Below, one piece after another: positions 1 to 64,000 of a stretch of DNA of 64,000 bases. Position numbers and translations under genes: made by a program. The stretch comes from Firmicutes bacterium HGW-Firmicutes-7 (GTDB taxonomy: Bacteria; Bacillota; Clostridia; Lachnospirales; Vallitaleaceae), in assembly GCA_002841375.1 (NCBI GenBank), contig PGZO01000001.1, positions 1 through 64,000 on the forward strand, read 5' to 3'. Below the pieces are notes generated by a model. The model saw only the letters and a list, made by a program, of their open reading frames with translations. It had not been told where the DNA came from and made no database searches. Numbering within the stretch: the first letter of the stretch is position 1; every line of letters begins with the position of its first letter.

Positions 1-1
1 A

Positions 2-3000
2 ATCGAAAGTAAGATGAATAATTATGAAGGCATAAAAGATTGTGCAGTAGCTGTCAAAGAAATTGGAGGAACCCAGTATTTATGTGCTTACTATGTAAGC
101 ACTGAGGAGGATATTGACCTAGAAGCTTTAAAGACAGCCTTAGCAGTAGAGCTCACATCATTTATGATTCCATCTTCTTTTACACGATTAGAGAAACTGC
201 CATTGACTTCAAATGGCAAAATCAATAAGAAAGCCTTACCTGACCCGATTATTATACAAGGAGAGTCGGTCAAGCCAAGAGATGAAAAAGAGCAAGCCAT
301 ATATGACCTAATCAGTGAATTGGTAGGCAATGAAAATATAGGGGTTACCGATGATCTTTTTACAGTGGGTTTAACCTCTCTGATGGCAATTAAAGTTGCA
401 GTTCTATTAAAAAACAAATTAAACTATAGCATTCCAACAAATGAAATCATAAAAGGGAAAACCATTGAAAACATAGCAAAGGCAAGTCAGATAGCTCAAG
501 CAGGACAAGGGGAAGAAATCTATGAAAAAAGAGATTATTATTCACTAACACAAAATCAATTAGGGCTATACTTTGATTGTGAGAAAAATCCAAATACCTT
601 GATTTATAACATTCCTATGTGTATAGGGTTTTTAAAAGCGATGAACTTAGAACAATTAAAGGAAGCTCTTATAAAAGTAGTAAACGCACATTCCTATATG
701 AAAACCCAATTGTCTTATGAATCGGACCAGCTTGTGCAGCAAAGAAAAGACGAAGAAGCAGTTCAGATTGATGTGATATATAATCTGGAAAAAAGCATAG
801 AGCAAGTCAAGCAGGAATTTCTGCGTCCTTTTACTATGCTTAACACACCGCTATATAGATTTTTAGTGATCGAGGAAAAGGATAAAACGACCTTATTGTT
901 CGATATCCATCATATGATCTTTGATGGCGGTTCAGCTAATCTATTTATTCAAGATTTATTAAAAGCCTATCAAGGAGAAGCGTTAGAAGGAGAAAAGATA
1001 ACGGCTTTTGACGTTGCCATAAAAGAGGAAAAAGAAAGTATAAGTGAAAAATATCAAGCAGCTCAAGAATATTTCAAAAATAAATTAGAAACCCAAGCAA
1101 CTGATTTAGAACAGACACAAACTAAAGATAATAAGAAAATAGGACAAGCAAAAGCTACCGTTGAACTAAAAAAAGTAAAAGATTTTTGTAGGCAGAACGG
1201 CATTACAGCAAGCAATTTATTTATGGCAGCCTTCTTAAGGGTGTTAAACACCTATGCAAGAGAAGAGACTATAAGTATTGCAACAATATCCAATGGCAGA
1301 GGAGATATTCGCCTTGCCAATAGCTTTGGTATGTTCGTGAAGACACTGCCTGTAGTGAGCAAACTAGAAAAGGAAAAAAGAATCCTAGAATTTATAAAAG
1401 AAGTACAAAGCAATGCCTTTGAAACGATCGAGCATGAAAGCTTTCCATTGACCCAAATGTCAGCCCAGTTTGGCTTCAAACCCAATATAATGTATGCATT
1501 TCAAGGAGGTACGATTGAAAATAATCAAACAGAGTTAGCGTATCAAGTAGAGAGTTTAAGCTTAGATGCTGTAAAGATGCCACTCTCTGTAAATGTTTTT
1601 GAAGAAAATAAATATAAGATTGTAATGGATTACGACGGAGAAAAGTACTGCTATGACTACATAAATAGTTTAGCCCAAGCGATGAAGAGCTGCGTAGAAT
1701 ACTTTATAGAAAGTCCAGATAAAACTATTGATAGAATTTCTTTTATGACAAAGGGAGAAGAACAAGAGATTTTGGAAATATCGAAAGGTGAAATATTAGA
1801 TTATGATAAAACAGCCACCTTTATCAGTCTTTTTCAGGAACAAGTAAAGATAAGGCCTGAAAGCCTTGCAATCGTCGATGAAATAAGCGAGGTAACGTAT
1901 AGAGAAGCGGATCAATATTCGGAAAATCTGGCTAAGTATCTCGTTCACTTAGGAATGAGTGATAATGTATTTGTTGGTATTATGCTACCACGTAGAAAAG
2001 AATTCATGATCAGCGTATTAGCTACGATGAAAGCAGGCGGTGCCTATATCCCAATTGATAGTGAATATCCAAAAGATCGAATAGAACATATGCTAAAAGA
2101 TAGTGGAGCAAAAGTACTTATCACCACAAAAGAGCTTCTTGGAGATACAAGTATTGATTCAGGGAAAATAATATTTATTGAAGAGTATGATTTTAAAAGG
2201 GAAAACAAAGAAATAAGTTTGGGGTTAGCCTTGCCTAGACCAGATGACTTAGCTTATATGATTTATACATCAGGCTCAACAGGAAAACCAAAAGGTGTTA
2301 AGATTTGCCATGAGTCATTAACAGCATTCATCACTTGGTGCAAGATAGAGTATCAATTAAAAGCAGGGGATAAAGCTTGCTGTTATTGCAGTTTAAGCTT
2401 TGATGCATCTGTGATTGATTTGTTTCCAGCGCTTACGGTAGGCGGAGAACTGCATATAGCAAGTGAAGAGATGCGGTTTGATTTAAACTGCTTTCAAAGG
2501 TATATAAATGAACATGAAATATATTGTTGTGCACTTAGCACACAGGTAGGAATGGAATTTCTCAACCAGTTTGAAACATCGCTCCAATATGTTATGTTAG
2601 GTGGAGAGAAGCTTATGCCAGTTAAGAAAACAAATACGAAGTTGTATAATGGCTATGGCCCAACAGAATTTACCATTTGCTCAAGCTTTCATGTAGTAGA
2701 TCAAGATAAAGAGTACCATAACATTCCTATAGGAAGACCAGTACCCAATTCCTGGAGTATAGTAGTAGATAGTCACCTTAATTTAATGCCAATAGGGGTT
2801 GCTGGTGAACTTTGCTTATCTGGAATACAAATAGCACAAGGATACCACAACAGATTGGATTTAACGGCTGAAAAGTTCATCGATAATCCATATAAAAATT
2901 GTGCAGAAAATGAAAAGATGTACAGAACCGGTGATTTAGTACGCTGGAACAAAGACGGAGAACTTGAATATTTAGGAAGAATCGACACACAAATAAAATT

Positions 3001-4729
3001 AAGAGGATTTAGAATTGAACTAGGTGAAATAGAAAGTGTTATGGCAAAATATGAAGGAATTACGAGTGTAGCAGCAGATGTAAGGATGGTAGGAAATGTC
3101 CAACATATTTGTGGGTATTATACACAAGAAAAGGAAGTTGATATTGAAGAGCTGAAACAATATTTGCAAAAAAGTCTAACAGAATATATGGTGCCTACAG
3201 CCTTTATACAACTTGAGAAAATGCCACTTACTCCGAATGGGAAAGTAAATAAAAAAGCTCTTCCAAATCCTATGATAACGAGTGCCACAGAATATATCGC
3301 ACCAAGAAATGAGCTAGAAGAGAAGCTATGTCATCTGTTTGAGGAGCTATTAAAGCTTGATCAAGTTGGGATTAATGACGACTTCTTTCTATTAGGTGGG
3401 AACTCACTGCTTGCAATGAGCCTTGTAGGAAAATGCATAAATCAAGAAATCCATATTGTATATGGCAATGTCTTTGAATGTAAAACACCAAGAAAACTGT
3501 GTGAAATGCTAAAAGCTCAACATGGTCATGATAGGGTAGAGGAAAACCTAGATCAAGCTCAATATGACTATAAAGAGATAAATCAAGTGTTATCACAAAA
3601 TCGAATACCGGATATGACAAAAGCTTATATCGAAACACAACCTATGGGCGATATTTTACTTACAGGAGCAACTGGTTTCTTAGGGATTCATGTTTTAAAA
3701 GAGATTATTGAAAACCATCTAAATAAAGTATATTGTTTAGTAAGGGCAAAGAAAGGTATTTCAGTAGAAGATAGACTGAAATCATTGTTGCATTATTATT
3801 TCGAAAAAGATTATGCTGAATGCTTCAGTGATCGGATTATAGTGATTGAAGGAGATGCCACAAAACCAGAAACAATTACTGTGGAGGCAAATACGGTAAT
3901 AAATTGTGCAGCAAATGTAAAGCATTTCGCTCAAGGAGATGAATTAGATCAAATAAATATTGGTGGGGTTATTAATCTAATAGATTACTGTAAAAAAAAT
4001 GATGCAACGCTGATACAAGTATCTACCACTAGTATAGGAGGTAGTACAAAGGAAGTAAATTGCGAAGTAATATTTGATGAAAACATGCTCTATTTTAATC
4101 AGGATTTAGAAAATAAGTATATCTATAGCAAATTTATGGCTGAAAGATATGTATTGGAAGCGGTAACAAAAGGGCTCAAAGCAAAAATAATGCGCGTAGG
4201 AAATTTAATGTCAAGGGATTCAGACGGGGAATTTCAAATAAATGTAAATGGAAATGGCTTTATGAATAGCTTGAGAGCTTATAAATTATTAGGCGCATTC
4301 CCTATATCCGAAGTTGATGAATTGGTTGAGTTTTCCCCAATAGATTTAACGGCAAAGGCCTTAGTAAAGCTTGCTGCAACTTCGGAAGGGTTCACTATTT
4401 ATCATCCTGTCAATACGCATAAAGTCGATATGTACGATGTGATGGCTACAATGAAAGACTATGGATTTAAAATTGATATTGTTGATAATGCACAGTTTAA
4501 TCAAGTACTGCAAGAGAAAATGAAGGATGAAAAGCAATTAAAGTATCTATTAGGCATTCTTGCTTATCAAAGAAATGAGGAAGCTACTCAATTATATAGG
4601 GTTACAATTGATAATAAATTTACTTCAAATATTCTTTTAAGACTTGGATTTAGATGGCCAATTACCACAGAGGAATATATTAAAAAATCAATAGAAGCGG
4701 TAGATGGACTTGGTTTTTTTGATGTATGA
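2..4729 (+). CDS. Nonribosomal peptide synthetase, 3' part (A-end, T, C, A, T, reductase)
   Basis: The reading frame is open to the left window edge and the codons before the first ATG (position 14) read IESK, which continues the LGEIES motif of an adenylation domain, so the gene is cut. Counting from that ATG: A-domain tail with NGKINKKALP to about residue 76; first carrier domain with pantetheine Ser122; condensation domain with HHMIFDG at 299-305; a full adenylation domain with YTSGSTGKPKG at 751 and NGYGPTE; second carrier Ser1131; terminal thioester reductase with GATGFLG at 1218-1224 and Tyr1369/Lys1373. Such reductases release the peptide as an aldehyde by NAD(P)H. My reading of the adenylation pocket is D-A-I-A-M-G-G-I-C, which I cannot assign; the DA..IC frame suggests a hydrophobic or aromatic substrate. 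The order T-C-A-T-R next to a phosphopantetheinyl transferase resembles AusA of aureusimine synthesis. Confidence 0.95.
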   Translation: MESKMNNYEGIKDCAVAVKEIGGTQYLCAYYVSTEEDIDLEALKTALAVELTSFMIPSSFTRLEKLPLTSNGKINKKALPDPIIIQGESVKPRDEKEQAIYDLISELVGNENIGVTDDLFTVGLTSLMAIKVAVLLKNKLNYSIPTNEIIKGKTIENIAKASQIAQAGQGEEIYEKRDYYSLTQNQLGLYFDCEKNPNTLIYNIPMCIGFLKAMNLEQLKEALIKVVNAHSYMKTQLSYESDQLVQQRKDEEAVQIDVIYNLEKSIEQVKQEFLRPFTMLNTPLYRFLVIEEKDKTTLLFDIHHMIFDGGSANLFIQDLLKAYQGEALEGEKITAFDVAIKEEKESISEKYQAAQEYFKNKLETQATDLEQTQTKDNKKIGQAKATVELKKVKDFCRQNGITASNLFMAAFLRVLNTYAREETISIATISNGRGDIRLANSFGMFVKTLPVVSKLEKEKRILEFIKEVQSNAFETIEHESFPLTQMSAQFGFKPNIMYAFQGGTIENNQTELAYQVESLSLDAVKMPLSVNVFEENKYKIVMDYDGEKYCYDYINSLAQAMKSCVEYFIESPDKTIDRISFMTKGEEQEILEISKGEILDYDKTATFISLFQEQVKIRPESLAIVDEISEVTYREADQYSENLAKYLVHLGMSDNVFVGIMLPRRKEFMISVLATMKAGGAYIPIDSEYPKDRIEHMLKDSGAKVLITTKELLGDTSIDSGKIIFIEEYDFKRENKEISLGLALPRPDDLAYMIYTSGSTGKPKGVKICHESLTAFITWCKIEYQLKAGDKACCYCSLSFDASVIDLFPALTVGGELHIASEEMRFDLNCFQRYINEHEIYCCALSTQVGMEFLNQFETSLQYVMLGGEKLMPVKKTNTKLYNGYGPTEFTICSSFHVVDQDKEYHNIPIGRPVPNSWSIVVDSHLNLMPIGVAGELCLSGIQIAQGYHNRLDLTAEKFIDNPYKNCAENEKMYRTGDLVRWNKDGELEYLGRIDTQIKLRGFRIELGEIESVMAKYEGITSVAADVRMVGNVQHICGYYTQEKEVDIEELKQYLQKSLTEYMVPTAFIQLEKMPLTPNGKVNKKALPNPMITSATEYIAPRNELEEKLCHLFEELLKLDQVGINDDFFLLGGNSLLAMSLVGKCINQEIHIVYGNVFECKTPRKLCEMLKAQHGHDRVEENLDQAQYDYKEINQVLSQNRIPDMTKAYIETQPMGDILLTGATGFLGIHVLKEIIENHLNKVYCLVRAKKGISVEDRLKSLLHYYFEKDYAECFSDRIIVIEGDATKPETITVEANTVINCAANVKHFAQGDELDQINIGGVINLIDYCKKNDATLIQVSTTSIGGSTKEVNCEVIFDENMLYFNQDLENKYIYSKFMAERYVLEAVTKGLKAKIMRVGNLMSRDSDGEFQINVNGNGFMNSLRAYKLLGAFPISEVDELVEFSPIDLTAKALVKLAATSEGFTIYHPVNTHKVDMYDVMATMKDYGFKIDIVDNAQFNQVLQEKMKDEKQLKYLLGILAYQRNEEATQLYRVTIDNKFTSNILLRLGFRWPITTEEYIKKSIEAVDGLGFFDV

Positions 4730-4765
4730 TAAGCCAACGAAGGATAGTAGAAAAGGATATAAATT

Positions 4766-5389
4766 ATGATTTACCTATTTGATCAGTTAGAAAGTATAAC
4801 AGATGAGTACCTTGAGAAAATAATCAGGGTACTCCCACTTGAACGAAGGAAAAAAGTGCGAGCTTTCAAATTTTCCATTGACCAGATACAGTCAGCAATA
4901 GGCTATATGCTTTTGCTTTATGGTTTAAGGTTGGAATATGGAATTTTTGAAGAGCTTGCATTTTCCTATGGTAAAAACGGGAAACCCTATTTAAAGAATT
5001 ATCCCAATATTTATTTTAATATTAGTCACTGTAAGGTTGGCGTCGTATGTGCGATTTCAGACAATGAGGTGGGCATTGATATTGAGAAAGTTGAAGCCTT
5101 TGATTTGGAATTGGGGAAATATTGCTGCAGTCCGGAAGAACTGGATCGGATACTAAGTTCAAATAGTCCAGAAGCTGAATTCTACAGCCTTTGGACGAAA
5201 AAAGAAAGCTTTTTAAAATTAACTGGAGAGGGGTTGAATACAGATTTGAAAGGTTTATTTAACCAAATGGAAGAAGTCCCCCACTTCTTAAGTGGGGGCA
5301 CATTTAGTAGTCATCAGATAAAAGAAGATGTTTTTCAACCGCATAAAGCATATATGATTTCTATTTGTACTTGGGAAACCGATAAATAA
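4766..5389 (+). CDS. 4'-phosphopantetheinyl transferase, Sfp type
   Basis: The 207-residue protein has the Sfp/AcpT signature: GIDIEKV (magnesium site) and the SLWTKKESFLKLTGEG helix. It would move phosphopantetheine from CoA to the carrier-domain serines of the peptide synthetase that ends 36 bases upstream, and the two are probably co-transcribed. Length is normal to slightly short for the family. The part coding for residues about 170-178 (VPHFLSGGT) is a near-perfect DNA palindrome (5278-5298), which suggests a small repeat inserted in frame near the C terminus, outside the catalytic motifs. The synthetase partner makes a secondary-metabolism role more likely than fatty-acid ACP modification. 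Confidence 0.93.
   Translation: MIYLFDQLESITDEYLEKIIRVLPLERRKKVRAFKFSIDQIQSAIGYMLLLYGLRLEYGIFEELAFSYGKNGKPYLKNYPNIYFNISHCKVGVVCAISDNEVGIDIEKVEAFDLELGKYCCSPEELDRILSSNSPEAEFYSLWTKKESFLKLTGEGLNTDLKGLFNQMEEVPHFLSGGTFSSHQIKEDVFQPHKAYMISICTWETDK
5278..5298. repeat. In-frame GC-rich palindrome inside the PPTase gene
   Basis: Arms cccccactt (5278-5286) and aagtggggg (5290-5298) pair perfectly around a three-base loop. The element lies within coding sequence and keeps the frame open. Similar CCCCAC/GTGGGG hairpins stand in intergenic DNA at 51574 and, less closely, 47571. Confidence 0.7.
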
Positions 5390-5452
5390 TTATATTCGAA
5401 GTTATTTTTGAGGCATCATTACTTTCTTTAAAGATGTAAAGGTAAATGAACT

Positions 5453-6976
5453 TTAATTTATTTTACATCCGACTGGTAAAACAAAATCAACTCTTAGCTC
5501 ATCGTTGTACTCATCATATATTTTACGCCATTCAAGATTAAAATTACTATTATACTTCATAATGGCAACTTCAACATCCATCCAAATACTTGAGATGTAA
5601 ATGGGTTGTGGAAGTACCTTAATCTCACGGATTGACTTTACAATAAAGCCTTCACCTTTTGTAGCAATCAATTCATTAGGGGCATATTCTAGATTATCCA
5701 TTTTACTATCAATTTCACCTTCATTATTATAAATAACCAAGGTTCCTTGATTCTGGCTACCGCTTCCGATAACAACATAATTGTTTTCAAGAACACATAA
5801 CCTTGCCCAGCCACCAAACATACGATCTTTGTCATATTGTTTCAATATTTCTTCGCCATTTTTATCTAGCTTCTGCCAAAAAATCACTTGGGAATTTAGA
5901 ACTTCATCGGATCCATAATTCGTTTGTGAATAGCCAATTGTATAAATGGCATTGTCTTTAACCAACATTTGATCATACTCATATCTTTCATTTTCGTTAG
6001 TATTCTTTACCCACTTAAGATTTAAGGATTCATCTATACATGCAATATAATCTAAATAATTATTATTACTGTTATGTGTGGTAAAATCGCCTGTTTTTGA
6101 TAAAGTCCATCCCGTAAAAACAACACCAACACCTGGATGATACGCAGCCCCTTGGCAGTATTCATTGTTTTCTCCACCAAAACTATTTTGTGTAACGATA
6201 GTGCCGATTTCATCTATATAAGTTACTACAATATCACTGGATTTTGCATCTAAAGTTTGATGATTGTCAATAGCAAGCCATTCTCCTAGACCTATGATTT
6301 CTTCATTTTCAGTTAGAAAAATATATTTGAATAGGCTACCAATATAATCATCATAGGTATTCGTCCATAATTCATTACCATCTTGGTCACATTGTGTTAA
6401 ATGGACTTTTTCATAAGAGGGAGAACCCATAGACACTGTAGGCCAGTTGGATATGGAAAATAATATTCGTCCATCTTCATAAGTAATTAGATTGGTCATA
6501 TGTCCACTTATAAATGAATAATCATAGGTTTGTTTCCATAGTAGCTGCCCATCTTTTCCAATTTTATAGATAACTGGGTTCTTATTCGTAAGTAACCTTT
6601 CATTTTCAGATAACTCTTTTGTAGAATCTGTTTCCATAACACCAATAATATATCCATCTGAAACTTCTTCAACGAGCGGTATACTATTATCTTCTAAAAT
6701 AATGTTGGGTGCAACTTCATTGATTAAATGTGTGGCAATGTTTTCAAGAACAGTATAATTCATATCAAGGGATAAGCTTTGAAATAATTCATCTTCAGTA
6801 CTTGGGCTAAGGCGCATTGGTGATGGGTTAAAGTTAATTTTAAGTAATGTATCTTTTTGAATTTTGGTATCTAAATCCCCATTAGTATAAGTGTTTTCAC
6901 TATCATTTTTATAACCAACTAAAAGAATTAAACATACTACAAATACAATACCAACACTTATTTTAATAATTTTCAT
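5453..6976 (-). CDS. Secreted or membrane-anchored beta-propeller-like protein, function unknown
   Basis: This 507-residue protein starts with a positively charged end and one hydrophobic segment (about residues 4-22), so it is exported or N-terminally anchored; no lipobox cysteine follows. The rest is rich in repeated strand-turn patterns with W, G and D (for example LLWKQTYD, LKWVKNTN, LEWRKIYD), as in beta-propellers of the PQQ or WD type. A good Shine-Dalgarno (ggaggt) precedes the ATG. It follows the blaR1-like gene by about 40 bases on the same strand and is probably in the same BlaI-controlled operon. It could be the sensed or responding partner of the truncated BlaR1. No specific family was recognised. 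Confidence 0.75.
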   Translation of the reverse strand: MKIIKISVGIVFVVCLILLVGYKNDSENTYTNGDLDTKIQKDTLLKINFNPSPMRLSPSTEDELFQSLSLDMNYTVLENIATHLINEVAPNIILEDNSIPLVEEVSDGYIIGVMETDSTKELSENERLLTNKNPVIYKIGKDGQLLWKQTYDYSFISGHMTNLITYEDGRILFSISNWPTVSMGSPSYEKVHLTQCDQDGNELWTNTYDDYIGSLFKYIFLTENEEIIGLGEWLAIDNHQTLDAKSSDIVVTYIDEIGTIVTQNSFGGENNEYCQGAAYHPGVGVVFTGWTLSKTGDFTTHNSNNNYLDYIACIDESLNLKWVKNTNENERYEYDQMLVKDNAIYTIGYSQTNYGSDEVLNSQVIFWQKLDKNGEEILKQYDKDRMFGGWARLCVLENNYVVIGSGSQNQGTLVIYNNEGEIDSKMDNLEYAPNELIATKGEGFIVKSIREIKVLPQPIYISSIWMDVEVAIMKYNSNFNLEWRKIYDEYNDELRVDFVLPVGCKIN

Positions 6977-7017
6977 CTCTTACCTCCGTAGATTCAAACA
7001 TTTTGTCTTACTAAATT

Positions 7018-8013
7018 CTATAAACTTGAATTTGTAATTAATATAATCCCACAAATACTCCATACGACAACCATTATTATTCCCATATAGGTAGAAATGC
7101 GCTGATATTCAATAATACTTTCTATGCGTTTTCTTAATTTGTTATTTCCAAATGCAGTAGAGAGTTTCGTCGGTTTTTCTGAGAAAGAAAGGAGTGCTTC
7201 AGCATAATCTTTCCTGCTTTCATCCTCTATATTCCTAAGCACTTTCTCGTCACAGGCCAATTCTATATCTCTAATTGATATAGTAACCATTAGCCATACG
7301 AATGGGTTAAACCAATGAATACAAGCGGTTAACAAAAACAATAATTTCCATAAATTATCCTGTCTTTTTATATGGCAAATTTCATGTAAGAAAATATATT
7401 TTGTTAGCGAATCATCTAGCCCATAGGGTAGTATTATTTTGGGGGCTATGATCCCGGCAACAATGGGTGTATTTAAAAAATCAGAATAGAAACATTGGAT
7501 TTTGGGAAAAACCTTCAGTTTATTACTAGTAACAGCAAGTAAATTATTATAATCATTACACGGAATTTTACATAACTGTTTATTCACGTTAAGCCATAAG
7601 ATTATTAAAACTGTAAAAAATATAATTATTCCAGTAATCCATATACTGCCTAAAATATTAAAAAGATTTCCTATTGTAGGTGTTTCATAGGTAATAGGAG
7701 TATATGATTCCGCTTGTTGAATAATATTTGAAAAACTATAGGAGATATTTTCTTCAATAAGAGGAATAGTTGTTTTAACGGGTACATTTCTAATTAGGGT
7801 TACATCAAAAAAATTCAATATGCTAAATGAACTAGGTATTGATATTGGTATTAATAATCTAAATATTACAAAGCTCCATAGTATAAAAACCATGCTTTTG
7901 CTAAACCATTTTTTGGCGATCACCCGTAGAAAAAAAAGAACAAATATTACCAATACAGCCATAATGCTCATATTCAACACATAATAAAAAACTTCTCCGA
8001 TCAACAATCTCAC
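7018..8013 (-). CDS. BlaR1/MecR1-type M56 membrane metallopeptidase without sensor domain
   Basis: The 331-residue protein has four to five hydrophobic segments and the zinc site HEICH at residues 210-214, followed by ELACDEK, typical of peptidase family M56. In BlaR1 this domain cleaves or inactivates the BlaI repressor after an outer penicillin-binding domain senses antibiotic. Here the protein ends about 10 residues after the last membrane helix, so that sensor domain is absent. The gene begins just after the blaI-like stop. The start may be the GTG at 8013 or, better placed behind agaggtg, the TTG at 8004. Confidence 0.9.
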   Translation of the reverse strand: MRLLIGEVFYYVLNMSIMAVLVIFVLFFLRVIAKKWFSKSMVFILWSFVIFRLLIPISIPSSFSILNFFDVTLIRNVPVKTTIPLIEENISYSFSNIIQQAESYTPITYETPTIGNLFNILGSIWITGIIIFFTVLIILWLNVNKQLCKIPCNDYNNLLAVTSNKLKVFPKIQCFYSDFLNTPIVAGIIAPKIILPYGLDDSLTKYIFLHEICHIKRQDNLWKLLFLLTACIHWFNPFVWLMVTISIRDIELACDEKVLRNIEDESRKDYAEALLSFSEKPTKLSTAFGNNKLRKRIESIIEYQRISTYMGIIMVVVWSICGIILITNSSL

Positions 8014-8015
8014 CT

Positions 8016-8378
8016 CTACAATTTTTTATCAATGATATCTCTTAATGCCTGTAAATCTGCGTCAGACAAGTTTTCTTTTTCAATAAAAGAGCTTAAAAAT
8101 ATTTTTGCCGAACCTTCATATAGTTTTTGCACTAATTTTTTTGTTTCTTTAATCTGTACTTGTTCTTTGCTAATAAGTGGCTGGCATGTAAAATTCGGGT
8201 GGCTTCTACTTATTGCACCTTTTTGAATTAATTTATTAAGTATTGTATAAGTTGTATTCTTATTCCACCCAATTGAATCTGCAGCAATTAAACTGACTTC
8301 TTTTGCTGTGATTATCTTTGCTTCCCATACAATATTCATGATCTTTATTTCTGAGTCAAATAATGTTATTTCTGTCAT
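8016..8378 (-). CDS. BlaI/MecI family transcriptional repressor
   Basis: The 120-residue protein is a winged-helix repressor of the penicillinase-repressor family (TLFDSEIKIMNIVWE, then NTTYTILNKLIQKGAI). The start at 8378 was chosen because ggaggt stands just upstream; the longer frame to 8450 would run through the operator. It is the first gene of the blaI-blaR1-secreted-protein operon and probably represses its own promoter through the palindrome at 8384-8442. It lacks linked beta-lactamase genes, so the regulated target may be unrelated to antibiotic resistance. Confidence 0.92.
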   Translation of the reverse strand: MTEITLFDSEIKIMNIVWEAKIITAKEVSLIAADSIGWNKNTTYTILNKLIQKGAISRSHPNFTCQPLISKEQVQIKETKKLVQKLYEGSAKIFLSSFIEKENLSDADLQALRDIIDKKL

Positions 8379-8383
8379 AATGA

Positions 8384-8442
8384 ACCTCCAGACTATTGCG
8401 GTAGTATACCCATAATTTATACTATCACAATAGTCTGGAGGT
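8384..8442. promoter_or_regulatory. BlaI operator: 25-bp imperfect inverted repeat
   Basis: Arms 8384-8408 and 8418-8442 match at 23 of 25 positions around a 9-base spacer; the core half-site is gactattg.g.tagtata. It covers the -10 region and spacer of the minus-strand promoter and reaches the blaI ribosome binding site, so repressor binding would block transcription. This is the expected place for BlaI autoregulation; binding is inferred. Confidence 0.8.
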
Positions 8443-8447
8443 GTCAA
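8419..8447 (-). promoter_or_regulatory. Sigma-A promoter of the blaI operon
   Basis: On the minus strand, TTGACA (8447-8442) and TAGTAT (8424-8419) are separated by exactly 17 bases. The promoter is buried in the inverted repeat 8384-8442, which fits repression. Confidence 0.78.
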
Positions 8448-8506
8448 CAATCTCCTTGTGGAGTAACCGTTGATCCGTAGTGAAGTGACATAATTTATAA
8501 AGACCC

Positions 8507-8535
8507 TTTACAGAAATTACACTTTGAGATAAAAT
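8507..8535 (+). promoter_or_regulatory. Promoter of the SAM-riboswitch operon
   Basis: TTTACA (8507-8512) and TAAAAT (8530-8535) have a 17-base spacer, and the riboswitch begins about 20 bases after the -10 box. Confidence 0.6.
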
Positions 8536-8556
8536 AACAACAACTGAATAAATATG

Positions 8557-8653
8557 CTTATCCAGAGTGGCGGAGGGACTGGCCCAAAGATGCCCGGCAA
8601 CCAGTAGTTTAACTACATGGTGCCAAATCCAGCGGTAGATACCGAAAGATGAG
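8557..8653 (+). ncRNA. SAM-I (S-box) riboswitch aptamer
   Basis: The consensus S-box elements occur in order: cttatc...gtggcggagggactggccc, then gatgcccggcaaccag, then ggtgccaaatcc and gaaagatgag. Base pairing of cttatc (8557) with gatgag (8648) closes P1. S-boxes sense S-adenosylmethionine and switch off methionine and sulfur genes. The downstream genes fit a homocysteine pathway. Confidence 0.95.
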
Positions 8654-8661
8654 AAATGAAG

Positions 8662-8690
8662 GGCCTCTCTATTTCGAGAGGTCTTTGTTT
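8662..8690 (+). terminator. Intrinsic terminator of the SAM riboswitch
   Basis: ggcctctc (8662-8669) pairs with gagaggtc (8676-8683), followed by a T-rich run. It sits directly after the aptamer, as expected for SAM-induced termination. Confidence 0.85.
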
Positions 8691-8739
8691 TGGGCTAGGA
8701 AAATTCGTCTTGCTAGTGGGGGAAAACTTTCCTAGCCCA
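8691..8739 (+). repeat. Second stem-loop between riboswitch and first gene
   Basis: tgggctaggaaa (8691-8702) is perfectly complementary to tttcctagccca (8728-8739) with a 25-base loop. No T-run follows. It is an additional leader structure not explained by the S-box. Confidence 0.6.
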
Positions 8740-8805
8740 CGAGAAACGCGCACATAAGGGCGTCCTCCAACTGGAATTGAATTTACGAGTAAAGGAGAAA
8801 GAACA

Positions 8806-9972
8806 ATGGTCACCAAAACATATGCTCAGATCAATGAGAAAATTAAAAATGGGGTAGCGGTTGTCGTAACAGCTGAGGAAGTACTGGATATAATCGAAGA
8901 AAAAGGAATCGAAGGGGCTACCGAGTACGTAGATGTGGTCACAACAGCTACATTTGGACCGATGTGTTCAAGCGGTGCTTTTTTAAACTTGGGACATTCG
9001 GATCCGGCGATTCGTATGGAAAAAGTGAAGCTAAACAATGTGAATGCCTATGCCGGTCTTGCAGCGGTGGACGCCTATATCGGAGCAACGCAGGAGTCTG
9101 ATGACCGTGGCTATGAATATGGCGGTGCTCATGTCATCTGTGATTTAATTGATGGTAAGCAGGTACATTTACAGGCAACGGGAAAGGGAACGGATTGTTA
9201 CCCGAGAAAGTCCATCGATACGTACATAACAAAGGATAGCATCAACGAAGCGTACATTTACAATCCAAGAAACTGCTATCAAAATTATAATGCAGCCATC
9301 AATACTTCTAGCAAAAGGCTCTTTACCTATATGGGAATTTTAAACCCCAACAGTAGTGTTGTCACTTATTCCACATCTGGTCAATTAAGTCCGCTACTTA
9401 ATGATCCCTTGTACAGAACGATTGGAATCGGCACAAGGATATTCATTGGTGGTGGTGTCGGTTATGTTGCTTGGAAAGGTACGCAGTTTAAGTCAGGTGT
9501 AGAAAGGGATGAAAAGGATTTGCCCCAGGTTCCTGCGGGTACGTTGGCTTTGGTTGGAGATCTGAAGCAGATGAGTACAAAATACATCCAGCCAGCTGTC
9601 TTTGAGCGCTATGGGACGTCGATGTTTGTGGGTATCGGCATTCCGATACCGATCCTAGATGAGAATATAATGCGTCATGTAGCTGTAAAAGACGAGGATA
9701 TTTTCACAAACGTTGTCGATTACAGTGTTTTTGAAGGACCAAAACCGGTTCTAGCACGAGTCAGTTACAAGGATTTGAGAAGCGGAGAAATAGAAGTTCA
9801 AGGTAAGCGCGTGCGGACAGCACCTCTGTCAAGTTTACACAAGGCGCGGGAAATCGCTGGTGAGTTAAAGGCTTGGATTGAAAAAGGTGAATTTTTCATT
9901 CAAGAACCGGTGGATCAATTCCAGACGGATTGTACTTTGAACGGACTTAAAATTGTTAAGAAGGAGGGCTAA
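8806..9972 (+). CDS. Homocysteine biosynthesis protein (DUF39/HcyBio family)
   Basis: The 388-residue protein matches the DUF39 family (COG1900): early ATFGPMCSSGAFLNLGH with a conserved Cys, then GGAHVICDLIDGKQVHLQATGKGTDCYP in shorter blocks, and a GIGTRIFIGGGVGYVAWKGTQ block. In methanogens and some anaerobes this family, with the NIL-ferredoxin partner encoded next, is required to make homocysteine from aspartate semialdehyde and sulfide. The ATG is preceded by aaaggagaaag. Control by a SAM riboswitch supports the sulfur amino acid role here. There is no C-terminal CBS pair, unlike some archaeal members. Confidence 0.92.
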   Translation: MVTKTYAQINEKIKNGVAVVVTAEEVLDIIEEKGIEGATEYVDVVTTATFGPMCSSGAFLNLGHSDPAIRMEKVKLNNVNAYAGLAAVDAYIGATQESDDRGYEYGGAHVICDLIDGKQVHLQATGKGTDCYPRKSIDTYITKDSINEAYIYNPRNCYQNYNAAINTSSKRLFTYMGILNPNSSVVTYSTSGQLSPLLNDPLYRTIGIGTRIFIGGGVGYVAWKGTQFKSGVERDEKDLPQVPAGTLALVGDLKQMSTKYIQPAVFERYGTSMFVGIGIPIPILDENIMRHVAVKDEDIFTNVVDYSVFEGPKPVLARVSYKDLRSGEIEVQGKRVRTAPLSSLHKAREIAGELKAWIEKGEFFIQEPVDQFQTDCTLNGLKIVKKEG

Positions 9973-9976
9973 GGAA

Positions 9977-10378
9977 TTGAAACAAAAGTTGTTATTAACA
10001 TTTCCGGCAGAAGCAACAGGACATACGATTACTTATGAATTAATTACGAAATACCAATTAGAGGTCAATATTCTACGAGCCTCCATTGATTTTAACGCCC
10101 AGGGATTTCTTCTGATTGAAGTCATAGGGGACATAAGCAGCCGCAAGGAAGCATTGGATTTTTTACTTGAAAACAACGTGGAGGTACGTGAAATCAATGC
10201 GGCGATTCTTATTAATGAAGAGAAGTGTATCAATTGCGGAGCTTGTACGGCAGCTTGTACGGTGGGTGCGCTTTACATGGATAATAACTGGTGCTTAAGT
10301 TTTGATAATGAAAAATGTTTAGACTGTAAAACTTGTGTTGTGGCTTGTCCAAAACGAGCAATTGAGGCGGTTTTATAA
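9977..10378 (+). CDS. NIL-domain ferredoxin, homocysteine biosynthesis partner
   Basis: The first half is a NIL ligand-binding domain; the second half has two [4Fe-4S] motifs, CINCGACTAAC and CLDCKTCVVAC. I place the start at the TTG at 9977 because aaggagg at 9961 is 9 bases upstream; the frame is open further upstream only inside the preceding gene. It likely delivers electrons or sulfur to the DUF39 enzyme, as proposed for the archaeal pair. The gene sits between the DUF39 and UPF0280 genes with almost no spacing. Confidence 0.9.
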   Translation: MKQKLLLTFPAEATGHTITYELITKYQLEVNILRASIDFNAQGFLLIEVIGDISSRKEALDFLLENNVEVREINAAILINEEKCINCGACTAACTVGALYMDNNWCLSFDNEKCLDCKTCVVACPKRAIEAVL

Positions 10379-10380
10379 TC

Positions 10381-11139
10381 ATGGTTTATGAAGAACGTTT
10401 TTATCGTGACTATCACCTTAACCGTGATTTATTTCGCTTCCGGGTTGCCCAGGGGGAGTCGGATCTCCTCATTCTGGCTTCCGAAGACATCGAAAAAAAA
10501 GCTTATGTCGCACTAAAGGAATGCAGGGCCATTCTTAAAGATTATGGCTCTGCTCATCCGAATTTCTTCAAATCCCTTGTGCCGCTTGAATGCCACGAGT
10601 GTGCTCCGAAGCTCATTAAGCATATGCATCAAGCGAGCTTAAAAGCTGGAGTCGGTCCGATGGCAACCGTTGCCGGTGCGGTTGCTCAATATATCGGTGA
10701 AATGCTCCCTTTTTGCAAGGAATTAATCATCGAAAATGGTGGTGATCTTTATATGCGATCTACAGCAGAGCGCCACATTGCAATCTATGCCGGCACTTCG
10801 CCTTTTTCAAATAAGCTGGCCATTAAAATCAAAGGGGAACAGACACCGTTGGGCATATGTACCTCTGCCGGTACCTTCGGTCACTCTTTTAGTTTTGGAA
10901 AGGTTGATGCTGCGATGATCCTATCAAAAGACACTTTTTTAGCGGATGCAGTGGCGACAGCTGTCGGGAACCGAATACAAAACGAAGAGTCAATTCAAGA
11001 GGCAATCGATTATGCAAGGCAGATAGAGGGCATTTTGGGCATTCTAATCATATATCGGGATAAACTGGGTGTCTGGGGAGACATCGAGATAGAACCGTTA
11101 CGCTTAAATATAACCACTTCTAATCTTTTTAAAGGCTAG
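10381..11139 (+). CDS. UPF0280 family protein (ApbE-like fold)
   Basis: The 252-residue protein has the UPF0280 pattern (GPMATVAGAVAQYIGE, ENGGDLYM, GICTSAGTFGHSFSFGKVDAA), which resembles the flavin transferase ApbE in its GMATVAGA and SAGTFGHS segments. Its biochemical function is unknown. It starts two bases after the ferredoxin stop and completes a three-gene SAM-regulated operon, a grouping that recurs in genomes and points to homocysteine formation. Confidence 0.88.
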   Translation: MVYEERFYRDYHLNRDLFRFRVAQGESDLLILASEDIEKKAYVALKECRAILKDYGSAHPNFFKSLVPLECHECAPKLIKHMHQASLKAGVGPMATVAGAVAQYIGEMLPFCKELIIENGGDLYMRSTAERHIAIYAGTSPFSNKLAIKIKGEQTPLGICTSAGTFGHSFSFGKVDAAMILSKDTFLADAVATAVGNRIQNEESIQEAIDYARQIEGILGILIIYRDKLGVWGDIEIEPLRLNITTSNLFKG

Positions 11140-11154
11140 AGGTGGTTATATTTA
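11109..11154 (+). terminator. Hairpin at the end of the homocysteine operon
   Basis: tataaccacttct (11109-11121) pairs with agaggtggttata (11138-11150) with one G-T, followed by a short T-run. It overlaps the UPF0280 stop codon. Confidence 0.5.
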
Positions 11155-11347
11155 TGCCCTGTTGATATCTACTATTCCTATTATATCGGCCCCAGGTCCA
11201 TATATTATGCCAATTGCACCTTAATTTACATTTAGACATCGCTATCATTTCATGTTAACATAGCAATAGAGATTCAAAACAAAATAAAAGATAAAATATA
11301 GTAATAAAATGGAAACAACAATATTATATATGATTGCAGGTGATATT

Positions 11348-12319
11348 ATGAAAAAATATATATTTATATTACTGCTTATGCTAACGATAGTAAGCTCAAT
11401 GGTAGCCGGAACGCTTGCAATATATACTACTTCAATTGATAACCTGGCAGACGGTAGTGTTGTAGCCAAGGAATTCATTTTTGTAGGGGAGGGTACGGAT
11501 ACTTTTCAGCATGGGGTGAAAATAGCACCTTTGGAAACCGTGCAATGGCAATTTAAAATAAAAAACTATGAGAATCATGTTATAACAGAAACAGATTTAT
11601 ACTATAAAATTATTTTCAACATTAATGCTTCGTCAAATAAAAATGCGATAGAACCTTTAATTGTTACAGTAAAAGATTTAAATGGAAATATACGCAATAG
11701 TGTTTCAGGGGTAGGCACACTTGACGTACTTGATTCGTTCTCGCTTTCGGAAAACGGTCAGGAAAAAGATTATATCGTTGAAATCTATTGGCCGGATGAG
11801 GGAAATGCGGATACTGATTATGCAGGTGGGAACTATGGAACATCTGTTAATGTTGAGGCCATAGCATCACAAATTCCTTTTGGCGATACCGACCCGGTTG
11901 TAGGAAATCCTGATGCGCATAATGAAGTCAGTGTTCGGTATGAAACAAGTAGTCCTTGGCAAAACGGACAAAGCGGTGTCTATGAGTTTGAATATAAAGT
12001 AATGATTACCAATAACTCTGACACAACTATTGAAGACTGGAACATTGCATTTACACTTCCTTTAGACAAAATAATTCGTGCATGGAGTAACGCAAATATG
12101 GTCACAGGATCGTCTGACGGATATTACAAATTTGTCAATCCAAACTATAATAATACGGCAACAGACGATATTCTGCCGGGACAGAGTGTATCTTTCAGAG
12201 GACCGGCCTTTGGGCATGGAACTGAAGCCATAGAAAACATCAAGGTAGGAGGAAGTAATATAAATTCAAATAGTAATGTGGATTTGACTTATGAATTTGG
12301 CAAAAATTCATTAAATTGA
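11348..12319 (+). CDS. TasA-like SipW-dependent secreted protein with CBM2-like domain
   Basis: The signal region MKKYIFILLLMLTIVSS leads into VAGTLAIYTT, the form seen in proteins processed by SipW-type signal peptidase. Residues about 25-175 (from this start) are a TasA/camelysin-like beta domain. From about residue 200 (VRYETSSPWQNGQSG, then IEDWNIAFTLP, IRAWSNANM, DDILPGQSVSFRG) the sequence resembles a family 2 cellulose-binding module, with Trp residues placed as in that family. The start at 11348 follows aggtg; the longer frame adds no recognisable signal. It is the first gene of a locus that includes its probable peptidase at 13441. It may be a matrix or surface protein binding polysaccharide. 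Confidence 0.8.
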   Translation: MKKYIFILLLMLTIVSSMVAGTLAIYTTSIDNLADGSVVAKEFIFVGEGTDTFQHGVKIAPLETVQWQFKIKNYENHVITETDLYYKIIFNINASSNKNAIEPLIVTVKDLNGNIRNSVSGVGTLDVLDSFSLSENGQEKDYIVEIYWPDEGNADTDYAGGNYGTSVNVEAIASQIPFGDTDPVVGNPDAHNEVSVRYETSSPWQNGQSGVYEFEYKVMITNNSDTTIEDWNIAFTLPLDKIIRAWSNANMVTGSSDGYYKFVNPNYNNTATDDILPGQSVSFRGPAFGHGTEAIENIKVGGSNINSNSNVDLTYEFGKNSLN

Positions 12320-12360
12320 TTTAATAAATAAGACAAGATTGTAAATAGGGAGGATTAATA

Positions 12361-12498
12361 ATGAAGAAAAAAATTTTGCTGTTACTTGCCATTATCGGAG
12401 CAATATTTGCTTCTTCAACAGTAGGAACACTTTCAAGCTATATGACACAGTCAAACTTTGGGATAGACATTGTTACTGATTTCCATGAGGTCCAGTAG
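12361..12498 (+). CDS. 45-residue SipW-type secreted peptide
   Basis: A short frame with an excellent Shine-Dalgarno (gggagg, 12348-12353) encodes MKKKILLLLAIIGAIFASS followed by TVGTLSSYMTQ and a 16-residue tail. The hydrophobic core and TVGTL..Y motif match the signal peptides of the two larger neighbours. After cleavage a peptide of only about 20 residues would remain. It could be a processed signal or minor fibre component, or a decayed paralogue truncated by an early stop; its own strong ribosome site and intact frame favour a real gene. Confidence 0.65.
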   Translation: MKKKILLLLAIIGAIFASSTVGTLSSYMTQSNFGIDIVTDFHEVQ

Positions 12499-12578
12499 AG
12501 ATTTGCCTTAAGATAGGTACAAAAGAAATAAAAAATTCATTAGTATGGATCTATATTTAAAATATCAGGAGGATATAT

Positions 12579-13109
12579 ATGAAAAAAACACTTGGAATTT
12601 TCACATTCATTTTATTGTTAACAGTTTCAGTTACTGCCGGAACGCTTGCAATATATACTACTAATTTAGATGATTTGGCAGAAGCTAGTGTTGTGGCTAA
12701 AGAATTCGTACTGACAAAAGGCGGAACAGATACCTTCACAAAAAATGTAAAGATTGCTCCGGGAGAAAAAATAGAATGGCAATTTAGTGTAAAGAACTTT
12801 GAGGGCTCTATTGTCAGTGAAACAGCAATGGATTTGGACTTTAATGTAGGTGTTGTTGCGGTTGATGGTAAAGATGTCATAAATCCGCTTGTAATTACTA
12901 TTAAAAATTCAGATGGTGACATAGTAGGCACCGCTGCATCAAATGGAACGATTCTATTTGATGATGAATTTGCTTTGACTGCCGACGGACAGGAGAAAAT
13001 ATATACCGTATCCGTCAATTGGACAAGCAATGATGAAGTTGATATTAATTATGCAGGTAAAGATTATGGAACGGCTGTTAACGTATTTGTAACAGGCGTA
13101 CAAAAATAG
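12579..13109 (+). CDS. TasA-like SipW-dependent secreted protein
   Basis: The 176-residue protein begins MKKTLGIFTFILLLTVSV and TAGTLAIYTTNLDDLAEAS, a SipW-type signal, followed by one TasA/camelysin-like domain ending with YGTAVNVFVTGVQK. It is a close paralogue of the N-terminal domain encoded at 11348, sharing SVVAKEF, GTDTF, VKIAP and YAGxxYGT blocks, but it lacks the binding-module extension. aggaggat precedes the start. It ends just before a strong terminator, so the three secreted proteins form one transcript. A role as a major fibre or surface subunit is inferred from the TasA resemblance. Confidence 0.85.
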   Translation: MKKTLGIFTFILLLTVSVTAGTLAIYTTNLDDLAEASVVAKEFVLTKGGTDTFTKNVKIAPGEKIEWQFSVKNFEGSIVSETAMDLDFNVGVVAVDGKDVINPLVITIKNSDGDIVGTAASNGTILFDDEFALTADGQEKIYTVSVNWTSNDEVDINYAGKDYGTAVNVFVTGVQK

Positions 13110-13120
13110 AAGAAAATATA

Positions 13121-13150
13121 AAAAGGTTGCCATTGAGGCAGCCTTTTTTT
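13121..13150 (+). terminator. Intrinsic terminator after the TasA-like genes
   Basis: aaaaggttgcc (13121-13131) pairs with ggcagcctttt (13137-13147), followed by T residues. Confidence 0.88.
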
Positions 13151-13152
13151 GA

Positions 13153-13440
13153 CTAGGAAACCTTTCATGAAATATATTCACCAACTAAAATGAAATAAAA
13201 CATGAAAGTTTCGACGTCATATATCAAGTTTGATTTCGCAGAGAAGTTCTGCTATTTTACGATTAAGGAATGGTTTTTAAGGAAATATTATATAGTTAGT
13301 TTGAAGTTAGATATAGAGTTCATGGAGCGCGAGATGAACCTTATATCGGACCAAGATAGGCAAAAAGGATTTTTACAATAGTAATAAGTAAACTTGGATA
13401 TACTATAATCAGGTGCTTATGTTAGAAAGGTGGGGTTATA
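13153..13440. other. Gene-free stretch before the signal peptidase gene
   Basis: About 290 bases between the terminator and the TTG at 13441. I see no open frame with a ribosome site and no known riboswitch. An AT-rich segment (about 13380-13420) may hold a promoter, but no clear -35/-10 pair was found. Confidence 0.4.
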
Positions 13441-13959
13441 TTGCAAACAAAATACACGACAAAGGAGCAAATTGAAGAAATGCGGCAGGAGATACTTCTT
13501 GAGAAGCAGAAAATGTCGCAAGGGAGAAAAGAGAACAGACAAATTATAGGATTTACATTGAAAATGGGAGGGAAAGTTATATTTTGGACTGTAATATTTT
13601 TGCTTCTCTTGACAGTGGTCTCTGTTAATAAGGCTAAAAACAGGGGGGAGATTCCGGGGATTTTAGGTTTTCATCTTTTTGTGGTTGAATCAGGTAGTAT
13701 GGAGCCTACGCTTAATATCGGAGCGGTGATTTTATGCCGAAAGCCGAAAGAACCTAATAATCTTATAGTAAATGATATCGTTACTTTCAAGGATTTATCA
13801 GGGCATATTATTACCCATAGAATTATAGAGGTTGTTGTAGATGAGAGAATAACCGCATACCGAACAAAGGGAGATAACCCTAAAAATTCTGCCGATCGGG
13901 AGCTTCTTACATCCGATAGGGTAGTAGCAGTATTTATAGGTAAAATCCCTCTGACATAG
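13441..13959 (+). CDS. sipW: Signal peptidase I, SipW (ER-type)
   Basis: The 172-residue protein has a charged, coiled N-terminal stretch (about 1-33), a membrane segment (about 38-60) and the S26 peptidase domain. SGSMEP places nucleophile Ser86; His126 (THRI) and Asp145 (TKGDNP) stand at the same spacings (+40 and +19) as Ser, His and Asp of Bacillus subtilis SipW, and His in place of Lys defines the ER-type. It should cleave the signal peptides of the TasA-like proteins encoded upstream. Start: TTG preceded by gaaaggtgg. Starts the second half of the locus, followed at once by the ABC-like genes. Confidence 0.9.
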   Translation: MQTKYTTKEQIEEMRQEILLEKQKMSQGRKENRQIIGFTLKMGGKVIFWTVIFLLLLTVVSVNKAKNRGEIPGILGFHLFVVESGSMEPTLNIGAVILCRKPKEPNNLIVNDIVTFKDLSGHIITHRIIEVVVDERITAYRTKGDNPKNSADRELLTSDRVVAVFIGKIPLT

Positions 13960-13986
13960 AGGATAGAACACTATGGAGAGATGAAT

Positions 13987-14985
13987 ATGGGAGACACTAT
14001 CAAAAATCATAAGAAAAAGAATCAAGTTAAAAACATTGTATCCATAAAAAATCTTTCATCTAGAGAATATTTTTTATATGATAATAAAGAACGGAGACAA
14101 GTACTTAAGAATATCAATTTATTTATGAATAAAGAAGAGACGTGGGGAATAATGGGTGAGTCTGCTTTTGAAATCAAATTACTATTGGAAATAATGGCAA
14201 ATATAAGGGCATACGATACAGGTAGATGTATTCTGGTAGAGAGAGGGATGCTTAGACATAAAAGAATCATACTAAAACATGTATTTTATATTGGAAATTC
14301 AGATATGATTTATGAGAATATGAATGTACTGGAGTTTCTTGTGTTTGCGATAATTAAGTTTAAAGCTGACAAGGTGGAGCTGCAAGAACAGATTTTTGAA
14401 TTCCTTATTGATATGGGATTAGGACATATATCCCTTACATCAAATAAAATGCTGACAAAAGAGGAAAAGGCAGTCATTACCCTAATTGCTGCGGCCCATT
14501 CAGACAGCGTAATGATCGTGTTCAATTTTCCTGATTATAGATTTGATGAAGTCCTTGTTGATGCGATTGAAAAAATAGCTGACTTTATGAGAAAGAGGGG
14601 GAAATGCCTCATAATTGGGACACAAAATGGTCATTTAATTGATAAAACATGTAGTCATATAAGCGTTTTGGCAGACGGAAATATAATATATCAAGGAACA
14701 GTTGAAAACTTTTGCTTAAGTTTTGATAAAGTTATGGTGATTATAAGAGATGCTAATATATATAGCATAATGGATAAGCTTATCGAGATATTTCCTGAGT
14801 ATAAAATATCCATAAAAAGCGACAGTCTGCTAATTAACAGATTGAATGAAGAGATATATGATCCCCTTTCTATATATAAAAAAATCATAGAAATGGGTAT
14901 TGTTCCAGATTATATGGAAATAAATCCTAAAACGGTTTCCAATGCATATGAGGAGATCATTGTAGAGCATGATTTACAAAAATAG
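13987..14985 (+). CDS. Degenerate ABC ATPase-like protein (catalytic motifs lost)
   Basis: The overall layout is that of an ABC2-type ATPase with a C-terminal extension, including hISVLADGNIIYQGT, but the key motifs are replaced. Counting from the ATG at 13981: Walker A reads GIMGESAFE (56-64, no Gly-Lys-Ser/Thr), the LSGGQ signature reads LTKEE (158-162), Walker B reads VFNFP (180-184, Asp and Glu both missing), and the switch His is Gln in GTQNGH. ATP hydrolysis is therefore unlikely. Start chosen at 13987 because ggagag is only properly spaced from that ATG; 13981 is possible. It overlaps the permease-peptidase fusion gene by 17 bases, which suggests a complex. Confidence 0.75.
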   Translation: MGDTIKNHKKKNQVKNIVSIKNLSSREYFLYDNKERRQVLKNINLFMNKEETWGIMGESAFEIKLLLEIMANIRAYDTGRCILVERGMLRHKRIILKHVFYIGNSDMIYENMNVLEFLVFAIIKFKADKVELQEQIFEFLIDMGLGHISLTSNKMLTKEEKAVITLIAAAHSDSVMIVFNFPDYRFDEVLVDAIEKIADFMRKRGKCLIIGTQNGHLIDKTCSHISVLADGNIIYQGTVENFCLSFDKVMVIIRDANIYSIMDKLIEIFPEYKISIKSDSLLINRLNEEIYDPLSIYKKIIEMGIVPDYMEINPKTVSNAYEEIIVEHDLQK

Positions 14986-16369
14986 TTATTTTAAAAAGGA
15001 ACTTCGTCAGATTTATACGGAAAATAAAATTGCTTCTAATAGAAAAATAGCTTTTGCACTTTTTATGGGCCTTATTTCATTTGCTATTTATTTTCTGTTG
15101 CAAACACTTCAGAATAGTGTAATCGCTGATGTTGTTCCGGAAATTATGCAACCCAGTTTTTTTTCAACACTGTATATATATATCCATTTATCTTTTTTTT
15201 TAAATACAATTTATTTTATTGTATATTACGACTATCTTTTTTTCTCAGAAATAAGGAAAAATTCATGGTACCTTTTGGTACAGATGGGCTATAATCCGGT
15301 AACGATGATTTTCTCCAAGTTTTTTGCACTCTTGTATTCTGTTATATTAACATATACAGTTGGTTTTGCTTTTGTAATATTGCTTACTTTTTTCCTCAAA
15401 TACAATTTTATACTCGCTTATATTCCTTCATTATATTTTGCCGGGCTTACGGATCTCATATTTATCAGTACATTAGCCATGACAATTTCTCTCTATGTAA
15501 AGACCATTCTTAATGCCTGGTACTTAACCTTCTTTTTTGAGGTGGCCATTATAGCTTTAAAGATTATGTCAAAATATTATACGGTGCTATCTAATCGTGT
15601 GATTATGCAGAATATATATAATCTATATAATATTAGTCGCTCATGGTTTATGCCGGCGGCTGGGATTATAATTATTGCTTCCGGTTTGGTTTGCATGATA
15701 AGGGCCAAAAATGTGGCAAAGTATTATAATCTGCATGTAAACAATATTACTTCTTTAAATGCAAAAGTAGTCTATATAGATTCAAAAAAGGGAAGATGGA
15801 GGTCTGTCTATGGTAATGAAGAAATTAAGGGGCATAGTAAAATCATTCATACGGTAATTTCCGTAGGCATTATTATTATTATCTGCTGCGCACTGCTTAT
15901 TAATATCTTTATTATTATAATCAATGCATCTACCCCCGGCAACGAAGTTGCCATCCGAGGCGTCATACCTTTTATTTTCAGATCAGACACTATGGAACCT
16001 TCTATCATGTTAAATGATCTTGTCTATTTTCAAAAAATTGATAACCTTTTTGAGGTTGAGGTAGGAGAAATCATTCTATTTAAAGAAAATAATATTGTTT
16101 ATGCAGAAAGAGTCATTGAAAGGGAAAAGGATATATTTGCAGTGGATATTGATAATTATCCACCTATGTCTCAACCCGGGGCTATGTTGAAAACTGTACA
16201 AAGAGAAAATATTATTGGCATATTCAGTGGAAGAAATCGCTGGTTAGGAGCATTGATACTTTTTTCTAATACCATTTTCGGCAGGCTTTTATTTTTATTG
16301 GTGCCTACCGTGTTGCTTTTTTATTATAAGCAGATTATAGGATTGTACCAGAGGAATAATAAATATTAG
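14969..16369 (+). CDS. ABC-2 permease-like protein fused to degenerate signal peptidase domain
   Basis: Residues about 25-245 contain six hydrophobic segments like an ABC-2 permease. A cytoplasmic linker and a further membrane helix (about 295-318) lead to a signal peptidase I-like domain (325-430) and a final hydrophobic pair. The nucleophile box is SDTMEP (339-344) with Thr341 instead of Ser, and the box aligned with SipW THRIIE reads AERVIE, with Glu380 instead of His. Asp395 in DIDNYP may match the third residue. The peptidase domain therefore looks inactive. With the dead ATPase gene overlapping upstream and active SipW before it, a role as scaffold or substrate-holding partner for SipW is plausible. 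I do not know a named family for this fusion. Confidence 0.75.
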   Translation: MIYKNSYFKKELRQIYTENKIASNRKIAFALFMGLISFAIYFLLQTLQNSVIADVVPEIMQPSFFSTLYIYIHLSFFLNTIYFIVYYDYLFFSEIRKNSWYLLVQMGYNPVTMIFSKFFALLYSVILTYTVGFAFVILLTFFLKYNFILAYIPSLYFAGLTDLIFISTLAMTISLYVKTILNAWYLTFFFEVAIIALKIMSKYYTVLSNRVIMQNIYNLYNISRSWFMPAAGIIIIASGLVCMIRAKNVAKYYNLHVNNITSLNAKVVYIDSKKGRWRSVYGNEEIKGHSKIIHTVISVGIIIIICCALLINIFIIIINASTPGNEVAIRGVIPFIFRSDTMEPSIMLNDLVYFQKIDNLFEVEVGEIILFKENNIVYAERVIEREKDIFAVDIDNYPPMSQPGAMLKTVQRENIIGIFSGRNRWLGALILFSNTIFGRLLFLLVPTVLLFYYKQIIGLYQRNNKY

Positions 16370-16622
16370 AGGCTACTAACATTAACTACTATAAACGTTG
16401 CTGAAATATCTGTTGAAGAACGTTGTAAAGTTGAGTGGGTATGACAATATAAGTCATATTATAAGGAGTTGTGTGGGTTTAAGGATGATGATATAATTAA
16501 ACTAACGGTTCTATAGTATATTGAATTTATATCATATTTTTTAAAAAGGCCTTAAAAGTCAAAATAAATAACGATGCAATGAGTCTTGAACTTATAATAA
16601 GGTCGGTCTTGAAAAAACAAGA

Positions 16623-17090
16623 TTAGGCAGCTACACGAATTATAGTTAATGAAGCACCAGCGCCTCCATTAAGTAATGTTGCTAGCCCTATTAATCCAAA
16701 TAATTCAAGTGTAATTGTTGAATTTGCTGGTAAAGTTACGATAACATTATTAGAAAAAGATGAGCGCGTTAAAGTAGCTGTAAGTGTCGATGCTGTATTA
16801 GGCGAGCCATTTATTAATAGCCTAGTTCCTACTGCTAGTGCAGCTGAAAGATTTACATGATACGAAATATAATACCTACCAGAGGGTGATATCGTAAAAA
16901 CAGTATTTGCAACATTTGGGGTAATATCTGAAGATAGATTTTGACTATCGGGCAAAGATATTGAAGTACCACCAAGAACAACAGCTATTATTTGACCAGC
17001 TGTACTTGCTGCAAAACCCGAAGTATTTGTTAAATTAGAGCTGGTCGAATTAATGATTCCGCCACAACAATTGCAACAATGGTTATTCAT
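16623..17090 (-). CDS. BclA C-terminal-like (TNF/C1q fold) spore-surface protein
   Basis: The 155-residue protein starts MNNHCCNCCGG and continues with a Ser/Thr/Asn-rich stretch, then GGTSISLPDSQ and FTISPSGRYYISYHVNL, the pattern of the BclA C-terminal domain found in exosporium glycoproteins; there is no collagen-like GXT repeat here. The start ATG at 17090 has ggaagg about 13 bases upstream; a GTG at 17117 would add nine residues. It faces a divergent small Cys-rich protein gene at 17367. A spore-surface role is inferred from the family. Confidence 0.7.
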   Translation of the reverse strand: MNNHCCNCCGGIINSTSSNLTNTSGFAASTAGQIIAVVLGGTSISLPDSQNLSSDITPNVANTVFTISPSGRYYISYHVNLSAALAVGTRLLINGSPNTASTLTATLTRSSFSNNVIVTLPANSTITLELFGLIGLATLLNGGAGASLTIIRVAA

Positions 17091-17366
17091 TATAGGATCA
17101 TTCCTTCCGGTATACACAATGACTTGAATTTATGAAAAGGCCACACATCAACGGTTGGTGTTAGCCCGCAGGTTTTGATTGTTTTGAAAGTGCCCTCTAC
17201 TCCATAATATGCAATAAGGGAAAAAATGATCTGGCGTGCACATATTATTTTATATTTGTTGGTACAAGCCAAAATTGCTTATCATATAATAAATATATGA
17301 GTTTATGTAACGCAATTCATATTCTTGGGAAGTGTACAAACCATCTTTTATTAAGAGGTGATTATA

Positions 17367-17717
17367 ATGAGTAAGTGTTGTTCAATAGTAGAAATTAGAG
17401 GTAACTGTCAATGTTATGGTTTTGAAAGTACATCCTTTTCAATCAATAGCACAGTTGCTTCTTCAACGACAGTGATATGGTCAGCCGATGGGATACCAGG
17501 GCTTAATATTGGAACTGTGATCATAAATGCTGTATTAATTGAAGCAAATGTAAATATGAATTTAATTATTAATGGTCAAACTCAGATTGCATTAACACAA
17601 GGTCAAACTTATTCTGAAAGTGTAAAATCGCTTTCATCTGTTGAAATCGAAACCAATGGTGCTGTTGGACTCAATCAAGTTACAGCTTCTATAAGTGTTA
17701 GTAAATATCTATATTAA
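17367..17717 (+). CDS. Small Cys-rich beta protein, Ena/DUF3992-like
   Basis: The 116-residue protein begins MSKCCSIVEIRGNCQCYG and continues as an all-beta sequence (TTVIWSADGIPG, NLIINGQTQIAL, SVEIETNGAVG). An N-terminal Cys-rich connector followed by one jelly-roll domain is the plan of the Ena endospore appendage subunits (DUF3992). I see similar length and layout, not a verified match. Start at 17367 follows gaggtg. The divergent BclA-like gene strengthens a spore-appendage idea, since appendage tips in Bacillus carry BclA-type domains. Confidence 0.45.
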   Translation: MSKCCSIVEIRGNCQCYGFESTSFSINSTVASSTTVIWSADGIPGLNIGTVIINAVLIEANVNMNLIINGQTQIALTQGQTYSESVKSLSSVEIETNGAVGLNQVTASISVSKYLY

Positions 17718-17778
17718 CAGAACTATTGTAGATGGTTTCAAAAGACATATTAAAGATTGTAGTATAGGAGATAGACAT

Positions 17779-19131
17779 ATGTATGATATTATTATAGTCG
17801 GTGCAGGTATGAGCGGCATTTTTCTTGCGTATACACTGTTGCAGACCAATACAAAATTGAAAATACTAATGATAGAAAAGGGCAGAAAACTTATAGATAG
17901 GACATGCCCAATTGAAATCGGATTAAGTGACAAATGTGTCGATTGTAATATATGCAATAGGCTTCAGGGTTTTGGCGGTATGGGCAGGTCTGAGGGAAAG
18001 TTTAATTATACCAATGATTTTGGAGGACACTTAGATGAAAAAATAGGTGTGGACAAGGTATTGAATTTAATGGAATATGTGGATAAAACCTTATGCTCCT
18101 ATGGTGCAGATAAAATTAAATTATATAGTACAGAAAATGAAGCGCTTAGTAAAAGGGCAAAAGAAAATAATTGTAGAATATTAACGACTAAAGTAAGACA
18201 TCTAGGAACGAATTTGTCCTATGAAATATTAAATAAAATGTATGCATATTTTGAGACTAAGGTTGATATAAAATTTGAAACAAATATAATTTCCATAAAC
18301 AAAAATAATGATATATTTAACTTGAAAAGTAATGAGAATGTATTTAAATCTAAGACAGTTGTACTAGCTACAGGTATCAGTGGAGGAGCAAAGTTTCTAA
18401 AGTACTGCAAATCTTTTAATATTGTGCCTTATAGAAGTAGGGTGGATTTAGGAATAAGGGTTGAAATGAAGGGAGATCAGCTAAAATCTATTTTGCAAGA
18501 TTATTTGGAAACGAAGATTTGCTACGAAGATAACGAACTTACTGCTACAACTTATTGTATGAATGCTAAAGGAAAAGTAGTTAAAAAGTATCAAGAAGGA
18601 CTTGTTATGGCAGATGGACAAAATTATCTTGAAACAGATCATCCTAGTTGTAATTTGAATTTCTCAATTTTCGCACCTAAATACTTTCCGTCATCTAATG
18701 AAGCAAAGAATTATGCTAGAAGTATAATTAAATCTATTAATAAAGAGACGGGAAGAATAGTAATTCAAAGACTTGAAGATTTAATAAAAAACAGACCAAC
18801 TACAATGGAACAACTTGTTAAAAATAGTATTCAAGCTACGATTGATAGTGATGGCGGTAACTTATACGAGGAAATTCCACTTGTTTACATAAACGCGCTG
18901 TTAAGAATTTTTGCATCAATTGAAAAGCTAATAGGGACAGAAATTGATAAAGACACTTTATTGTATGGAATAGATGCAAAATTTTATGAACCTGAGATCA
19001 ATACTAGTATACACTTTGAGACTAAGGAAAAAGGACTGTATGTTTTAGGAGATTGCTCTGGGACAACTTATTCACTATCCCAAGCGGCTGCGAGCGGAGT
19101 GTATCTAGGCAGACACCTTTTAGAAAAATAA
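17779..19131 (+). CDS. FAD-dependent dehydrogenase (COG2509-like)
   Basis: The 450-residue protein begins YDIIIVGAGMSGIFLAY, a Rossmann FAD-binding motif, and ends with LGDCSGTTYSLSQAAASG, the second FAD motif of this family. Near the N terminus CPIEIGLSDKCVDCNICN has closely spaced cysteines followed by LQGFGGMGRSEGK. The start at 17779 follows aggag. Related proteins are annotated as FAD-dependent dehydrogenases of unknown substrate. The gene follows the Ena-like gene by 61 bases. Confidence 0.8.
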   Translation: MYDIIIVGAGMSGIFLAYTLLQTNTKLKILMIEKGRKLIDRTCPIEIGLSDKCVDCNICNRLQGFGGMGRSEGKFNYTNDFGGHLDEKIGVDKVLNLMEYVDKTLCSYGADKIKLYSTENEALSKRAKENNCRILTTKVRHLGTNLSYEILNKMYAYFETKVDIKFETNIISINKNNDIFNLKSNENVFKSKTVVLATGISGGAKFLKYCKSFNIVPYRSRVDLGIRVEMKGDQLKSILQDYLETKICYEDNELTATTYCMNAKGKVVKKYQEGLVMADGQNYLETDHPSCNLNFSIFAPKYFPSSNEAKNYARSIIKSINKETGRIVIQRLEDLIKNRPTTMEQLVKNSIQATIDSDGGNLYEEIPLVYINALLRIFASIEKLIGTEIDKDTLLYGIDAKFYEPEINTSIHFETKEKGLYVLGDCSGTTYSLSQAAASGVYLGRHLLEK

Positions 19132-19169
19132 GTTGATTAAGTTTAAAAATAGCAAATTAATCTTCATAA

Positions 19170-20093
19170 CTATAAGATGAGTTTTAGTAACACAGTAATA
19201 GTAATTAAAGATAGTAATGTAGTTATAGATACAACAACAGCTGCATATTCTTTTTCTTTATCAAAGCTTTCTGCTAGTATTGCAGTCATTGCGGAGGCGG
19301 GCATAGCAGACATAATAATTACTGTATTTATAACTTTAGATGGTCCCGCTATGGATAATGAGATTACGTACATAATAGCAGGTATAATTATTAATTTAGC
19401 AGTTGAGCCATAATATATTGTCCAATCTTTTAAATATTGTTTTGCTTTAATATTCGAAAGTATAACACCAATAATAATCATTGATAATGGGGCTGTTATA
19501 TTACCAATAGATTTTATACTAGATAAAAGGGCACCTGATATTTCAATATTAAATATCATAATTATAATACCTATGCAAACAGCTATAATAGATGGATTTA
19601 GAAGGATTTTTTTGAGTTCTGCCAGGAGTTCTTTTTTTTCTAATTTCCCTTTAAACAAAATAAGTCCATAGGTCCATAATAATATAACGAAAAACATATT
19701 AAATATTGACCCATATATAACACCCTCTGCACCATATATGGAATTGAGTATTGGGAATCCAATATACCCTGTATTAGTAAACACATTAGCAAAATGCAAT
19801 ATTGTTTTCTTGTTATTTTTTATTGGTAATAGTAGCAAATATGAAACAGTTATCATGACGATATAAGCCACAATGCTATAATTAAACATTCTTACGACAT
19901 TAGATTTAATGGTATGATCATATGTATAAATAAAAGAGGAAAGAATCATAAAAGGCAATGCTATTTGTATAAGAATATCGATTAATCCTTTATTGATCTT
20001 TACAGTAATGATTTTTTTCTTGCTACCATAAACGCCAACTAATATCATAATAAATAGAGAAATAACACTTTCTATAATAACGGAGAATTCCAA
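19170..20093 (-). CDS. AEC family membrane transporter
   Basis: The 307-residue protein has about ten hydrophobic segments and the auxin-efflux-carrier (PF03547) pattern: an N-terminal KGLIDILIQIALPFMI block, NTGYIGFPIL around residue 111, and a C-terminal MPASAMTAILAESF near residue 264. It likely exports or imports a carboxylate or similar small organic anion. Start is TTG with aaggggt 8 bases upstream. Convergent with the flavoprotein gene. Confidence 0.88.
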   Translation of the reverse strand: MEFSVIIESVISLFIMILVGVYGSKKKIITVKINKGLIDILIQIALPFMILSSFIYTYDHTIKSNVVRMFNYSIVAYIVMITVSYLLLLPIKNNKKTILHFANVFTNTGYIGFPILNSIYGAEGVIYGSIFNMFFVILLWTYGLILFKGKLEKKELLAELKKILLNPSIIAVCIGIIIMIFNIEISGALLSSIKSIGNITAPLSMIIIGVILSNIKAKQYLKDWTIYYGSTAKLIIIPAIMYVISLSIAGPSKVINTVIIMSAMPASAMTAILAESFDKEKEYAAVVVSITTLLSLITITVLLKLIL

Positions 20094-20246
20094 TAGATTA
20101 CCCCTTCTTATTTAGTGATAATTATTCTATTCAGTATAAATTTTTATGTTACAAAATAATTGTGTATATCTAAACTATTAGATATAATAGTAATGATTAA
20201 GTAGGGTTTGATGAAAAAATATAACAATAAAGTGCAGGAGGGAATA

Positions 20247-20678
20247 ATGATGAAAAGAAAGCTGATATTGGGAGCCATTTTTCTAATATTAAGTATTTTA
20301 GTTAGTATTGCAAGTATTAATAAAGCAATGTATTATAGAAAAACCGAGGCTTACTATATAGGTGAAGTCATTAGTGTAACGGAAAGAAACCAGATGACTA
20401 CAATTGAGGTTTCGCCTACTAGCAGTAAGCATAAAGATATTTTTGAAATTAAGAAAAACTATCAACTTGTTTATAATGTTGATAAAATTACGATTTCAGC
20501 CCGAAACGAACCAAGTAATAATGAGCATAAGCAGTTAGAAATGGGTGAGCTTAGAGATATAGTTGAAAACATAAAGATCGGTGAGACGCTTGTATTTAAA
20601 ATTAAGGACATTAGCCAGGATGACGAAATTGAATTAGAAATTAGTGAGATTGTAGTTTACCTTAGTTATGCTAATTAA
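20247..20678 (+). CDS. Hypothetical membrane-anchored protein
   Basis: The 143-residue protein has one N-terminal hydrophobic segment (LILGAIFLILSILVSIAS) followed by a soluble, charged, probably beta-rich part (YIGEVISVTERNQMTTIEV). The start at 20247 follows ggaggg; the frame to 20208 has no ribosome site. No family recognised and the context says little. Confidence 0.6.
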   Translation: MMKRKLILGAIFLILSILVSIASINKAMYYRKTEAYYIGEVISVTERNQMTTIEVSPTSSKHKDIFEIKKNYQLVYNVDKITISARNEPSNNEHKQLEMGELRDIVENIKIGETLVFKIKDISQDDEIELEISEIVVYLSYAN

Positions 20679-20815
20679 AAATAAACTAAGGTAAGCATAT
20701 ATGATCATGTAGCTCAAAAAATTGAAGTTCATGATGAAGAATAATTTTGTCAATAAATAGGTATAGGCGTATCATTGTAGAAAACAGACTGACCGTGTAG
20801 TTAGGGAGGAATCAT

Positions 20816-21103
20816 ATGTCATATTATTTTGTAGCGCAAATAAAATTAGAGGATGAGACAAAATATAAAAAATATTTAGATAAATGTGATGAGGTGTTTG
20901 CAAAATTTAAAGGCAGATATCTTTCTGTAGATAATAATCCAGAGATACTTGAAGGTGATTGGACGTATTCACGATTAGTTCTTATTGAGTTTGAATCGGA
21001 AAAGGACTTAAAAGAATGGTATGATTCAGATTCCTATCAAGAAATTCTGAAATATAGATTAGCCGGTGCGCATTGTGATACAATTATGGTTAAAGGAATA
21101 TAA
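20816..21103 (+). CDS. DUF1330 family protein
   Basis: The 95-residue protein has the dimeric alpha-beta barrel pattern of DUF1330: YFVAQIKLED..KYKKYLDKC at the start and RLVLIEFESEKDLKEWYDSDSYQEILKYR in parts before the end. aggagg stands properly before the ATG. The function of the family is unknown. Confidence 0.82.
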   Translation: MSYYFVAQIKLEDETKYKKYLDKCDEVFAKFKGRYLSVDNNPEILEGDWTYSRLVLIEFESEKDLKEWYDSDSYQEILKYRLAGAHCDTIMVKGI

Positions 21104-21146
21104 GAAAGCATTTGTCTTATGAAAACGACAGAGAAAAACAGTCAAA

Positions 21147-21240
21147 GGGCAGTCAAAGGGGACAGGCACTTTGTTCTTATCTGCAACCTAATTAAGGGTG
21201 TAGAGTCAGGAACAAAGTGCCTGTCCCCTTTGACTTGCCC
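21147..21240. repeat. Long inverted repeat with core GTGCCTGTCCCCTTTG
   Basis: Arms 21151-21176 and 21210-21235 are perfect 26-base complements with a 33-base loop; a further GGGC/GCCC pairing lies outside a one-base bulge. The right arm's core recurs at 22882-22898. It could be a transcription terminator or a REP-like mobile repeat; there is no T-run on either side. Confidence 0.85.
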
Positions 21241-21268
21241 TAATTTAACTTGAAAATTAATTTGCTTA

Positions 21269-21297
21269 TTGACTTAGTAAAAGTTGTATAGTATAGT
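21269..21297 (+). promoter_or_regulatory. Promoter of the amino-acid ABC genes
   Basis: TTGACT (21269-21274) and TATAGT (21292-21297) with 17-base spacer, 60 bases before the substrate-binding protein start. Confidence 0.72.
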
Positions 21298-21356
21298 AGT
21301 AAAATGAGAAACTAATAAAACATATAGGAATACTATTGATTAAAGGAGATCGAAAT

Positions 21357-22157
21357 ATGAAAAGCAAATTATTGTTAATTACAGGTGTTATAACACTTTT
21401 GGCGGTAGTATTTGTTGGGTGTTCAAAAGCACAAGATAAAGAGATAGAATCTACGACCTTACTTGAAGCAATTCAAGAAACAGGTGTTATAAGAATTGGC
21501 ACTGAAGGAACTTACGCGCCATTTACTTTTCATGACGAGGCAGGAGATTTAACTGGATTCGACATTGATATTGCGCTAGAGGTAGCTAATAGATTAGGCG
21601 TTAAAGCCGAATTTATTGAAACAAAATGGGATGGAATGTTTGCTGGTTTAGATGCTAAAAGATTTGATGCTGTTGTTAATGAAGTAACGATTCGTGAAGA
21701 TCGTCTTGAGAAATACGATTTTTCAGATCCTTATATTGTTTCAAAAGCAGTTTTAATTGTAGGTGAAGACAATGATGAGATTGCAAGTTTTGAGGACTTA
21801 GAAGGTAAGAAATCAGGTCAATCCTTAACTAGTAACCTTGGAGATATTGCAATATCATTTGGCGCTGAATTAGTAGCCGTAGACGGGTTCAACCAAGCAA
21901 TAGATTTGTTAACATCTAATAGAATAGATGCTACGATTAATGACAGTTTATCTTTTCTAGATTACAAAAAACAACGTCCAGAGGTGCCAATTAGCGTTGT
22001 AGCTCAAATGGATACTTTAGATAAAAATGGTATTCTTTTTAACAAAGGAAATGAAACATTAGTAGAAGCAGTGAATAAAGCATTAAAAGAAATGCAAGAA
22101 GATGGGACTTATTTAGAAATTAGCCAAAAATGGTTTGGCGATGATGTATCTAAATAA
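21357..22157 (+). CDS. Amino-acid ABC transporter, substrate-binding lipoprotein
   Basis: The 266-residue protein has a lipoprotein signal (LAVVFVGCSKA) and the SBP family 3 pattern: IRIGTEGTYAPFTFHDEAG, GFDIDIALEVANRLG and WDGMFAGLDAKRFDAVVNE. The order of motifs is closest to cystine or polar amino-acid binding proteins. Start at 21357 follows aaaggag. The permease gene follows by 20 bases. No ATPase gene follows. Confidence 0.92.
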   Translation: MKSKLLLITGVITLLAVVFVGCSKAQDKEIESTTLLEAIQETGVIRIGTEGTYAPFTFHDEAGDLTGFDIDIALEVANRLGVKAEFIETKWDGMFAGLDAKRFDAVVNEVTIREDRLEKYDFSDPYIVSKAVLIVGEDNDEIASFEDLEGKKSGQSLTSNLGDIAISFGAELVAVDGFNQAIDLLTSNRIDATINDSLSFLDYKKQRPEVPISVVAQMDTLDKNGILFNKGNETLVEAVNKALKEMQEDGTYLEISQKWFGDDVSK

Positions 22158-22177
22158 TAGTAAAAGGAGGAAATCTG

Positions 22178-22852
22178 GTGCAAGAACGTACGATTAGAAT
22201 CATTGAGATACTTATGGAATCCTTCTTTCCACTTTTAAAAGCAATGCTGCAGTTTACGGTACCATTGACTATTATATCATTTATTCTAGGTATTTTGGTT
22301 GCTTTTGGGGTTGCTATAATAAGGGTATTTCATATTAAACCATTAATTCCAATTGTTAAGTTCTATGTATGGCTGATTAGAGGTACCCCATTGATGGTAC
22401 AGTTGTTTATCTTGTTTTATGGATTACCAAGTGTAGGAGTTACGTTAAACGCCTTTACTTCAGCGATCATTGGGTTTACCTTAAACATAGGTGCATACAA
22501 TTCTGAAACCATTAGGGCGGCTATTGAATCCATCGATAAAGGGCAATGGGAAGCTGCTCATGCCCTTGGATTAACAAGATGGCAAACTTTAATACGTATC
22601 ATTTTTCCACAAGCAATAAAAGTAGCTGTGCCACCGGTTTCTAATTCCTTTATTGGGTTGGTCAAAGATACATCACTTGCAGCTACCTTAACGGTAACGG
22701 AATTGTTTCATAAAGCGCAACAAATAACAGCACGTACTTATGAACCCCTTTGGCTATATTTAGAGGCAGCGTTTTTCTATTTGATTTTATGTTCAGTCTT
22801 AGCATACTATCAAGGTAAATTGGAACAAAAGTATAACAAATATGGAACATGA
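22178..22852 (+). CDS. Amino-acid ABC transporter permease
   Basis: The 224-residue protein has five hydrophobic segments and the EAA loop (EAAHALGLTRWQTLIRIIFPQA in shorter form: EAA then G.T at about residues 128-140) contacting the ATPase. RGTPLMVQLFILFYGLP is typical of HisM/GlnP-type permeases. GTG start after aaaggagg. The expected ATPase gene is missing; the next sequence is a repeat at 22860, so the ATPase must come from elsewhere or was lost. Confidence 0.92.
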   Translation: MQERTIRIIEILMESFFPLLKAMLQFTVPLTIISFILGILVAFGVAIIRVFHIKPLIPIVKFYVWLIRGTPLMVQLFILFYGLPSVGVTLNAFTSAIIGFTLNIGAYNSETIRAAIESIDKGQWEAAHALGLTRWQTLIRIIFPQAIKVAVPPVSNSFIGLVKDTSLAATLTVTELFHKAQQITARTYEPLWLYLEAAFFYLILCSVLAYYQGKLEQKYNKYGT

Positions 22853-22859
22853 ACATTAT

Positions 22860-22900
22860 GGGGACAAGTGCACAAGATAAAGGTGCCTGTCCCCTTTGCA
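22860..22900. repeat. GTGCCTGTCCCC-type inverted repeat
   Basis: ggggacaagtgcac (22860-22873) faces gtgcctgtcccc (22883-22894) as an imperfect hairpin. The right part repeats the core of the 21147 element. It begins 8 bases after the permease stop and may end both converging transcripts. Confidence 0.7.
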
Positions 22901-22907
22901 CTGTCTA

Positions 22908-23750
22908 TTACTTGATAGTAATATCTCCGGAGGAAGCGCGTAATAAAATCATATGAGTGCCGTTACCGCTTGTTCCTTTTACAGAATTGTTTTTTTCGAA
23001 TTGAACATTATCTAAACGATAGTTTAATGAAACATTTCCAGAAGAACATTTCAGATCAAACGATGCGTCGGGCTCAGAATTGTTTAAATCTACTATTAAA
23101 TCTCCACTTGATACTTTATAATCAATGCTTTCAGCTAAATTTTTATAATGAATGTTGACATCACCGGAATCAGAGGTTCCTGTCAATTTACCGTCAAAGT
23201 CTTTTAGTATTAAATCACCTGAACTTGAGTTTATGTCGAGGCTTGCGCATTCAATCGTATATAATTTGAGATCACCGGAAGCGCTTTTGATACTACCTTC
23301 TTCAAATACTAGCTGGTTACCCTTAACATCACCAGAAGATAAATCAAGATTTAATTTGGTAAGGACTAAATCATTTAGTTTCACATCTCCAGATGAACTA
23401 TTAATATCTAAGCTTTCGGCATAGTCTTTAGGGATATAAATAGTTAAAAGTGGCGATGCATATATTGAAATGCCAAAATTAAATATTGTATTTTTCTTGG
23501 CCTTGATATAAACAGTCTTGCCATCTGATACAGATAGTTTTGGGCCTCTCTTATCGGTTTCTAGAACAACTGAAATATCTTCACGTTCTTCTGGAATGAT
23601 TTCGATATCTGCTGATGACGATTCCACCACTATTTTATTCGTATTATTAATCGAAACTGTATCCTTTTCTGTCATACCACTTCCAAAATCAACACATCCT
23701 GTTAGCAAGATGAATGCAAGTAGTGGAACGGCTATTAATATTTTTTTCAT
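22908..23750 (-). CDS. DUF4097 domain lipoprotein
   Basis: The 280-residue protein has a lipobox (AFILLTGCVDFG) and then repeating short strands with SSGD (KLNDL, NSSSGDVKL, DLSSGDVKG, SASGDLKL), the right-handed beta-helix pattern of DUF4097. The start at 23750 follows ggagt at 7 bases; a GTG at 23759 is less likely. It would sit on the outer face of the membrane. Function unknown; related proteins are sometimes linked to anti-sigma or envelope stress modules, of which none is seen here. Confidence 0.85.
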   Translation of the reverse strand: MKKILIAVPLLAFILLTGCVDFGSGMTEKDTVSINNTNKIVVESSSADIEIIPEEREDISVVLETDKRGPKLSVSDGKTVYIKAKKNTIFNFGISIYASPLLTIYIPKDYAESLDINSSSGDVKLNDLVLTKLNLDLSSGDVKGNQLVFEEGSIKSASGDLKLYTIECASLDINSSSGDLILKDFDGKLTGTSDSGDVNIHYKNLAESIDYKVSSGDLIVDLNNSEPDASFDLKCSSGNVSLNYRLDNVQFEKNNSVKGTSGNGTHMILLRASSGDITIK

Positions 23751-23974
23751 ATTATTCACTCCAATCTATTTATTGCTTATTTAATTGATTATATCAAATG
23801 TATATGAAATTTAGATTAGAAATGCTAGAAAAAATCATTAATTTATTCTTAAGATAAATGGTGCGGAGTAGTTTGGATTGCAATACTAGTAAAGATATTG
23901 TACAATTCAAATGACATATACTTGTATTAAATATGTCGAGAAACACAGGCGCTACTATGAAAGGAGATAATACG

Positions 23975-24532
23975 ATGAAATGTGAAGGCAATGCTATATA
24001 TATTAGGTTTTTAGAGGATCAGGATGTTAAAGCGGTAACGGAGTTACAACTGAGGAATCAGACGTTTTTTGATCAATATGTTTCTACAAGAACCAGTGAA
24101 TTTTATACTATTAAGTATCAGGCCCAATTGATTCAGGACAATGTTCTTCAAAGAGAAAGGGACGAGAAGTATACGTTTGGGATCTTTGTAAAAGATACAG
24201 ATATGCTTATTGGTAGCATCACTTTATCTGAGGTGCTACGAGGACCACTTCAAAATTGCTTTATCGGATATTATTTGGATTTAGAACATAATGGAAAAGG
24301 TTTTATGACTGAAGCTGTAGCACTAGTGCTTCGATATGCATTTGACATTTTACATTTACATAGAATAGAAGCTGGTGTTATGCCACATAATAAGGGTTCA
24401 ATACGTGTTTTAGAAAAAGCTGGTTTTCAGAAAGAGGGCATAGCACGTAAAAATGTTAACATTAAAGGGAATTGGGAAGATCATCAAGTTCTTGCGATTA
24501 TTTCTGAAGATCTAGAAGGACGATCTCTGTAA
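23975..24532 (+). CDS. GNAT N-acetyltransferase, RimJ/RimL type
   Basis: The 185-residue protein has the GNAT fold pattern with IGYYLDLEHNGKGFMTEAV (acetyl-CoA binding) and HRIEAGVMPHNKGSIRVLEKAGF, as in RimJ and RimL acetyltransferases that modify ribosomal protein N termini. Its substrate here is unknown. aaggag lies 9 bases before the ATG at 23975. It is transcribed alone. Confidence 0.88.
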   Translation: MKCEGNAIYIRFLEDQDVKAVTELQLRNQTFFDQYVSTRTSEFYTIKYQAQLIQDNVLQRERDEKYTFGIFVKDTDMLIGSITLSEVLRGPLQNCFIGYYLDLEHNGKGFMTEAVALVLRYAFDILHLHRIEAGVMPHNKGSIRVLEKAGFQKEGIARKNVNIKGNWEDHQVLAIISEDLEGRSL

Positions 24533-24654
24533 AATGGGTTCCATAAAATAAACGCAAGGAAAAAGTGTTTAAAATATGGGTGTTTTTTTATGTAATTTCT
24601 TAGTCTTTTATGTTACAATGGATACACAAAATATAACAGACAGGAGTATGTACT

Positions 24655-25950
24655 ATGAAACAAAAAATTAGCTTCGTATTAGCAACTATCCTTATGCTAT
24701 TTTATATAACACCCGTTTCAGCTGAAGAAATATCTCTAACGCTAGAATCGGAAGCAGTTATTTTAATAGAAGAATCAACAGGTAAGGTATTATATGAAAA
24801 GAATGCCGATCAAAGAATGTATCCAGCAAGTACTTCAAAAATATTAACAGCATTAATTGCATTAGAAAATATCAAACCAGATGATGTGATTACTGTAGGT
24901 AATGAGGTGAATTCTGTTCCGCTTGATGCAAGTAAAGCAGGGCATGTAATCGGAGATCAATTAACACTCGAGCAATTATTAACTGCATTAATGTTGCCTT
25001 CAGGAAATGACTCAGCTTATGTTGTTGCATCCCATATTGTAAAACAAACAACTGGAAATTCAAACATAGATGCTATTTCTGCAAATAATCAATTTGCAAC
25101 AATGATGAATGAACGTGCTTCTAAAATAGGTGCGAAAAATACAAACTTTGCTAATCCTAGTGGGTATCATGATGACAATCATTATTCTACAGCAAGAGAT
25201 TTAGCTTTAATTACGAGAGAAGCCTTGAAGAATGAGAAGTTTGTAGAAGTTTTTGGACAATCAGAATATACAATGAATTATGAAGCGACACCTCAAAGAA
25301 ATGTATTATGGAGAAACCGAAATCTTTTAATAGATAAAAGATACAGTGACATATTTTATCAATATGCAACTGGAGGCAAAACCGGAAATACCGATGAAGC
25401 AGGTGAATGCTTAGTTGCAACGGCAACTAAAGATGAGCTTAAGCTTATTACGGTGCTATTAAAAACCCCTAAAGATAAAAGATGGGCAGAAAGCACAGCA
25501 CTTTTTGAATATGCGTTTAATTTTTATTCAATTAACCAGTTTCTTGCTGAGGGTGAACTTGTAGATACGATACCAGTAGATAGACATTCACCTAAGGGTC
25601 CTTCTGGGTTAGAAGTGGTCGCAAAAGATGGCTATTCGGATTTGGTGAAGATTAAAGATTTACCAAGAGTTGAGAAAAACATTGTTTGGAATGAAACGCT
25701 TATTGTAGCGCCAGTTGAAGTTGGTCAGGCTGTTGGAAAAGCTGTTTACACATTAGATGGTACAGTGTTAAATGAGGTTGAATTGGTTGCTAAGCATGCG
25801 ATAGAAAAGCAATCCATAATAGAATTTGTTTTTTCCGTCAACTCCATACCATATTGGGGTGGGACAATTGTGTTAGTAGCAGGAATTTCTTTTGTAATTC
25901 ATTTTATTAATAAAAGAAAAAGAAACAGAGGTTCTAGAATTAAATTCTAA
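24655..25950 (+). CDS. dacA: D-alanyl-D-alanine carboxypeptidase
   Basis: The 431-residue protein is a class C penicillin-binding protein (peptidase S11): signal peptide to about residue 23, catalytic Ser59-x-x-Lys62 in PASTSKIL, SGN in LPSGNDSAY, and KTG in TGGKTGNTDEAG. After the catalytic domain comes a PBP5 C-terminal beta domain and a membrane helix near 405-420 with a basic tail, so it is anchored outside the membrane. It trims the terminal D-Ala of peptidoglycan stem peptides. caggag precedes the start and a terminator follows. Confidence 0.93.
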   Translation: MKQKISFVLATILMLFYITPVSAEEISLTLESEAVILIEESTGKVLYEKNADQRMYPASTSKILTALIALENIKPDDVITVGNEVNSVPLDASKAGHVIGDQLTLEQLLTALMLPSGNDSAYVVASHIVKQTTGNSNIDAISANNQFATMMNERASKIGAKNTNFANPSGYHDDNHYSTARDLALITREALKNEKFVEVFGQSEYTMNYEATPQRNVLWRNRNLLIDKRYSDIFYQYATGGKTGNTDEAGECLVATATKDELKLITVLLKTPKDKRWAESTALFEYAFNFYSINQFLAEGELVDTIPVDRHSPKGPSGLEVVAKDGYSDLVKIKDLPRVEKNIVWNETLIVAPVEVGQAVGKAVYTLDGTVLNEVELVAKHAIEKQSIIEFVFSVNSIPYWGGTIVLVAGISFVIHFINKRKRNRGSRIKF

Positions 25951-25966
25951 TAGCCCTTATAATAAT

Positions 25967-26003
25967 AAAAATAAGCCTAACAATATTTTGTTAGACTTAT
26001 TTT
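25967..26003 (+). terminator. Intrinsic terminator after dacA
   Basis: aataagcctaacaa pairs with ttgttagacttatt, with one mismatch, followed by T residues. On the opposite strand it has an A-run, so it may serve the converging gene at 26020 as well. Confidence 0.85.
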
Positions 26004-26019
26004 TTGCGAACATTTTTAT

Positions 26020-26901
26020 TTATAAGCCAATTACAAGATCAAATTCTCCAAAGCTTAAATAAAATGGTATACGATAGAAAACTTTATCTGCCTTAAGGGT
26101 TGTATTTTCTTGGCAAGCCTGAACGGTCAAGTCAAGTTCAATTCCTCTATTAGACATGTTTACTGTAAATAAACCATTATGCAAATTTAAAAACTCACCA
26201 ATGGAATCTTTAGCGTATGCATCCATGGTAGTGAAGGTTTCATCAGCATATTTACCGGCAAAGGTAATTAATGTTTCTGAATCACCAACTATTGAAGTAA
26301 CCAGTTGTGTTTCACCAGTTATTTTTTGCGTAAACATGTAAGGTGATTGCATACTAGAAATTGCTTCAGCAGCTTCAATTCGCACATCAGAGTCAATAAA
26401 GCGTATGATGTTCTTGAAAAGTAAGGATACATAATCTCGATAATAGTTTGACATCTCATGATCTTCTTCAAAAGATAAAAACGTATTTACAACAATATCT
26501 ACATTTCCATCTTTTAATGCATCAAACTGCTCATCAGTTAAGCTGTGAGTAGATTTATATTCTACAAGTTCTTTTTCAAAGGTTGACATACTCATCAAAT
26601 TTTCATCAATAAGTGCTTGAGCAAGAATAAGATGTTCAGATTTTTGTTGTTTAAGGATTAAGTCAAGTTGTTCTTTTGAAAGGTAATTCTTTTCAATTGC
26701 CAATTCGCCAAAACGTTTATCCATTTTAGCTTGGAGCTCATGTATTTCTTGGACTTGTATAGCATTCATAAATCCAGCGTTTATTGCTAAAACGCCTAAT
26801 TTTAATCGAGTTTCTTTTTGGTTTTTTAAGACCTTACTTAAATCTTCTGCAGAAACAAGACCTTTATTCAAAATGTAATTACCAAAAAATGCACTAAACA
26901 T
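26020..26901 (-). CDS. MshEN-like repeat protein with CheX-like domain
   Basis: The 293-residue protein begins with two helical repeats of the GspE/MshE N-terminal type (YILNKGLVSAEDLSKVLKNQ and FGELAIEKNYLSKEQLDLILKQQ). From about residue 150 it resembles CheX (GEFLNLHNGLFTVNMSN fits the E..N..G phosphatase helix). It starts 7 bases after the CheY-like gene stop. It may dephosphorylate that CheY. The MshEN-like repeats bind c-di-GMP in other proteins, but conservation of that site was not checked. Confidence 0.7.
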   Translation of the reverse strand: MFSAFFGNYILNKGLVSAEDLSKVLKNQKETRLKLGVLAINAGFMNAIQVQEIHELQAKMDKRFGELAIEKNYLSKEQLDLILKQQKSEHLILAQALIDENLMSMSTFEKELVEYKSTHSLTDEQFDALKDGNVDIVVNTFLSFEEDHEMSNYYRDYVSLLFKNIIRFIDSDVRIEAAEAISSMQSPYMFTQKITGETQLVTSIVGDSETLITFAGKYADETFTTMDAYAKDSIGEFLNLHNGLFTVNMSNRGIELDLTVQACQENTTLKADKVFYRIPFYLSFGEFDLVIGL

Positions 26902-26908
26902 AATGTAA

Positions 26909-27283
26909 CTACTCCTTTCGACTGTAGGTATTTATGAGATTTCTTAATTTATCTTCTTCACAAGGTTTCTGAAGAAAATCAACAGCACCTACTTCAAGCG
27001 CTTTTTTTAAATTACTCTTCGTTCCAACTGAAGATAACATTACTACTTTTGCAGATGGATTCATTTCGATTATTTCTGACAAAGCTTCTATACCATCCTT
27101 TTCAGGCATCATAATATCCATCAAAACCAAGTCAGGCATATTTTTTTCGTATTCACTTACTGCAGAATTACCGTTATCAGCTTCAAAAACAATGCAAGGT
27201 TGAATTGTGTTTAAGGATTGTACAAGTTTTTTTCTCACCGTCATGGAGTCGTCGCAAACTAGAATCTTAATTTCGTTTTCCAT
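26909..27283 (-). CDS. CheY-like single-domain response regulator
   Basis: The 124-residue protein has the receiver pattern ILVCDDSMTVRKKL, phospho-Asp in LVLMDIMMPEKDG, and conserved Thr/Ser (VVMLSSVG) and Lys (FLQKPCEEDKL). There is no output domain. Start at 27283 follows gggg. It forms a two-gene unit with the CheX-like protein, so the pair is a small signalling switch. The partner kinase is not in the window. Confidence 0.9.
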   Translation of the reverse strand: MENEIKILVCDDSMTVRKKLVQSLNTIQPCIVFEADNGNSAVSEYEKNMPDLVLMDIMMPEKDGIEALSEIIEMNPSAKVVMLSSVGTKSNLKKALEVGAVDFLQKPCEEDKLRNLINTYSRKE

Positions 27284-27411
27284 AAGCCATCCCCTTTTTC
27301 GTTTCAAAATTTGATTATATTACTTTAGACCTACGTTAGTCCTATATTATTCCATTTTACATCAGGGAATTTAATAAGGCAAGGAAAACGTTAAAGGTTA
27401 CGTTACCCCCA

Positions 27412-27440
27412 ATGAAAGAAGTGCGGGACTTCCTTCATTA
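27412..27440. repeat. Hairpin between the ligase-like and CheY genes
   Basis: aatgaaagaagt (27412-27423) and acttccttcatt (27429-27440) pair with one mismatch around gcggg. No clear T-run follows on the minus strand, although the position between two minus-strand genes suggests a terminator. Confidence 0.5.
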
Positions 27441-27466
27441 GGTTAAAAGTAATGTTGTTTGTTTTG

Positions 27467-28609
27467 CTAGTTAGAGGGATGGGATTCGATAACTGTACCC
27501 AAGTTTGTGAGATTTGCAATTGGATATGTGCTGTATTGGCTATCTAAACTACTTATAATTGCAGAGGTTGTAAAAAACAACATGCCAGTTTGAGGAAGTA
27601 ACAATGTGAAATCAACAAGCCCGTGACCAATAATAAAAGCTTGAATAGCAGCTAACAATGGTACTAAGGAGGAACCTTTTAAATATAGATTCATAATGCC
27701 CTTTAACAAATATAATTTCATGCTTAAGTAAACACATAGGCCAGTAAATCCCAACGTTGCAAGTATTGTAATCCATATATTGTGACCATGAATTTCACCT
27801 AATTGGTTATAGATACCAAATAGACCCCAGCCGAGCAATGGTTTACTATTTGATAAGATTAAGCATTGTTGCCATAAATCAACTCTTGAGTTTAGAGAAT
27901 GATTCATTACAGGCATCGAAACCGCAACTAGAATAACAAGGAAGAAAGTAGTAATTAGCGTTAGCCTAGTTTGTTTACATTTTGTGAAAACTGCATAAGT
28001 TATGATTGCTATTTCAAGACCCATTAATGATCCTCTTGAGCCGGTTAAGATGGTTGTCGTTATAAAAAGTATTGCACATAGTACATAACCAATACGTTTT
28101 TTAGTAGATTTCTGAACAAAGTAAATACAGATTAAGAACATGCATGCAAACCAATCACCAGCAACATTTGGATTGCCAAAGGTACTATATATTCGATAAG
28201 CTTCTTTTGTTGGAATGTAGGTAGGGCTCCAAAACAAATCAGAAACCCAAGTCATGTCAAAAAAGAAGGAGGCGAATTTTTCGGAAATACCAATTACAAC
28301 TGCAATTAGAGAGAGTAGCATAATCTTATGAGCAAGCGCTTCAACCTTTGATTCATCCGTATACTTGTTTTGAAAGTAGATACATAAACCTAGGTATAAA
28401 AGCATACCGAAGGAAGCAATGGTGGACAGCTTATCTCTGTTAAAGAGGCCTGATAATAAAGAACAACCAAATATTAGGACGATTCCGACATTTAGTGGAT
28501 TAAGGTATATTAACATTTTGTTTTTATGTACAGAATAAAGCATAACTGCAGCAGGAATAAGTGCAGTAAAAGGTGATATAAGGGCCAAAAATATTGCAAT
28601 TGAAATCAT
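27467..28609 (-). CDS. O-antigen ligase/polymerase family (Wzy_C) membrane protein
   Basis: The 380-residue protein has about ten hydrophobic segments and a central TILTGSRGSLMGLEIAI motif with the outer loop DMTWVSDLFWSPTY and GHNIWITILATLGF before the end, matching the Wzy_C family. In such proteins sugar polymers or glycans are transferred to a lipid or surface acceptor at the outer face. The start at 28609 follows ggagag. No glycan cluster surrounds it, so its substrate is unknown. Confidence 0.8.
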   Translation of the reverse strand: MISIAIFLALISPFTALIPAAVMLYSVHKNKMLIYLNPLNVGIVLIFGCSLLSGLFNRDKLSTIASFGMLLYLGLCIYFQNKYTDESKVEALAHKIMLLSLIAVVIGISEKFASFFFDMTWVSDLFWSPTYIPTKEAYRIYSTFGNPNVAGDWFACMFLICIYFVQKSTKKRIGYVLCAILFITTTILTGSRGSLMGLEIAIITYAVFTKCKQTRLTLITTFFLVILVAVSMPVMNHSLNSRVDLWQQCLILSNSKPLLGWGLFGIYNQLGEIHGHNIWITILATLGFTGLCVYLSMKLYLLKGIMNLYLKGSSLVPLLAAIQAFIIGHGLVDFTLLLPQTGMLFFTTSAIISSLDSQYSTYPIANLTNLGTVIESHPSN

Positions 28610-28836
28610 TTTCTCTCCTCTAGGTTCATGAGTCATAGTGTCAATAAAGACCTATAACTTTCTATAATCTATCTATAAATCAATCTAGCTTAATATTATC
28701 CATTAAATTGTTAATAAAATCCATACGAACATATAATACCATATAATAAAGAAAAAATGTTACTATTTTTTAGAAACTTAGGTGAAAGCTTATTGCAGGC
28801 GGTTATTTTCTAAGAAAAATGACATTAGAATTAACA

Positions 28837-28865
28837 TTGACTAAAAACCATTTTAGTGATAATAT
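28837..28865 (+). promoter_or_regulatory. Promoter of the marR-ABC operon
   Basis: TTGACT (28837-28842) and TAATAT (28860-28865) with a 17-base spacer. It lies in a 329-base gap between divergent genes; nothing else was recognised there. Confidence 0.78.
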
Positions 28866-28872
28866 AGTAAAA

Positions 28873-28890
28873 TAGTTAGACGGCTAACTA
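28873..28890. promoter_or_regulatory. Likely MarR operator
   Basis: The palindrome tagttag-acgg-ctaacta has perfect 7-base arms. It stands 7 bases after the -10 box and 49 bases before the marR start, the classic site for autorepression. Binding is inferred. Confidence 0.72.
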
Positions 28891-28938
28891 AATATAAAGT
28901 TTGGTTTAGCTTAAAATATATTTTTGAGGAGAAAAAAT

Positions 28939-29418
28939 ATGAATTGTCTAGATCCGGATTCTTTACATGCACTATTTGGGCAAGTAATTAGGGCACATTT
29001 TCAGTTAAGTCATGCTATGTTAGAAAAAATAGGCATTTATCCTGGACAACCTCCTTTACTATTTGCTTTAGTGAAAAAGGATGGATTAAGTCAAAAGGAA
29101 TTAGCGTGTAAGTTAAATATCAAACCTGCTACGATGACCATTATGCTTAAACGTATGGAAAACGCGAAGTTAATAAAACGTATCCAAGATAAGGAAGATC
29201 AGCGAATAGTAAGCGTTTATTTAACTGAAAAGGGTAGAGATGTACAAAAGAAGGTACTAGAAGTGATTGAAGAGATTCATCATGAGTGTTTTCATAACTT
29301 TTCAAATGAAGAAGAAGAATTTCTCAAAAAAATATTTGTTAAGCTACGAGATAACTTAATGTGTGCGAGTGAGCAAAATAAAAATATAGACTCAATAGGA
29401 GATAAATCAAATTGTTAA
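28939..29418 (+). CDS. MarR family transcriptional regulator
   Basis: The 159-residue protein has the MarR winged-helix: GQPPLLFALVKKDG, LSQKELACKLNIKPATMTIMLKRME in parts, and RIQDKEDQRIVSVYLTEKG, the conserved DxR wing. gaggag precedes the start. It overlaps the first ABC exporter gene by 7 bases, so it likely represses a drug-efflux operon with itself and responds to a ligand of the exporter. Confidence 0.92.
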   Translation: MNCLDPDSLHALFGQVIRAHFQLSHAMLEKIGIYPGQPPLLFALVKKDGLSQKELACKLNIKPATMTIMLKRMENAKLIKRIQDKEDQRIVSVYLTEKGRDVQKKVLEVIEEIHHECFHNFSNEEEEFLKKIFVKLRDNLMCASEQNKNIDSIGDKSNC

Positions 29419-31139
29419 AGTTATTTAAATATCTGAAACCCTTTAGGTTTCCAATAATTATTGTCCTTATTCTTACCTTCATCAAAACACTATCAGATCT
29501 TTATCTACCAAACTTGATGGCTGATATTGTTGATATAGGGATTGTAAAAGGCGATCATCAATATATTTTTCAAATAGGTGAATGGATGCTCCTGATAGCT
29601 GCAATAGGAACTGGGGCAGTAATTATGTCTAGTTACTTATCTGCAAAAATTGCTGCGGCTTTTAGTAGAGATCTTAGAAGTGCAATTTTTACTCGGGTTG
29701 AAAGCTTTTCTCTACATGAGTTTGATAAGTTTGGAACATCAACACTTATTACTCGAACAACAAATGATATTAATCAAGTACAACAAGTACTTATAATGAT
29801 ATTAAGAATGATGATTAGTGCACCAATTATGTGTGTTGGAGGCATTATTATGGCTGCTACCAAAGATATTAAACTCTCACTTGTGCTTATTTTAGTTATA
29901 CCTGTTTTATCAATTTTTATGTTGTTAGTGGCTAAAAAGGCAATGCCATTATTTAAATCTATTCAAGTTAAGCTTGATGGAGTTAATCTTGTTCTTAGGG
30001 AAGGATTAATAGGAATTAGAGTAATTAGAGCTTTTAATCGTGTGGATTTTGAGAATAAAAGATTTAATACCGCAAGTCGTAATCTAGTAGATACAACAAT
30101 TAAAGTAAATAAAATCATGGCAATATTGATGCCAATGATGATTTTGGTTATTAACTTAACGACATTAGCGATTATTTGGTTTGGTAGTATGCGAATCGAT
30201 ACAGGGAACATGGAGATTGGTGATATGTTGGCATTTACCCAATATTTGATGCAGATTATGTTTTCTATTATGATTTTTGCGATGATGTTTATAATGATAC
30301 CTAGGGCCTCTGCCTCCGCTATTCGAATAAATGAGGTACTTGATACTGTGCCAGAGATTACTGACACAAAAACCCCAAATAGTAAAGAAGGTGAAAAAGG
30401 AACTATTGAGTTTAAAAATGTTACCTTTAGTTACCATGGAGCAGAACAGCCTGCGATTAGAAACATATCCTTTAAAGCTTGTCCATCAGAGGTAACAGCG
30501 ATTATTGGCGGAACTGGTTCAGGTAAATCAACACTAATAAATATGATTCCTCGCTTTTATGATGTTGATAGTGGTCAAATATTGGTTAATGAGGTAGATA
30601 TTAGAGACATGTCTCAAGAGGCATTGAGAAGTAAGATTGGGTTTGTTCCACAAAAAACGATTCTTTTTAATGGAACGATTGCCGATAATATTAGATTCGG
30701 AAAAGAAACAGCTACAATAGAAGAAGTTATAAAAGCAGCTAATTGTGCCCAAGCTACAGAATTTATTAATGATATGCCTGAGGGCTTTGATCGTTTAATT
30801 TCACAAGGTGGAACCAATATATCGGGTGGACAAAAACAAAGACTTTCTATAGCGAGAGCTTTAGTTAAAGAAGCAAAAATCTATGTCTTTGATGATAGTT
30901 TCTCTGCCCTTGACTTTAAAACAGATGCGAAGCTTAGAGCAGCATTAAAGCAGAAAAAGGTTCATGCTACTGTTCTTATTGTAGCGCAAAGAGTAAGTAC
31001 AATAATGGATGCAGATCAAATTATAGTTCTTAACGATGGCGGCATAGTTGGGATTGGTAAGCATAAAGAGCTTCTAAAAACCTGTGAGGTATACCGAGAA
31101 ATCGTAGCTTCTCAGCTGTCAGAGGAGGAATTAGCATGA
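29412..31139 (+). CDS. ABC exporter half, degenerate-site subunit
   Basis: The 575-residue protein has a six-helix exporter domain and then an ATPase domain with GGTGSGKST, ISGGQKQRLSIARA and VFDDSFSALD. The catalytic Glu after Walker B is Asp (FDDS) and the switch His is Gln (VAQRVST). This is the pattern of the degenerate ATP site of heterodimeric exporters such as BmrCD and TM287/288. TTG start after aggag. The next gene encodes the consensus partner. Confidence 0.93.
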   Translation: MLKLFKYLKPFRFPIIIVLILTFIKTLSDLYLPNLMADIVDIGIVKGDHQYIFQIGEWMLLIAAIGTGAVIMSSYLSAKIAAAFSRDLRSAIFTRVESFSLHEFDKFGTSTLITRTTNDINQVQQVLIMILRMMISAPIMCVGGIIMAATKDIKLSLVLILVIPVLSIFMLLVAKKAMPLFKSIQVKLDGVNLVLREGLIGIRVIRAFNRVDFENKRFNTASRNLVDTTIKVNKIMAILMPMMILVINLTTLAIIWFGSMRIDTGNMEIGDMLAFTQYLMQIMFSIMIFAMMFIMIPRASASAIRINEVLDTVPEITDTKTPNSKEGEKGTIEFKNVTFSYHGAEQPAIRNISFKACPSEVTAIIGGTGSGKSTLINMIPRFYDVDSGQILVNEVDIRDMSQEALRSKIGFVPQKTILFNGTIADNIRFGKETATIEEVIKAANCAQATEFINDMPEGFDRLISQGGTNISGGQKQRLSIARALVKEAKIYVFDDSFSALDFKTDAKLRAALKQKKVHATVLIVAQRVSTIMDADQIIVLNDGGIVGIGKHKELLKTCEVYREIVASQLSEEELA

Positions 31140-33022
31140 GTAAACATGAAACTGAACATAAAGGTATGAATGGGCGTGGACAAAAAGGATTTGGTGGTGG
31201 ACCTGGTTTCAGTATGCCAGCTGAAAAAGCTAGAAATTTTAAAGGTTCACTGAAGAGGCTTCTTCGTTATTTAAGTGTGTATAAATATAAGCTTGTCTTA
31301 ATTGGGTTAACTGCTATTTTAAGCACGGTTTTTAGTATTGTTGGTCCTAAAATAATGGGCATGGCAATTACTAAAATATATGAGGGTGTCATGATGAAGC
31401 TTAAGGGAGTACAAGGTGCTTTTATTGATTTTGATTATATTTTATCTATTCTCTTAATTCTAGTTGGACTTTATGTTATAAGTGCTATTTTTGGCTACAT
31501 TCAACAGTATATTATGGCTTCAGTTGCACAAGAGACGGTTTATGATATGCGTAAGGATGTAAACAGTAAATTAAACAAACTACCGCTCAAGTACTTTGAT
31601 TCTAAAACACATGGTGAGATATTGAGTCGTGTTACGAACGATATTGATACAATTAGTACGACACTTCAACAGAGTTTAACGCAAATCATTACGGCAGTTG
31701 TTCAATTAATTGGATTTATTATTATGATGTTAACTATAAGTCCTTTTATGACATTGCTATTAATTTTAACATTGCCACTATATATGATAATAACAAAAGC
31801 CATAGCAAAGCGATCTCAACAACATTTTGCCGCCCAACAAAAAGTGTTAGGGCAAATGAATGGTCATGTGGAAGAAATGTTTACGGGACATACGATTGTG
31901 AAAGCTTTTGGACATGAGAAGAGGTCCCTTGAAAAGTTTGAACAGCTTAATACAAAATTATATGATGCGGGATTTAAAGCTCAATTTATATCTGGAATAA
32001 TTATGCCCTTGATGACATTCATTAATAACCTTGGGTATGTTATGGTCTGTGTTGTAGGGGGACTGCTTGTTACAAAGGGGCGCATTTCAATAGGTGATAT
32101 TCAAGCTTTCATCACGTATTCAAGACAGTTTACCCAACCAATTGTTCAAACAGCCAATATTGCAAATATACTTCAATCAACGATTGCTGCTTCTGAACGT
32201 GTTTTTGAAGTAATAGATGAGAAAGAAGAAATTAAGGAAAAGGTTGATTTTACAGAGATTCCTTCTCCTGAAGGAGCGGTTGAATTTATTGATGTTCAAT
32301 TTGGATATTCCGATGATGCAATACTGATTGAAAATATGAATATTGATATAAAGGTAGGTCAGACTGTAGCAATCGTTGGTCCGACTGGAGCAGGGAAAAC
32401 AACACTTGTTAACTTGTTAATGAGATTTTATGAAATACAAAATGGCAAGATCACGGTGGATGGCATAGATATTAAAGATTTGAGACGATCTGATTTAAGA
32501 AGGATTTTCGGCATGGTATTACAAGATACGTGGCTTTTTAACGGGTCAATTGGCGATAATATTGCTTATGGAAGAGAAGGGGCTTCGAAAGAAGAGGTTG
32601 TTGATGCTGCAACGGCAGCTCATGCTGATCATTTTATTAGAACACTACCTGAAGGATATGATACGGTATTAAATGAGGAAGCTTCTAATATTTCCAGTGG
32701 GCAGAAGCAACTTTTGACGATTGCTAGAGCTATTCTTGCGAATCCTAAAATTCTTATACTAGATGAAGCAACAAGTAGTGTTGATACAAGAACAGAAATT
32801 CAAATACAAAAAGCTATGGGTAAGTTAATGAAGGGAAGAACCAGCTTTGTAATTGCACATAGACTTTCAACAATTAGAGATGCTGATTTAATTCTGGTGA
32901 TGAATAATGGAAGCGTAATCGAAAAAGGGATTCATCAAGAGCTAATAAGCAAAAAAGGTTTTTATTCAGACTTATATAATAGCCAATTTACGAGTAATCA
33001 GTTGGTAAATCAAAGCATTTAG
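31136..33022 (+). CDS. ABC exporter half, consensus-site subunit
   Basis: The 628-residue protein begins with a Gly-rich cytoplasmic stretch (residues about 8-28, GMNGRGQKGFGGGPGF) before six membrane helices. Its ATPase has GPTGAGKTT, LDEATSSVD with Glu and IAHRLST with His, while the signature is ISSGQKQLL rather than LSGGQ. With the degenerate partner it completes one active ATP site. The start overlaps the previous stop by 4 bases (atga). Likely multidrug efflux; substrate unknown. Confidence 0.93.
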   Translation: MSKHETEHKGMNGRGQKGFGGGPGFSMPAEKARNFKGSLKRLLRYLSVYKYKLVLIGLTAILSTVFSIVGPKIMGMAITKIYEGVMMKLKGVQGAFIDFDYILSILLILVGLYVISAIFGYIQQYIMASVAQETVYDMRKDVNSKLNKLPLKYFDSKTHGEILSRVTNDIDTISTTLQQSLTQIITAVVQLIGFIIMMLTISPFMTLLLILTLPLYMIITKAIAKRSQQHFAAQQKVLGQMNGHVEEMFTGHTIVKAFGHEKRSLEKFEQLNTKLYDAGFKAQFISGIIMPLMTFINNLGYVMVCVVGGLLVTKGRISIGDIQAFITYSRQFTQPIVQTANIANILQSTIAASERVFEVIDEKEEIKEKVDFTEIPSPEGAVEFIDVQFGYSDDAILIENMNIDIKVGQTVAIVGPTGAGKTTLVNLLMRFYEIQNGKITVDGIDIKDLRRSDLRRIFGMVLQDTWLFNGSIGDNIAYGREGASKEEVVDAATAAHADHFIRTLPEGYDTVLNEEASNISSGQKQLLTIARAILANPKILILDEATSSVDTRTEIQIQKAMGKLMKGRTSFVIAHRLSTIRDADLILVMNNGSVIEKGIHQELISKKGFYSDLYNSQFTSNQLVNQSI

Positions 33023-33175
33023 CAAATATTCGCCTTGAAAACCTGTGAATTGACTTAAAACACCGCTAAATTCTGAAAAAGGAGTTTTTTTAAAGAAGAA
33101 GTTGAAATTTGTTAGCAAATAAGATATATTAATAGAAGGGTTAGTAATTACATCTAGCTAAGGGGGTATACTTTT

Positions 33176-33856
33176 TTGTGGAAAAGAGTTTTGATCGTAG
33201 AAGATGAGGATGTAATGAGAACAGTGATTTGTCATGCATATAAGGATAAAGGATTTCAAGTTTTAGAAGCAATAGACGGTGAAGAGGCTATTGAAATTTT
33301 TGATGAGTACGAAAAAGAAATCGATTTGATTATTCTTGATGTTATGATGCCAAAATTAGATGGATGGTCCGTTTGTAGAAGAATTAGAGAACATTCCCAG
33401 GTCGCAATAATCATGCTTACTTCTAGGCAGGATGATTCTGATAAGTTGCTAGGATATGAGCTTGGAGTTGATGAGTATATAACAAAGCCGATTAATACAA
33501 AGGTATTGTTAGCGAAAAGTGAGCGCATGTTAGAGCGTATATCTAATGGAACTTTTGGTAAAAAGAATATTATTGAGTTCGATGGAGTTGAAATAAATAA
33601 AGATGCTTATACTGTTAAGATTCAAGGAGTAGAGGTTGAATTTGCGCCAAAGGAATATGAGTTATTATTATATTTAATTGAAAATCAGGGAAGAGTCTTA
33701 TCAAGAGAAAAAATACTAGATACAATATGGGGGTACGACTATTTTGGCGACGATCGAGTTGTAGATACACATATTAAAAAGATTAGGAAAAAAATGGGTG
33801 ATAAAGCAGAATATATTCAAACTGTTGTAAGAGCAGGTTACAAATTTGATAAATAA
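33176..33856 (+). CDS. OmpR-family response regulator
   Basis: The 226-residue protein has a receiver domain (VLIVEDEDVMR, phospho-Asp in LIILDVMMPKLDG, Lys in YITKPINT) and a winged-helix effector (FAPKEYELLLYLIENQGRVLSREKIL in parts, VVDTHIKKIRKKMG). TTG start 10 bases after aggggg. No histidine kinase gene adjoins, so this is an orphan in the window. Confidence 0.92.
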   Translation: MWKRVLIVEDEDVMRTVICHAYKDKGFQVLEAIDGEEAIEIFDEYEKEIDLIILDVMMPKLDGWSVCRRIREHSQVAIIMLTSRQDDSDKLLGYELGVDEYITKPINTKVLLAKSERMLERISNGTFGKKNIIEFDGVEINKDAYTVKIQGVEVEFAPKEYELLLYLIENQGRVLSREKILDTIWGYDYFGDDRVVDTHIKKIRKKMGDKAEYIQTVVRAGYKFDK

Positions 33857-33881
33857 TGATGTTTTAACATATTAATCCATT

Positions 33882-33984
33882 AGGATGAAACTGCGATAAC
33901 GGATAAATAGTGTGCCGATGGCTAGATAATATACACTTAACTAGCACTAAGGCTTCTATTTATACGGCAGGATCATCCTTTTTT
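33882..33984 (+). ncRNA. Candidate structured intergenic RNA ending in a terminator
   Basis: Nested pairings run inward: aggatga (33882) with tcatcct (33973), ctgc (33891) with gcag (33967), ataaatag (33903) with ctatttat (33956), and ctag (33922) with ctag (33941). A T-run follows the outer stem. This exceeds a simple terminator. It lies between the response regulator and the HAD gene, reading toward the latter. I do not recognise a known riboswitch class. Confidence 0.4.
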
Positions 33985-34088
33985 AGAGCAGGTAGATTGT
34001 ATTGCAATAAAAACATTGAAATTAAGAAGGAAAAAGAGTAAACTTAACTTGGCTAAACAAAGCAAAGATTGTATAAGGAGGTCTATTT

Positions 34089-34796
34089 ATGTATAAGAAT
34101 TATTATTTTGATTTATATGAAACCTTGATGACAGTAGATACGAATGAAGAAGCAGATATAGTATGGGAAAAAATGGCTTTATATTTTGGTTATTATGGTG
34201 CTAATTATGATGCTTATGAACTTCAAGGCAGATATCAAAAAATAGTAACAAAGCTATTAAATTCTAATCAAGGGAACTACCCTGAGATTGATATTGAAGA
34301 TGTGTTCTATAAGCTTTTTAGAGATAAGGACGTTAAACCTAAAAAGAAGATGGCTAAGGATGCAGCCAAGGTTTTTAGAATGTTGACAACGAATTCTCTA
34401 GATGTATATGAAGGCGTAATTGATATGCTAATGGCTTTAAAAAATCTGAAGAAGAACGTATTTATTTTGGCTAATGCGCAAAATACGTATGCACTATATG
34501 AGCTTAGGAAAGGCGGAATTAGAAAGTATTTTGACGAATTCTTCTTCTCCTCTGATATTGGAATGTTAAAACCAGACAGTAATTTTTATGAGACAGCTTT
34601 TGCAGGAGAAGGGGTTAAGAAAAAAGAGTCGATTATTATAAGTTCAAATTATACTGATATCGTAAGTTCAAAGTCTTTTGGCGTTGATACCCTTTTTATT
34701 AATACGAATGAAGATGAGGATTATGACCCAGCGGTTTGTACTTATGAAGTTAATGGTAGAGATTATGCTAAAATAATCAATTTAATTGTTAAATAA
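34089..34796 (+). CDS. HAD superfamily hydrolase
   Basis: The 235-residue protein begins YYFDLYETLMTV, motif I with nucleophile Asp8; the second Asp of the usual DxD is Tyr10, as in several YjjG/PynA-like HADs (DLYGT). KPDSNFYETAF provides motif III Lys and the later SSNYTDIVSSKSFG the Asp motif. Probably a phosphatase of unknown substrate. aaggagg precedes the start. The membrane protein gene follows by 15 bases. Confidence 0.85.
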   Translation: MYKNYYFDLYETLMTVDTNEEADIVWEKMALYFGYYGANYDAYELQGRYQKIVTKLLNSNQGNYPEIDIEDVFYKLFRDKDVKPKKKMAKDAAKVFRMLTTNSLDVYEGVIDMLMALKNLKKNVFILANAQNTYALYELRKGGIRKYFDEFFFSSDIGMLKPDSNFYETAFAGEGVKKKESIIISSNYTDIVSSKSFGVDTLFINTNEDEDYDPAVCTYEVNGRDYAKIINLIVK

Positions 34797-34811
34797 GGCT
34801 AAGGAGAAGTT

Positions 34812-35927
34812 ATGGAGAATACAACGTTAGAACATAAACAATTAGATATTGCTAGAATAAAAAGCAATTTACGTGAGGGGCTTAAAACTGGTCTATTTGC
34901 ATTTGTTGTTTGCTATCTACTATCTTTTGTGCTTGCATTATTACTTAATTTTACTGCAATGAGTTTTGTTAAGACTACAATGATTGGTGCAATGGGCGGG
35001 AGTGGATCAAGTGGTTTTGGGACGCTTATTAAGCTAACATCAATCATAATGAGTGTATCAGTTTTCAATAGTCATGGAGCGATTAGGATTGGTATGATGT
35101 TGTTTGCAATATTACCTTTTTCAACGTTTTTTGCTGTTGGAAATAAAGAACGGGTCGGTCGTGGATTTAATGCCTGGAATCTTTTGTTATATTTTATAAC
35201 AAGCGGAGTATTTACAGTAGTTTTAACGCTTTTACAACTTGTTACAAGGGGCGATTTTTTAGATATAAATGTTAGTTTTATTTCTTTTCAAAATCTACTA
35301 ACAACCTTATTTGTAACGGTCTTAATACAATTAATAATTGGACTAAATTATAATAAAAAACCAAGAAGTTACATAAGAGCAACAAGAGTATTATTTAGAC
35401 TAGTCCTTGGATTAGGTTTGTTTTTTGCTTTAATAGATTTGATCAAGGTGGTTATACATATACCAGTGTCTATATTAGGAAAGGTTGGGATTGTTTTAGG
35501 CCTGCTCCCAAATGTAACAGTGTATAAAAGTTTTTTATTTATGGGTAATAATATAGAAACAAGTGAATCTTTGGCGCAATGGATGGATAAGGCTGCAAGC
35601 ATGAATATTTCTTTTGAAGGATTAAACCTTTTTATGAGTATTGCAGCAATCATTATTTGGATATTAATGGTGCTATTTTCTTTGTTATATATTAATAAGA
35701 ATAAATATTGGAAAGAGATGTGTTTATTTGCTATTGCTTTTTCATCTATTTCAACATTTTTAGCATTTTGCACATCAACGAGTTTAGGCACAGTTATTCT
35801 AGTAGGTGAGATATTTATTGGTATTAATATGCTTCAAGCATTTTTTGTGCCACTTTTGTCAATATTAGCATTAGGACTAATGGTATGGTTAATTAGAAAA
35901 ATGGTTTATATTGTAAAAGAGATTTAG
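34812..35927 (+). CDS. Multi-spanning membrane protein, function unknown
   Basis: The 371-residue protein has about eight to nine hydrophobic segments, with an outer or inner loop rich in Gly/Ser (GAMGGSGSSGFG) at about 58-70 and a longer loop at 240-265. No family recognised. It follows the HAD gene by 15 bases with aaggagaag as its ribosome site, so the two are likely co-transcribed. Confidence 0.7.
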   Translation: MENTTLEHKQLDIARIKSNLREGLKTGLFAFVVCYLLSFVLALLLNFTAMSFVKTTMIGAMGGSGSSGFGTLIKLTSIIMSVSVFNSHGAIRIGMMLFAILPFSTFFAVGNKERVGRGFNAWNLLLYFITSGVFTVVLTLLQLVTRGDFLDINVSFISFQNLLTTLFVTVLIQLIIGLNYNKKPRSYIRATRVLFRLVLGLGLFFALIDLIKVVIHIPVSILGKVGIVLGLLPNVTVYKSFLFMGNNIETSESLAQWMDKAASMNISFEGLNLFMSIAAIIIWILMVLFSLLYINKNKYWKEMCLFAIAFSSISTFLAFCTSTSLGTVILVGEIFIGINMLQAFFVPLLSILALGLMVWLIRKMVYIVKEI

Positions 35928-35995
35928 CATAAGCATGAGTTATAAGACATTATTATATGTGACTCAGAATCTTGCTCAGTAGGCAAGCTCAACAC

Positions 35996-36024
35996 CTTGA
36001 CAAAAACAGGGAACTATATTAAAC
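35996..36024 (+). promoter_or_regulatory. Likely promoter of the proS leader
   Basis: TTGACA (35996-36001), 17-base spacer, TAAACT (36019-36024), just upstream of the T-box. Confidence 0.5.
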
Positions 36025-36049
36025 TACTACTATTATAATAATAACTAAG

Positions 36050-36267
36050 TAGCGATGATAAGAACTAGTAAATAAGATGCTTTATCCTAGAGAAGAAGTC
36101 CGTGGCTGTAAGATTTCTGTAAAGCGCTTGTTGAACCTATCTTTGAGCTTTATATGAAAATATAACGTCACTTCACGTTACGAAGCTTAAAGATAACAAT
36201 AGGTTTATTGTTAAATTAGGGTGGTACCACGACATACTTCGTCCCTTGGGGAGGAGGTATTTTTTTG
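36050..36267 (+). ncRNA. T-box leader RNA of proS
   Basis: The hallmark antiterminator sequence AGGGTGGTACCACG is at about 36219-36232. The terminator alternative is tacttcgtccc (36235-36245) pairing with gggaggaggta (36249-36259), followed by eight T residues. The upstream part, including cctagagaagaagtccg, forms stem I. T-boxes sense uncharged tRNA and allow transcription when it is bound; proS downstream implies tRNA-Pro. A CCT in gaaccta (about 36136) could be the specifier; I did not fold it. This accounts for most of the 438-base gap before proS. Confidence 0.9.
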
Positions 36268-36365
36268 TCTCTGAAAAGGTAAATATAAGTAACAGAAACT
36301 AAGAGAATAGTTAGATATAGCCCGGCACAGTCGACCTTCATGATTTAAAAAAAGGAGTGTTAATT

Positions 36366-37802
36366 ATGGCAAAGGAAAAAAAGTTAGTTGAGGCGATTAC
36401 ATCGATGGATCAAGATTTTACACAATGGTACACGGATGTAGTTAAAAAAGCAGAATTAATAGACTATTCAAGCGTAAGAGGGTGTATGATTATCAAACCC
36501 TACGGTTATGCAATATGGGAGCTTATTCAAAAGCAGCTTGATCAAAGATTTAAAGATACAGGGCACGAAAATGTATATATGCCAATGTTTATTCCAGAGA
36601 GCCTACTACAAAAAGAAAAGGATCACGTTGAGGGCTTTGCCCCTGAGGTTGCATGGGTTACCCATGGTGGATCAGATAAATTAACAGAGCGTTTATGTGT
36701 TAGACCTACTTCAGAAACATTGTTTTGTGATCACTATGCAAATATCATTCAATCTTATAGAGATTTACCAAAGCTATATAATCAATGGTGCTCAGTAGTT
36801 AGATGGGAAAAAACTACAAGACCTTTTCTTCGCTCTTTAGAATTTTTATGGCAAGAAGGACATACTGCACATGCTACAGCAGAAGAAGCTGAAGAAGAAA
36901 CAATTAAAATGTTAAATGTTTACGCAGAGTTTTGTGAAAACGTATTAGCCATTCCAATGGTTAAAGGTCAAAAGACTGAAAAAGAAAAATTTGCAGGAGC
37001 AAAAGCAACCTATACAATTGAAAGTTTAATGCACGATGGAAAAGCACTTCAATCAGGCACTACACATAACTTTGGGGATGGCTTTGCAAAAGCATTTGGT
37101 ATTCAATATACAGATAAAGAAAACAAACTGCAATATGTTCATCAAACTTCATGGGGAATGACTACAAGGTTAATTGGTGCGGTAATTATGGTACATGGGG
37201 ATGATTCAGGTCTAGTATTGCCACCATCAATTGCACCAATTGAGGTTATAATCGTACCTATTATGCAGAAAAAAGAAGGTGTTCTTGAAAAAGCAGCAGA
37301 GCTTAAAACAGCCCTTAGTAAAATTGCAAGAGTTAAAGTGGATGATTCTGATAAGAGTCCAGGGTGGAAGTTTGCTGAGTATGAAATGAAGGGTGTACCT
37401 GTACGAGTAGAAATTGGTCCTAAGGACATTGAAAACAACCAAGCTGTGATTGTAAGAAGAGATACTAGAGAAAAAACTATTGTTGCTTTGGATCAGCTTG
37501 AGAAAGAAGTAAAAGAACTTCTTGAAAAAATGCAAATAGATTTATTAAATAAAGCCCTTACCCATAGAAATGAGCACACCTACGGTGCAACAAATATGGA
37601 TGAATTCACAAAGATTGTGGATGAAACGCCTGGATTTATTAAAGCTATGTGGTGTGGAGACGAAGCCTGTGAAAATGCAATCAAAGAACAAACAGGTGCA
37701 ACAGCAAGATGTATGCCTTTTGAGCAAGAAAACGTAGGCACCACTTGCGTGAGCTGCGGCGAACCCGCAAAGAGCCTCGTTTATTGGGGAAGATCGTATT
37801 AA
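36366..37802 (+). CDS. proS: Prolyl-tRNA synthetase, compact eukaryote/archaeal type
   Basis: The 478-residue class II synthetase has [46 protein letters not shown] (motif 2 region, quoted in family terms) and [25 protein letters not shown]. It lacks the editing insertion of the long bacterial form and carries the C-terminal zinc-like domain ([13 protein letters not shown]). It charges tRNA-Pro with proline. Start ATG at 36366 follows aaaggag. Controlled by the T-box upstream; a hairpin at 37807 follows. Confidence 0.95.
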
Positions 37803-37806
37803 CAGC

Positions 37807-37835
37807 AGGACAAAGGGGACAGTCCCCTTTGTCCT
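37807..37835. terminator. Perfect 14-bp hairpin between converging genes
   Basis: aggacaaaggggac (37807-37820) and gtcccctttgtcct (37822-37835) pair perfectly around a single base. It separates proS from the converging membrane-protein gene and could terminate both. Its caaaggggac core resembles the repeat family at 21147. Confidence 0.7.
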
Positions 37836-37844
37836 TTCTTTCTC

Positions 37845-39221
37845 CTATCTTGCCAGATTCCATTCATACCAGTTTAGATCGGAGTAGTTTGATTGCTTTT
37901 CTTCAAAACTTCTTTTGAAGGATGTTTGAATATATACGGGATATTCAGACATATGGGCTTCGATAACGGGCTTAGCATCTAGGGATAATTGTTCTAAGTA
38001 TTGGTAATCAAAGTTTATCTCGTGAGGATTATTTGAATATCGCTCGATATTTTTGACCGCAATAAAGGCGTCAACATTTAAGAACGTCAATAAAATATAA
38101 AATATAAATACGGAGATGGAGGCGAGCTCTAAGTATTTGAAATTAGCTTTGAAGATGCCTATGAGTATGGGGATCAAAGCAATGGCCTCTGCAATTAGGA
38201 ATAAATATACTAGTAGTCTGAGTCTTGTATATCCGTAAGTTGATTCATAAAGACTCATTCTATAAAAAGCTGAAAATGTCATTATATAGGTACATATTAC
38301 AGTAATTAAAAGGAGTCCATTGGTTAATTTATGGGCTTTTTTAAATTGGTTGAAGATGGTAACGACTAGAACATTAATTGCAGATATAAAAACTAGCTGA
38401 AAAAAACCTTCTCTAGCGTACTGTGCATAATGAATGCCTTCAGGTAGTTGATTACCAAGGAAAAGGTATTTAATTTGAATAAAACTAAATGCCAGATAAA
38501 CCAGGTCAATACATATTAAAAATACATAAGAGCTTGTTATATTAAATACACGCTTAGGGCTGTATAATGTATCAATCGACACATAGTTTATTTTTCTTGC
38601 TACATGATTGTAAATATAAGCTGCAAAAAATAGAAAGACAAAAAATCTGAAGAACCCTTTGCGCAAAACGGTTGTTAGTGATAGCGTTACCATTTGTGTG
38701 ATCATTGTATTGAATACCACATCGGAGGATAATAATATAGGAACAACGAATATTAAAAACATACAGGCGAGTACAAGACCAACGATTACATTGATAAATC
38801 CTTTCTTCTTAATGGTTGTAATGATCTCTAGATCTAAAAATAATTGATTTAATTTACCTAGAGGCAATAGTAAGCTTTGAAAAGTAAGTAAAAACCATTG
38901 AAAAATGTTGAATGGGATAATACTATGAACGATTAACCCGTACATTCCGATTATTAATAGAAAGTTAAAAACTTTAAATAGAGCAAAATCATATCGTAAA
39001 AAAGGGGTAGACAACAAAAGGATCGTTACACTTATGATCATATATTTCTTTTTGCTAAAACCATCTACCTCCTTACTGCAAAAATAACCAATCGTCAGTA
39101 ATATAATATTAAAGATTAAAACGGATACACCTAATTTTGAAAAGAGAAAAAAGTAATTAAACAAAATGCTTAACACCACGCTGAAAATTATAAGCTTATT
39201 TTTTATAGCTAATCGAATCAT
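37845..39221 (-). CDS. DUF4173/DUF4153 family membrane protein
   Basis: The 458-residue protein has about eleven to twelve hydrophobic segments and a soluble C-terminal tail (NFDYQYLEQLSLDAKPVIEAHMS) as in DUF4153/DUF4173 proteins. Function unknown. It overlaps the HTH gene by 4 bases and forms an operon with DUF2975, a combination seen in other Firmicutes. Confidence 0.8.
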   Translation of the reverse strand: MIRLAIKNKLIIFSVVLSILFNYFFLFSKLGVSVLIFNIILLTIGYFCSKEVDGFSKKKYMIISVTILLLSTPFLRYDFALFKVFNFLLIIGMYGLIVHSIIPFNIFQWFLLTFQSLLLPLGKLNQLFLDLEIITTIKKKGFINVIVGLVLACMFLIFVVPILLSSDVVFNTMITQMVTLSLTTVLRKGFFRFFVFLFFAAYIYNHVARKINYVSIDTLYSPKRVFNITSSYVFLICIDLVYLAFSFIQIKYLFLGNQLPEGIHYAQYAREGFFQLVFISAINVLVVTIFNQFKKAHKLTNGLLLITVICTYIMTFSAFYRMSLYESTYGYTRLRLLVYLFLIAEAIALIPILIGIFKANFKYLELASISVFIFYILLTFLNVDAFIAVKNIERYSNNPHEINFDYQYLEQLSLDAKPVIEAHMSEYPVYIQTSFKRSFEEKQSNYSDLNWYEWNLAR

Positions 39222-39436
39222 TCTGACACATCCTCTCTATATTCTAAAATATCTCCTGGTTGACACCCTAATACATGACAAATCGCTTCAAGGGTTGAAA
39301 AACGTATTGCCTTTGCTTTGTTATTTTTTAAGATGGATAAATTTGCATTGGTAATGCCAACTGCCTGAGCAAGCTCAGTAAGACCCATTTTCTTTTTTGC
39401 CATCATAACATCTAAATTAATAATTATTTGGCCCAT
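39218..39436 (-). CDS. Small XRE/Cro-type HTH regulator (YozG-like)
   Basis: The 72-residue protein is a single helix-turn-helix: MAKKKMGLTELAQAVGIT, NLSILKNNKAKAIRFSTLEAI in parts, and LGCQPGDILEY. aaaggag precedes the ATG. It sits between DUF2975 and DUF4173 genes and probably represses this operon. Confidence 0.9.
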   Translation of the reverse strand: MGQIIINLDVMMAKKKMGLTELAQAVGITNANLSILKNNKAKAIRFSTLEAICHVLGCQPGDILEYREDVSE

Positions 39437-39448
39437 AAGCTCACTCCT

Positions 39449-39922
39449 TTATATTGTTAGGTCGTTTTCTGTTTTAAATAAAACGGCACTTTCAAATAAT
39501 TGTGCCAATACATAGCAAAAGACTGTAGCCATTAAGAATACAAATACAACAATCATCGTAAAGAACGAATTAAGAACGATTATCTTCGTTAAGTATACGA
39601 TGGCAATGACAAGGCTCATATAACAAATTTTCATCAAAGAGGTAACGTTTTGAATAATGAAGGGATTGTCTAGTGCACAAGTTTTAAATAGCTTTCTTAG
39701 TTCGTTTAAGATTATAATCGCACATACACCAGAAACATATAAGATGGCTAAAATATAAAAATATAATTTACTTGCGTTTGGCATTGCATAGGTAATATCC
39801 ATATTTATATATCCTTTAACAAGTAGGGGTAAGGAAATTAACACACCAGCAGCAAAAAACATTAGAAATAGCATAAGGTAGTTTAATAATAAGGTTAAAG
39901 GCTTAAAGGGAAACACTTTCAT
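39449..39922 (-). CDS. DUF2975 family membrane protein
   Basis: The 157-residue protein has four hydrophobic segments and the DUF2975 pattern (NELRKLFKTCALDNPFIIQNV in parts). Function unknown; such proteins accompany small YozG-type regulators, as here. taggagg precedes the ATG. First gene of the three-gene minus-strand operon. Confidence 0.85.
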   Translation of the reverse strand: MKVFPFKPLTLLLNYLMLFLMFFAAGVLISLPLLVKGYINMDITYAMPNASKLYFYILAILYVSGVCAIIILNELRKLFKTCALDNPFIIQNVTSLMKICYMSLVIAIVYLTKIIVLNSFFTMIVVFVFLMATVFCYVLAQLFESAVLFKTENDLTI

Positions 39923-39995
39923 AATAACCTCCTAATTGATAATTTTGTTTTTTTATAATAACATAGTATACATCATAAAGCAATAATAAATTATT

Positions 39996-40023
39996 GATTA
40001 TCGATAAATAAATATTGATAATC
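39996..40023. promoter_or_regulatory. Possible operator of the DUF2975-HTH operon
   Basis: gattatcgata (39996-40006) and tattgataatc (40013-40023) are complementary at 10 of 11 positions with a 6-base spacer. It stands about 75 bases upstream of the operon start in a 313-base gap that holds no other feature I can name. Confidence 0.5.
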
Positions 40024-40235
40024 GGACCAATGGAATTAAAAATGAACTTAGGTATTTAGAAGCAGTAAAATAGATAAAAATGACAAAACCTAAAAAAAAT
40101 GATATAATATTTTCTGATAGAACACAAATATTGGGTAAATGATGAATTGTTTTGTAGTTCATTTATATGTTGGGAACTCGTAGTGAATGTAGAGGGCGAA
40201 TGTTCTTTAACATGGATATGATTGGGAGGATGGTT

Positions 40236-40889
40236 ATGGCAATTAAATTAATAATATTCGATCTAGATGGAACCTTAGTGGACTCAATTGATGGCTTAGC
40301 GACTTCAATGAATAAAGTGCTTGCTTCTAGAGGTTATCCGCAACATAGAGTAGAGGATTATAAGCGGTTTGTGGGAAATGGTATTAAAAAGTTAGTTTCT
40401 AGGGGGTTGCCAGAAGATCTCAGGGATCCAGAAACAGTTGATATGTGTTATGATAACATGCTAAAAGCCTACCATGAGCATTACGCTGTAGGAATGTCCA
40501 TTTACAAAGGCATTGATGCGGTGTTAAATGAACTAACAGCAAAAGGGGTAATACTGGCCATTAATACGAATAAGAACCAAGTTATGGCACAAAAAGTTGT
40601 GGATCTATTTTTAAGTCAATGGAATTTTGTTAAAATCATTGGCGCGGATGCAAACTATGAAATCAAACCAAGTCCAGCAGCGGCCATTCATATTGCAAAT
40701 GAAGTTGGTGTAAAGCCTTCTGAGTGCATTTATATCGGTGATTCTGAGGTGGATTTAAATACAGCAAAAAATGCAGGGATGCACTCCATTCTTGTTACCT
40801 GGGGTTTTCGAACAGAAGAAGAACTTCTAGCGCATAAGCCTGAAGTATTGATCAAAGCACCAAGCGAAATTATGAGATATATAGGTTAG
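40236..40889 (+). CDS. HAD phosphatase, phosphoglycolate phosphatase type
   Basis: The 217-residue protein has motif I IIFDLDGTLVDSIDG, a helical cap, Lys in KPSPAAAIHIANEV and motif IV YIGDSEVDLNTAKNAGM. This is the Gph/PhnX-like subgroup. Start at 40236 is 6 bases after gggagg; the longer frame to 40167 starts inside non-coding DNA. Stands alone, followed by a MITE-like repeat. Confidence 0.88.
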   Translation: MAIKLIIFDLDGTLVDSIDGLATSMNKVLASRGYPQHRVEDYKRFVGNGIKKLVSRGLPEDLRDPETVDMCYDNMLKAYHEHYAVGMSIYKGIDAVLNELTAKGVILAINTNKNQVMAQKVVDLFLSQWNFVKIIGADANYEIKPSPAAAIHIANEVGVKPSECIYIGDSEVDLNTAKNAGMHSILVTWGFRTEEELLAHKPEVLIKAPSEIMRYIG

Positions 40890-40912
40890 TAATAATCTTA
40901 CATATGAAATAA

Positions 40913-40982
40913 TGGTTGTAGCGTCAAAAGTAAGTTATGTTGTGCAAGAAAGAACAACTATATACTTTTGACACTATAACCA
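40913..40982. mobile_element. MITE-like hairpin element, short copy
   Basis: It opens with tggttgtagcgtcaaaagta and closes with tacttttgacactataacca, which are inverted copies with two mismatches. It matches the ends of the 122-base copy at 62215 but lacks about 52 inner bases, so it is an internally deleted member. Confidence 0.8.
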
Positions 40983-41028
40983 ATAATACCAATTTATTAT
41001 AGATATTTACATGAAAAGAGGAATAAAC

Positions 41029-41904
41029 ATGCAAAAGGTAGATCCAGAACTAATTAAGATGCTTTTGGTCGAACAAAAAAATGAGATAACAGGGCATCTT
41101 ATATATAAGAGATTAGCGAGTAAGACAAAAAATACCCATAATGCGAAAGTTTTACATGATATTAGTGAAGACGAATTAGGTCATTACAACCAATTTAAAA
41201 GCATAACAGGTGAAGATGTTAAGCCGAATATGATAAAAGTGTATTTTTTCTATCTTATTAGTATTTTTTTTGGCTTGACCTTTGGTGTTAAACTGCTAGA
41301 AAAAACAGAAATAGAAGGTCAACAAGTCTATTCGAAATACCAAGGACAATTACCTCTCTTAACAACAGTATTAGAGGAAGAAGAAAAACATGAAAAAGAA
41401 CTAATAGATATGTTAAATGAAGAAAAGCTTAACTATATTGGCTCTATTGTTTTGGGATTAAATGATGCGCTAGTTGAGCTTACAGGTGCGTTGGCAGGGT
41501 ATACCTTTGCTTTTCAAGATACAAAGATTATTGCGTTGACGGGATTGATTACAGGAATCAGTGCATCCTTTTCAATGGCAGCATCCGAGTACTTATCCAC
41601 GAAACAAGAAGAAGGTGGGGCAAGGGCTCGTAAAGCTGCTATTTATACAGGGATTGCTTATGTTTGTACAGTAGCACTATTAATTACACCATTTTTGTTT
41701 TTAAAGAATCCATTTATAAGTCTTTTGGTTACATTAACCGTTGCAGTACTAATAATACTTGTATTTAATTACTACGTATCCGTTGCAAAAGACCTTGACT
41801 TTAAAAAAAGATTTTTAGAAATGGTCGTAATCAGCTTAGGGGTTTCAGCGATCTCCTTTGTAATTGGAATATTGGTTAAGCAAGTATTTAATATTGAAAT
41901 ATAA
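41029..41904 (+). CDS. Rubrerythrin/ferritin-like and VIT1 fusion (MbfA-like)
   Basis: The 291-residue protein has an N-terminal ferritin-like helical domain (EQKNEITGHLIYKRLA, HDISEDELGHYNQF, VLEEEEKHEKEL supply Glu and His ligands) and a C-terminal VIT1/CCC1 domain with five hydrophobic segments (GLNDALVELTGALAG, GISASFSMAASEYLSTK). Proteins with this layout export iron or manganese. Start at 41029 follows agagg. Stands alone upstream of natA. Confidence 0.88.
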   Translation: MQKVDPELIKMLLVEQKNEITGHLIYKRLASKTKNTHNAKVLHDISEDELGHYNQFKSITGEDVKPNMIKVYFFYLISIFFGLTFGVKLLEKTEIEGQQVYSKYQGQLPLLTTVLEEEEKHEKELIDMLNEEKLNYIGSIVLGLNDALVELTGALAGYTFAFQDTKIIALTGLITGISASFSMAASEYLSTKQEEGGARARKAAIYTGIAYVCTVALLITPFLFLKNPFISLLVTLTVAVLIILVFNYYVSVAKDLDFKKRFLEMVVISLGVSAISFVIGILVKQVFNIEI

Positions 41905-41941
41905 AAAAGGTAAGACAGTTTAAATAACAGGAGGTACTATT

Positions 41942-42718
41942 TTGATAGAGGTTAAGAATTTTACTAAAATTTATCATTTGTCTAAAAAGCAAATGAAAGA
42001 ACAGAAATTGAAAGCAAGCCAGAAGGTAGCGGTTGATCATATTAATTTTATCGCTAAAGAAGGACAAATTTTTGGATTGCTAGGACCAAACGGTGCAGGA
42101 AAAACAACTACGCTTCGAAGCATTGCAACCTTGTTAAATCCTACAAAGGGAGAGATTATAGTGCAAGGGTTCGATGTTACGAAGAATCCAACAGAAGTAA
42201 GAAGAAGAATTGGCTTTTTGACAAATGAATTAAAGTTGGATACACATTTTACACCTGCTTATACAATGTCTTTTTTTGGAAAGCTGCATAGCATGAGCGC
42301 TAAAGATATAGATAGTAGAACAGAGGAATTATTTGAATACTTTGGGATTAAAGACTTTGCCAATAAGAAAATCAGTGATTTATCTACAGGCATGATGCAG
42401 AAGCTATCGATTGCAGTTAGCTTGATTCATGACCCAGAAGTGGTAATATTTGATGAGCCAACCAATGGATTAGATATTATTACCGCGAGGGCAGTGACTG
42501 ATTATCTTCAAAAGTTAAAAGAAAGAGGCAAGTTAATTATCGTATCCACTCATATTATGACGGTTGCAGAAAAGCTATGTGATAAGGTGGCGATTATTAT
42601 TGGCGGAAAAAAGGTTGCTGATGGCACGATTTTAGAAGTGTTAAATCAAACGAATGCAACGAACTTAGAGGATGCCTTTTTTGAACTATATAAAGAAAAT
42701 GTAGGGGAGGGTGTATAA
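41942..42718 (+). CDS. natA: ABC transporter ATPase, NatA type
   Basis: The 258-residue protein has GPNGAGKTTT, LSTGMMQKLSIA and VVIFDEPTNGLD with STHIMTVAEKLCD, all canonical. With the permease gene overlapping at its stop it forms a NatAB-like sodium or drug exporter. TTG start after gaggt. The spacing and motif set match NatA. Confidence 0.92.
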   Translation: MIEVKNFTKIYHLSKKQMKEQKLKASQKVAVDHINFIAKEGQIFGLLGPNGAGKTTTLRSIATLLNPTKGEIIVQGFDVTKNPTEVRRRIGFLTNELKLDTHFTPAYTMSFFGKLHSMSAKDIDSRTEELFEYFGIKDFANKKISDLSTGMMQKLSIAVSLIHDPEVVIFDEPTNGLDIITARAVTDYLQKLKERGKLIIVSTHIMTVAEKLCDKVAIIIGGKKVADGTILEVLNQTNATNLEDAFFELYKENVGEGV

Positions 42719-43935
42719 TGCTATTAAATATTATTAGTAAAGAATTAAAACGTGTATTTTCTGATAGAAGGTTGGTTATATCAACCTTTGTTATACCTGC
42801 AATTAGTATTTATGTATTATATAGCCTAATGGGAAATATGATGGGAAATGTACTAGGGGATATTGAGCGTCATACTTCAATTGTTTATGTAAGTAACGCA
42901 CCCCAAAGTTTTTCTAATTATTTCGATACGGTGAAGGACACGTACAATATGGAAGTTGATTTTGGTGATTATGATAAAAACGAGTTCACTGAAAGAATTA
43001 GAAGTGGTGAAGTCGATTTATTGGTAGAGTTTGAAGATCAATTTGATGCAAAGGTAGCAAGTTACTCAGATAGCAATCAATCACCAGAAATTATGACCTT
43101 CTCTAATCCATCAGAAGATTATTCGAATGAAGCGAAGAATAATTTTGTGTTTGACATATTAGAAGGCTATGAGAAAGAGATTCTGACGGATCGTTTTGGA
43201 AACATCAATTATGTGAAGGCTTTTGATGTAGATGCAACGAACCAAGAATCAGCTATTTTAGATGAGAAAAAGGCAGCTGCATCTGGACTTGGCATGATTG
43301 TTCCGATGATTCTTGCAATCATCTTATTTGCAGGTGCTATGGGTATCGGAATGGATACGATTGCAGGGGAAAAAGAAAGAGGAACTATGGCAACCTTATT
43401 ATTAACACCAATTCCTAGAGAAACCATTGCCTTAGGAAAAGTTATTGGACTTGGAATTGTGGCAATTATTAGTGCAGCATGTTCCTTTGGTGCAATTATT
43501 GCATCTCTTCCAAATATGTTATCCTCCTTTGGTGGGGAAGGTGTAGGCCCCATTGGTTTATCATTTAGTATACTTCAATATGTACAGCTATTTGTTATAA
43601 TGATTACATTGGTAGGGATCTATGTTGGATTAATTTGTTTAATTTCTGTTAGAGCTCGCTCTGTCAAAGAAGCGGGAACATATATGGCACCAATCTACAT
43701 GATTATTATGATTGCCGCATTTAGTACGATGTTTTCAAAAAGTGGAGGCGTTGCACTTTATAAATTTGCAATCCCAGTATATGGAAGCGTTACGGCAATT
43801 AAAGAAATGTTTTCTTTTGAACTATCGTTAATGGAATTTGGCGTTACTTCAGGTGTTTCTATTATTGTAACGGCTATTATAATTAAATTAATTACTAAAA
43901 CCTTTAATGATGAAAAAGTGATGTTTAACGCATAA
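42718..43935 (+). CDS. natB: ABC-2 permease, NatB type
   Basis: The 405-residue protein has one N-terminal membrane segment, a large extracellular domain (about 45-190) and five to six C-terminal segments with GMDTIAGEKERGTMATLLLTPIPR, the NatB/ABC-2 hallmark. Its start shares a base with the natA stop, which fits one complex. The exported ion or drug is not shown by the sequence. Confidence 0.92.
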   Translation: MLLNIISKELKRVFSDRRLVISTFVIPAISIYVLYSLMGNMMGNVLGDIERHTSIVYVSNAPQSFSNYFDTVKDTYNMEVDFGDYDKNEFTERIRSGEVDLLVEFEDQFDAKVASYSDSNQSPEIMTFSNPSEDYSNEAKNNFVFDILEGYEKEILTDRFGNINYVKAFDVDATNQESAILDEKKAAASGLGMIVPMILAIILFAGAMGIGMDTIAGEKERGTMATLLLTPIPRETIALGKVIGLGIVAIISAACSFGAIIASLPNMLSSFGGEGVGPIGLSFSILQYVQLFVIMITLVGIYVGLICLISVRARSVKEAGTYMAPIYMIIMIAAFSTMFSKSGGVALYKFAIPVYGSVTAIKEMFSFELSLMEFGVTSGVSIIVTAIIIKLITKTFNDEKVMFNA

Positions 43936-43979
43936 CTACGAGGGCTAGCGACTTTAATAATAGAAATGGAGATAAAACA

Positions 43980-44960
43980 ATGTACTTAATGCTATTAGAA
44001 CCAGATTATAAAGAGCGTGTTTGGGGTGGACAAAAATTAAAGACTATTTTAAATAAAGAGATTCCTTACACACATACAGGAGAGAGTTGGGAAGTTGCTT
44101 GTCATGAAAATGGGCATTCTATTATTAAAAATGGGCCACTAAAAGGGATGACCTTAAAGGCAGCAATTGACGCTTATGGGGAGGAACTATTAGGGCATAC
44201 TGTAAAGAAGGGGGAGAAATTCCCCTTATTACTTAAATTTATTGATGCGAAGGACTTGCTTTCTGTACAGGTTCATCCTGACGATGCATATGCAGTAGTT
44301 AATGAAAATGGAGAGCTTGGTAAAAATGAAGCATGGTATATTTTAGATGCAGAGCTTGGGTCAAAGCTGATTGTTGGCTTAAAGGATGGCGTGACAAAGG
44401 AAGAATTTATTCGCGCATTTAAAGAAGAACGCTTAGAAACGGTTTTACATGAAATTGAAGTGAAAAAAGGAGATGTTGTAAACGTTCCTGCAGGTCTAAT
44501 ACATGCGATTGGAGCTGGAATTCTACTTGCAGAAGTTCAACAAAATTCTGACACCACTTATAGAGTTTATGACTGGGGGCGTGTTGGACTAGATGGGAAA
44601 ATGAGAGAACTGCATGTAGAAAAATCTCTTGAGGTCATAGATTTTGACGAAAAGCACCCTAAAACTGTTGTAGAAGGTACGAGGCAAGTGGGAGAAGGCT
44701 ATGACTTGATCTATTATATTAAGAATAGTTATTTTGCACTAGATAAAATCAATGTGACAAAAAGCTATAGAGGGTATAAGCAGTCAAAACAATTCGAACT
44801 TTTTTTGTGTGTTGAAGGTAACGCTGAAATTAACAGCAAAGAAGGTGCAATTAGTGTAGCTAATGGAGATTCCTTCATGGTTCCAGCAAGCATCGAGACG
44901 TATACAATTACAGGTTGTGGGTCATTTATTAGGGCGACTGTTCCAGAAATTAAAGAATAG
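43980..44960 (+). CDS. manA: Mannose-6-phosphate isomerase, class I
   Basis: The 326-residue protein has the zinc cupin motifs of ManA: KERVWGGQKLK, LLKFIDAKDLLSVQVHPDD, VHPDDAYAV, AGLIHAIGAGILLAEVQQNSDTTYRVYDW in shorter blocks. It interconverts mannose-6-phosphate and fructose-6-phosphate for glycan precursor or sugar use. No operon partner beyond the neighbours. Good start context (gagataaaacaatg). Confidence 0.93.
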   Translation: MYLMLLEPDYKERVWGGQKLKTILNKEIPYTHTGESWEVACHENGHSIIKNGPLKGMTLKAAIDAYGEELLGHTVKKGEKFPLLLKFIDAKDLLSVQVHPDDAYAVVNENGELGKNEAWYILDAELGSKLIVGLKDGVTKEEFIRAFKEERLETVLHEIEVKKGDVVNVPAGLIHAIGAGILLAEVQQNSDTTYRVYDWGRVGLDGKMRELHVEKSLEVIDFDEKHPKTVVEGTRQVGEGYDLIYYIKNSYFALDKINVTKSYRGYKQSKQFELFLCVEGNAEINSKEGAISVANGDSFMVPASIETYTITGCGSFIRATVPEIKE

Positions 44961-45043
44961 GTCGGATCAAAATACTTACAATGAATGCGAGACGGCCCTA
45001 TAAAGATAAAAAAACTGAACAATAGAGAGTAAGGCTGATTATT

Positions 45044-46387
45044 ATGAAAAAAATTAATTTACCACACGATGTAGATGATATAATAGGAAAACTAAATGAA
45101 CACGGCTATGAAGCGTATGCTGTTGGAGGTTGTATAAGAGATGCAGTTCTTGGGGTTACTCCTGAGGATTGGGATATTACTACCTCCGCTTTGCCTGAGC
45201 AGGTTAAACACATTTTTAAAAAAACCATAGATACTGGTCTTAAACACGGAACCGTGACAGTACTAATGAAGCATACGCCATATGAGATTACAACCTATCG
45301 TATCGATGGAGCGTATGAAAATCATCGTAAACCAAAGGATGTAGCGTTTACTTCGGACATAGTTGATGATCTAAGACGTAGGGACTTTACGATGAATGCA
45401 ATGGCATATAACGAAAAGGATGGTCTTGTTGATGTATTCTCTGGGATAGAGGATATAAATAACAAGGTTATACGTTGCGTAGGTAATCCTAAAGAGCGAT
45501 TTAATGAGGACGCATTAAGAATGTTACGTGCCGTGCGCTTTTGTGCAAAATTAGGGTTTAAAATAGATGCTGAAACAGAGGCTGCAATAATAGAAAGCGC
45601 ATCACTTATAAAAAATATAAGTGGTGAACGTATTCATATGGAAATGACGAAAACACTTATTTCGAATAATCCACATTTTATTGAAAAGCTGACGACCTTA
45701 GGTTTGATGACATATATTATACCTGAGTTTATGAATAATGTTGGCGTTGAGCAAAATAATAAGCATCATATATATACAGTAGATCAGCACACTTACGAAG
45801 CAATAAAGAATGTGGAAGCAAAAGAGGCACTACGGTGGGCCATGCTGCTTCATGATATTGGAAAAGGATACTGTAAAACAATCGACTATGAAGGCGTTGG
45901 TCATTTTTATGGACATCCTAAGATTAGTTCTAATATTGCAAAGGAAGTTCTTAACCGATTAAGATTTGACAATAAAACAACTTCCGATATATTGAAACTC
46001 ATCGATCATCATGATTATCGTATTGAGCCAGAAATGAAGCAAGTAAGAAAAGCAATAAATAAAATTGGAGAAGAACTATTTGAAGATTATATCAAAGTTC
46101 AAAGAGCAGATATTCAAGCGCAAAATCCAATTTACCATAATGAACACTTTCATAGGTTAGATCAAGTTCTTAGTTGCTATAAGAAAATAATTGAATCTAA
46201 GCAATGTACATCTCTAAGAGACTTACAAATCAATGGAAAAGATCTAACTACAATGGGTTTACAGCAAGGAAAAACAATTGGGTTAATATTGAATAAATTA
46301 TTAGATATGGTAATTGAAGAACCTACTTATAATAACAAGGAATGGCTCTTGAAAACGGCATTACAACTTAGCAAAGAGAACTGTTAG
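45044..46387 (+). CDS. cca: CCA tRNA nucleotidyltransferase
   Basis: The 447-residue protein has the class II polymerase motifs GGCIRDAVLGVTPEDWDI, FKKTIDTGLKHGTVTV and RRRDFTMNAMAYN, and an HD domain with MLLHDIGKGY and HDYRIEPE. It adds or repairs the CCA end of tRNAs. A strong terminator follows at 46396. Confidence 0.95.
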   Translation: MKKINLPHDVDDIIGKLNEHGYEAYAVGGCIRDAVLGVTPEDWDITTSALPEQVKHIFKKTIDTGLKHGTVTVLMKHTPYEITTYRIDGAYENHRKPKDVAFTSDIVDDLRRRDFTMNAMAYNEKDGLVDVFSGIEDINNKVIRCVGNPKERFNEDALRMLRAVRFCAKLGFKIDAETEAAIIESASLIKNISGERIHMEMTKTLISNNPHFIEKLTTLGLMTYIIPEFMNNVGVEQNNKHHIYTVDQHTYEAIKNVEAKEALRWAMLLHDIGKGYCKTIDYEGVGHFYGHPKISSNIAKEVLNRLRFDNKTTSDILKLIDHHDYRIEPEMKQVRKAINKIGEELFEDYIKVQRADIQAQNPIYHNEHFHRLDQVLSCYKKIIESKQCTSLRDLQINGKDLTTMGLQQGKTIGLILNKLLDMVIEEPTYNNKEWLLKTALQLSKENC

Positions 46388-46395
46388 AAATCATT

Positions 46396-46476
46396 AATCC
46401 TATTCTCATAAAACTTATTTTTGCTCATATACATTAGAGTAGCAATAATAAATATTTTATGAGGATAGGATTTTTT
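46396..46476 (+). terminator. Long terminator after cca
   Basis: aatcctattctcataaaa (46396-46413) pairs with ttttatgaggataggatt (46455-46472) with one G-T, 41-base loop, then T residues. Confidence 0.85.
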
Positions 46477-46518
46477 GTTGCAATAAAACCTTAGCGGGTA
46501 ATAAATGGAGGGGTTAAC

Positions 46519-47514
46519 TTGTTTGAACAATACGAGAATATTGTAAATCAATATAACATACAAGTACGAAATTTTTACAAGGGCAGAGGTGCTATTCTTA
46601 TTGATACAGATTTAGGTCTAAAACTGTTGAAAGAGGTTAAACTGCAGGAAGATAAAATTACTTTTATATATCATCTGCAGGAAATACTACGTGACCAAGG
46701 TTTTTATATTGATACGATGCTTAAGACAAAAGATGGGGAGCTAATCGTTCGAGAAGACCATAAAAAATACGTGATTAAGGATTGGATAGAAGGTAGAGAA
46801 ATATATTTTAATGATAAAAAAGAAGTACTTATAGCCGTAAAGCATTTGGCAAAGTTACATTCAGTCAACTTACAGTCTATCAAGAAATGCATCTATGAAA
46901 GATTTGATAAGGGCGATTCCATGCTAGATGCACTAACAAGACACAATAAAGAATTAATTAGAATGAGAAATAGCATTAAAAGAATGGGTAGTTGGTCGGA
47001 ATTTGATTTGCTTTATTTGGAATCTTTTGATTATTACTATATGGAAGCAAAAAAAGCCATATGTCTTATAAACAAAACAATTGAAGAAGCAACTCGGTGT
47101 CAAAATTTAAGAAAGGTGATCATACACGGTCAATATAATCATCACAATCTTATTTTTGATGATTCTAATAAGTTACATATTTTTAATTTTGATTATGCAG
47201 CCTATCATTTGCCAATAATTGATTTATATAGCATGATAAGGAAGACGATGGAAAAGAATGATTGGGATGTCAAGTTTGGACTTGAAGCAGTGGATGAATA
47301 TACAAAAGTATACTGCTTAAATAAACAAGAGCTTGAGCTAATGGCATACCTTCTTATGTATCCAGAGAAGTTTTGGAAAATTAGCAATTACTATTTTAAC
47401 TTAAATAAAGCATGGAAGCCGAAACAAACACTTGTAAAGCTTAGAAAGTTAGTTGCACAAGAAGATAAAAAGCGATGCTTTATAGAAAGACTCATACATT
47501 ATATTAAATGCTAG
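46519..47514 (+). CDS. CotS-like spore coat/aminoglycoside phosphotransferase-fold protein
   Basis: The 331-residue protein has the kinase-like fold of the CotS family: YVIKDWIEGREIYFNDK and LHSVNL in the N-lobe, then HGQYNHHNLIFD and FNFDYA. The catalytic HGD is HGQ here, and the DFD is NFD, so it may not phosphorylate. CotS proteins are spore coat components. TTG start after ggagggg. Confidence 0.78.
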   Translation: MFEQYENIVNQYNIQVRNFYKGRGAILIDTDLGLKLLKEVKLQEDKITFIYHLQEILRDQGFYIDTMLKTKDGELIVREDHKKYVIKDWIEGREIYFNDKKEVLIAVKHLAKLHSVNLQSIKKCIYERFDKGDSMLDALTRHNKELIRMRNSIKRMGSWSEFDLLYLESFDYYYMEAKKAICLINKTIEEATRCQNLRKVIIHGQYNHHNLIFDDSNKLHIFNFDYAAYHLPIIDLYSMIRKTMEKNDWDVKFGLEAVDEYTKVYCLNKQELELMAYLLMYPEKFWKISNYYFNLNKAWKPKQTLVKLRKLVAQEDKKRCFIERLIHYIKC

Positions 47515-47911
47515 TTATTTTAAGTTGCTTATTTTTATTGCCTGTTCCCTGGGGGTAACTTACTTCCAAAATCAGTGGGTGTGGGGTCCCCACTGATGGG
47601 CAAGCAAAAGCACTTTATTTTTGTATAGAAATGGTACAAGTTGGATGAATCTATAGACCTATTAATTTAAAATATGTTGAAATAACTTGGGCTATTCTGT
47701 TAGAATAGAATCGATAAGTTTATTACAATATGAATAGGTACTTAGTTAAACTTGCAAATAATCCCAATACTGATTATAATATAAGGAATAAACCAAGCTT
47801 GAGGTTACAGCGTTAGGAGCGAAGGCGAGTATACTTTGACGATTACTTAATAAGAAAATAAAGACTATAAATAGTAGAAAATGAAACACAATAAAAGGAT
47901 CGGTGATATCA
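47515..47911. other. 397-base intergenic stretch with one hairpin
   Basis: Contains an imperfect GC-rich hairpin atcagtggg (47571-47579) and cccactgat (47589-47597) and a weak promoter ttgaaa (47677) with ttagaa (47700). No open frame with a ribosome site was found. Confidence 0.45.
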
Positions 47912-49195
47912 ATGGAAAAGAAAAGAAAAAATATGGATATAGTAACAAAAATGGCTATTGTGGGGGGGTTAGGATTAGTATGTATTTTGATTTTAGTAAG
48001 CATCATATCGTATGCAATTAAAGATAAAGCAATTAAAAAGGATAATAATAAGCCAGATAAAGTCGTTGAAAAAGAAGTTGATGATGGTAAAGGGCCTGAT
48101 TATGCAAGAAGCTTGGCACTCATTAAAGAAGTAGATACAAAAAATGGTGAACTTACTATTTTAGATATCGATAAAGAGACAGAACTTGTACTTATAGTAG
48201 ATGGTGCAGTAGATATTAAAGATGTATATGGAACACTACTGACCTTTGCTCAATTAAAGGTTGGTGACATTATTGAATCAAAGTATGATAGTACGTCAAT
48301 GAGACCTGAAACCATTCAAATAACAGGACAAACATGGGTGAAAAAGAATATTCAGGATTTAATTTATAATCATGAAAATAAAACAATTCAAATTGGAAAT
48401 GATGTATACAAATATACAGATGACCTAGTAACTACTTTTTTTGGGGAGTTTATATCTATAGATAAGCTAGACCCTGTTGATATGGTTACGGTAAAAGGGT
48501 ATAAGGATACAATCTGGTCAATTGTCTTAGAAAAAAGCCATGGTTTTATTGTACTTAAGAATCATGAGAAGTTCATAGGTGGTACAATTGAAATTGGTAA
48601 GAAGACAAATTCTATAGTCAAAGATACTAAAGTAACCGTGCTTATGGGTGTGCAAAATATTATTGTGTCAAAGGAAGGCATGACGCCATACATTACGGAA
48701 GTAATCGTTGAGGAAGATAAAGAAGTTGTGATTGATATCGGTTCAGCACAGCCAACAGCAGGTATGGTTAGTTTTACGATCACACCAGGAGATGTGACGT
48801 TATTTATTAACAATGTACAATACAAAGATTTTTCGAAACCAATTAACCTAGAGTTTGGTACGTATACACTAAGAATTGAAAAGGGTAATTATGTTCCATG
48901 GGAGAGCAAGCTAGTCGTTAATCAAGCTTTTATGCCTGTGGAAATTAATATGAATAAAAAGCCTCAATATGTAAAAGTAAATAGTCCAGTGGGATTTTCT
49001 ATGTATATTGATGATAATTATATTGGGGTTATTCCGATTGAAGCGCCAATTGATCCAGGAGCGCATACGGTAACGATACGTAAGGATGGCTATTATTCGA
49101 AAATACATCCTATTCAAATTGAAGACAATGGTCAAGATGCCAATTTTGTTTTTCCAGAGTTAATACCAATGCCAGGGCAAACAGACACACCATAA
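47912..49195 (+). CDS. PEGA domain membrane protein
   Basis: The 427-residue protein has an N-terminal membrane helix (about residues 10-35, ILILVSIISYAIK) and two C-terminal PEGA repeats near 275-335 and 340-400 (PGDVTLFINNVQY, then SPVGFSMYIDDNYIGVIPIEAPIDPGAHTVTI in parts). PEGA domains are surface-associated beta modules. Start ATG at 47912 follows aagga. Phosphoglucomutase follows. Confidence 0.85.
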   Translation: MEKKRKNMDIVTKMAIVGGLGLVCILILVSIISYAIKDKAIKKDNNKPDKVVEKEVDDGKGPDYARSLALIKEVDTKNGELTILDIDKETELVLIVDGAVDIKDVYGTLLTFAQLKVGDIIESKYDSTSMRPETIQITGQTWVKKNIQDLIYNHENKTIQIGNDVYKYTDDLVTTFFGEFISIDKLDPVDMVTVKGYKDTIWSIVLEKSHGFIVLKNHEKFIGGTIEIGKKTNSIVKDTKVTVLMGVQNIIVSKEGMTPYITEVIVEEDKEVVIDIGSAQPTAGMVSFTITPGDVTLFINNVQYKDFSKPINLEFGTYTLRIEKGNYVPWESKLVVNQAFMPVEINMNKKPQYVKVNSPVGFSMYIDDNYIGVIPIEAPIDPGAHTVTIRKDGYYSKIHPIQIEDNGQDANFVFPELIPMPGQTDTP

Positions 49196-49253
49196 AGGTA
49201 TAATTAATGATAGGAATACAAGCATAAGACAAATACTGAAGGAGGGTTTTCGT

Positions 49254-50990
49254 ATGGATTACATGAAACGATTTGATGAATGGTTAGCGAGTAGTTATTT
49301 TGATGAGGAAACAAAAGTTGAGCTACAGGGTATTCAAGGAAATGATAAGGAAATTCAAGAAAGATTTTATAAGGACTTAGAATTTGGAACAGGTGGTTTA
49401 AGGGGGATTTTAGGAGCCGGGTCTAATCGTATGAACATTTATACGGTTCGTAAGGCAACACAAGGATTGGCTAATTATATTTTGAAAGAAGGAACGCAAG
49501 CAGCACGAAAGGGTGTTGCGATTGCGTATGATTCTAGAAGAATGTCACCTGAATTTGCAGATGAAGCAGCACTAGTTTTAGCAGCAAATGGTATAAAAGC
49601 GTATGTGTTTGAATCCTTAAGACCAACGCCTGTGCTTTCTTTTGCCGTGAGACAGTTAGGTTGCATAGCAGGCATCGTTGTGACAGCTAGTCATAATCCG
49701 CCGGAATACAACGGCTATAAAGTATATTGGGAAGATGGGGCACAGGTTGCTTCACCAAAAGATGAGGATATTATTCGAGAAGTTGGTAAGGTTGAAGACT
49801 ATTCGACTGTAAAAACGATTGATAAACAAAAAGCACTCGATCAAGGGATTTATCAAGTCATTGGAAAAGAAATCGATGATCTATACATTACAGAGCTTAA
49901 AAAGCTTGTCATAAATGAAGCAGTTATTCGACAAGAAGCAGATGATTTTACGATCGTCTATACACCTTTACATGGTACTGGAACGATTCCAGTTAGAACG
50001 ATACTTAAGGAAATAGGGTTTACAAAAGTAGAAGTTGTAAAAGAACAAGAACAGCCAGATGGAAACTTTCCGACAGTGAGTTATCCAAATCCTGAAGATA
50101 TTAAAGCTTTTGAGCTTGCAATTAAATTAGGTAAAGAAAAAGATGCAGATATTATTTTAGCCACAGACCCAGATGCCGATCGACTAGGTGTGCTCGCTAA
50201 AAATGCAGAAGGCGATTTTGTGCCTCTCACAGGAAATATGGTGGGTATTTTACTTTTAGAGTATATATTAAGTCAAAAACAGGAAAAAGGGGAATTACCT
50301 AAAAATGGCATAGTTGTTGAAACGATTGTATCCACAAATATGGTAAGTGCCATCGCGAAGCATTATAATGTTGCTATGGTGGAAACCTTAACTGGATTTA
50401 AATATATTGGTGAAAAGATTAAAGAATATGAAACGAGTGGAGCGTATGAATTCCTTTTTGGATTTGAAGAAAGTTACGGCTGCCTTATTGGAACCCACGC
50501 TAGAGATAAGGATGCGGTGGTTGCAACGATGAGTGTTTGTGAGCTAGCAGCTTTCTATAAATCTAAAGGCATTTCCTTATATGATGCACTACTTGCCATA
50601 TACGAAAAGTATGGATTTTATAAAGAAGCACTCGAGTCCCTTACACTAAAAGGAATAGAAGGTATTGAGAAGATACAACATATTCTAACAACCTTAAGAA
50701 AAACACCACCAACTGAATTAAATGGTGTTAAAGTAGTTGAAGCAAGAGATTACGAATATAATGAGATTAAAAATTTATTAACAGGTGAAACCAGATTGAC
50801 AGGACTTCCTAAGTCCAATGTGCTATATTTTGACCTTGAAGATGAATCATGGTTATGTATACGACCATCAGGTACTGAGCCAAAAGTAAAATTCTACTTT
50901 GGTGTTAAAGGGAATTCAATGGAAGATGCGGACGCAAAGATGATCGGGTTAACGAAAGCCATGATGGATCAAATTGAAGCAATAATATAA
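49254..50990 (+). CDS. Phosphoglucomutase/phosphomannomutase
   Basis: The 578-residue protein has the alpha-D-phosphohexomutase motifs: GTGGLRGILGAG, catalytic Ser in VVTASHNPPEYNGYK, magnesium-binding ATDPDADRLGV, FGFEESYG and phosphate-binding RPSGTEPK. It interconverts hexose 1- and 6-phosphates. ggaggg precedes the start. A terminator follows at 51001. Confidence 0.95.
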   Translation: MDYMKRFDEWLASSYFDEETKVELQGIQGNDKEIQERFYKDLEFGTGGLRGILGAGSNRMNIYTVRKATQGLANYILKEGTQAARKGVAIAYDSRRMSPEFADEAALVLAANGIKAYVFESLRPTPVLSFAVRQLGCIAGIVVTASHNPPEYNGYKVYWEDGAQVASPKDEDIIREVGKVEDYSTVKTIDKQKALDQGIYQVIGKEIDDLYITELKKLVINEAVIRQEADDFTIVYTPLHGTGTIPVRTILKEIGFTKVEVVKEQEQPDGNFPTVSYPNPEDIKAFELAIKLGKEKDADIILATDPDADRLGVLAKNAEGDFVPLTGNMVGILLLEYILSQKQEKGELPKNGIVVETIVSTNMVSAIAKHYNVAMVETLTGFKYIGEKIKEYETSGAYEFLFGFEESYGCLIGTHARDKDAVVATMSVCELAAFYKSKGISLYDALLAIYEKYGFYKEALESLTLKGIEGIEKIQHILTTLRKTPPTELNGVKVVEARDYEYNEIKNLLTGETRLTGLPKSNVLYFDLEDESWLCIRPSGTEPKVKFYFGVKGNSMEDADAKMIGLTKAMMDQIEAII

Positions 50991-51000
50991 TAGCAACATC

Positions 51001-51042
51001 ATCGCCCTGCGCTAGTACTATGAGAGCCGGGCGATTTTCTTT
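51001..51042 (+). terminator. Intrinsic terminator after phosphoglucomutase
   Basis: atcgccc (51001-51007) pairs with gggcgat (51029-51035), with inner pairing, then T residues. Confidence 0.8.
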
Positions 51043-51146
51043 TGGAGAAAATTAAGACTGGGGTACTTGATTTTTTAATAGACGCCAAGACATAAATTAG
51101 CCTTCTATTTCATAAAGATATATAAAGAAATGCATAAAGGTGAAAA

Positions 51147-51560
51147 ATGAAAGTAAAGGTATTTTTAATAGGAATTATTTTTATGTCTGTAATGGTGTTT
51201 GGATCATGTAAAGTTGCGCGAGAAGATAATGTAGAAAAAATTAAGGATTTAGAATATACTGTTTTAGAAAGTAATGAGTTACCAGAAATTGTAGCAACAA
51301 AAATTGAAGCAGAAAAAGCTAAACCATTTAAGTTCAGCTATACGGATGGGAAAGAAACTTATATTGCAATAGGTTTTGGTGAACAACCTACAGGAGGTTT
51401 TAGCATTCAAGTAACGGATTTATACCAAGCACAGGAATACATAGTCATTAATGCAACATTAATTGGACCTTCTGAAAAAGATCTGGCGGTTACGGTAATC
51501 ACCTATCCGTATATAGTTATAAAAACAGAAAATCTTGACTTACCAGTATGTTTTAAATAG
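51147..51560 (+). CDS. Lipoprotein with PrcB C-terminal-like domain
   Basis: The 137-residue protein has a lipobox (VMVFGSCKVA) and ends with a beta domain reading TYIAIGFGEQPTGGFSIQV and TYPYIVIKTENLDLPVCF, like the PrcB C-terminal domain of secreted protease complexes. It would be lipid-anchored outside the membrane. Function unknown. Confidence 0.7.
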   Translation: MKVKVFLIGIIFMSVMVFGSCKVAREDNVEKIKDLEYTVLESNELPEIVATKIEAEKAKPFKFSYTDGKETYIAIGFGEQPTGGFSIQVTDLYQAQEYIVINATLIGPSEKDLAVTVITYPYIVIKTENLDLPVCFK

Positions 51561-51573
51561 AATATTTATGTGT

Positions 51574-51600
51574 CCCCACTTTATGTGGGGCTTCTTGTTT
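51574..51600 (+). terminator. CCCCAC/GTGGGG hairpin, terminator-like
   Basis: ccccac (51574-51579) and gtgggg (51585-51590) pair around tttat, followed by a T-rich run; a second ccccac copy follows at about 51607. Stands just after the PrcB-like gene. Confidence 0.6.
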
Positions 51601-51733
51601 GTTGTCCCCACATAGAAAAATTGCTGTAGATGAAATTGAAGGAATAAGAATGAAAAAAATGGATAAAATACTAAAAGAATGGATAGAGGCTTTTTGGAAG
51701 GAATTTTTGAATCTAAGGATTTATAAATATTTA

Positions 51734-51762
51734 TTGACAAGTCACGGGTTTTTTGATATAAT
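51734..51762 (+). promoter_or_regulatory. Consensus sigma-A promoter of veg (P1)
   Basis: Perfect TTGACA (51734) and TATAAT (51757) with 17-base spacer. Confidence 0.9.
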
Positions 51763-51773
51763 CATAAATTTTA

Positions 51774-51802
51774 TTGACTTCTACAGGGGGAAGTGTTATA
51801 CT
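51774..51802 (+). promoter_or_regulatory. Second veg promoter (P2)
   Basis: TTGACT (51774) and TATACT (51797) with 17-base spacer, 40 bases after P1. Confidence 0.75.
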
Positions 51803-51824
51803 ATTAAAGAAATGAGGTGGCTAC

Positions 51825-52073
51825 ATGATTGCGAAGGAAGAAATTTCATTGGTTAGACAGCAAGTAGATAAATATATTGGTAGCAAGGTGTTAATCAAAG
51901 CCAATAAAGGAAGAAAAAGAGTTGTAATTAAAGAAGGTGTTCTTCAAAGTACTTATCCAAGTATATTTATTGTAAAAGTACAAAATGAATACCAAGACAC
52001 ATATAGAACAGTATCATATAGTTATACGGATATTATTACCAACAATGTTGAGTTATCGTTATATCCAGAATAG
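51825..52073 (+). CDS. veg: Veg family protein
   Basis: The 82-residue protein matches Veg: VRQQVDKYIGSKVLIKANKGRKR, QSTYPSIFIVKV, SYSYTDIITNNVELSL. Veg is abundant in vegetative Bacillus cells, where it influences biofilm matrix expression and early outgrowth. Two strong promoters precede it and a clean terminator follows. The frame starting at 51599 on this strand is judged spurious. Confidence 0.95.
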   Translation: MIAKEEISLVRQQVDKYIGSKVLIKANKGRKRVVIKEGVLQSTYPSIFIVKVQNEYQDTYRTVSYSYTDIITNNVELSLYPE

Positions 52074-52084
52074 AAGCCTAATGG

Positions 52085-52111
52085 CCAAGAAATTAAATTC
52101 TTGGTTTTTTT
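52085..52111 (+). terminator. Intrinsic terminator of veg
   Basis: ccaagaa (52085-52091) and ttcttgg (52098-52104), then seven T residues. Confidence 0.9.
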
Positions 52112-52199
52112 GTGCTCGTTTTTGGCTAGGAAAGTTCTGCATAAGCAACTTATTTAATATACTATAAGAGAAAATAGTATGTAAAATAGGAGGAAGGTT

Positions 52200-53768
52200 A
52201 TGTCGCTAAATTTAAGAGAGCAGAAAATTGATTTACTTAAGCCAAAAGGAAATCAAATGCTGCAAATGACGTTTGATGAGGATGTAAATGTTCCAGATAT
52301 TAAGCCAGACATGGATAGAATATTGCAAACTAACGCTCAGGTTTCTATTGTTAAAGAGGAATTATTGCAAGATAGAATAATATTACAAGGTGATTTAAAG
52401 GTTAATATTCTTTATATCCCTCTTAACGATAAGAAACCGATACATAGCTTAGAAGCTGTTTTTCCTTTTGAGGAGACTGTTAATGCTGATGGGTTAAGCA
52501 CGCGGGATCATATTAATATTTCAAGTAATATTGAAGACTTAACAGTCAATATGTTAAATTCAAGAAAGGTTAATATTAAATCTATTTCTCAGCTTAAAAT
52601 GGATATTCACGAAAAGAATGAGGTTTATTTAACTTCAGATGTTGATGGGGTTAAGGACGTTGAAAAAAGGATTAAACCGATCGTAGTGTGTCAACTTAAG
52701 GAATCAAGAAACGATAGTTATAAAATTAAGGATGAGGTTGCTATTCCTTCAGGTAAACCGAATATTATGGAAGTTCTTTGGCATGAAACAACAATTCAAA
52801 ATAGAGATTTTCGATTAATTGATGGCAAGCTTAATTTGAAGGGTACGATACATCTGGCAACGTTATATTCATCTGAGGCTTCGGAAAACAACGTAGAGTT
52901 TGTTGAACACGACCTTACTTTTAACGGACTTTTAGATTGCCAGAGCTGTAAGGAACATATGATTCATGATGTTCAAATGAAAATAATTGATGATAAAATT
53001 CAAATAAGACCAGATTTAGACGGAGAAGAGAGAGTTCTAAGTGTAGAGGTGGATACAAGAGTAGATGTTAAAATTTATGATGAAGAACATACGAATATTT
53101 TAGGTGATATTTATTCTTTGGAAAAAGAACTCGTTATAAAAAGGGAGCCAGTGTCCTACCAAAAGTTGCTTTGTAAAAACCAGAGCCAAACCAATTTAAA
53201 AGAAACCGTTTTAATTGATGATATTTCAAAAGAGATTCTTCAAATATACTATGCTAGCGGAAGTTGTTCAATAGATAATATGACAAATGAAGATGAAAAA
53301 GTAAATGTAGAGGGTGTTATGTTTTGCAAGGTTATGTATGTTGCAGCGGATGATCACATGCCAATAAATATATTTGAGGTTCCAGTGCCTTTTGAACATC
53401 AAATTGATATAAAGGGATTAAGTGCTACGAGTACAGTAAATATCACGCCTTCAGTAAGCTATATTGGCTGTACAATGGTAGGTGGAAAAGAAATTGAAAT
53501 TAAGTGTACCATACAAATGAATACGATTGTTTTTGAACAAAATTCTGTTGATATTATTACTGGAATTGATGAAAAACCAATTGATATGAAGGCTTTTCAA
53601 AATATTCCAGGAATAGTAGGGTACATTGTAAAGGATAAGGATAGTCTTTGGGATATTGCTAAGAGGTATAGAACGACTATACCAAGTATTGTCAAGGCAA
53701 ATAGCTTAGAGGATGAATTAATAAGAAAAGGTGATAAGCTAATAATAGTAAAAGAGTTACTCTTTTAG
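52200..53768 (+). CDS. SPOCS (DUF3794) and LysM domain protein
   Basis: The 522-residue protein has repeated SPOCS/DUF3794 domains (about 1-160, 175-300 and 330-460) and a C-terminal LysM domain (KDKDSLWDIAKRYRTTIPSI, KGDKLIIV). This layout occurs in spore proteins that bind peptidoglycan at the coat or cortex. aggagg precedes the ATG. A hairpin leader follows before ispE. Confidence 0.88.
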   Translation: MSLNLREQKIDLLKPKGNQMLQMTFDEDVNVPDIKPDMDRILQTNAQVSIVKEELLQDRIILQGDLKVNILYIPLNDKKPIHSLEAVFPFEETVNADGLSTRDHINISSNIEDLTVNMLNSRKVNIKSISQLKMDIHEKNEVYLTSDVDGVKDVEKRIKPIVVCQLKESRNDSYKIKDEVAIPSGKPNIMEVLWHETTIQNRDFRLIDGKLNLKGTIHLATLYSSEASENNVEFVEHDLTFNGLLDCQSCKEHMIHDVQMKIIDDKIQIRPDLDGEERVLSVEVDTRVDVKIYDEEHTNILGDIYSLEKELVIKREPVSYQKLLCKNQSQTNLKETVLIDDISKEILQIYYASGSCSIDNMTNEDEKVNVEGVMFCKVMYVAADDHMPINIFEVPVPFEHQIDIKGLSATSTVNITPSVSYIGCTMVGGKEIEIKCTIQMNTIVFEQNSVDIITGIDEKPIDMKAFQNIPGIVGYIVKDKDSLWDIAKRYRTTIPSIVKANSLEDELIRKGDKLIIVKELLF

Positions 53769-53778
53769 TTTAACGTAG

Positions 53779-53813
53779 GGCATTTTTTGCGGTTTTAATC
53801 GCGAGAAATGTCC
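53779..53813 (+). terminator. Hairpin after the SPOCS-LysM gene
   Basis: gggcattttttgcgg and tcgcgagaaatgtcc pair with several G-T pairs; a weak terminator or attenuator. No strong T-run follows. Confidence 0.45.
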
Positions 53814-53912
53814 TTGATTATTATAGTGGCGTTGTATATAATGTAAAGTATACAAAGTACATATTGATTTAGTACAAGCTTGAGTAGTTGTGCTTATGAG
53901 AAGAGGTAAGTG

Positions 53913-54794
53913 ATGAAAGAGATCAGAATGAAGGCAAGAGCTAAAATTAACATTTCTTTGGATGTAATCAGAAGACGCGAAGATGGTTATCACGATTTAT
54001 CTATGATTATGCAGACAATTAATCTCTATGATAAGGTGAATATTAAGCGTGGGTCGAAAAAAGCTCTACCTATTGAATTGAAAACAAATCTTAACTTTTT
54101 GCCAACGGATGAAAAGAACTTGGTATATAAAGTAGTTGAATATATGAAGACAGTGTACGAGATAAAAGAAAACATATTTATTGACTTATTTAAGGTTATT
54201 CCTATTGCAGCAGGATTAGCTGGTGGTAGTGCAGATGCAGCTGCAACAATCAAGGCTATGAATTTATTATTTCGGTTGAATTTGTCACTTGAAGAGATGA
54301 TGGGTATTGGCAAACAGTTTGGTGCAGATATTCCTTATTGCCTTGTTGAGGGCACTGTACTAGCAGAAGGAATTGGAGATGAAATTACGCGATTGCAACC
54401 TTTTCCTGAATGCTTTGTGGTCATTGCTAAGCCTAATATTAGCGTTTCAACAGCCTTTGTATATGAAAATTTAAGGCTTAAAGAGATCTCTAATAGACCG
54501 AATAACCCGTTGCTAGTAGAAGCAATAAATAATGGTGATTTTAATACAATTAGTAAGAACTTATGTAATGTTCTTGAAGAAGTAACAATACAAGAACATC
54601 CAGTTATTGATCAGGTAAAAAAAAGCATGCTTTTAAACGGTGCAACTGGCGCGTTAATGAGCGGAAGTGGCTCAGCCGTTTTTGGACTATTTGACAGTGA
54701 AGAAGGAGCATTAAAGGCAACAGCAATACTTAAGAAGCAAGAATCAATCAAGTTTGCTTATGCAACGACTGTGTATAATAGAGAAAGGGATTAA
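53913..54794 (+). CDS. ispE: 4-diphosphocytidyl-2-C-methyl-D-erythritol kinase
   Basis: The 293-residue GHMP kinase has RAKINISLDVIRRREDGYHDL, the ATP-binding PIAAGLAGGSADAAAT and GSGSAVFGLF. It phosphorylates CDP-methylerythritol in the MEP isoprenoid pathway. Start ATG at 53913 follows agaggt. The GntR-family gene follows with 4 bases between. Confidence 0.95.
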   Translation: MKEIRMKARAKINISLDVIRRREDGYHDLSMIMQTINLYDKVNIKRGSKKALPIELKTNLNFLPTDEKNLVYKVVEYMKTVYEIKENIFIDLFKVIPIAAGLAGGSADAAATIKAMNLLFRLNLSLEEMMGIGKQFGADIPYCLVEGTVLAEGIGDEITRLQPFPECFVVIAKPNISVSTAFVYENLRLKEISNRPNNPLLVEAINNGDFNTISKNLCNVLEEVTIQEHPVIDQVKKSMLLNGATGALMSGSGSAVFGLFDSEEGALKATAILKKQESIKFAYATTVYNRERD

Positions 54795-54798
54795 TATC

Positions 54799-55464
54799 AT
54801 GGAAAATAAACTAAAAGTTAGTATTAATGAATATTTACCTTTGAGAGATGTAGTTTTTAATGCACTTAGAGATGCAATTTTAAAAGGAGAGCTTGTGCCG
54901 GGAGAGCGACTCATGGAGAAAACTTTGTCTGATCGGATGGGCGTTAGTAGGACGCCAATTAGAGAAGCGATTAGAAAGCTAGAATTAGAAGGCTTGGTTA
55001 TGATGGTGCCAAGAAAGGGTGCAGAGGTTGCCAAGATCACGGAAAAAGATATAACGGATTTATTAGAGGTAAGAGCAACACTTGAAGCGCTTGCTGCAAG
55101 GCTTGCATGTGAGCGAATGGATGATGCGAGTATTGAACGATTAATTTGCTTAAAAGATGAGTTTGCTAGTGCTGCAAAGAAAAAAGATGTTGAGCTAATT
55201 ATTAAAAAGGATATTGAATTTCATGATGCAATATTTGCTGCGACTGGAAATGAGAAGCTTATTCAAATTGTCAGTAATTTACGAGAACAAATCTATAGAT
55301 TTAGAGTAAAATATATTCAGGAAATGCCAGATTATTTAGTGCTAGTTAATGAGCATGAAGAAATTGTAGATAGCATTACTAGTCGCAATAAGGAAAAAGC
55401 AGAAGAAATTGTAATAAGGCATATTGCAAATCAAGAAAAGGCAGTCATTGAAATGATTGAGTAA
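54799..55464 (+). CDS. GntR family transcriptional regulator, FadR subfamily
   Basis: The 221-residue protein has a winged-helix (LRDAILKGELVPGERLMEKTLSDRMGVSRTPIREAIRKLE in shorter parts) and an FCD domain with RATLEALAARLACERM and EFHDAIFAATGN. Start at 54799 follows aaaggga. Its position after ispE is common in Clostridia. The ligand is unknown. Confidence 0.92.
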   Translation: MENKLKVSINEYLPLRDVVFNALRDAILKGELVPGERLMEKTLSDRMGVSRTPIREAIRKLELEGLVMMVPRKGAEVAKITEKDITDLLEVRATLEALAARLACERMDDASIERLICLKDEFASAAKKKDVELIIKKDIEFHDAIFAATGNEKLIQIVSNLREQIYRFRVKYIQEMPDYLVLVNEHEEIVDSITSRNKEKAEEIVIRHIANQEKAVIEMIE

Positions 55465-55497
55465 TAGAGATTTTGCTTGAATTATTAGGAGATTGAT

Positions 55498-55543
55498 GAC
55501 CATGTATTAAATACTTGCGTATTTACTTACATGGTCTTTTTTT
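55498..55543 (+). terminator. Intrinsic terminator after the GntR gene
   Basis: gaccatgta pairs with tacatggtc, with inner aaatac/gtattt pairing, then seven T residues. Confidence 0.88.
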
Positions 55544-55682
55544 GAACAATTATTAATATGCAAGGTCATAAATAGAAAAATTTGTATAATTATCAATAAG
55601 TTATCAAATACTTTATAAGCAAGATATCAATTATAGTAGTACCTATAAAAATGAAAGGCCTTAACGAAAAAAGGAGCATTAC

Positions 55683-55895
55683 ATGCTGTTAAAAAGTTAT
55701 CTACGAGAATTTTCAAGTATCATGAGTATGCAGTTCATGTTTATGATGGTGATTATTGCAATCCTATTAATATTTTATGATAGCAAAAAGTTAGAGAAAA
55801 AGGGTGCAGTAAAAGATAGTAAAATGGCTAAGTACGCAGGAGTTGCTTATTTAATTCTTGGAATTACTTTATATATTACTGCGAAACTTGTGTAA
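55683..55895 (+). CDS. Small two-helix membrane protein (CLC_0170-like) upstream of gerA
   Basis: The 70-residue protein has two hydrophobic segments (about 14-30 and 50-67) separated by a charged loop (YDSKKLEKKGAVKDSKM). Its layout is like the CLC_0170 family, small proteins found next to germinant-receptor operons. It starts nine bases before the gerA gene and likely belongs to this operon. Confidence 0.75.
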   Translation: MLLKSYLREFSSIMSMQFMFMMVIIAILLIFYDSKKLEKKGAVKDSKMAKYAGVAYLILGITLYITAKLV

Positions 55896-55904
55896 GGAGA
55901 ATGT

Positions 55905-57449
55905 ATGAAAAGCTTCAATGAACTTCATAATAAGGAAACAAATAAAATAGAATTGGACTTGGTAAAAAATCTAGATAAAAACATAAAGATATTTGAAGAT
56001 TTTTTTAATAACTGTGATGATGTTATTAAAAAAAAGTTTCAAATAGGTGAGATCAATAGTGTATGGGGATATATCAGTTATATTGACTCGATGGTTAATC
56101 GTGATGTTGTAGAAGACTCGATACTGGAACAGATGATTGAAGAGATAAAAAATGTACCTAAAAATATCTCAGAAGACACTAATTTGTTTGAATTTGTTAA
56201 AAACTATGCAATAGCTACTGCGGATGTTAAGGAAATAAATACCTTTGATGAAGCTTGTCTTGCTGTGTTATCTGGAGATACAGTATTATTTATTGATGGT
56301 TTTGATAAAGCCCTTAAAATTGCAACAAAGGGTTGGCCAAATAGGGGTGTGCAAGAACCTGATACTGAGGGTGTAGTAAGGGGATCAAAGGAAGGCTTTA
56401 GTGAAGCACTTCGTATTAATACAGTATTGGTGAGAAGACGTATTAGAGATACAAAGCTTAAGGTTAGGCAAGAACAAGTAGGTACAAGAAGTAGAACAGA
56501 TATTGCGATTATGTATATAGAAGATCTCGCAAGGAAAGAGGTTCTAAAGGAAATTGATGTAAGACTTCATAGTTTTTCTATAGATGCGATTTACGAAAGT
56601 GGTATGCTTGAAGAGCTTATGGAAAAGGAATGGTTGTCCCCTTTCCCTAAAGCTCAAGTTACCCAAAGACCAGACAAAGTGGCCTCGGCTCTTTTAGAGG
56701 GGAGAGTAGCAATAGTTGTTGATAATACACCTTTTGTCCTTTTGTTTCCAACAACGATCAATTGCTTTTTTCAGTCTTCTGAGGATTATTATCAAGGGTT
56801 TTTATTTGCCAGTTTTATTAGGGTGTTAAGGTATGCATCTGCAGTTATGGCAGTTGGATTACCTGGATTATATATTGCCCTAACTTGTTTTCATACATCT
56901 ATGATCCCATCAGAGCTTGTTTATTCTATTGCTGCAGCAAGACAGGGGGTGCCATTTCCAACGATTATTGAAGTATTGATTATTGAATTGGAGTTTGAAT
57001 TTTTAAGAGAGGCCGCTGTACGGCTTCCCGGATCAATAGGCAGTACAATTAGCATTGTTGGAGGATTGGTAATTGGACAAGCAGCAGTATCTGCAAATCT
57101 AGTAAGTCCATTGGTTATTGTCATCGTAGCAATTACTGCAATAGCATCCTTTTCAATACCTAATTATACACTAGCAAATGCCTATAGAATAATTAAATTT
57201 TGGATTATATTAGGAGCTGGAACATTGGGACTATATGGTTTTTGGCTTAGTATATTGGTTGTATTAATACATCTTGTTGCATTAAAGAGTGTTAATTTTC
57301 CTTACTTAATGCCTTTTGTAGCAGATGATGTAAACGGTGGACAGGACCTAAAAGATAGTTTTTTCCGTCTGCCGATAATTTATTATCGAACGAGACCAAT
57401 ATTTGCTAAAAAGAGTGAACGCAGGAGATTTAAGCTTAACCATAAATAA
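55905..57449 (+). CDS. gerA: Spore germination receptor subunit A (GerA family)
   Basis: The 514-residue protein has the long N-terminal soluble domain (about 1-290) with the typical VRGSKEGFSEALRINTVLVRRRI motif in parts and a four-to-five-helix membrane domain starting near 295. It is subunit A of a nutrient germinant receptor in the inner spore membrane. gtaaggag precedes the start. B and C subunits follow. Confidence 0.93.
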   Translation: MKSFNELHNKETNKIELDLVKNLDKNIKIFEDFFNNCDDVIKKKFQIGEINSVWGYISYIDSMVNRDVVEDSILEQMIEEIKNVPKNISEDTNLFEFVKNYAIATADVKEINTFDEACLAVLSGDTVLFIDGFDKALKIATKGWPNRGVQEPDTEGVVRGSKEGFSEALRINTVLVRRRIRDTKLKVRQEQVGTRSRTDIAIMYIEDLARKEVLKEIDVRLHSFSIDAIYESGMLEELMEKEWLSPFPKAQVTQRPDKVASALLEGRVAIVVDNTPFVLLFPTTINCFFQSSEDYYQGFLFASFIRVLRYASAVMAVGLPGLYIALTCFHTSMIPSELVYSIAAARQGVPFPTIIEVLIIELEFEFLREAAVRLPGSIGSTISIVGGLVIGQAAVSANLVSPLVIVIVAITAIASFSIPNYTLANAYRIIKFWIILGAGTLGLYGFWLSILVVLIHLVALKSVNFPYLMPFVADDVNGGQDLKDSFFRLPIIYYRTRPIFAKKSERRRFKLNHK

Positions 57450-57460
57450 GGAGGAGAGGC

Positions 57461-58573
57461 ATGTTTTCTAACAACGATAAAATATCCATTAGACAATTGC
57501 AGATTTTATTAATTCTTACACTTTTCACGAGTGTAAGTCTTACTTTACCTAGAATAACTTCGGAGTTTGCAGATCAAAATGGGTGGATTTTAATTATTGG
57601 TGCGGCGATTCTTACGATGATTTATAGTTATATCATTACAACACTTGGAAAAATGTTTCCAGATCAGACGATTGTTGAATATTCGCAGAAAATACTTACG
57701 AAGCCAATAGGGATAATTATCAGTTCGTTATTAATTGCTAAATTAGTGCTTTTTGGTAGTTTAGAGCTTAGAGTATTTGGGGAATTAGTTAAGCAAACTT
57801 TATTAAAAAATACACCAATAGAATTCATCATGATTACAATGCTGTTTACGGTAGTTTACTTAACGAGGAAGGGGTATGAAGCAAGGGCTAGACTTGGAGA
57901 ACTAATCATTTTTCTTGGGCTTATTCCAATTATACTCGTACTTATTTTTGCTTTGCAGGATATAGAGCTTGATAGATTAGCACCCTTTTTTACCATAAAG
58001 GCGAAGGATTTTATCGCGGGAAGCTACTATATTTCCATAGCAATGGTAGGCATTGAATCTTTATATATTGCAATACCCTTTTTAAGAAATCCTAAAAAGG
58101 TAACAAAGGCAGTAATACATACTGTACTATTTGTTGCAGCACTTAATTTAATGATAAACTTTATCACCATTGGACTATTTGGATCTGCAGAAGCGGCAAG
58201 AGAAATATGGCCAGTTATGGCGATCATGCAAGTCATTGAACTACCAGGATCCTTTATTGCTAGACAAGATGCATTAATGATGAGCTTTTGGATATTAACG
58301 ACCTTTGCGCTTATTAACTGTTATATATTTTTTATTACCATACTCACATCAAGGTTGATTAAGTCTAAAGAAGCGAATTGGATTAATCTTGTAATTATTC
58401 CGATTGTATATGGTATATCGCTAATACCAAATAATGTCCCGCATACGTTTGAAATGATGAAAAAGGCAATTCAAACCTTTGGGTTTGCTTTTGTACTGCC
58501 TGTTCCAGTAGTGCTATTAGTTGTAGCGAAAATTCGAAAGCTAGGTGTAAAAGATGAAACGAATCAAAATTAA
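57461..58573 (+). CDS. gerB: Spore germination permease subunit B (GerB family)
   Basis: The 370-residue protein has about ten hydrophobic segments and the GerB/APC pattern (KISIRQLQILLILTLFTSVSL start, YTLGKMFPDQTIVEY-like region). Subunit B is thought to bind the germinant. Ribosome site aggagga. It overlaps the C-subunit gene by 20 bases. Confidence 0.92.
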   Translation: MFSNNDKISIRQLQILLILTLFTSVSLTLPRITSEFADQNGWILIIGAAILTMIYSYIITTLGKMFPDQTIVEYSQKILTKPIGIIISSLLIAKLVLFGSLELRVFGELVKQTLLKNTPIEFIMITMLFTVVYLTRKGYEARARLGELIIFLGLIPIILVLIFALQDIELDRLAPFFTIKAKDFIAGSYYISIAMVGIESLYIAIPFLRNPKKVTKAVIHTVLFVAALNLMINFITIGLFGSAEAAREIWPVMAIMQVIELPGSFIARQDALMMSFWILTTFALINCYIFFITILTSRLIKSKEANWINLVIIPIVYGISLIPNNVPHTFEMMKKAIQTFGFAFVLPVPVVLLVVAKIRKLGVKDETNQN

Positions 58574-59699
58574 GGGTTTAATTGCTTGTATTATTAGCTT
58601 ATCCTTATGTGGATGTTGGGATAAAATTGAAATTAATGATCGTGGATTTGCAATTGGTATTGGATTGGATAAGATAGGTGAACAGTTACAAGTAACCTAT
58701 ACAATACCTAATTTGCCGGTAATTACAGGACAAGGTGGTAGCGGTGAACAAAAATTCGTGAAAATTTCTGAAGGTAAAACCATACATGAAGCAAATAAGC
58801 GGTTTAACTTAATGAGTTCTAATAAATTAACCTTTGATCATACAAAAATAATTATTCTCGGAAAGGGATTTTTACAAGATGAGGTTGAAATGAGAAAGGC
58901 ACTAGATTATTTATCTAGAAGTCCTGATTATGCCTTGAGTTTGTTGGTCTTTACAACAGATAAAACAGCACAAGAAATACTTGAAGCGAAGCCAAATTCT
59001 GATGAGCCAAGTAGTATGTTTATTGACAGTATGTTTAGTGGGACGGAAGCAGAAGAACTTAATGATTATAAAACAACCCTATTAGATTTTTTGATTTCTT
59101 TAATAGATACAAAGGGAGGTGGATCTTTACCACTGTTAAGTTATAAGGACAAAGAGATTCGTATGGAAGGGATCACAGTTATTAAGGATTATATAGAGTG
59201 CTGCACCTTATCGCTTGAACAACTGATTCCATACAATTGGATAAGGGGTTCAGGCGGGGGGAAGAAGACAATTAAGAAGGAAGAGTATATTGGAAAAAAC
59301 ATTACCTATCAAATTAGCCAAATAAGAAGAAATGTTGAGTTTAAGAAATCTGAAACAAAGCAAGGATTAGATATTAATATTTTGCTAGAAATGGAAGGCG
59401 ATATAATAGAACATGAGCTTTCAAAAGACAAAAATGAAGATGAAGATTTTTTTGATGAAAAATCAATAAAGGAAATGGAAAAAGAACTTAAGGATGGAAT
59501 GGAAGAAGAGGTTAATATGCTGGTAAAATTTATTCAAGCTGAAGTAGGGGTGGATGTGCTGGATCTTTCAAAAGATTTGAAGATAAAAGAAGGGAAATTA
59601 TGGGAGGAAATTAAGGACAATTGGGTCGAGTATTTTGCAAGTGCCAATATTCATGTAGAGATTGTGCCAAATATAAGAAGGATCGGCATGACAAAATAA
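58554..59699 (+). CDS. gerC: Spore germination lipoprotein subunit C (GerC family)
   Basis: The 381-residue protein has a lipobox (LSLCGCWDKIEI, acylated Cys after LCG) and the GerC family pattern DRGFAIGIGLDK, SPDYALSLLVFTT and a C-terminal VEYFASANIHVEIV. Subunit C is on the outer face of the spore inner membrane. The start overlaps gerB. A MITE-like element follows the stop. Confidence 0.93.
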   Translation: MKRIKIKGLIACIISLSLCGCWDKIEINDRGFAIGIGLDKIGEQLQVTYTIPNLPVITGQGGSGEQKFVKISEGKTIHEANKRFNLMSSNKLTFDHTKIIILGKGFLQDEVEMRKALDYLSRSPDYALSLLVFTTDKTAQEILEAKPNSDEPSSMFIDSMFSGTEAEELNDYKTTLLDFLISLIDTKGGGSLPLLSYKDKEIRMEGITVIKDYIECCTLSLEQLIPYNWIRGSGGGKKTIKKEEYIGKNITYQISQIRRNVEFKKSETKQGLDINILLEMEGDIIEHELSKDKNEDEDFFDEKSIKEMEKELKDGMEEEVNMLVKFIQAEVGVDVLDLSKDLKIKEGKLWEEIKDNWVEYFASANIHVEIVPNIRRIGMTK

Positions 59700-59723
59700 C
59701 ATGTGTAATAGGCTAGACTTTTA

Positions 59724-59758
59724 TGTTGTAGTGTTAAAAGTAAGTTAACACTATAACA
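59724..59758. mobile_element. MITE-like mini-hairpin
   Basis: tgttgtagtgttaa (59724-59737) and ttaacactataaca (59745-59758) pair with one mismatch around aagtaag. Its ends match those of the larger repeats nearby, so it is probably a shortened copy. Confidence 0.65.
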
Positions 59759-59775
59759 CCTATAACCATCCAATA

Positions 59776-59896
59776 TGGCTATAGTGTTAAAAGTAAGTTG
59801 TTCTAATTCTTAGACAACCTATAGTGATGGTTAAAGCATCCATACACTATAGGTTGCCTAAGAAAGAACAACTATATACTTTTAATACTATAGTGT
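59776..59896. mobile_element. MITE-like hairpin element, long copy
   Basis: The 121-base copy starts tggctatagtgttaaaagta and ends with the near-inverted tacttttaatactatag. Inner arms (gttcta.ttctta.acaacct and aggttgcctaagaaagaac) continue the pairing, with loop ggttaaagcatcc. It matches the 62215 copy at most inner positions but its ends read gtta where that one reads gtca. Confidence 0.82.
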
Positions 59897-59970
59897 ATAA
59901 AAATTCTTTTTTGGGAAATAATTAAACTATTAGCTAAAATATATATGGATAGAAGAAATGGGGGATTGTT

Positions 59971-60684
59971 ATGAAAAAGAATAATACGTTTGTTGTTAGA
60001 AAATCAAATAAAAGAAGAGTTACATTGGGTGCAGGAATTGTTGTACTAGCTTTACTTGCTATCATTTATGATATGACGATTGGATTCACAAAACAAAACG
60101 ATGTTGTTATAGAAGGACTATCCGATAGTCTAATTAGATTTCATGTTATCGCTAATAGCGATTCACAGGAAGACCAAACTTTAAAGGTTAAGGTGAAGGA
60201 TGAGGTTATTGAAATGATGCAGGTGGTACTTAAGGATTCCACATCTGTTGATGCATCACGAGAGATTATTGTTAAGAATATGGATAACATTAAAGAAACA
60301 GCTAAAAGCGTAATTCGTGACAATGGATTTTCAGATGATGTATCCATTGCATTGCAAAAACAAACATTCCCACTAAAACAATACGGAGATATTGTATTGC
60401 CACCAGGAGAATATGAAGCTTTGGTTATTCGTATTGGTGCTGGAGAAGGCAAGAATTGGTGGTGTGTGCTTTTTCCACCATTGTGCTTTGTAGATGCTAC
60501 CCATGGTGTTGTAGATAACAATTCTAAACAAGCCTTAAAAGACGTTCTATCAGATGAGGAATATGCAGCTATTGTAATGTCGAAAGACAATGACGTTAAT
60601 ATTAAAGTTAGTAGTAGGCTTTTTAAATGGTTTTCAGAAAAAGATAACAATATAAAAAATGAAACAGTATTTGCAGATAAATAA
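59971..60684 (+). CDS. spoIIR: Stage II sporulation protein R
   Basis: The 237-residue protein has one N-terminal membrane segment (about 18-34), IRFHVIANSDSQEDQTLKVKVKDEV in parts, and GEGKNWWCVLFPPLCFVD, the signature of SpoIIR. It is made in the forespore and triggers pro-sigma-E processing by SpoIIGA across the septum. gggggatt precedes the ATG. Confidence 0.95.
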   Translation: MKKNNTFVVRKSNKRRVTLGAGIVVLALLAIIYDMTIGFTKQNDVVIEGLSDSLIRFHVIANSDSQEDQTLKVKVKDEVIEMMQVVLKDSTSVDASREIIVKNMDNIKETAKSVIRDNGFSDDVSIALQKQTFPLKQYGDIVLPPGEYEALVIRIGAGEGKNWWCVLFPPLCFVDATHGVVDNNSKQALKDVLSDEEYAAIVMSKDNDVNIKVSSRLFKWFSEKDNNIKNETVFADK

Positions 60685-60686
60685 TA

Positions 60687-60708
60687 TGGTTATAGTGTCA
60701 AAAGTATA
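60687..60708. repeat. Solo MITE-like end
   Basis: tggttatagtgtcaaaagta (60687-60706) equals one end of the 62215 element. It begins just after the spoIIR stop and no second end is seen. Confidence 0.7.
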
Positions 60709-60745
60709 AACCATATATGAATGAATAATAAATTATTTTGAAATG

Positions 60746-60784
60746 AGGGATAACCTAGATATTTGTTAGTGCTTATCCCTTTTT
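60746..60784 (+). terminator. Intrinsic terminator after spoIIR
   Basis: agggataa (60746-60753) pairs with ttatccct (60773-60780), followed by T residues. Confidence 0.7.
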
Positions 60785-60895
60785 GTCGACAACCTAAGAC
60801 CAATAATATTCAGAGGTCTTATTTTTATGTTGATTAATAATCTGTTTAGTTATAAAATAAAGAAGGAAATGAAAGTAAGACCGTGGAGGAACACA

Positions 60896-61696
60896 ATGGA
60901 TAATAGACCGATTGGTGTTTTTGATTCAGGCTTTGGTGGTTTAACAATTGCCAAGGAATTGATGAATCAGTTGACAAATGAAAAAATTGTATACTTTGGT
61001 GATACTGCTCGTATACCTTATGGAAGTAAATCCAAAGAAACAATTATTAAATATTCTGCTCAAATTATTAGATTTTTACAAACCAAAGACGTTAAAGCAA
61101 TTGTAATTGCTTGTGGAACAGCAAGCGCATTAGCCTTAGAGGCAGTAAGAGAACAATTTGATTTGCCAATTATTGGTGTTGTTGAACCAGCTGCTATGTC
61201 AGCGGTGGAAGAAACTAGAAATAATAGAATAGGAATTATTGGAACGGATGGAACAATAGCTAGTAAGTCGTATGAACAAGTAATCTATAAACAAACTACG
61301 GATATAGAAGTGTTTTCAACGGCGTGTCCATTGTTCGTACCGCTTGTTGAAGAAGGTTGGTTAGAAGATGAAGTAACAATTGAAGTTGCAAAAAGATATT
61401 TAAGCGTTTTACAAGATAGGGAGATTGACACACTTATACTAGGATGTACGCATTATCCGTTGCTTGCAAAAGTAATTGGACAGATTATGGGAGATGTAAC
61501 CTTAATTAATCCAGCCAATGAGACAGCCGCTGTATTACAAAAGTTACTTGACACAAGTAAATTAAAGCATGAGATTCAAGTTCCAACACATGAATTTTAT
61601 GTTAGTGATTGTGCAAATAAGTTTGAAACATTTGCAAAGATCATTTTAGGCAAAGAAAAATTACCTGTTCAACAAATCCATATTGAAAACTACTAA
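60896..61696 (+). CDS. murI: Glutamate racemase
   Basis: The 266-residue protein has IGVFDSGFGGLTIAKEL, catalytic Cys pair in IACGTASA and LGCTHYPL, GDTARIPYG. It makes D-glutamate for peptidoglycan. Start at 60896 has tggagg upstream; the longer frame to 60827 has no ribosome site. Followed by the DUF1934 gene 18 bases later. Confidence 0.93.
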   Translation: MDNRPIGVFDSGFGGLTIAKELMNQLTNEKIVYFGDTARIPYGSKSKETIIKYSAQIIRFLQTKDVKAIVIACGTASALALEAVREQFDLPIIGVVEPAAMSAVEETRNNRIGIIGTDGTIASKSYEQVIYKQTTDIEVFSTACPLFVPLVEEGWLEDEVTIEVAKRYLSVLQDREIDTLILGCTHYPLLAKVIGQIMGDVTLINPANETAAVLQKLLDTSKLKHEIQVPTHEFYVSDCANKFETFAKIILGKEKLPVQQIHIENY

Positions 61697-61714
61697 AGAA
61701 AAGAGACGAAAGAC

Positions 61715-62152
61715 ATGAAAAAAGATGTACTAATAACAATTAAAGGTATTCAAGGGGATTTGCTAGATAATGAAAAAATTGAAATGATGACAACTGGTTC
61801 TTTTTATGAAAAGAATGGTAAATATTACATACATTATATTGATACTTCACTAGACTCGGAAGTAGAGACAAAAACCTCAGTAAAAATGAATTCAAAAAAG
61901 GTGTCTATTACTAGATTCGGGGCAACCAGCACCCATATGATTTTTGAAGAAGGAATAAGTCATTATACCCCGTATGAGACGCCTTTTGGTATCTTTGAGA
62001 TAAAAACCCATACGAATAACATTCAATTAGAAAAAATGGAAACAAGCTTGAAATTAACCGTTGAGTACATTTTGGAAATTAATAAAAGCTCGTCAGGTAC
62101 TGCTTGTTTTGAGCTACATGCCAGAGAAATAAACGAAGACCATGTTTTGTAA
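61715..62152 (+). CDS. DUF1934 beta-barrel protein
   Basis: The 145-residue protein has the DUF1934 pattern: KKDVLITIKGIQG, EMMTTGSFYEKNGKYYIHYID and YETPFGIFEIKTHTNNI, in a lipocalin-like fold. Function unknown. Probably co-transcribed with murI. Confidence 0.88.
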   Translation: MKKDVLITIKGIQGDLLDNEKIEMMTTGSFYEKNGKYYIHYIDTSLDSEVETKTSVKMNSKKVSITRFGATSTHMIFEEGISHYTPYETPFGIFEIKTHTNNIQLEKMETSLKLTVEYILEINKSSSGTACFELHAREINEDHVL

Positions 62153-62214
62153 TATAATTGTAAACGAATTTGTCTTAAAAAATGCGAAAGTTATGCCGAA
62201 ATAATAACATAGGA

Positions 62215-62336
62215 TGGTTGTAGCGTCAAAAGTAAGTTAGTTCTAATTCTTGCACAACATATAGCGATGGTTAAAGCATCCATGCACTATATGTTGTGCA
62301 AGAAAGAACAACTATATACTTTTGACACTATAACCA
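62215..62336. mobile_element. MITE-like hairpin element, 122 bases
   Basis: The element starts tggttgtagcgtcaaaagta and ends tacttttgacactataacca. Inner arms gttctaattcttgcacaaca and tgttgtgcaagaaagaac make it pair over almost its full length, with loop ggttaaagcatcc. It carries no gene. Copies at 40913, 59724, 59776 and 60687 share the ends. Confidence 0.85.
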
Positions 62337-62370
62337 AAGGATAAAAGAGAAATCTATATTGGAGGCCTTT

Positions 62371-64000
62371 ATGAGAAGAAATATATTAGCAATGGCAATG
62401 GTCGTGATTTTATTGGTACATAGTGTATATTTGATTTACGGAGCAACAGATTCAAGTGTATTATCTGAACCAGTAAGTGGTATTTATACCGCGAGAGCTA
62501 CAGGAAACAATATTATTAACAACCTACGCTTTGCAGACCTTCAGGCTTCTCATTGGGCAAAAGAGCCAATTACAAGATTAGGTGCCCTTGAGATTATAAA
62601 AGGTGATTCTAACGGAAGATACAGGCCAAACAGTTCAGTATCAAAAGAAGAAGCACTCGCACTATTGGTTAGAATGATTGGACGGGAAGAAGATGCAATT
62701 CGTGCTGCACAGCAGTTGGATGCAGGAAATGAAACGAACGAGTCGTTAAATACCATATGGTCAAGAGGCTATATGAATATAGCGAATAAAATTGGCCTAA
62801 TCACAGCAGCAGAATATAGAGATGCTATCTCAGAGGATCAAGGCACCTTAGATCCTACTTCAAGTTTCATAAGACAAAATCCAGTAACAAGAGAACAAAT
62901 TGCAAAGTGGATTGTTCAGGCAGTAGGCACCATCAAACCAGAACAATTGAGTCCTGTTTATACACAACAGGCTATTTTCAATTATACTGATTGGAATAAT
63001 ATGGATGCTCAGTATACGCCATATATAGAAGCAGTTACGATAGGCAAAATCATGGTGGGAAGTGGTGGCAGATTTCAACCAAAGTCTTCATTAACCAGAG
63101 CTGAACTCGCACAGGTTCTTAAGAATATGGATAAGATCCTTTATGAAACGATGACGATTGAACAAAAGGGTGGATTTGTTGGCGCTATTACAGATACGAA
63201 TGTAATTGACCCTATTACCGGTACAGCTATACGATCCTTCTTAATTCGTAATAATGAAGGAGGCGTTGATCAGCTAGACTATGAGTATAAAAAGAATGCA
63301 ACAAACCAAATAGCTACGAAGGATGCACCAGTGTATCAAAATGGTGCTGTAAATAGCATGCTTTCTCTAAAGGAAGGCGAGGCAATAGAGTATTTAGTTG
63401 ATCAAGAAACAAATGAACTGCTTTATGTATATAGTAAGGGGAACCCATCCCCGGAGAAGGTGACTGGTATATTGCAACCCGTTACGGATCTTGATAAGGG
63501 CCAAATTACAATTAAGACAACAGCTGGAGCGCTATTTACTTATTCGTTAAGCGGTAGCCTTTATGATGCGGTTAATAATACAGTAAATATTAATGGCATA
63601 GTATACACACCAGAAAAAGCACCGGTAAGCTCATCTGTTAAATTAACATTGGTTAATTCAATCGTTACAGAGATTAGCTTACTTGGAACTGAAACTGTGT
63701 ATTCTGAAGTAAGTGGTATTGTTAAGGATAATAACACTGCTTTTTCCTATATTACAATAATTGATTGGAATGGAAATGAAGTTACTAAAAACTATAGAAA
63801 AACCAGTGTTGAGGTTGAAAAGCAGAATTATTATGATGAATCAGATGAAATTGGTTACATTGATCAAATGTTCCCTGATTATAGATTTGATGAAAAGGAC
63901 AGTGGTGTTGAAGAGATTGAGGTTGGCGACATCGTACACATGAGAATAGACCCAACGAATAAAGACTATGTGGCAGCTATTAGTGCTAAGACAAATTATG
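62371..64000 (+). CDS. S-layer homology (SLH) protein, 5' part
   Basis: The frame starts with ATG after ggagg and stays open to the window end, so only 543 codons are seen. A signal peptide (about 1-24, ILAMAMVVILLVHSVYLIYGA) is followed by three SLH-type repeats: FADLQASHWAKEPITRLGAL, then GYMNIANKIGLIT with REQIAKWI, then YTPYIEAVTIGKIMVGSGG with SLTRAELAQVL. SLH repeats anchor proteins to the cell wall. The rest (from about 265) is beta-rich and unassigned. Confidence 0.9.
   Translation, partial: MRRNILAMAMVVILLVHSVYLIYGATDSSVLSEPVSGIYTARATGNNIINNLRFADLQASHWAKEPITRLGALEIIKGDSNGRYRPNSSVSKEEALALLVRMIGREEDAIRAAQQLDAGNETNESLNTIWSRGYMNIANKIGLITAAEYRDAISEDQGTLDPTSSFIRQNPVTREQIAKWIVQAVGTIKPEQLSPVYTQQAIFNYTDWNNMDAQYTPYIEAVTIGKIMVGSGGRFQPKSSLTRAELAQVLKNMDKILYETMTIEQKGGFVGAITDTNVIDPITGTAIRSFLIRNNEGGVDQLDYEYKKNATNQIATKDAPVYQNGAVNSMLSLKEGEAIEYLVDQETNELLYVYSKGNPSPEKVTGILQPVTDLDKGQITIKTTAGALFTYSLSGSLYDAVNNTVNINGIVYTPEKAPVSSSVKLTLVNSIVTEISLLGTETVYSEVSGIVKDNNTAFSYITIIDWNGNEVTKNYRKTSVEVEKQNYYDESDEIGYIDQMFPDYRFDEKDSGVEEIEVGDIVHMRIDPTNKDYVAAISAKTNY

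What the first reader, a model, noticed from the sequence alone, without database searches (positions are those of the whole stretch)
14969..16369. ABC-2 permease fused to a signal peptidase domain that lost its catalytic residues
One protein carries six permease-like helices and then a SipW-like peptidase domain. The nucleophile box is SDTMEP (Thr341 for Ser) and the SipW THRI box reads AERV (Glu380 for His), while Asp395 may remain. It overlaps the dead ATPase gene and follows an active SipW gene. A scaffold or chaperone that holds SipW substrates, or a divergent regulator of SipW, would be a new function. The catalytic losses are seen; the role is inferred.
Basis: partly seen in the sequence, partly recalled or inferred. 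Interest (0 to 1): 0.88.

Follow-up and report, generated by a model that had tools for sequence, protein, structure and literature searches.

The report
Dead transporter-peptidase partner of SipW
A conserved bacterial gene set pairs a signal peptidase that looks active but is shortened with a dead transporter whose membrane protein is fused to a dead signal peptidase, probably a new membrane machine for processing and assembling surface-fibre proteins.

Summary
The 466-aa protein at 14969-16369 is an ABC-2-like (NosY-like) six-helix permease fused to a SipW-like domain. Thr341 replaces the nucleophile Ser, Glu380 the catalytic His; Asp395 is kept. I found 23 distinct versions. In 23 of 23 the gene directly follows an intact-looking SipW gene and a dead ABC ATPase gene. 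None has His or Lys at the base position. In 23 of 23 ATPases the Walker A Lys, Walker B Asp-Glu and H-loop His are missing.

In 23 of 23 it lacks the C-terminal membrane helix that 23 of 24 other clostridial SipWs carry, and it has a conserved N-terminal motif found in 0 of those 24. The pseudo-peptidase keeps the C-terminal helix in 23 of 23. All three genes occur in the same 6 of 391 genomes, with wide score gaps.

Best reading: a non-catalytic membrane partner of SipW that holds TasA-like fibre subunits for cleavage and assembly, working like Streptococcus SipA, or even part of an obligate multi-subunit signal peptidase. Anatomy and co-inheritance are shown; binding and function are inferred.

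The parts
14969..15733 (+). ABC-2-like (NosY-like) six-helix transmembrane domain, residues 1-255 of the fusion protein
   Evidence: AlphaFold model m6d2e5fe0dcb4 and fold search: NosDFY chain taken to be NosY, Z 13.7; ten-residue pLDDT means 62-92 except residues 1-20 (43)
15734..15826 (+). poorly conserved linker, predicted cytosolic, residues 256-286
   Evidence: mean pairwise identity 0.25 for residues 256-290; low pLDDT; topology inferred
15827..16336 (+). pseudo-signal-peptidase: N-terminal helix, extracytoplasmic beta domain, C-terminal helix, residues 287-456
   Evidence: NF046067 E 2.9e-10, below its cut-off; hhalign to 24 SipWs probability 99.3, E 3e-20; Foldseek human signal peptidase complex C, SpsB, SipA, LexA probability 1.00 but E 0.02-0.1
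15989..15991 (+). codon of Thr341, at the position of the nucleophile Ser
   Evidence: Thr in 21 of 23 distinct loci, Ser in 2 (L013, L051)
16106..16108 (+). codon of Glu380, at the position of the catalytic His
   Evidence: Glu in 21 of 23, Gly in L050, Ala in L051, never His or Lys
16151..16153 (+). codon of Asp395, at the position of the GD-box Asp
   Evidence: Asp in 22 of 23 (L020 has Thr, with Asp two residues before)
13981..14985 (+). dead ABC ATPase (pseudo-NBD) with an extra C-terminal region; overlaps the fusion gene by 17 nt
   Evidence: NBD fold, model pLDDT 83, MetN and NosDFY ATPase chains among the best matches, E 5.8e-14 to 3e-13; motifs lost in 23 of 23
13441..13959 (+). SipW, S26 peptidase with catalytic boxes, an N-terminal extension and no C-terminal helix
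   Evidence: NF046067 E 2.7e-28 matching positions 5-127 of 189; TIGR02228 74.7 bits, above its cut-off; tail analysis
12579..13109 (+). TasA/camelysin-like secreted protein (TasA2), likely SipW substrate
   Evidence: hhalign of 16 relatives to 20 camelysin-family proteins probability 95.4, E 1.7e-8, 161 columns
11309..12319 (+). TasA2-related secreted protein with a C-terminal CBM_2-like domain (TasA1), likely SipW substrate
   Evidence: CBM_2 E 3.4e-8, above cut-off; 44% identical to TasA2, E 1.6e-48

Best explanation
The gene encodes the membrane subunit of a non-catalytic partner complex for SipW. Shown: it combines an ABC-2-type membrane domain with a signal-peptidase domain that has lost its catalytic Ser and His; it is encoded with a dead ABC ATPase; and both are co-inherited with a variant SipW that lacks the usual C-terminal membrane helix and carries a conserved N-terminal motif. 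Inferred: the dead ATPase and the permease half assemble as in an ABC transporter but do not pump. The SipW N-terminal extension docks on the cytosolic side. The pseudo-peptidase pairs with SipW outside the membrane and supplies the missing C-terminal helix. Its conserved former active-site region holds the signal peptide or donor-strand end of TasA-like fibre subunits, so that cleavage and fibre assembly are coupled. It would do for these clostridial fibres what TapA, CapP or SipA do elsewhere.
For: SipW, dead ATPase and fusion are contiguous on one strand in 23 of 23 distinct loci. In 391 genomes of the class each has a top group of the same six genomes with a wide gap: fusion weakest of six 1.3e-124, next place elsewhere 1.4e-13; cassette SipW 2.3e-52, next 6.2e-30; dead ATPase 2.2e-81, next 5.9e-19. 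Cassette SipW: one helix only, 85-91 residues from SxSM to the end, and the N-terminal motif in 23 of 23; the fusion keeps a C-terminal helix in 23 of 23. Of 24 other SipWs 23 have the C-terminal helix and 0 of 24 the motif. Pseudo-peptidase domains and cassette SipWs each form one supported group, 100/100 and 96/90. dN/dS of the pseudo-peptidase is 0.04-0.22 in the 12 closest pairs, lower than that of SipW in 11 of them; the pairs are not independent. The box around Thr341 (mean majority frequency 0.77), the box around Asp395 (0.83) and the C-terminal helix (0.82) are its best-conserved stretches. SipA, a dead signal peptidase with a conserved cleft, is essential for pilus polymerisation (PMC4049620, abstract and part 1 of the discussion).
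Against: No physical interaction, complex model or phenotype was tested. C. perfringens secretes and polymerises BsaA, a TasA-like protein, with a sipW-bsaABCRSD operon that lists no such partner (PMC7395162, passages), so SipW-type processing does not generally need one. The substrates match TasA/camelysin only by profile-profile comparison. In G811 no TasA-like gene lies in the 9.5 kb read; in G849 it lies about 4.4 kb upstream with other genes between; in G153 and G120 it lies downstream. The box around Glu380 itself is only moderately conserved (0.64). The SipA authors could not detect peptide binding. The tree does not place the pseudo-peptidase as sister to the cassette SipW. The model of the peptidase domain has modest confidence. 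A Lys or Arg is kept in 23 of 23 ATPases one residue after the Walker A Lys position, so loss of nucleotide contact is likely but not proven.
Confidence: 0.55

Rival explanations
1. A SipA-like assembly chaperone that acts after cleavage: the dead peptidase domain holds mature TasA-like subunits or their N-terminal donor strand and feeds the growing fibre, without being part of SipW.
For: SipA precedent; TasA polymerises by an N-terminal donor strand and TapA is suggested to supply the first strand (PMC9674648, passages). I noticed no TapA or CapP gene in the cassettes, but did not search for them by profile.
Against: It does not explain why SipW in the same cassette lacks its C-terminal helix and has an N-terminal motif in 23 of 23, or why the three genes co-occur one to one in the class survey.
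Confidence: 0.2
2. A sensor or regulator: the dead transporter/peptidase senses substrate or precursor load and signals to matrix gene expression, as reported for B. subtilis SipW.
For: SipW has been reported to influence matrix gene expression (PMC13082335, passage citing Terra 2012). ABC-like sensor modules are known (recalled).
Against: By eye no kinase or regulator gene is a constant neighbour in the stretches read; neighbours were not searched by profile.
Confidence: 0.1
3. Still a peptidase with a non-standard Thr/Glu/Asp site.
For: A hydroxyl residue is kept at the nucleophile position in 23 of 23, Glu at the base position in 21 of 23, and Asp in 22 of 23. Ser-Glu-Asp triads exist in sedolisins (recalled).
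Against: Gly or Ala replaces Glu in L050 and L051. No Lys or His is present at the position in 23 of 23. A SipW with catalytic boxes is encoded beside it in 23 of 23.
Confidence: 0.08
4. A working ABC exporter that moves a lipid or peptide, with the peptidase domain as passenger.
For: Both halves resemble the NosDFY transporter. A Lys or Arg lies one residue after the Walker A Lys position in 23 of 23.
Against: At the Walker A Lys 20 have Ile, 2 Met, 1 Ser; at the Walker B Asp 22 have Asn and 1 Glu, followed by Phe, Leu or Val in place of the catalytic Glu; no H-loop His in 23 of 23.
Confidence: 0.05

Closest known systems
Streptococcus pyogenes SipA (PMC4049620; PDB 4n31)
   Same: Signal-peptidase fold without catalytic residues, conserved peptide cleft, encoded with surface-fibre genes; 4n31 is among the Foldseek matches, probability 1.00, E 0.07
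   Different: SipA is a stand-alone protein homologous with E. coli SPase-I, with Asp/Gly at the Ser/Lys positions and sortase-built pili; here the domain is SipW-type (Ser/His), fused to an ABC-2-like domain, with a dead ATPase and a SipW beside it
SipW (ER/archaeal-type signal peptidase, NF046067, TIGR02228)
   Same: Same domain with both membrane helices, Asp kept
   Different: Ser and His replaced; fused to a permease
NosDFY-type ABC complex (NosY permease, NosF ATPase)
   Same: Fold of both halves; ABC machinery that serves an extracytoplasmic protein partner (recalled)
   Different: The ATPase is dead; the extracytoplasmic part is a fused pseudo-peptidase
TapA (B. subtilis) and CapP (B. 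cereus) fibre assembly factors
   Same: Accessory factors for TasA-family fibres (PMC9674648 passages, PMC13082335 abstract and passages)
   Different: Extracellular accessory proteins; no ABC or peptidase domain (recalled)
Eukaryotic signal peptidase complex (SEC11 with non-catalytic subunits)
   Same: A catalytic S26B subunit working with non-catalytic membrane partners (recalled); 7p2q, human complex C, is the best-ranked peptidase match
   Different: Partner subunits are not homologous to the ABC half (recalled); the link is an analogy only

Membership tests
Type I signal peptidase, SipW/ER type (S26B) | S26 fold with flanking membrane helix or helices | tested here: met
   hhalign probability 99.3, E 3e-20; NF046067 E 2.9e-10, but 40 bits against its cut-off of 190; Foldseek 7p2q/SpsB probability 1.00, E 0.02-0.03
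Type I signal peptidase, SipW/ER type (S26B) | nucleophile Ser in SxSM | tested here: not met
   Thr341 here; Thr in 21 of 23, Ser in 2 of 23
Type I signal peptidase, SipW/ER type (S26B) | catalytic His (or Lys in the bacterial type) | tested here: not met
   Glu380 here; Glu 21, Gly 1, Ala 1 of 23
Type I signal peptidase, SipW/ER type (S26B) | Asp of the GD box | tested here: met
   Asp395 here; 22 of 23
ABC-2-type transporter (TMD + NBD) | six-helix ABC-2 membrane domain | tested here: met
   NosDFY chain Z 13.7 over 218 residues, other listed ABC chains at Z 11.6-13.4; caution about helical bundles in the tool's own note; no Pfam hit
ABC-2-type transporter (TMD + NBD) | ATP-binding and hydrolysis motifs in the NBD | tested here: not met
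   Walker A Lys, Walker B Asp-Glu, LSGG signature and H-loop His missing in 23 of 23; register set by alignment of seven of them with three intact ATPases
SipA-like pseudo-signal-peptidase | catalytic residues absent, cleft region conserved | tested here: inconclusive
   residues absent in the window protein; boxes around Thr341 and Asp395 well conserved, box around Glu380 moderately; the cleft itself was not modelled with confidence
SipA-like pseudo-signal-peptidase | same sequence family as SipA | tested here: inconclusive
   4n31 matched by fold only, E 0.07; phmmer against PDB sequences gave no match
SipA-like pseudo-signal-peptidase | required for fibre assembly | not testable with these tools
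   needs a deletion mutant
TasA/camelysin family (PF12389), for the neighbours | match to the family profile over its cut-off | tested here: not met
   no hit for the two window proteins or at their place in the own-genome search; 3 of 16 TasA2 relatives match, best E 0.0048
TasA/camelysin family (PF12389), for the neighbours | homology by profile-profile comparison over most of the length | tested here: met
   TasA2 set: probability 95.4, E 1.7e-8, 161 columns with 20 proteins; subset of 8: 95.2; subset of 4: 77.2 over 84 columns only

The most novel reading that the evidence does not exclude
An obligate multi-subunit bacterial signal peptidase. A shortened SipW is the catalytic subunit, a pseudo-peptidase fused to an ABC-2 domain supplies the missing C-terminal helix and a second substrate cleft, and a dead ABC ATPase completes the membrane platform. 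It would be a bacterial counterpart, by analogy, of the eukaryotic signal peptidase complex, built from two enzymes that were both turned into structural parts and dedicated to fibre subunits.
Probability: 0.35. Interest if true: 0.88.

Novelty: new variant of a known kind. Interest (0 to 1): 0.76.

Why it matters
Bacterial signal peptidases are usually described as single-protein enzymes (recalled). Here a SipW without its second membrane helix is tied, in 23 of 23 loci, to a transporter and a peptidase that have both lost catalysis, in a gene set conserved down to about 30% identity. If the partner is needed, this would be a multi-subunit signal peptidase in bacteria and a route to TasA-like fibre assembly different from TapA and CapP. 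It would also be an unusual case of a whole ABC transporter reused as a scaffold. The prediction is directly testable by deletion and co-purification in culturable Desulfosporosinus, or by moving the cassette into a laboratory Bacillus subtilis strain.

Tried and rejected
Decay or pseudogene: rejected. The fusion has no internal stop in the 23 distinct loci, and dN/dS of the pseudo-peptidase is 0.04-0.22 in the 12 closest pairs (Nei-Gojobori, several pairs with dS above 1, pairs mostly within Desulfosporosinus and not independent).

Sequencing or assembly chimera: rejected, because the same fusion occurs in 22 further distinct loci.

An intact Ser/His elsewhere in the domain: rejected by the profile alignments.

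Sequence search of PDB with the fusion protein: no match at E up to 5. Search of plasmids: no match. Pfam: no family.

TasA identity by curated profiles: failed for the window proteins. PDB search with the TasA2 profile found only an S-layer fragment at E 0.0077, best single stretch 0.13, which I do not use. In one search the script may have picked a wrong-strand ORF for one or two of the 20 camelysin loci (probability 91.5); one search repeats it with strands taken (95.4).

Descent of the pseudo-peptidase from the neighbouring SipW by duplication: not supported by the tree, where it sits on a long branch outside; the tree is unrooted and short, so not excluded either.

Complex prediction of SipW with the fusion and the ATPase was not possible with the monomer tool.

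Results against or limiting my reading: the 24 other SipWs are the best-scoring non-cassette loci that one search returned (82 of 391 genomes had a match), not a random sample, and one of them (L081) also lacks a C-terminal helix. Start codons are by script, so N-terminal lengths are rough: the first helix begins at residue 33-59 in the 23 cassette SipWs and at residue 32 or earlier in 23 of the 24 others. Helices were called by a hydropathy window only. Close relatives lack the cassette: (96 genomes) only the own genome and G035 matched, the latter only at residues 327-394, so none of the other 21 same-genus or same-family genomes (G001-G021) has a match at E 0.001. The distribution is patchy and may reflect horizontal transfer or loss. 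L020 is the most divergent member (Thr at the Asp395 position, shorter ATPase).

Literature: the listings, judged by titles and abstract starts, showed no paper describing an ABC permease fused to a signal peptidase beside SipW. Most subscription papers and bioRxiv preprints are not in that library.
Full report
What is there. The ORF at 14969-16369 encodes 466 residues. No Pfam family matches it at E up to 1, and the only NCBIfam match is SipW, NF046067, at residues 301-456, E 2.9e-10 and well below the curated cut-off. An AlphaFold model from 17 aligned sequences has mean pLDDT 69. Its first 250 residues match ABC-2 membrane domains, best a NosDFY chain taken to be NosY, Z 13.7, rmsd 3.6, 218 residues. 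Its C-terminal part gives Foldseek matches to the human signal peptidase complex C, SpsB, SipA and LexA at probability 1.00 but with E-values of only 0.02 to 0.1. The firmer proof of the peptidase domain is profile-profile: probability 99.3, E 3e-20 over 155 columns against 24 other clostridial SipWs, and 96.1, E 3e-9 over 123 columns against the cassette SipWs.

The fusion is a conserved gene. One pattern-based scan of 84,980 species genomes found 16 loci (L005-L020), 29-69% identical in the best segment. Surveys of 391 class genomes and 398 phylum genomes added six more distinct ones: G358, G153, G120, G811, G849, G486. With the window that makes 23. L048 (G176) duplicates L013 and G378 is L005. 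In 23 of 23 the order SipW, ATPase-like gene, fusion gene is contiguous on one strand. In the 16 loci measured the last two genes overlap by 11-53 nt, and by 17 nt in the window. TasA-like genes lie in the stretch read in 22 of 23 loci: G811 shows none in 9.5 kb, L014 (a 5-kb contig) has one on the opposite strand downstream, G153 and G120 have them downstream, and in G849 other genes lie between.

Catalysis is lost as a rule, not by accident. At the nucleophile position 21 of 23 have Thr and 2 have Ser (L013, L051). At the base position 21 have Glu, L050 has Gly and L051 has Ala; none has His or Lys. Asp is kept in 22 of 23. The ATPase-like protein folds as a nucleotide-binding domain (pLDDT 83, MetN and NosDFY ATPase chains among the best matches). 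Seven of the 23 were aligned with three intact ATPases from fetched loci to set the register. Counted over all 23 in that register, the Walker A Lys is Ile in 20, Met in 2 and Ser in 1. A Lys or Arg sits one residue later in 23 of 23, where Ser/Thr would be. The Walker B Asp is Asn in 22 and Glu in 1, and the catalytic Glu after it is Phe, Leu or Val in 23. No H-loop His remains. The conserved Lys/Arg means that some nucleotide contact cannot be ruled out from sequence alone.

Constraint. In the 12 closest pairs dN/dS of the pseudo-peptidase is 0.04-0.22, lower than that of SipW in 11 of 12 (the pairs overlap). Mean pairwise identity of the pseudo-peptidase is 0.56, equal to SipW. The mean frequency of the majority residue is 0.77 around Thr341 (330-356), 0.75 at 366-375, 0.64 around Glu380 (376-384), 0.83 around Asp395 (391-400), 0.66 at 401-422 and 0.82 in the C-terminal helix, against 0.47 at 357-365, 0.38 at 385-390 and 0.45 in the linker.

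NF046067 matches the window SipW only over positions 5-127 of 189, starting at residue 44. In 23 of 23 cassettes SipW has a single membrane helix, ends 85-91 residues after the start of SxSM, and carries an N-terminal motif of the type TTxxQIxxMR. Of 24 non-cassette SipWs returned, 23 have a C-terminal helix and none has the motif. These 24 are the best-scoring non-cassette loci, not a random sample. The fusion protein has the C-terminal helix in 23 of 23. So the protein that looks active lacks the helix and the inactive one keeps it.

Co-inheritance. In 391 class genomes the fusion, the variant SipW and the dead ATPase each have a top group of exactly the same six genomes: G000, G120, G153, G176, G358 and G378. 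The next best places are about 111 powers of ten weaker for the fusion, 22 for SipW and 62 for the ATPase. The 18 further places hit by the fusion profile all start at profile position 230 or later, so the permease half was not seen without the peptidase half at that threshold. The tree of 70 domains puts pseudo-peptidases in one group (100/100) and cassette SipWs in another (96/90), with several matching subgroups. The cassette is missing from the 21 other genomes of the same genus and family that were searched, so its spread is patchy.

Substrates. The two secreted proteins upstream are probable SipW substrates. TasA2 and its relatives align with 20 camelysin/TasA-family proteins at probability 95.4 over 161 columns; for subsets of 8 and 4 the values are 95.2 and 77.2 (one search gave 91.5 with less careful picks). 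Pfam's camelysin profile does not detect the window proteins and catches 3 of 16 relatives weakly. TasA1 is 44% identical to TasA2 and ends in a CBM_2-like domain.

How it most likely works. The precedent is S. pyogenes SipA: a signal-peptidase fold without the Ser/Lys pair, with a conserved cleft, essential for pilus polymerisation (PMC4049620; I saw the abstract and part 1 of the discussion). For TasA fibres, assembly by N-terminal donor strands with TapA as a likely starter is described in PMC9674648 (passages), and CapP in B. cereus in PMC13082335 (abstract and passages). C. perfringens processes BsaA with a SipW and no listed partner of this kind (PMC7395162, passages). I therefore propose that the pseudo-transporter and pseudo-peptidase form a non-catalytic partner of this SipW lineage, holding fibre subunits and completing the membrane part that SipW lost. 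The anatomy, loss of motifs and co-inheritance are shown. Contact, holding and coupling are inferred. The boldest form is an obligate multi-subunit signal peptidase.

Novelty. The listings, judged by titles and abstract starts, showed no paper describing an ABC permease fused to a signal peptidase beside SipW. The library lacks most subscription papers. I rate it a new variant of a known kind, because a dead signal peptidase as a fibre-assembly factor is known, while its union with a dead ABC transporter and a shortened SipW was not found in those searches. The recount changed details of the Walker A description and the TasA comparison; it did not require a change of odds.

Noticed in passing
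L009:3418-3744, L015:1083-1850, L018:2886-3458, L019:2946-3590: Some cassettes carry an extra small protein between TasA1 and TasA2 with a similar N-terminal signal-like stretch but no BLAST match to the five window proteins at E 1e-3; could be a TapA-like accessory factor.
   Followed up: no
window 11309-12319: TasA1 has a C-terminal CBM_2-like domain above Pfam's cut-off, so the fibre may bind polysaccharide.
   Followed up: no
L082 (G811) and L083 (G849), beside SipW: Three genes that look like a spore-germination (gerA-type) operon (recalled from sequence appearance, not searched) lie next to SipW in the opposite orientation; in G849 they separate it from the TasA-like genes.
   Followed up: no
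window 14164-14178 (ATPase residues 62-66) and relatives: A Lys or Arg is kept in 23 of 23 dead ATPases one residue after the lost Walker A Lys, inside a conserved stretch that replaces the P-loop; its role is unknown.
   Followed up: partly
window 16623-17117 (-) and 17358-17717 (+): Two short Ser/Thr/Asn-rich proteins, the first resembling spore-surface BclA-type C-terminal domains by eye (recalled, not searched).
   Followed up: no
window 8806-11139: Three-gene set that by eye resembles a DUF39-type protein, a small ferredoxin-like protein and a UPF0280-like protein (recalled, not searched).
   Followed up: no
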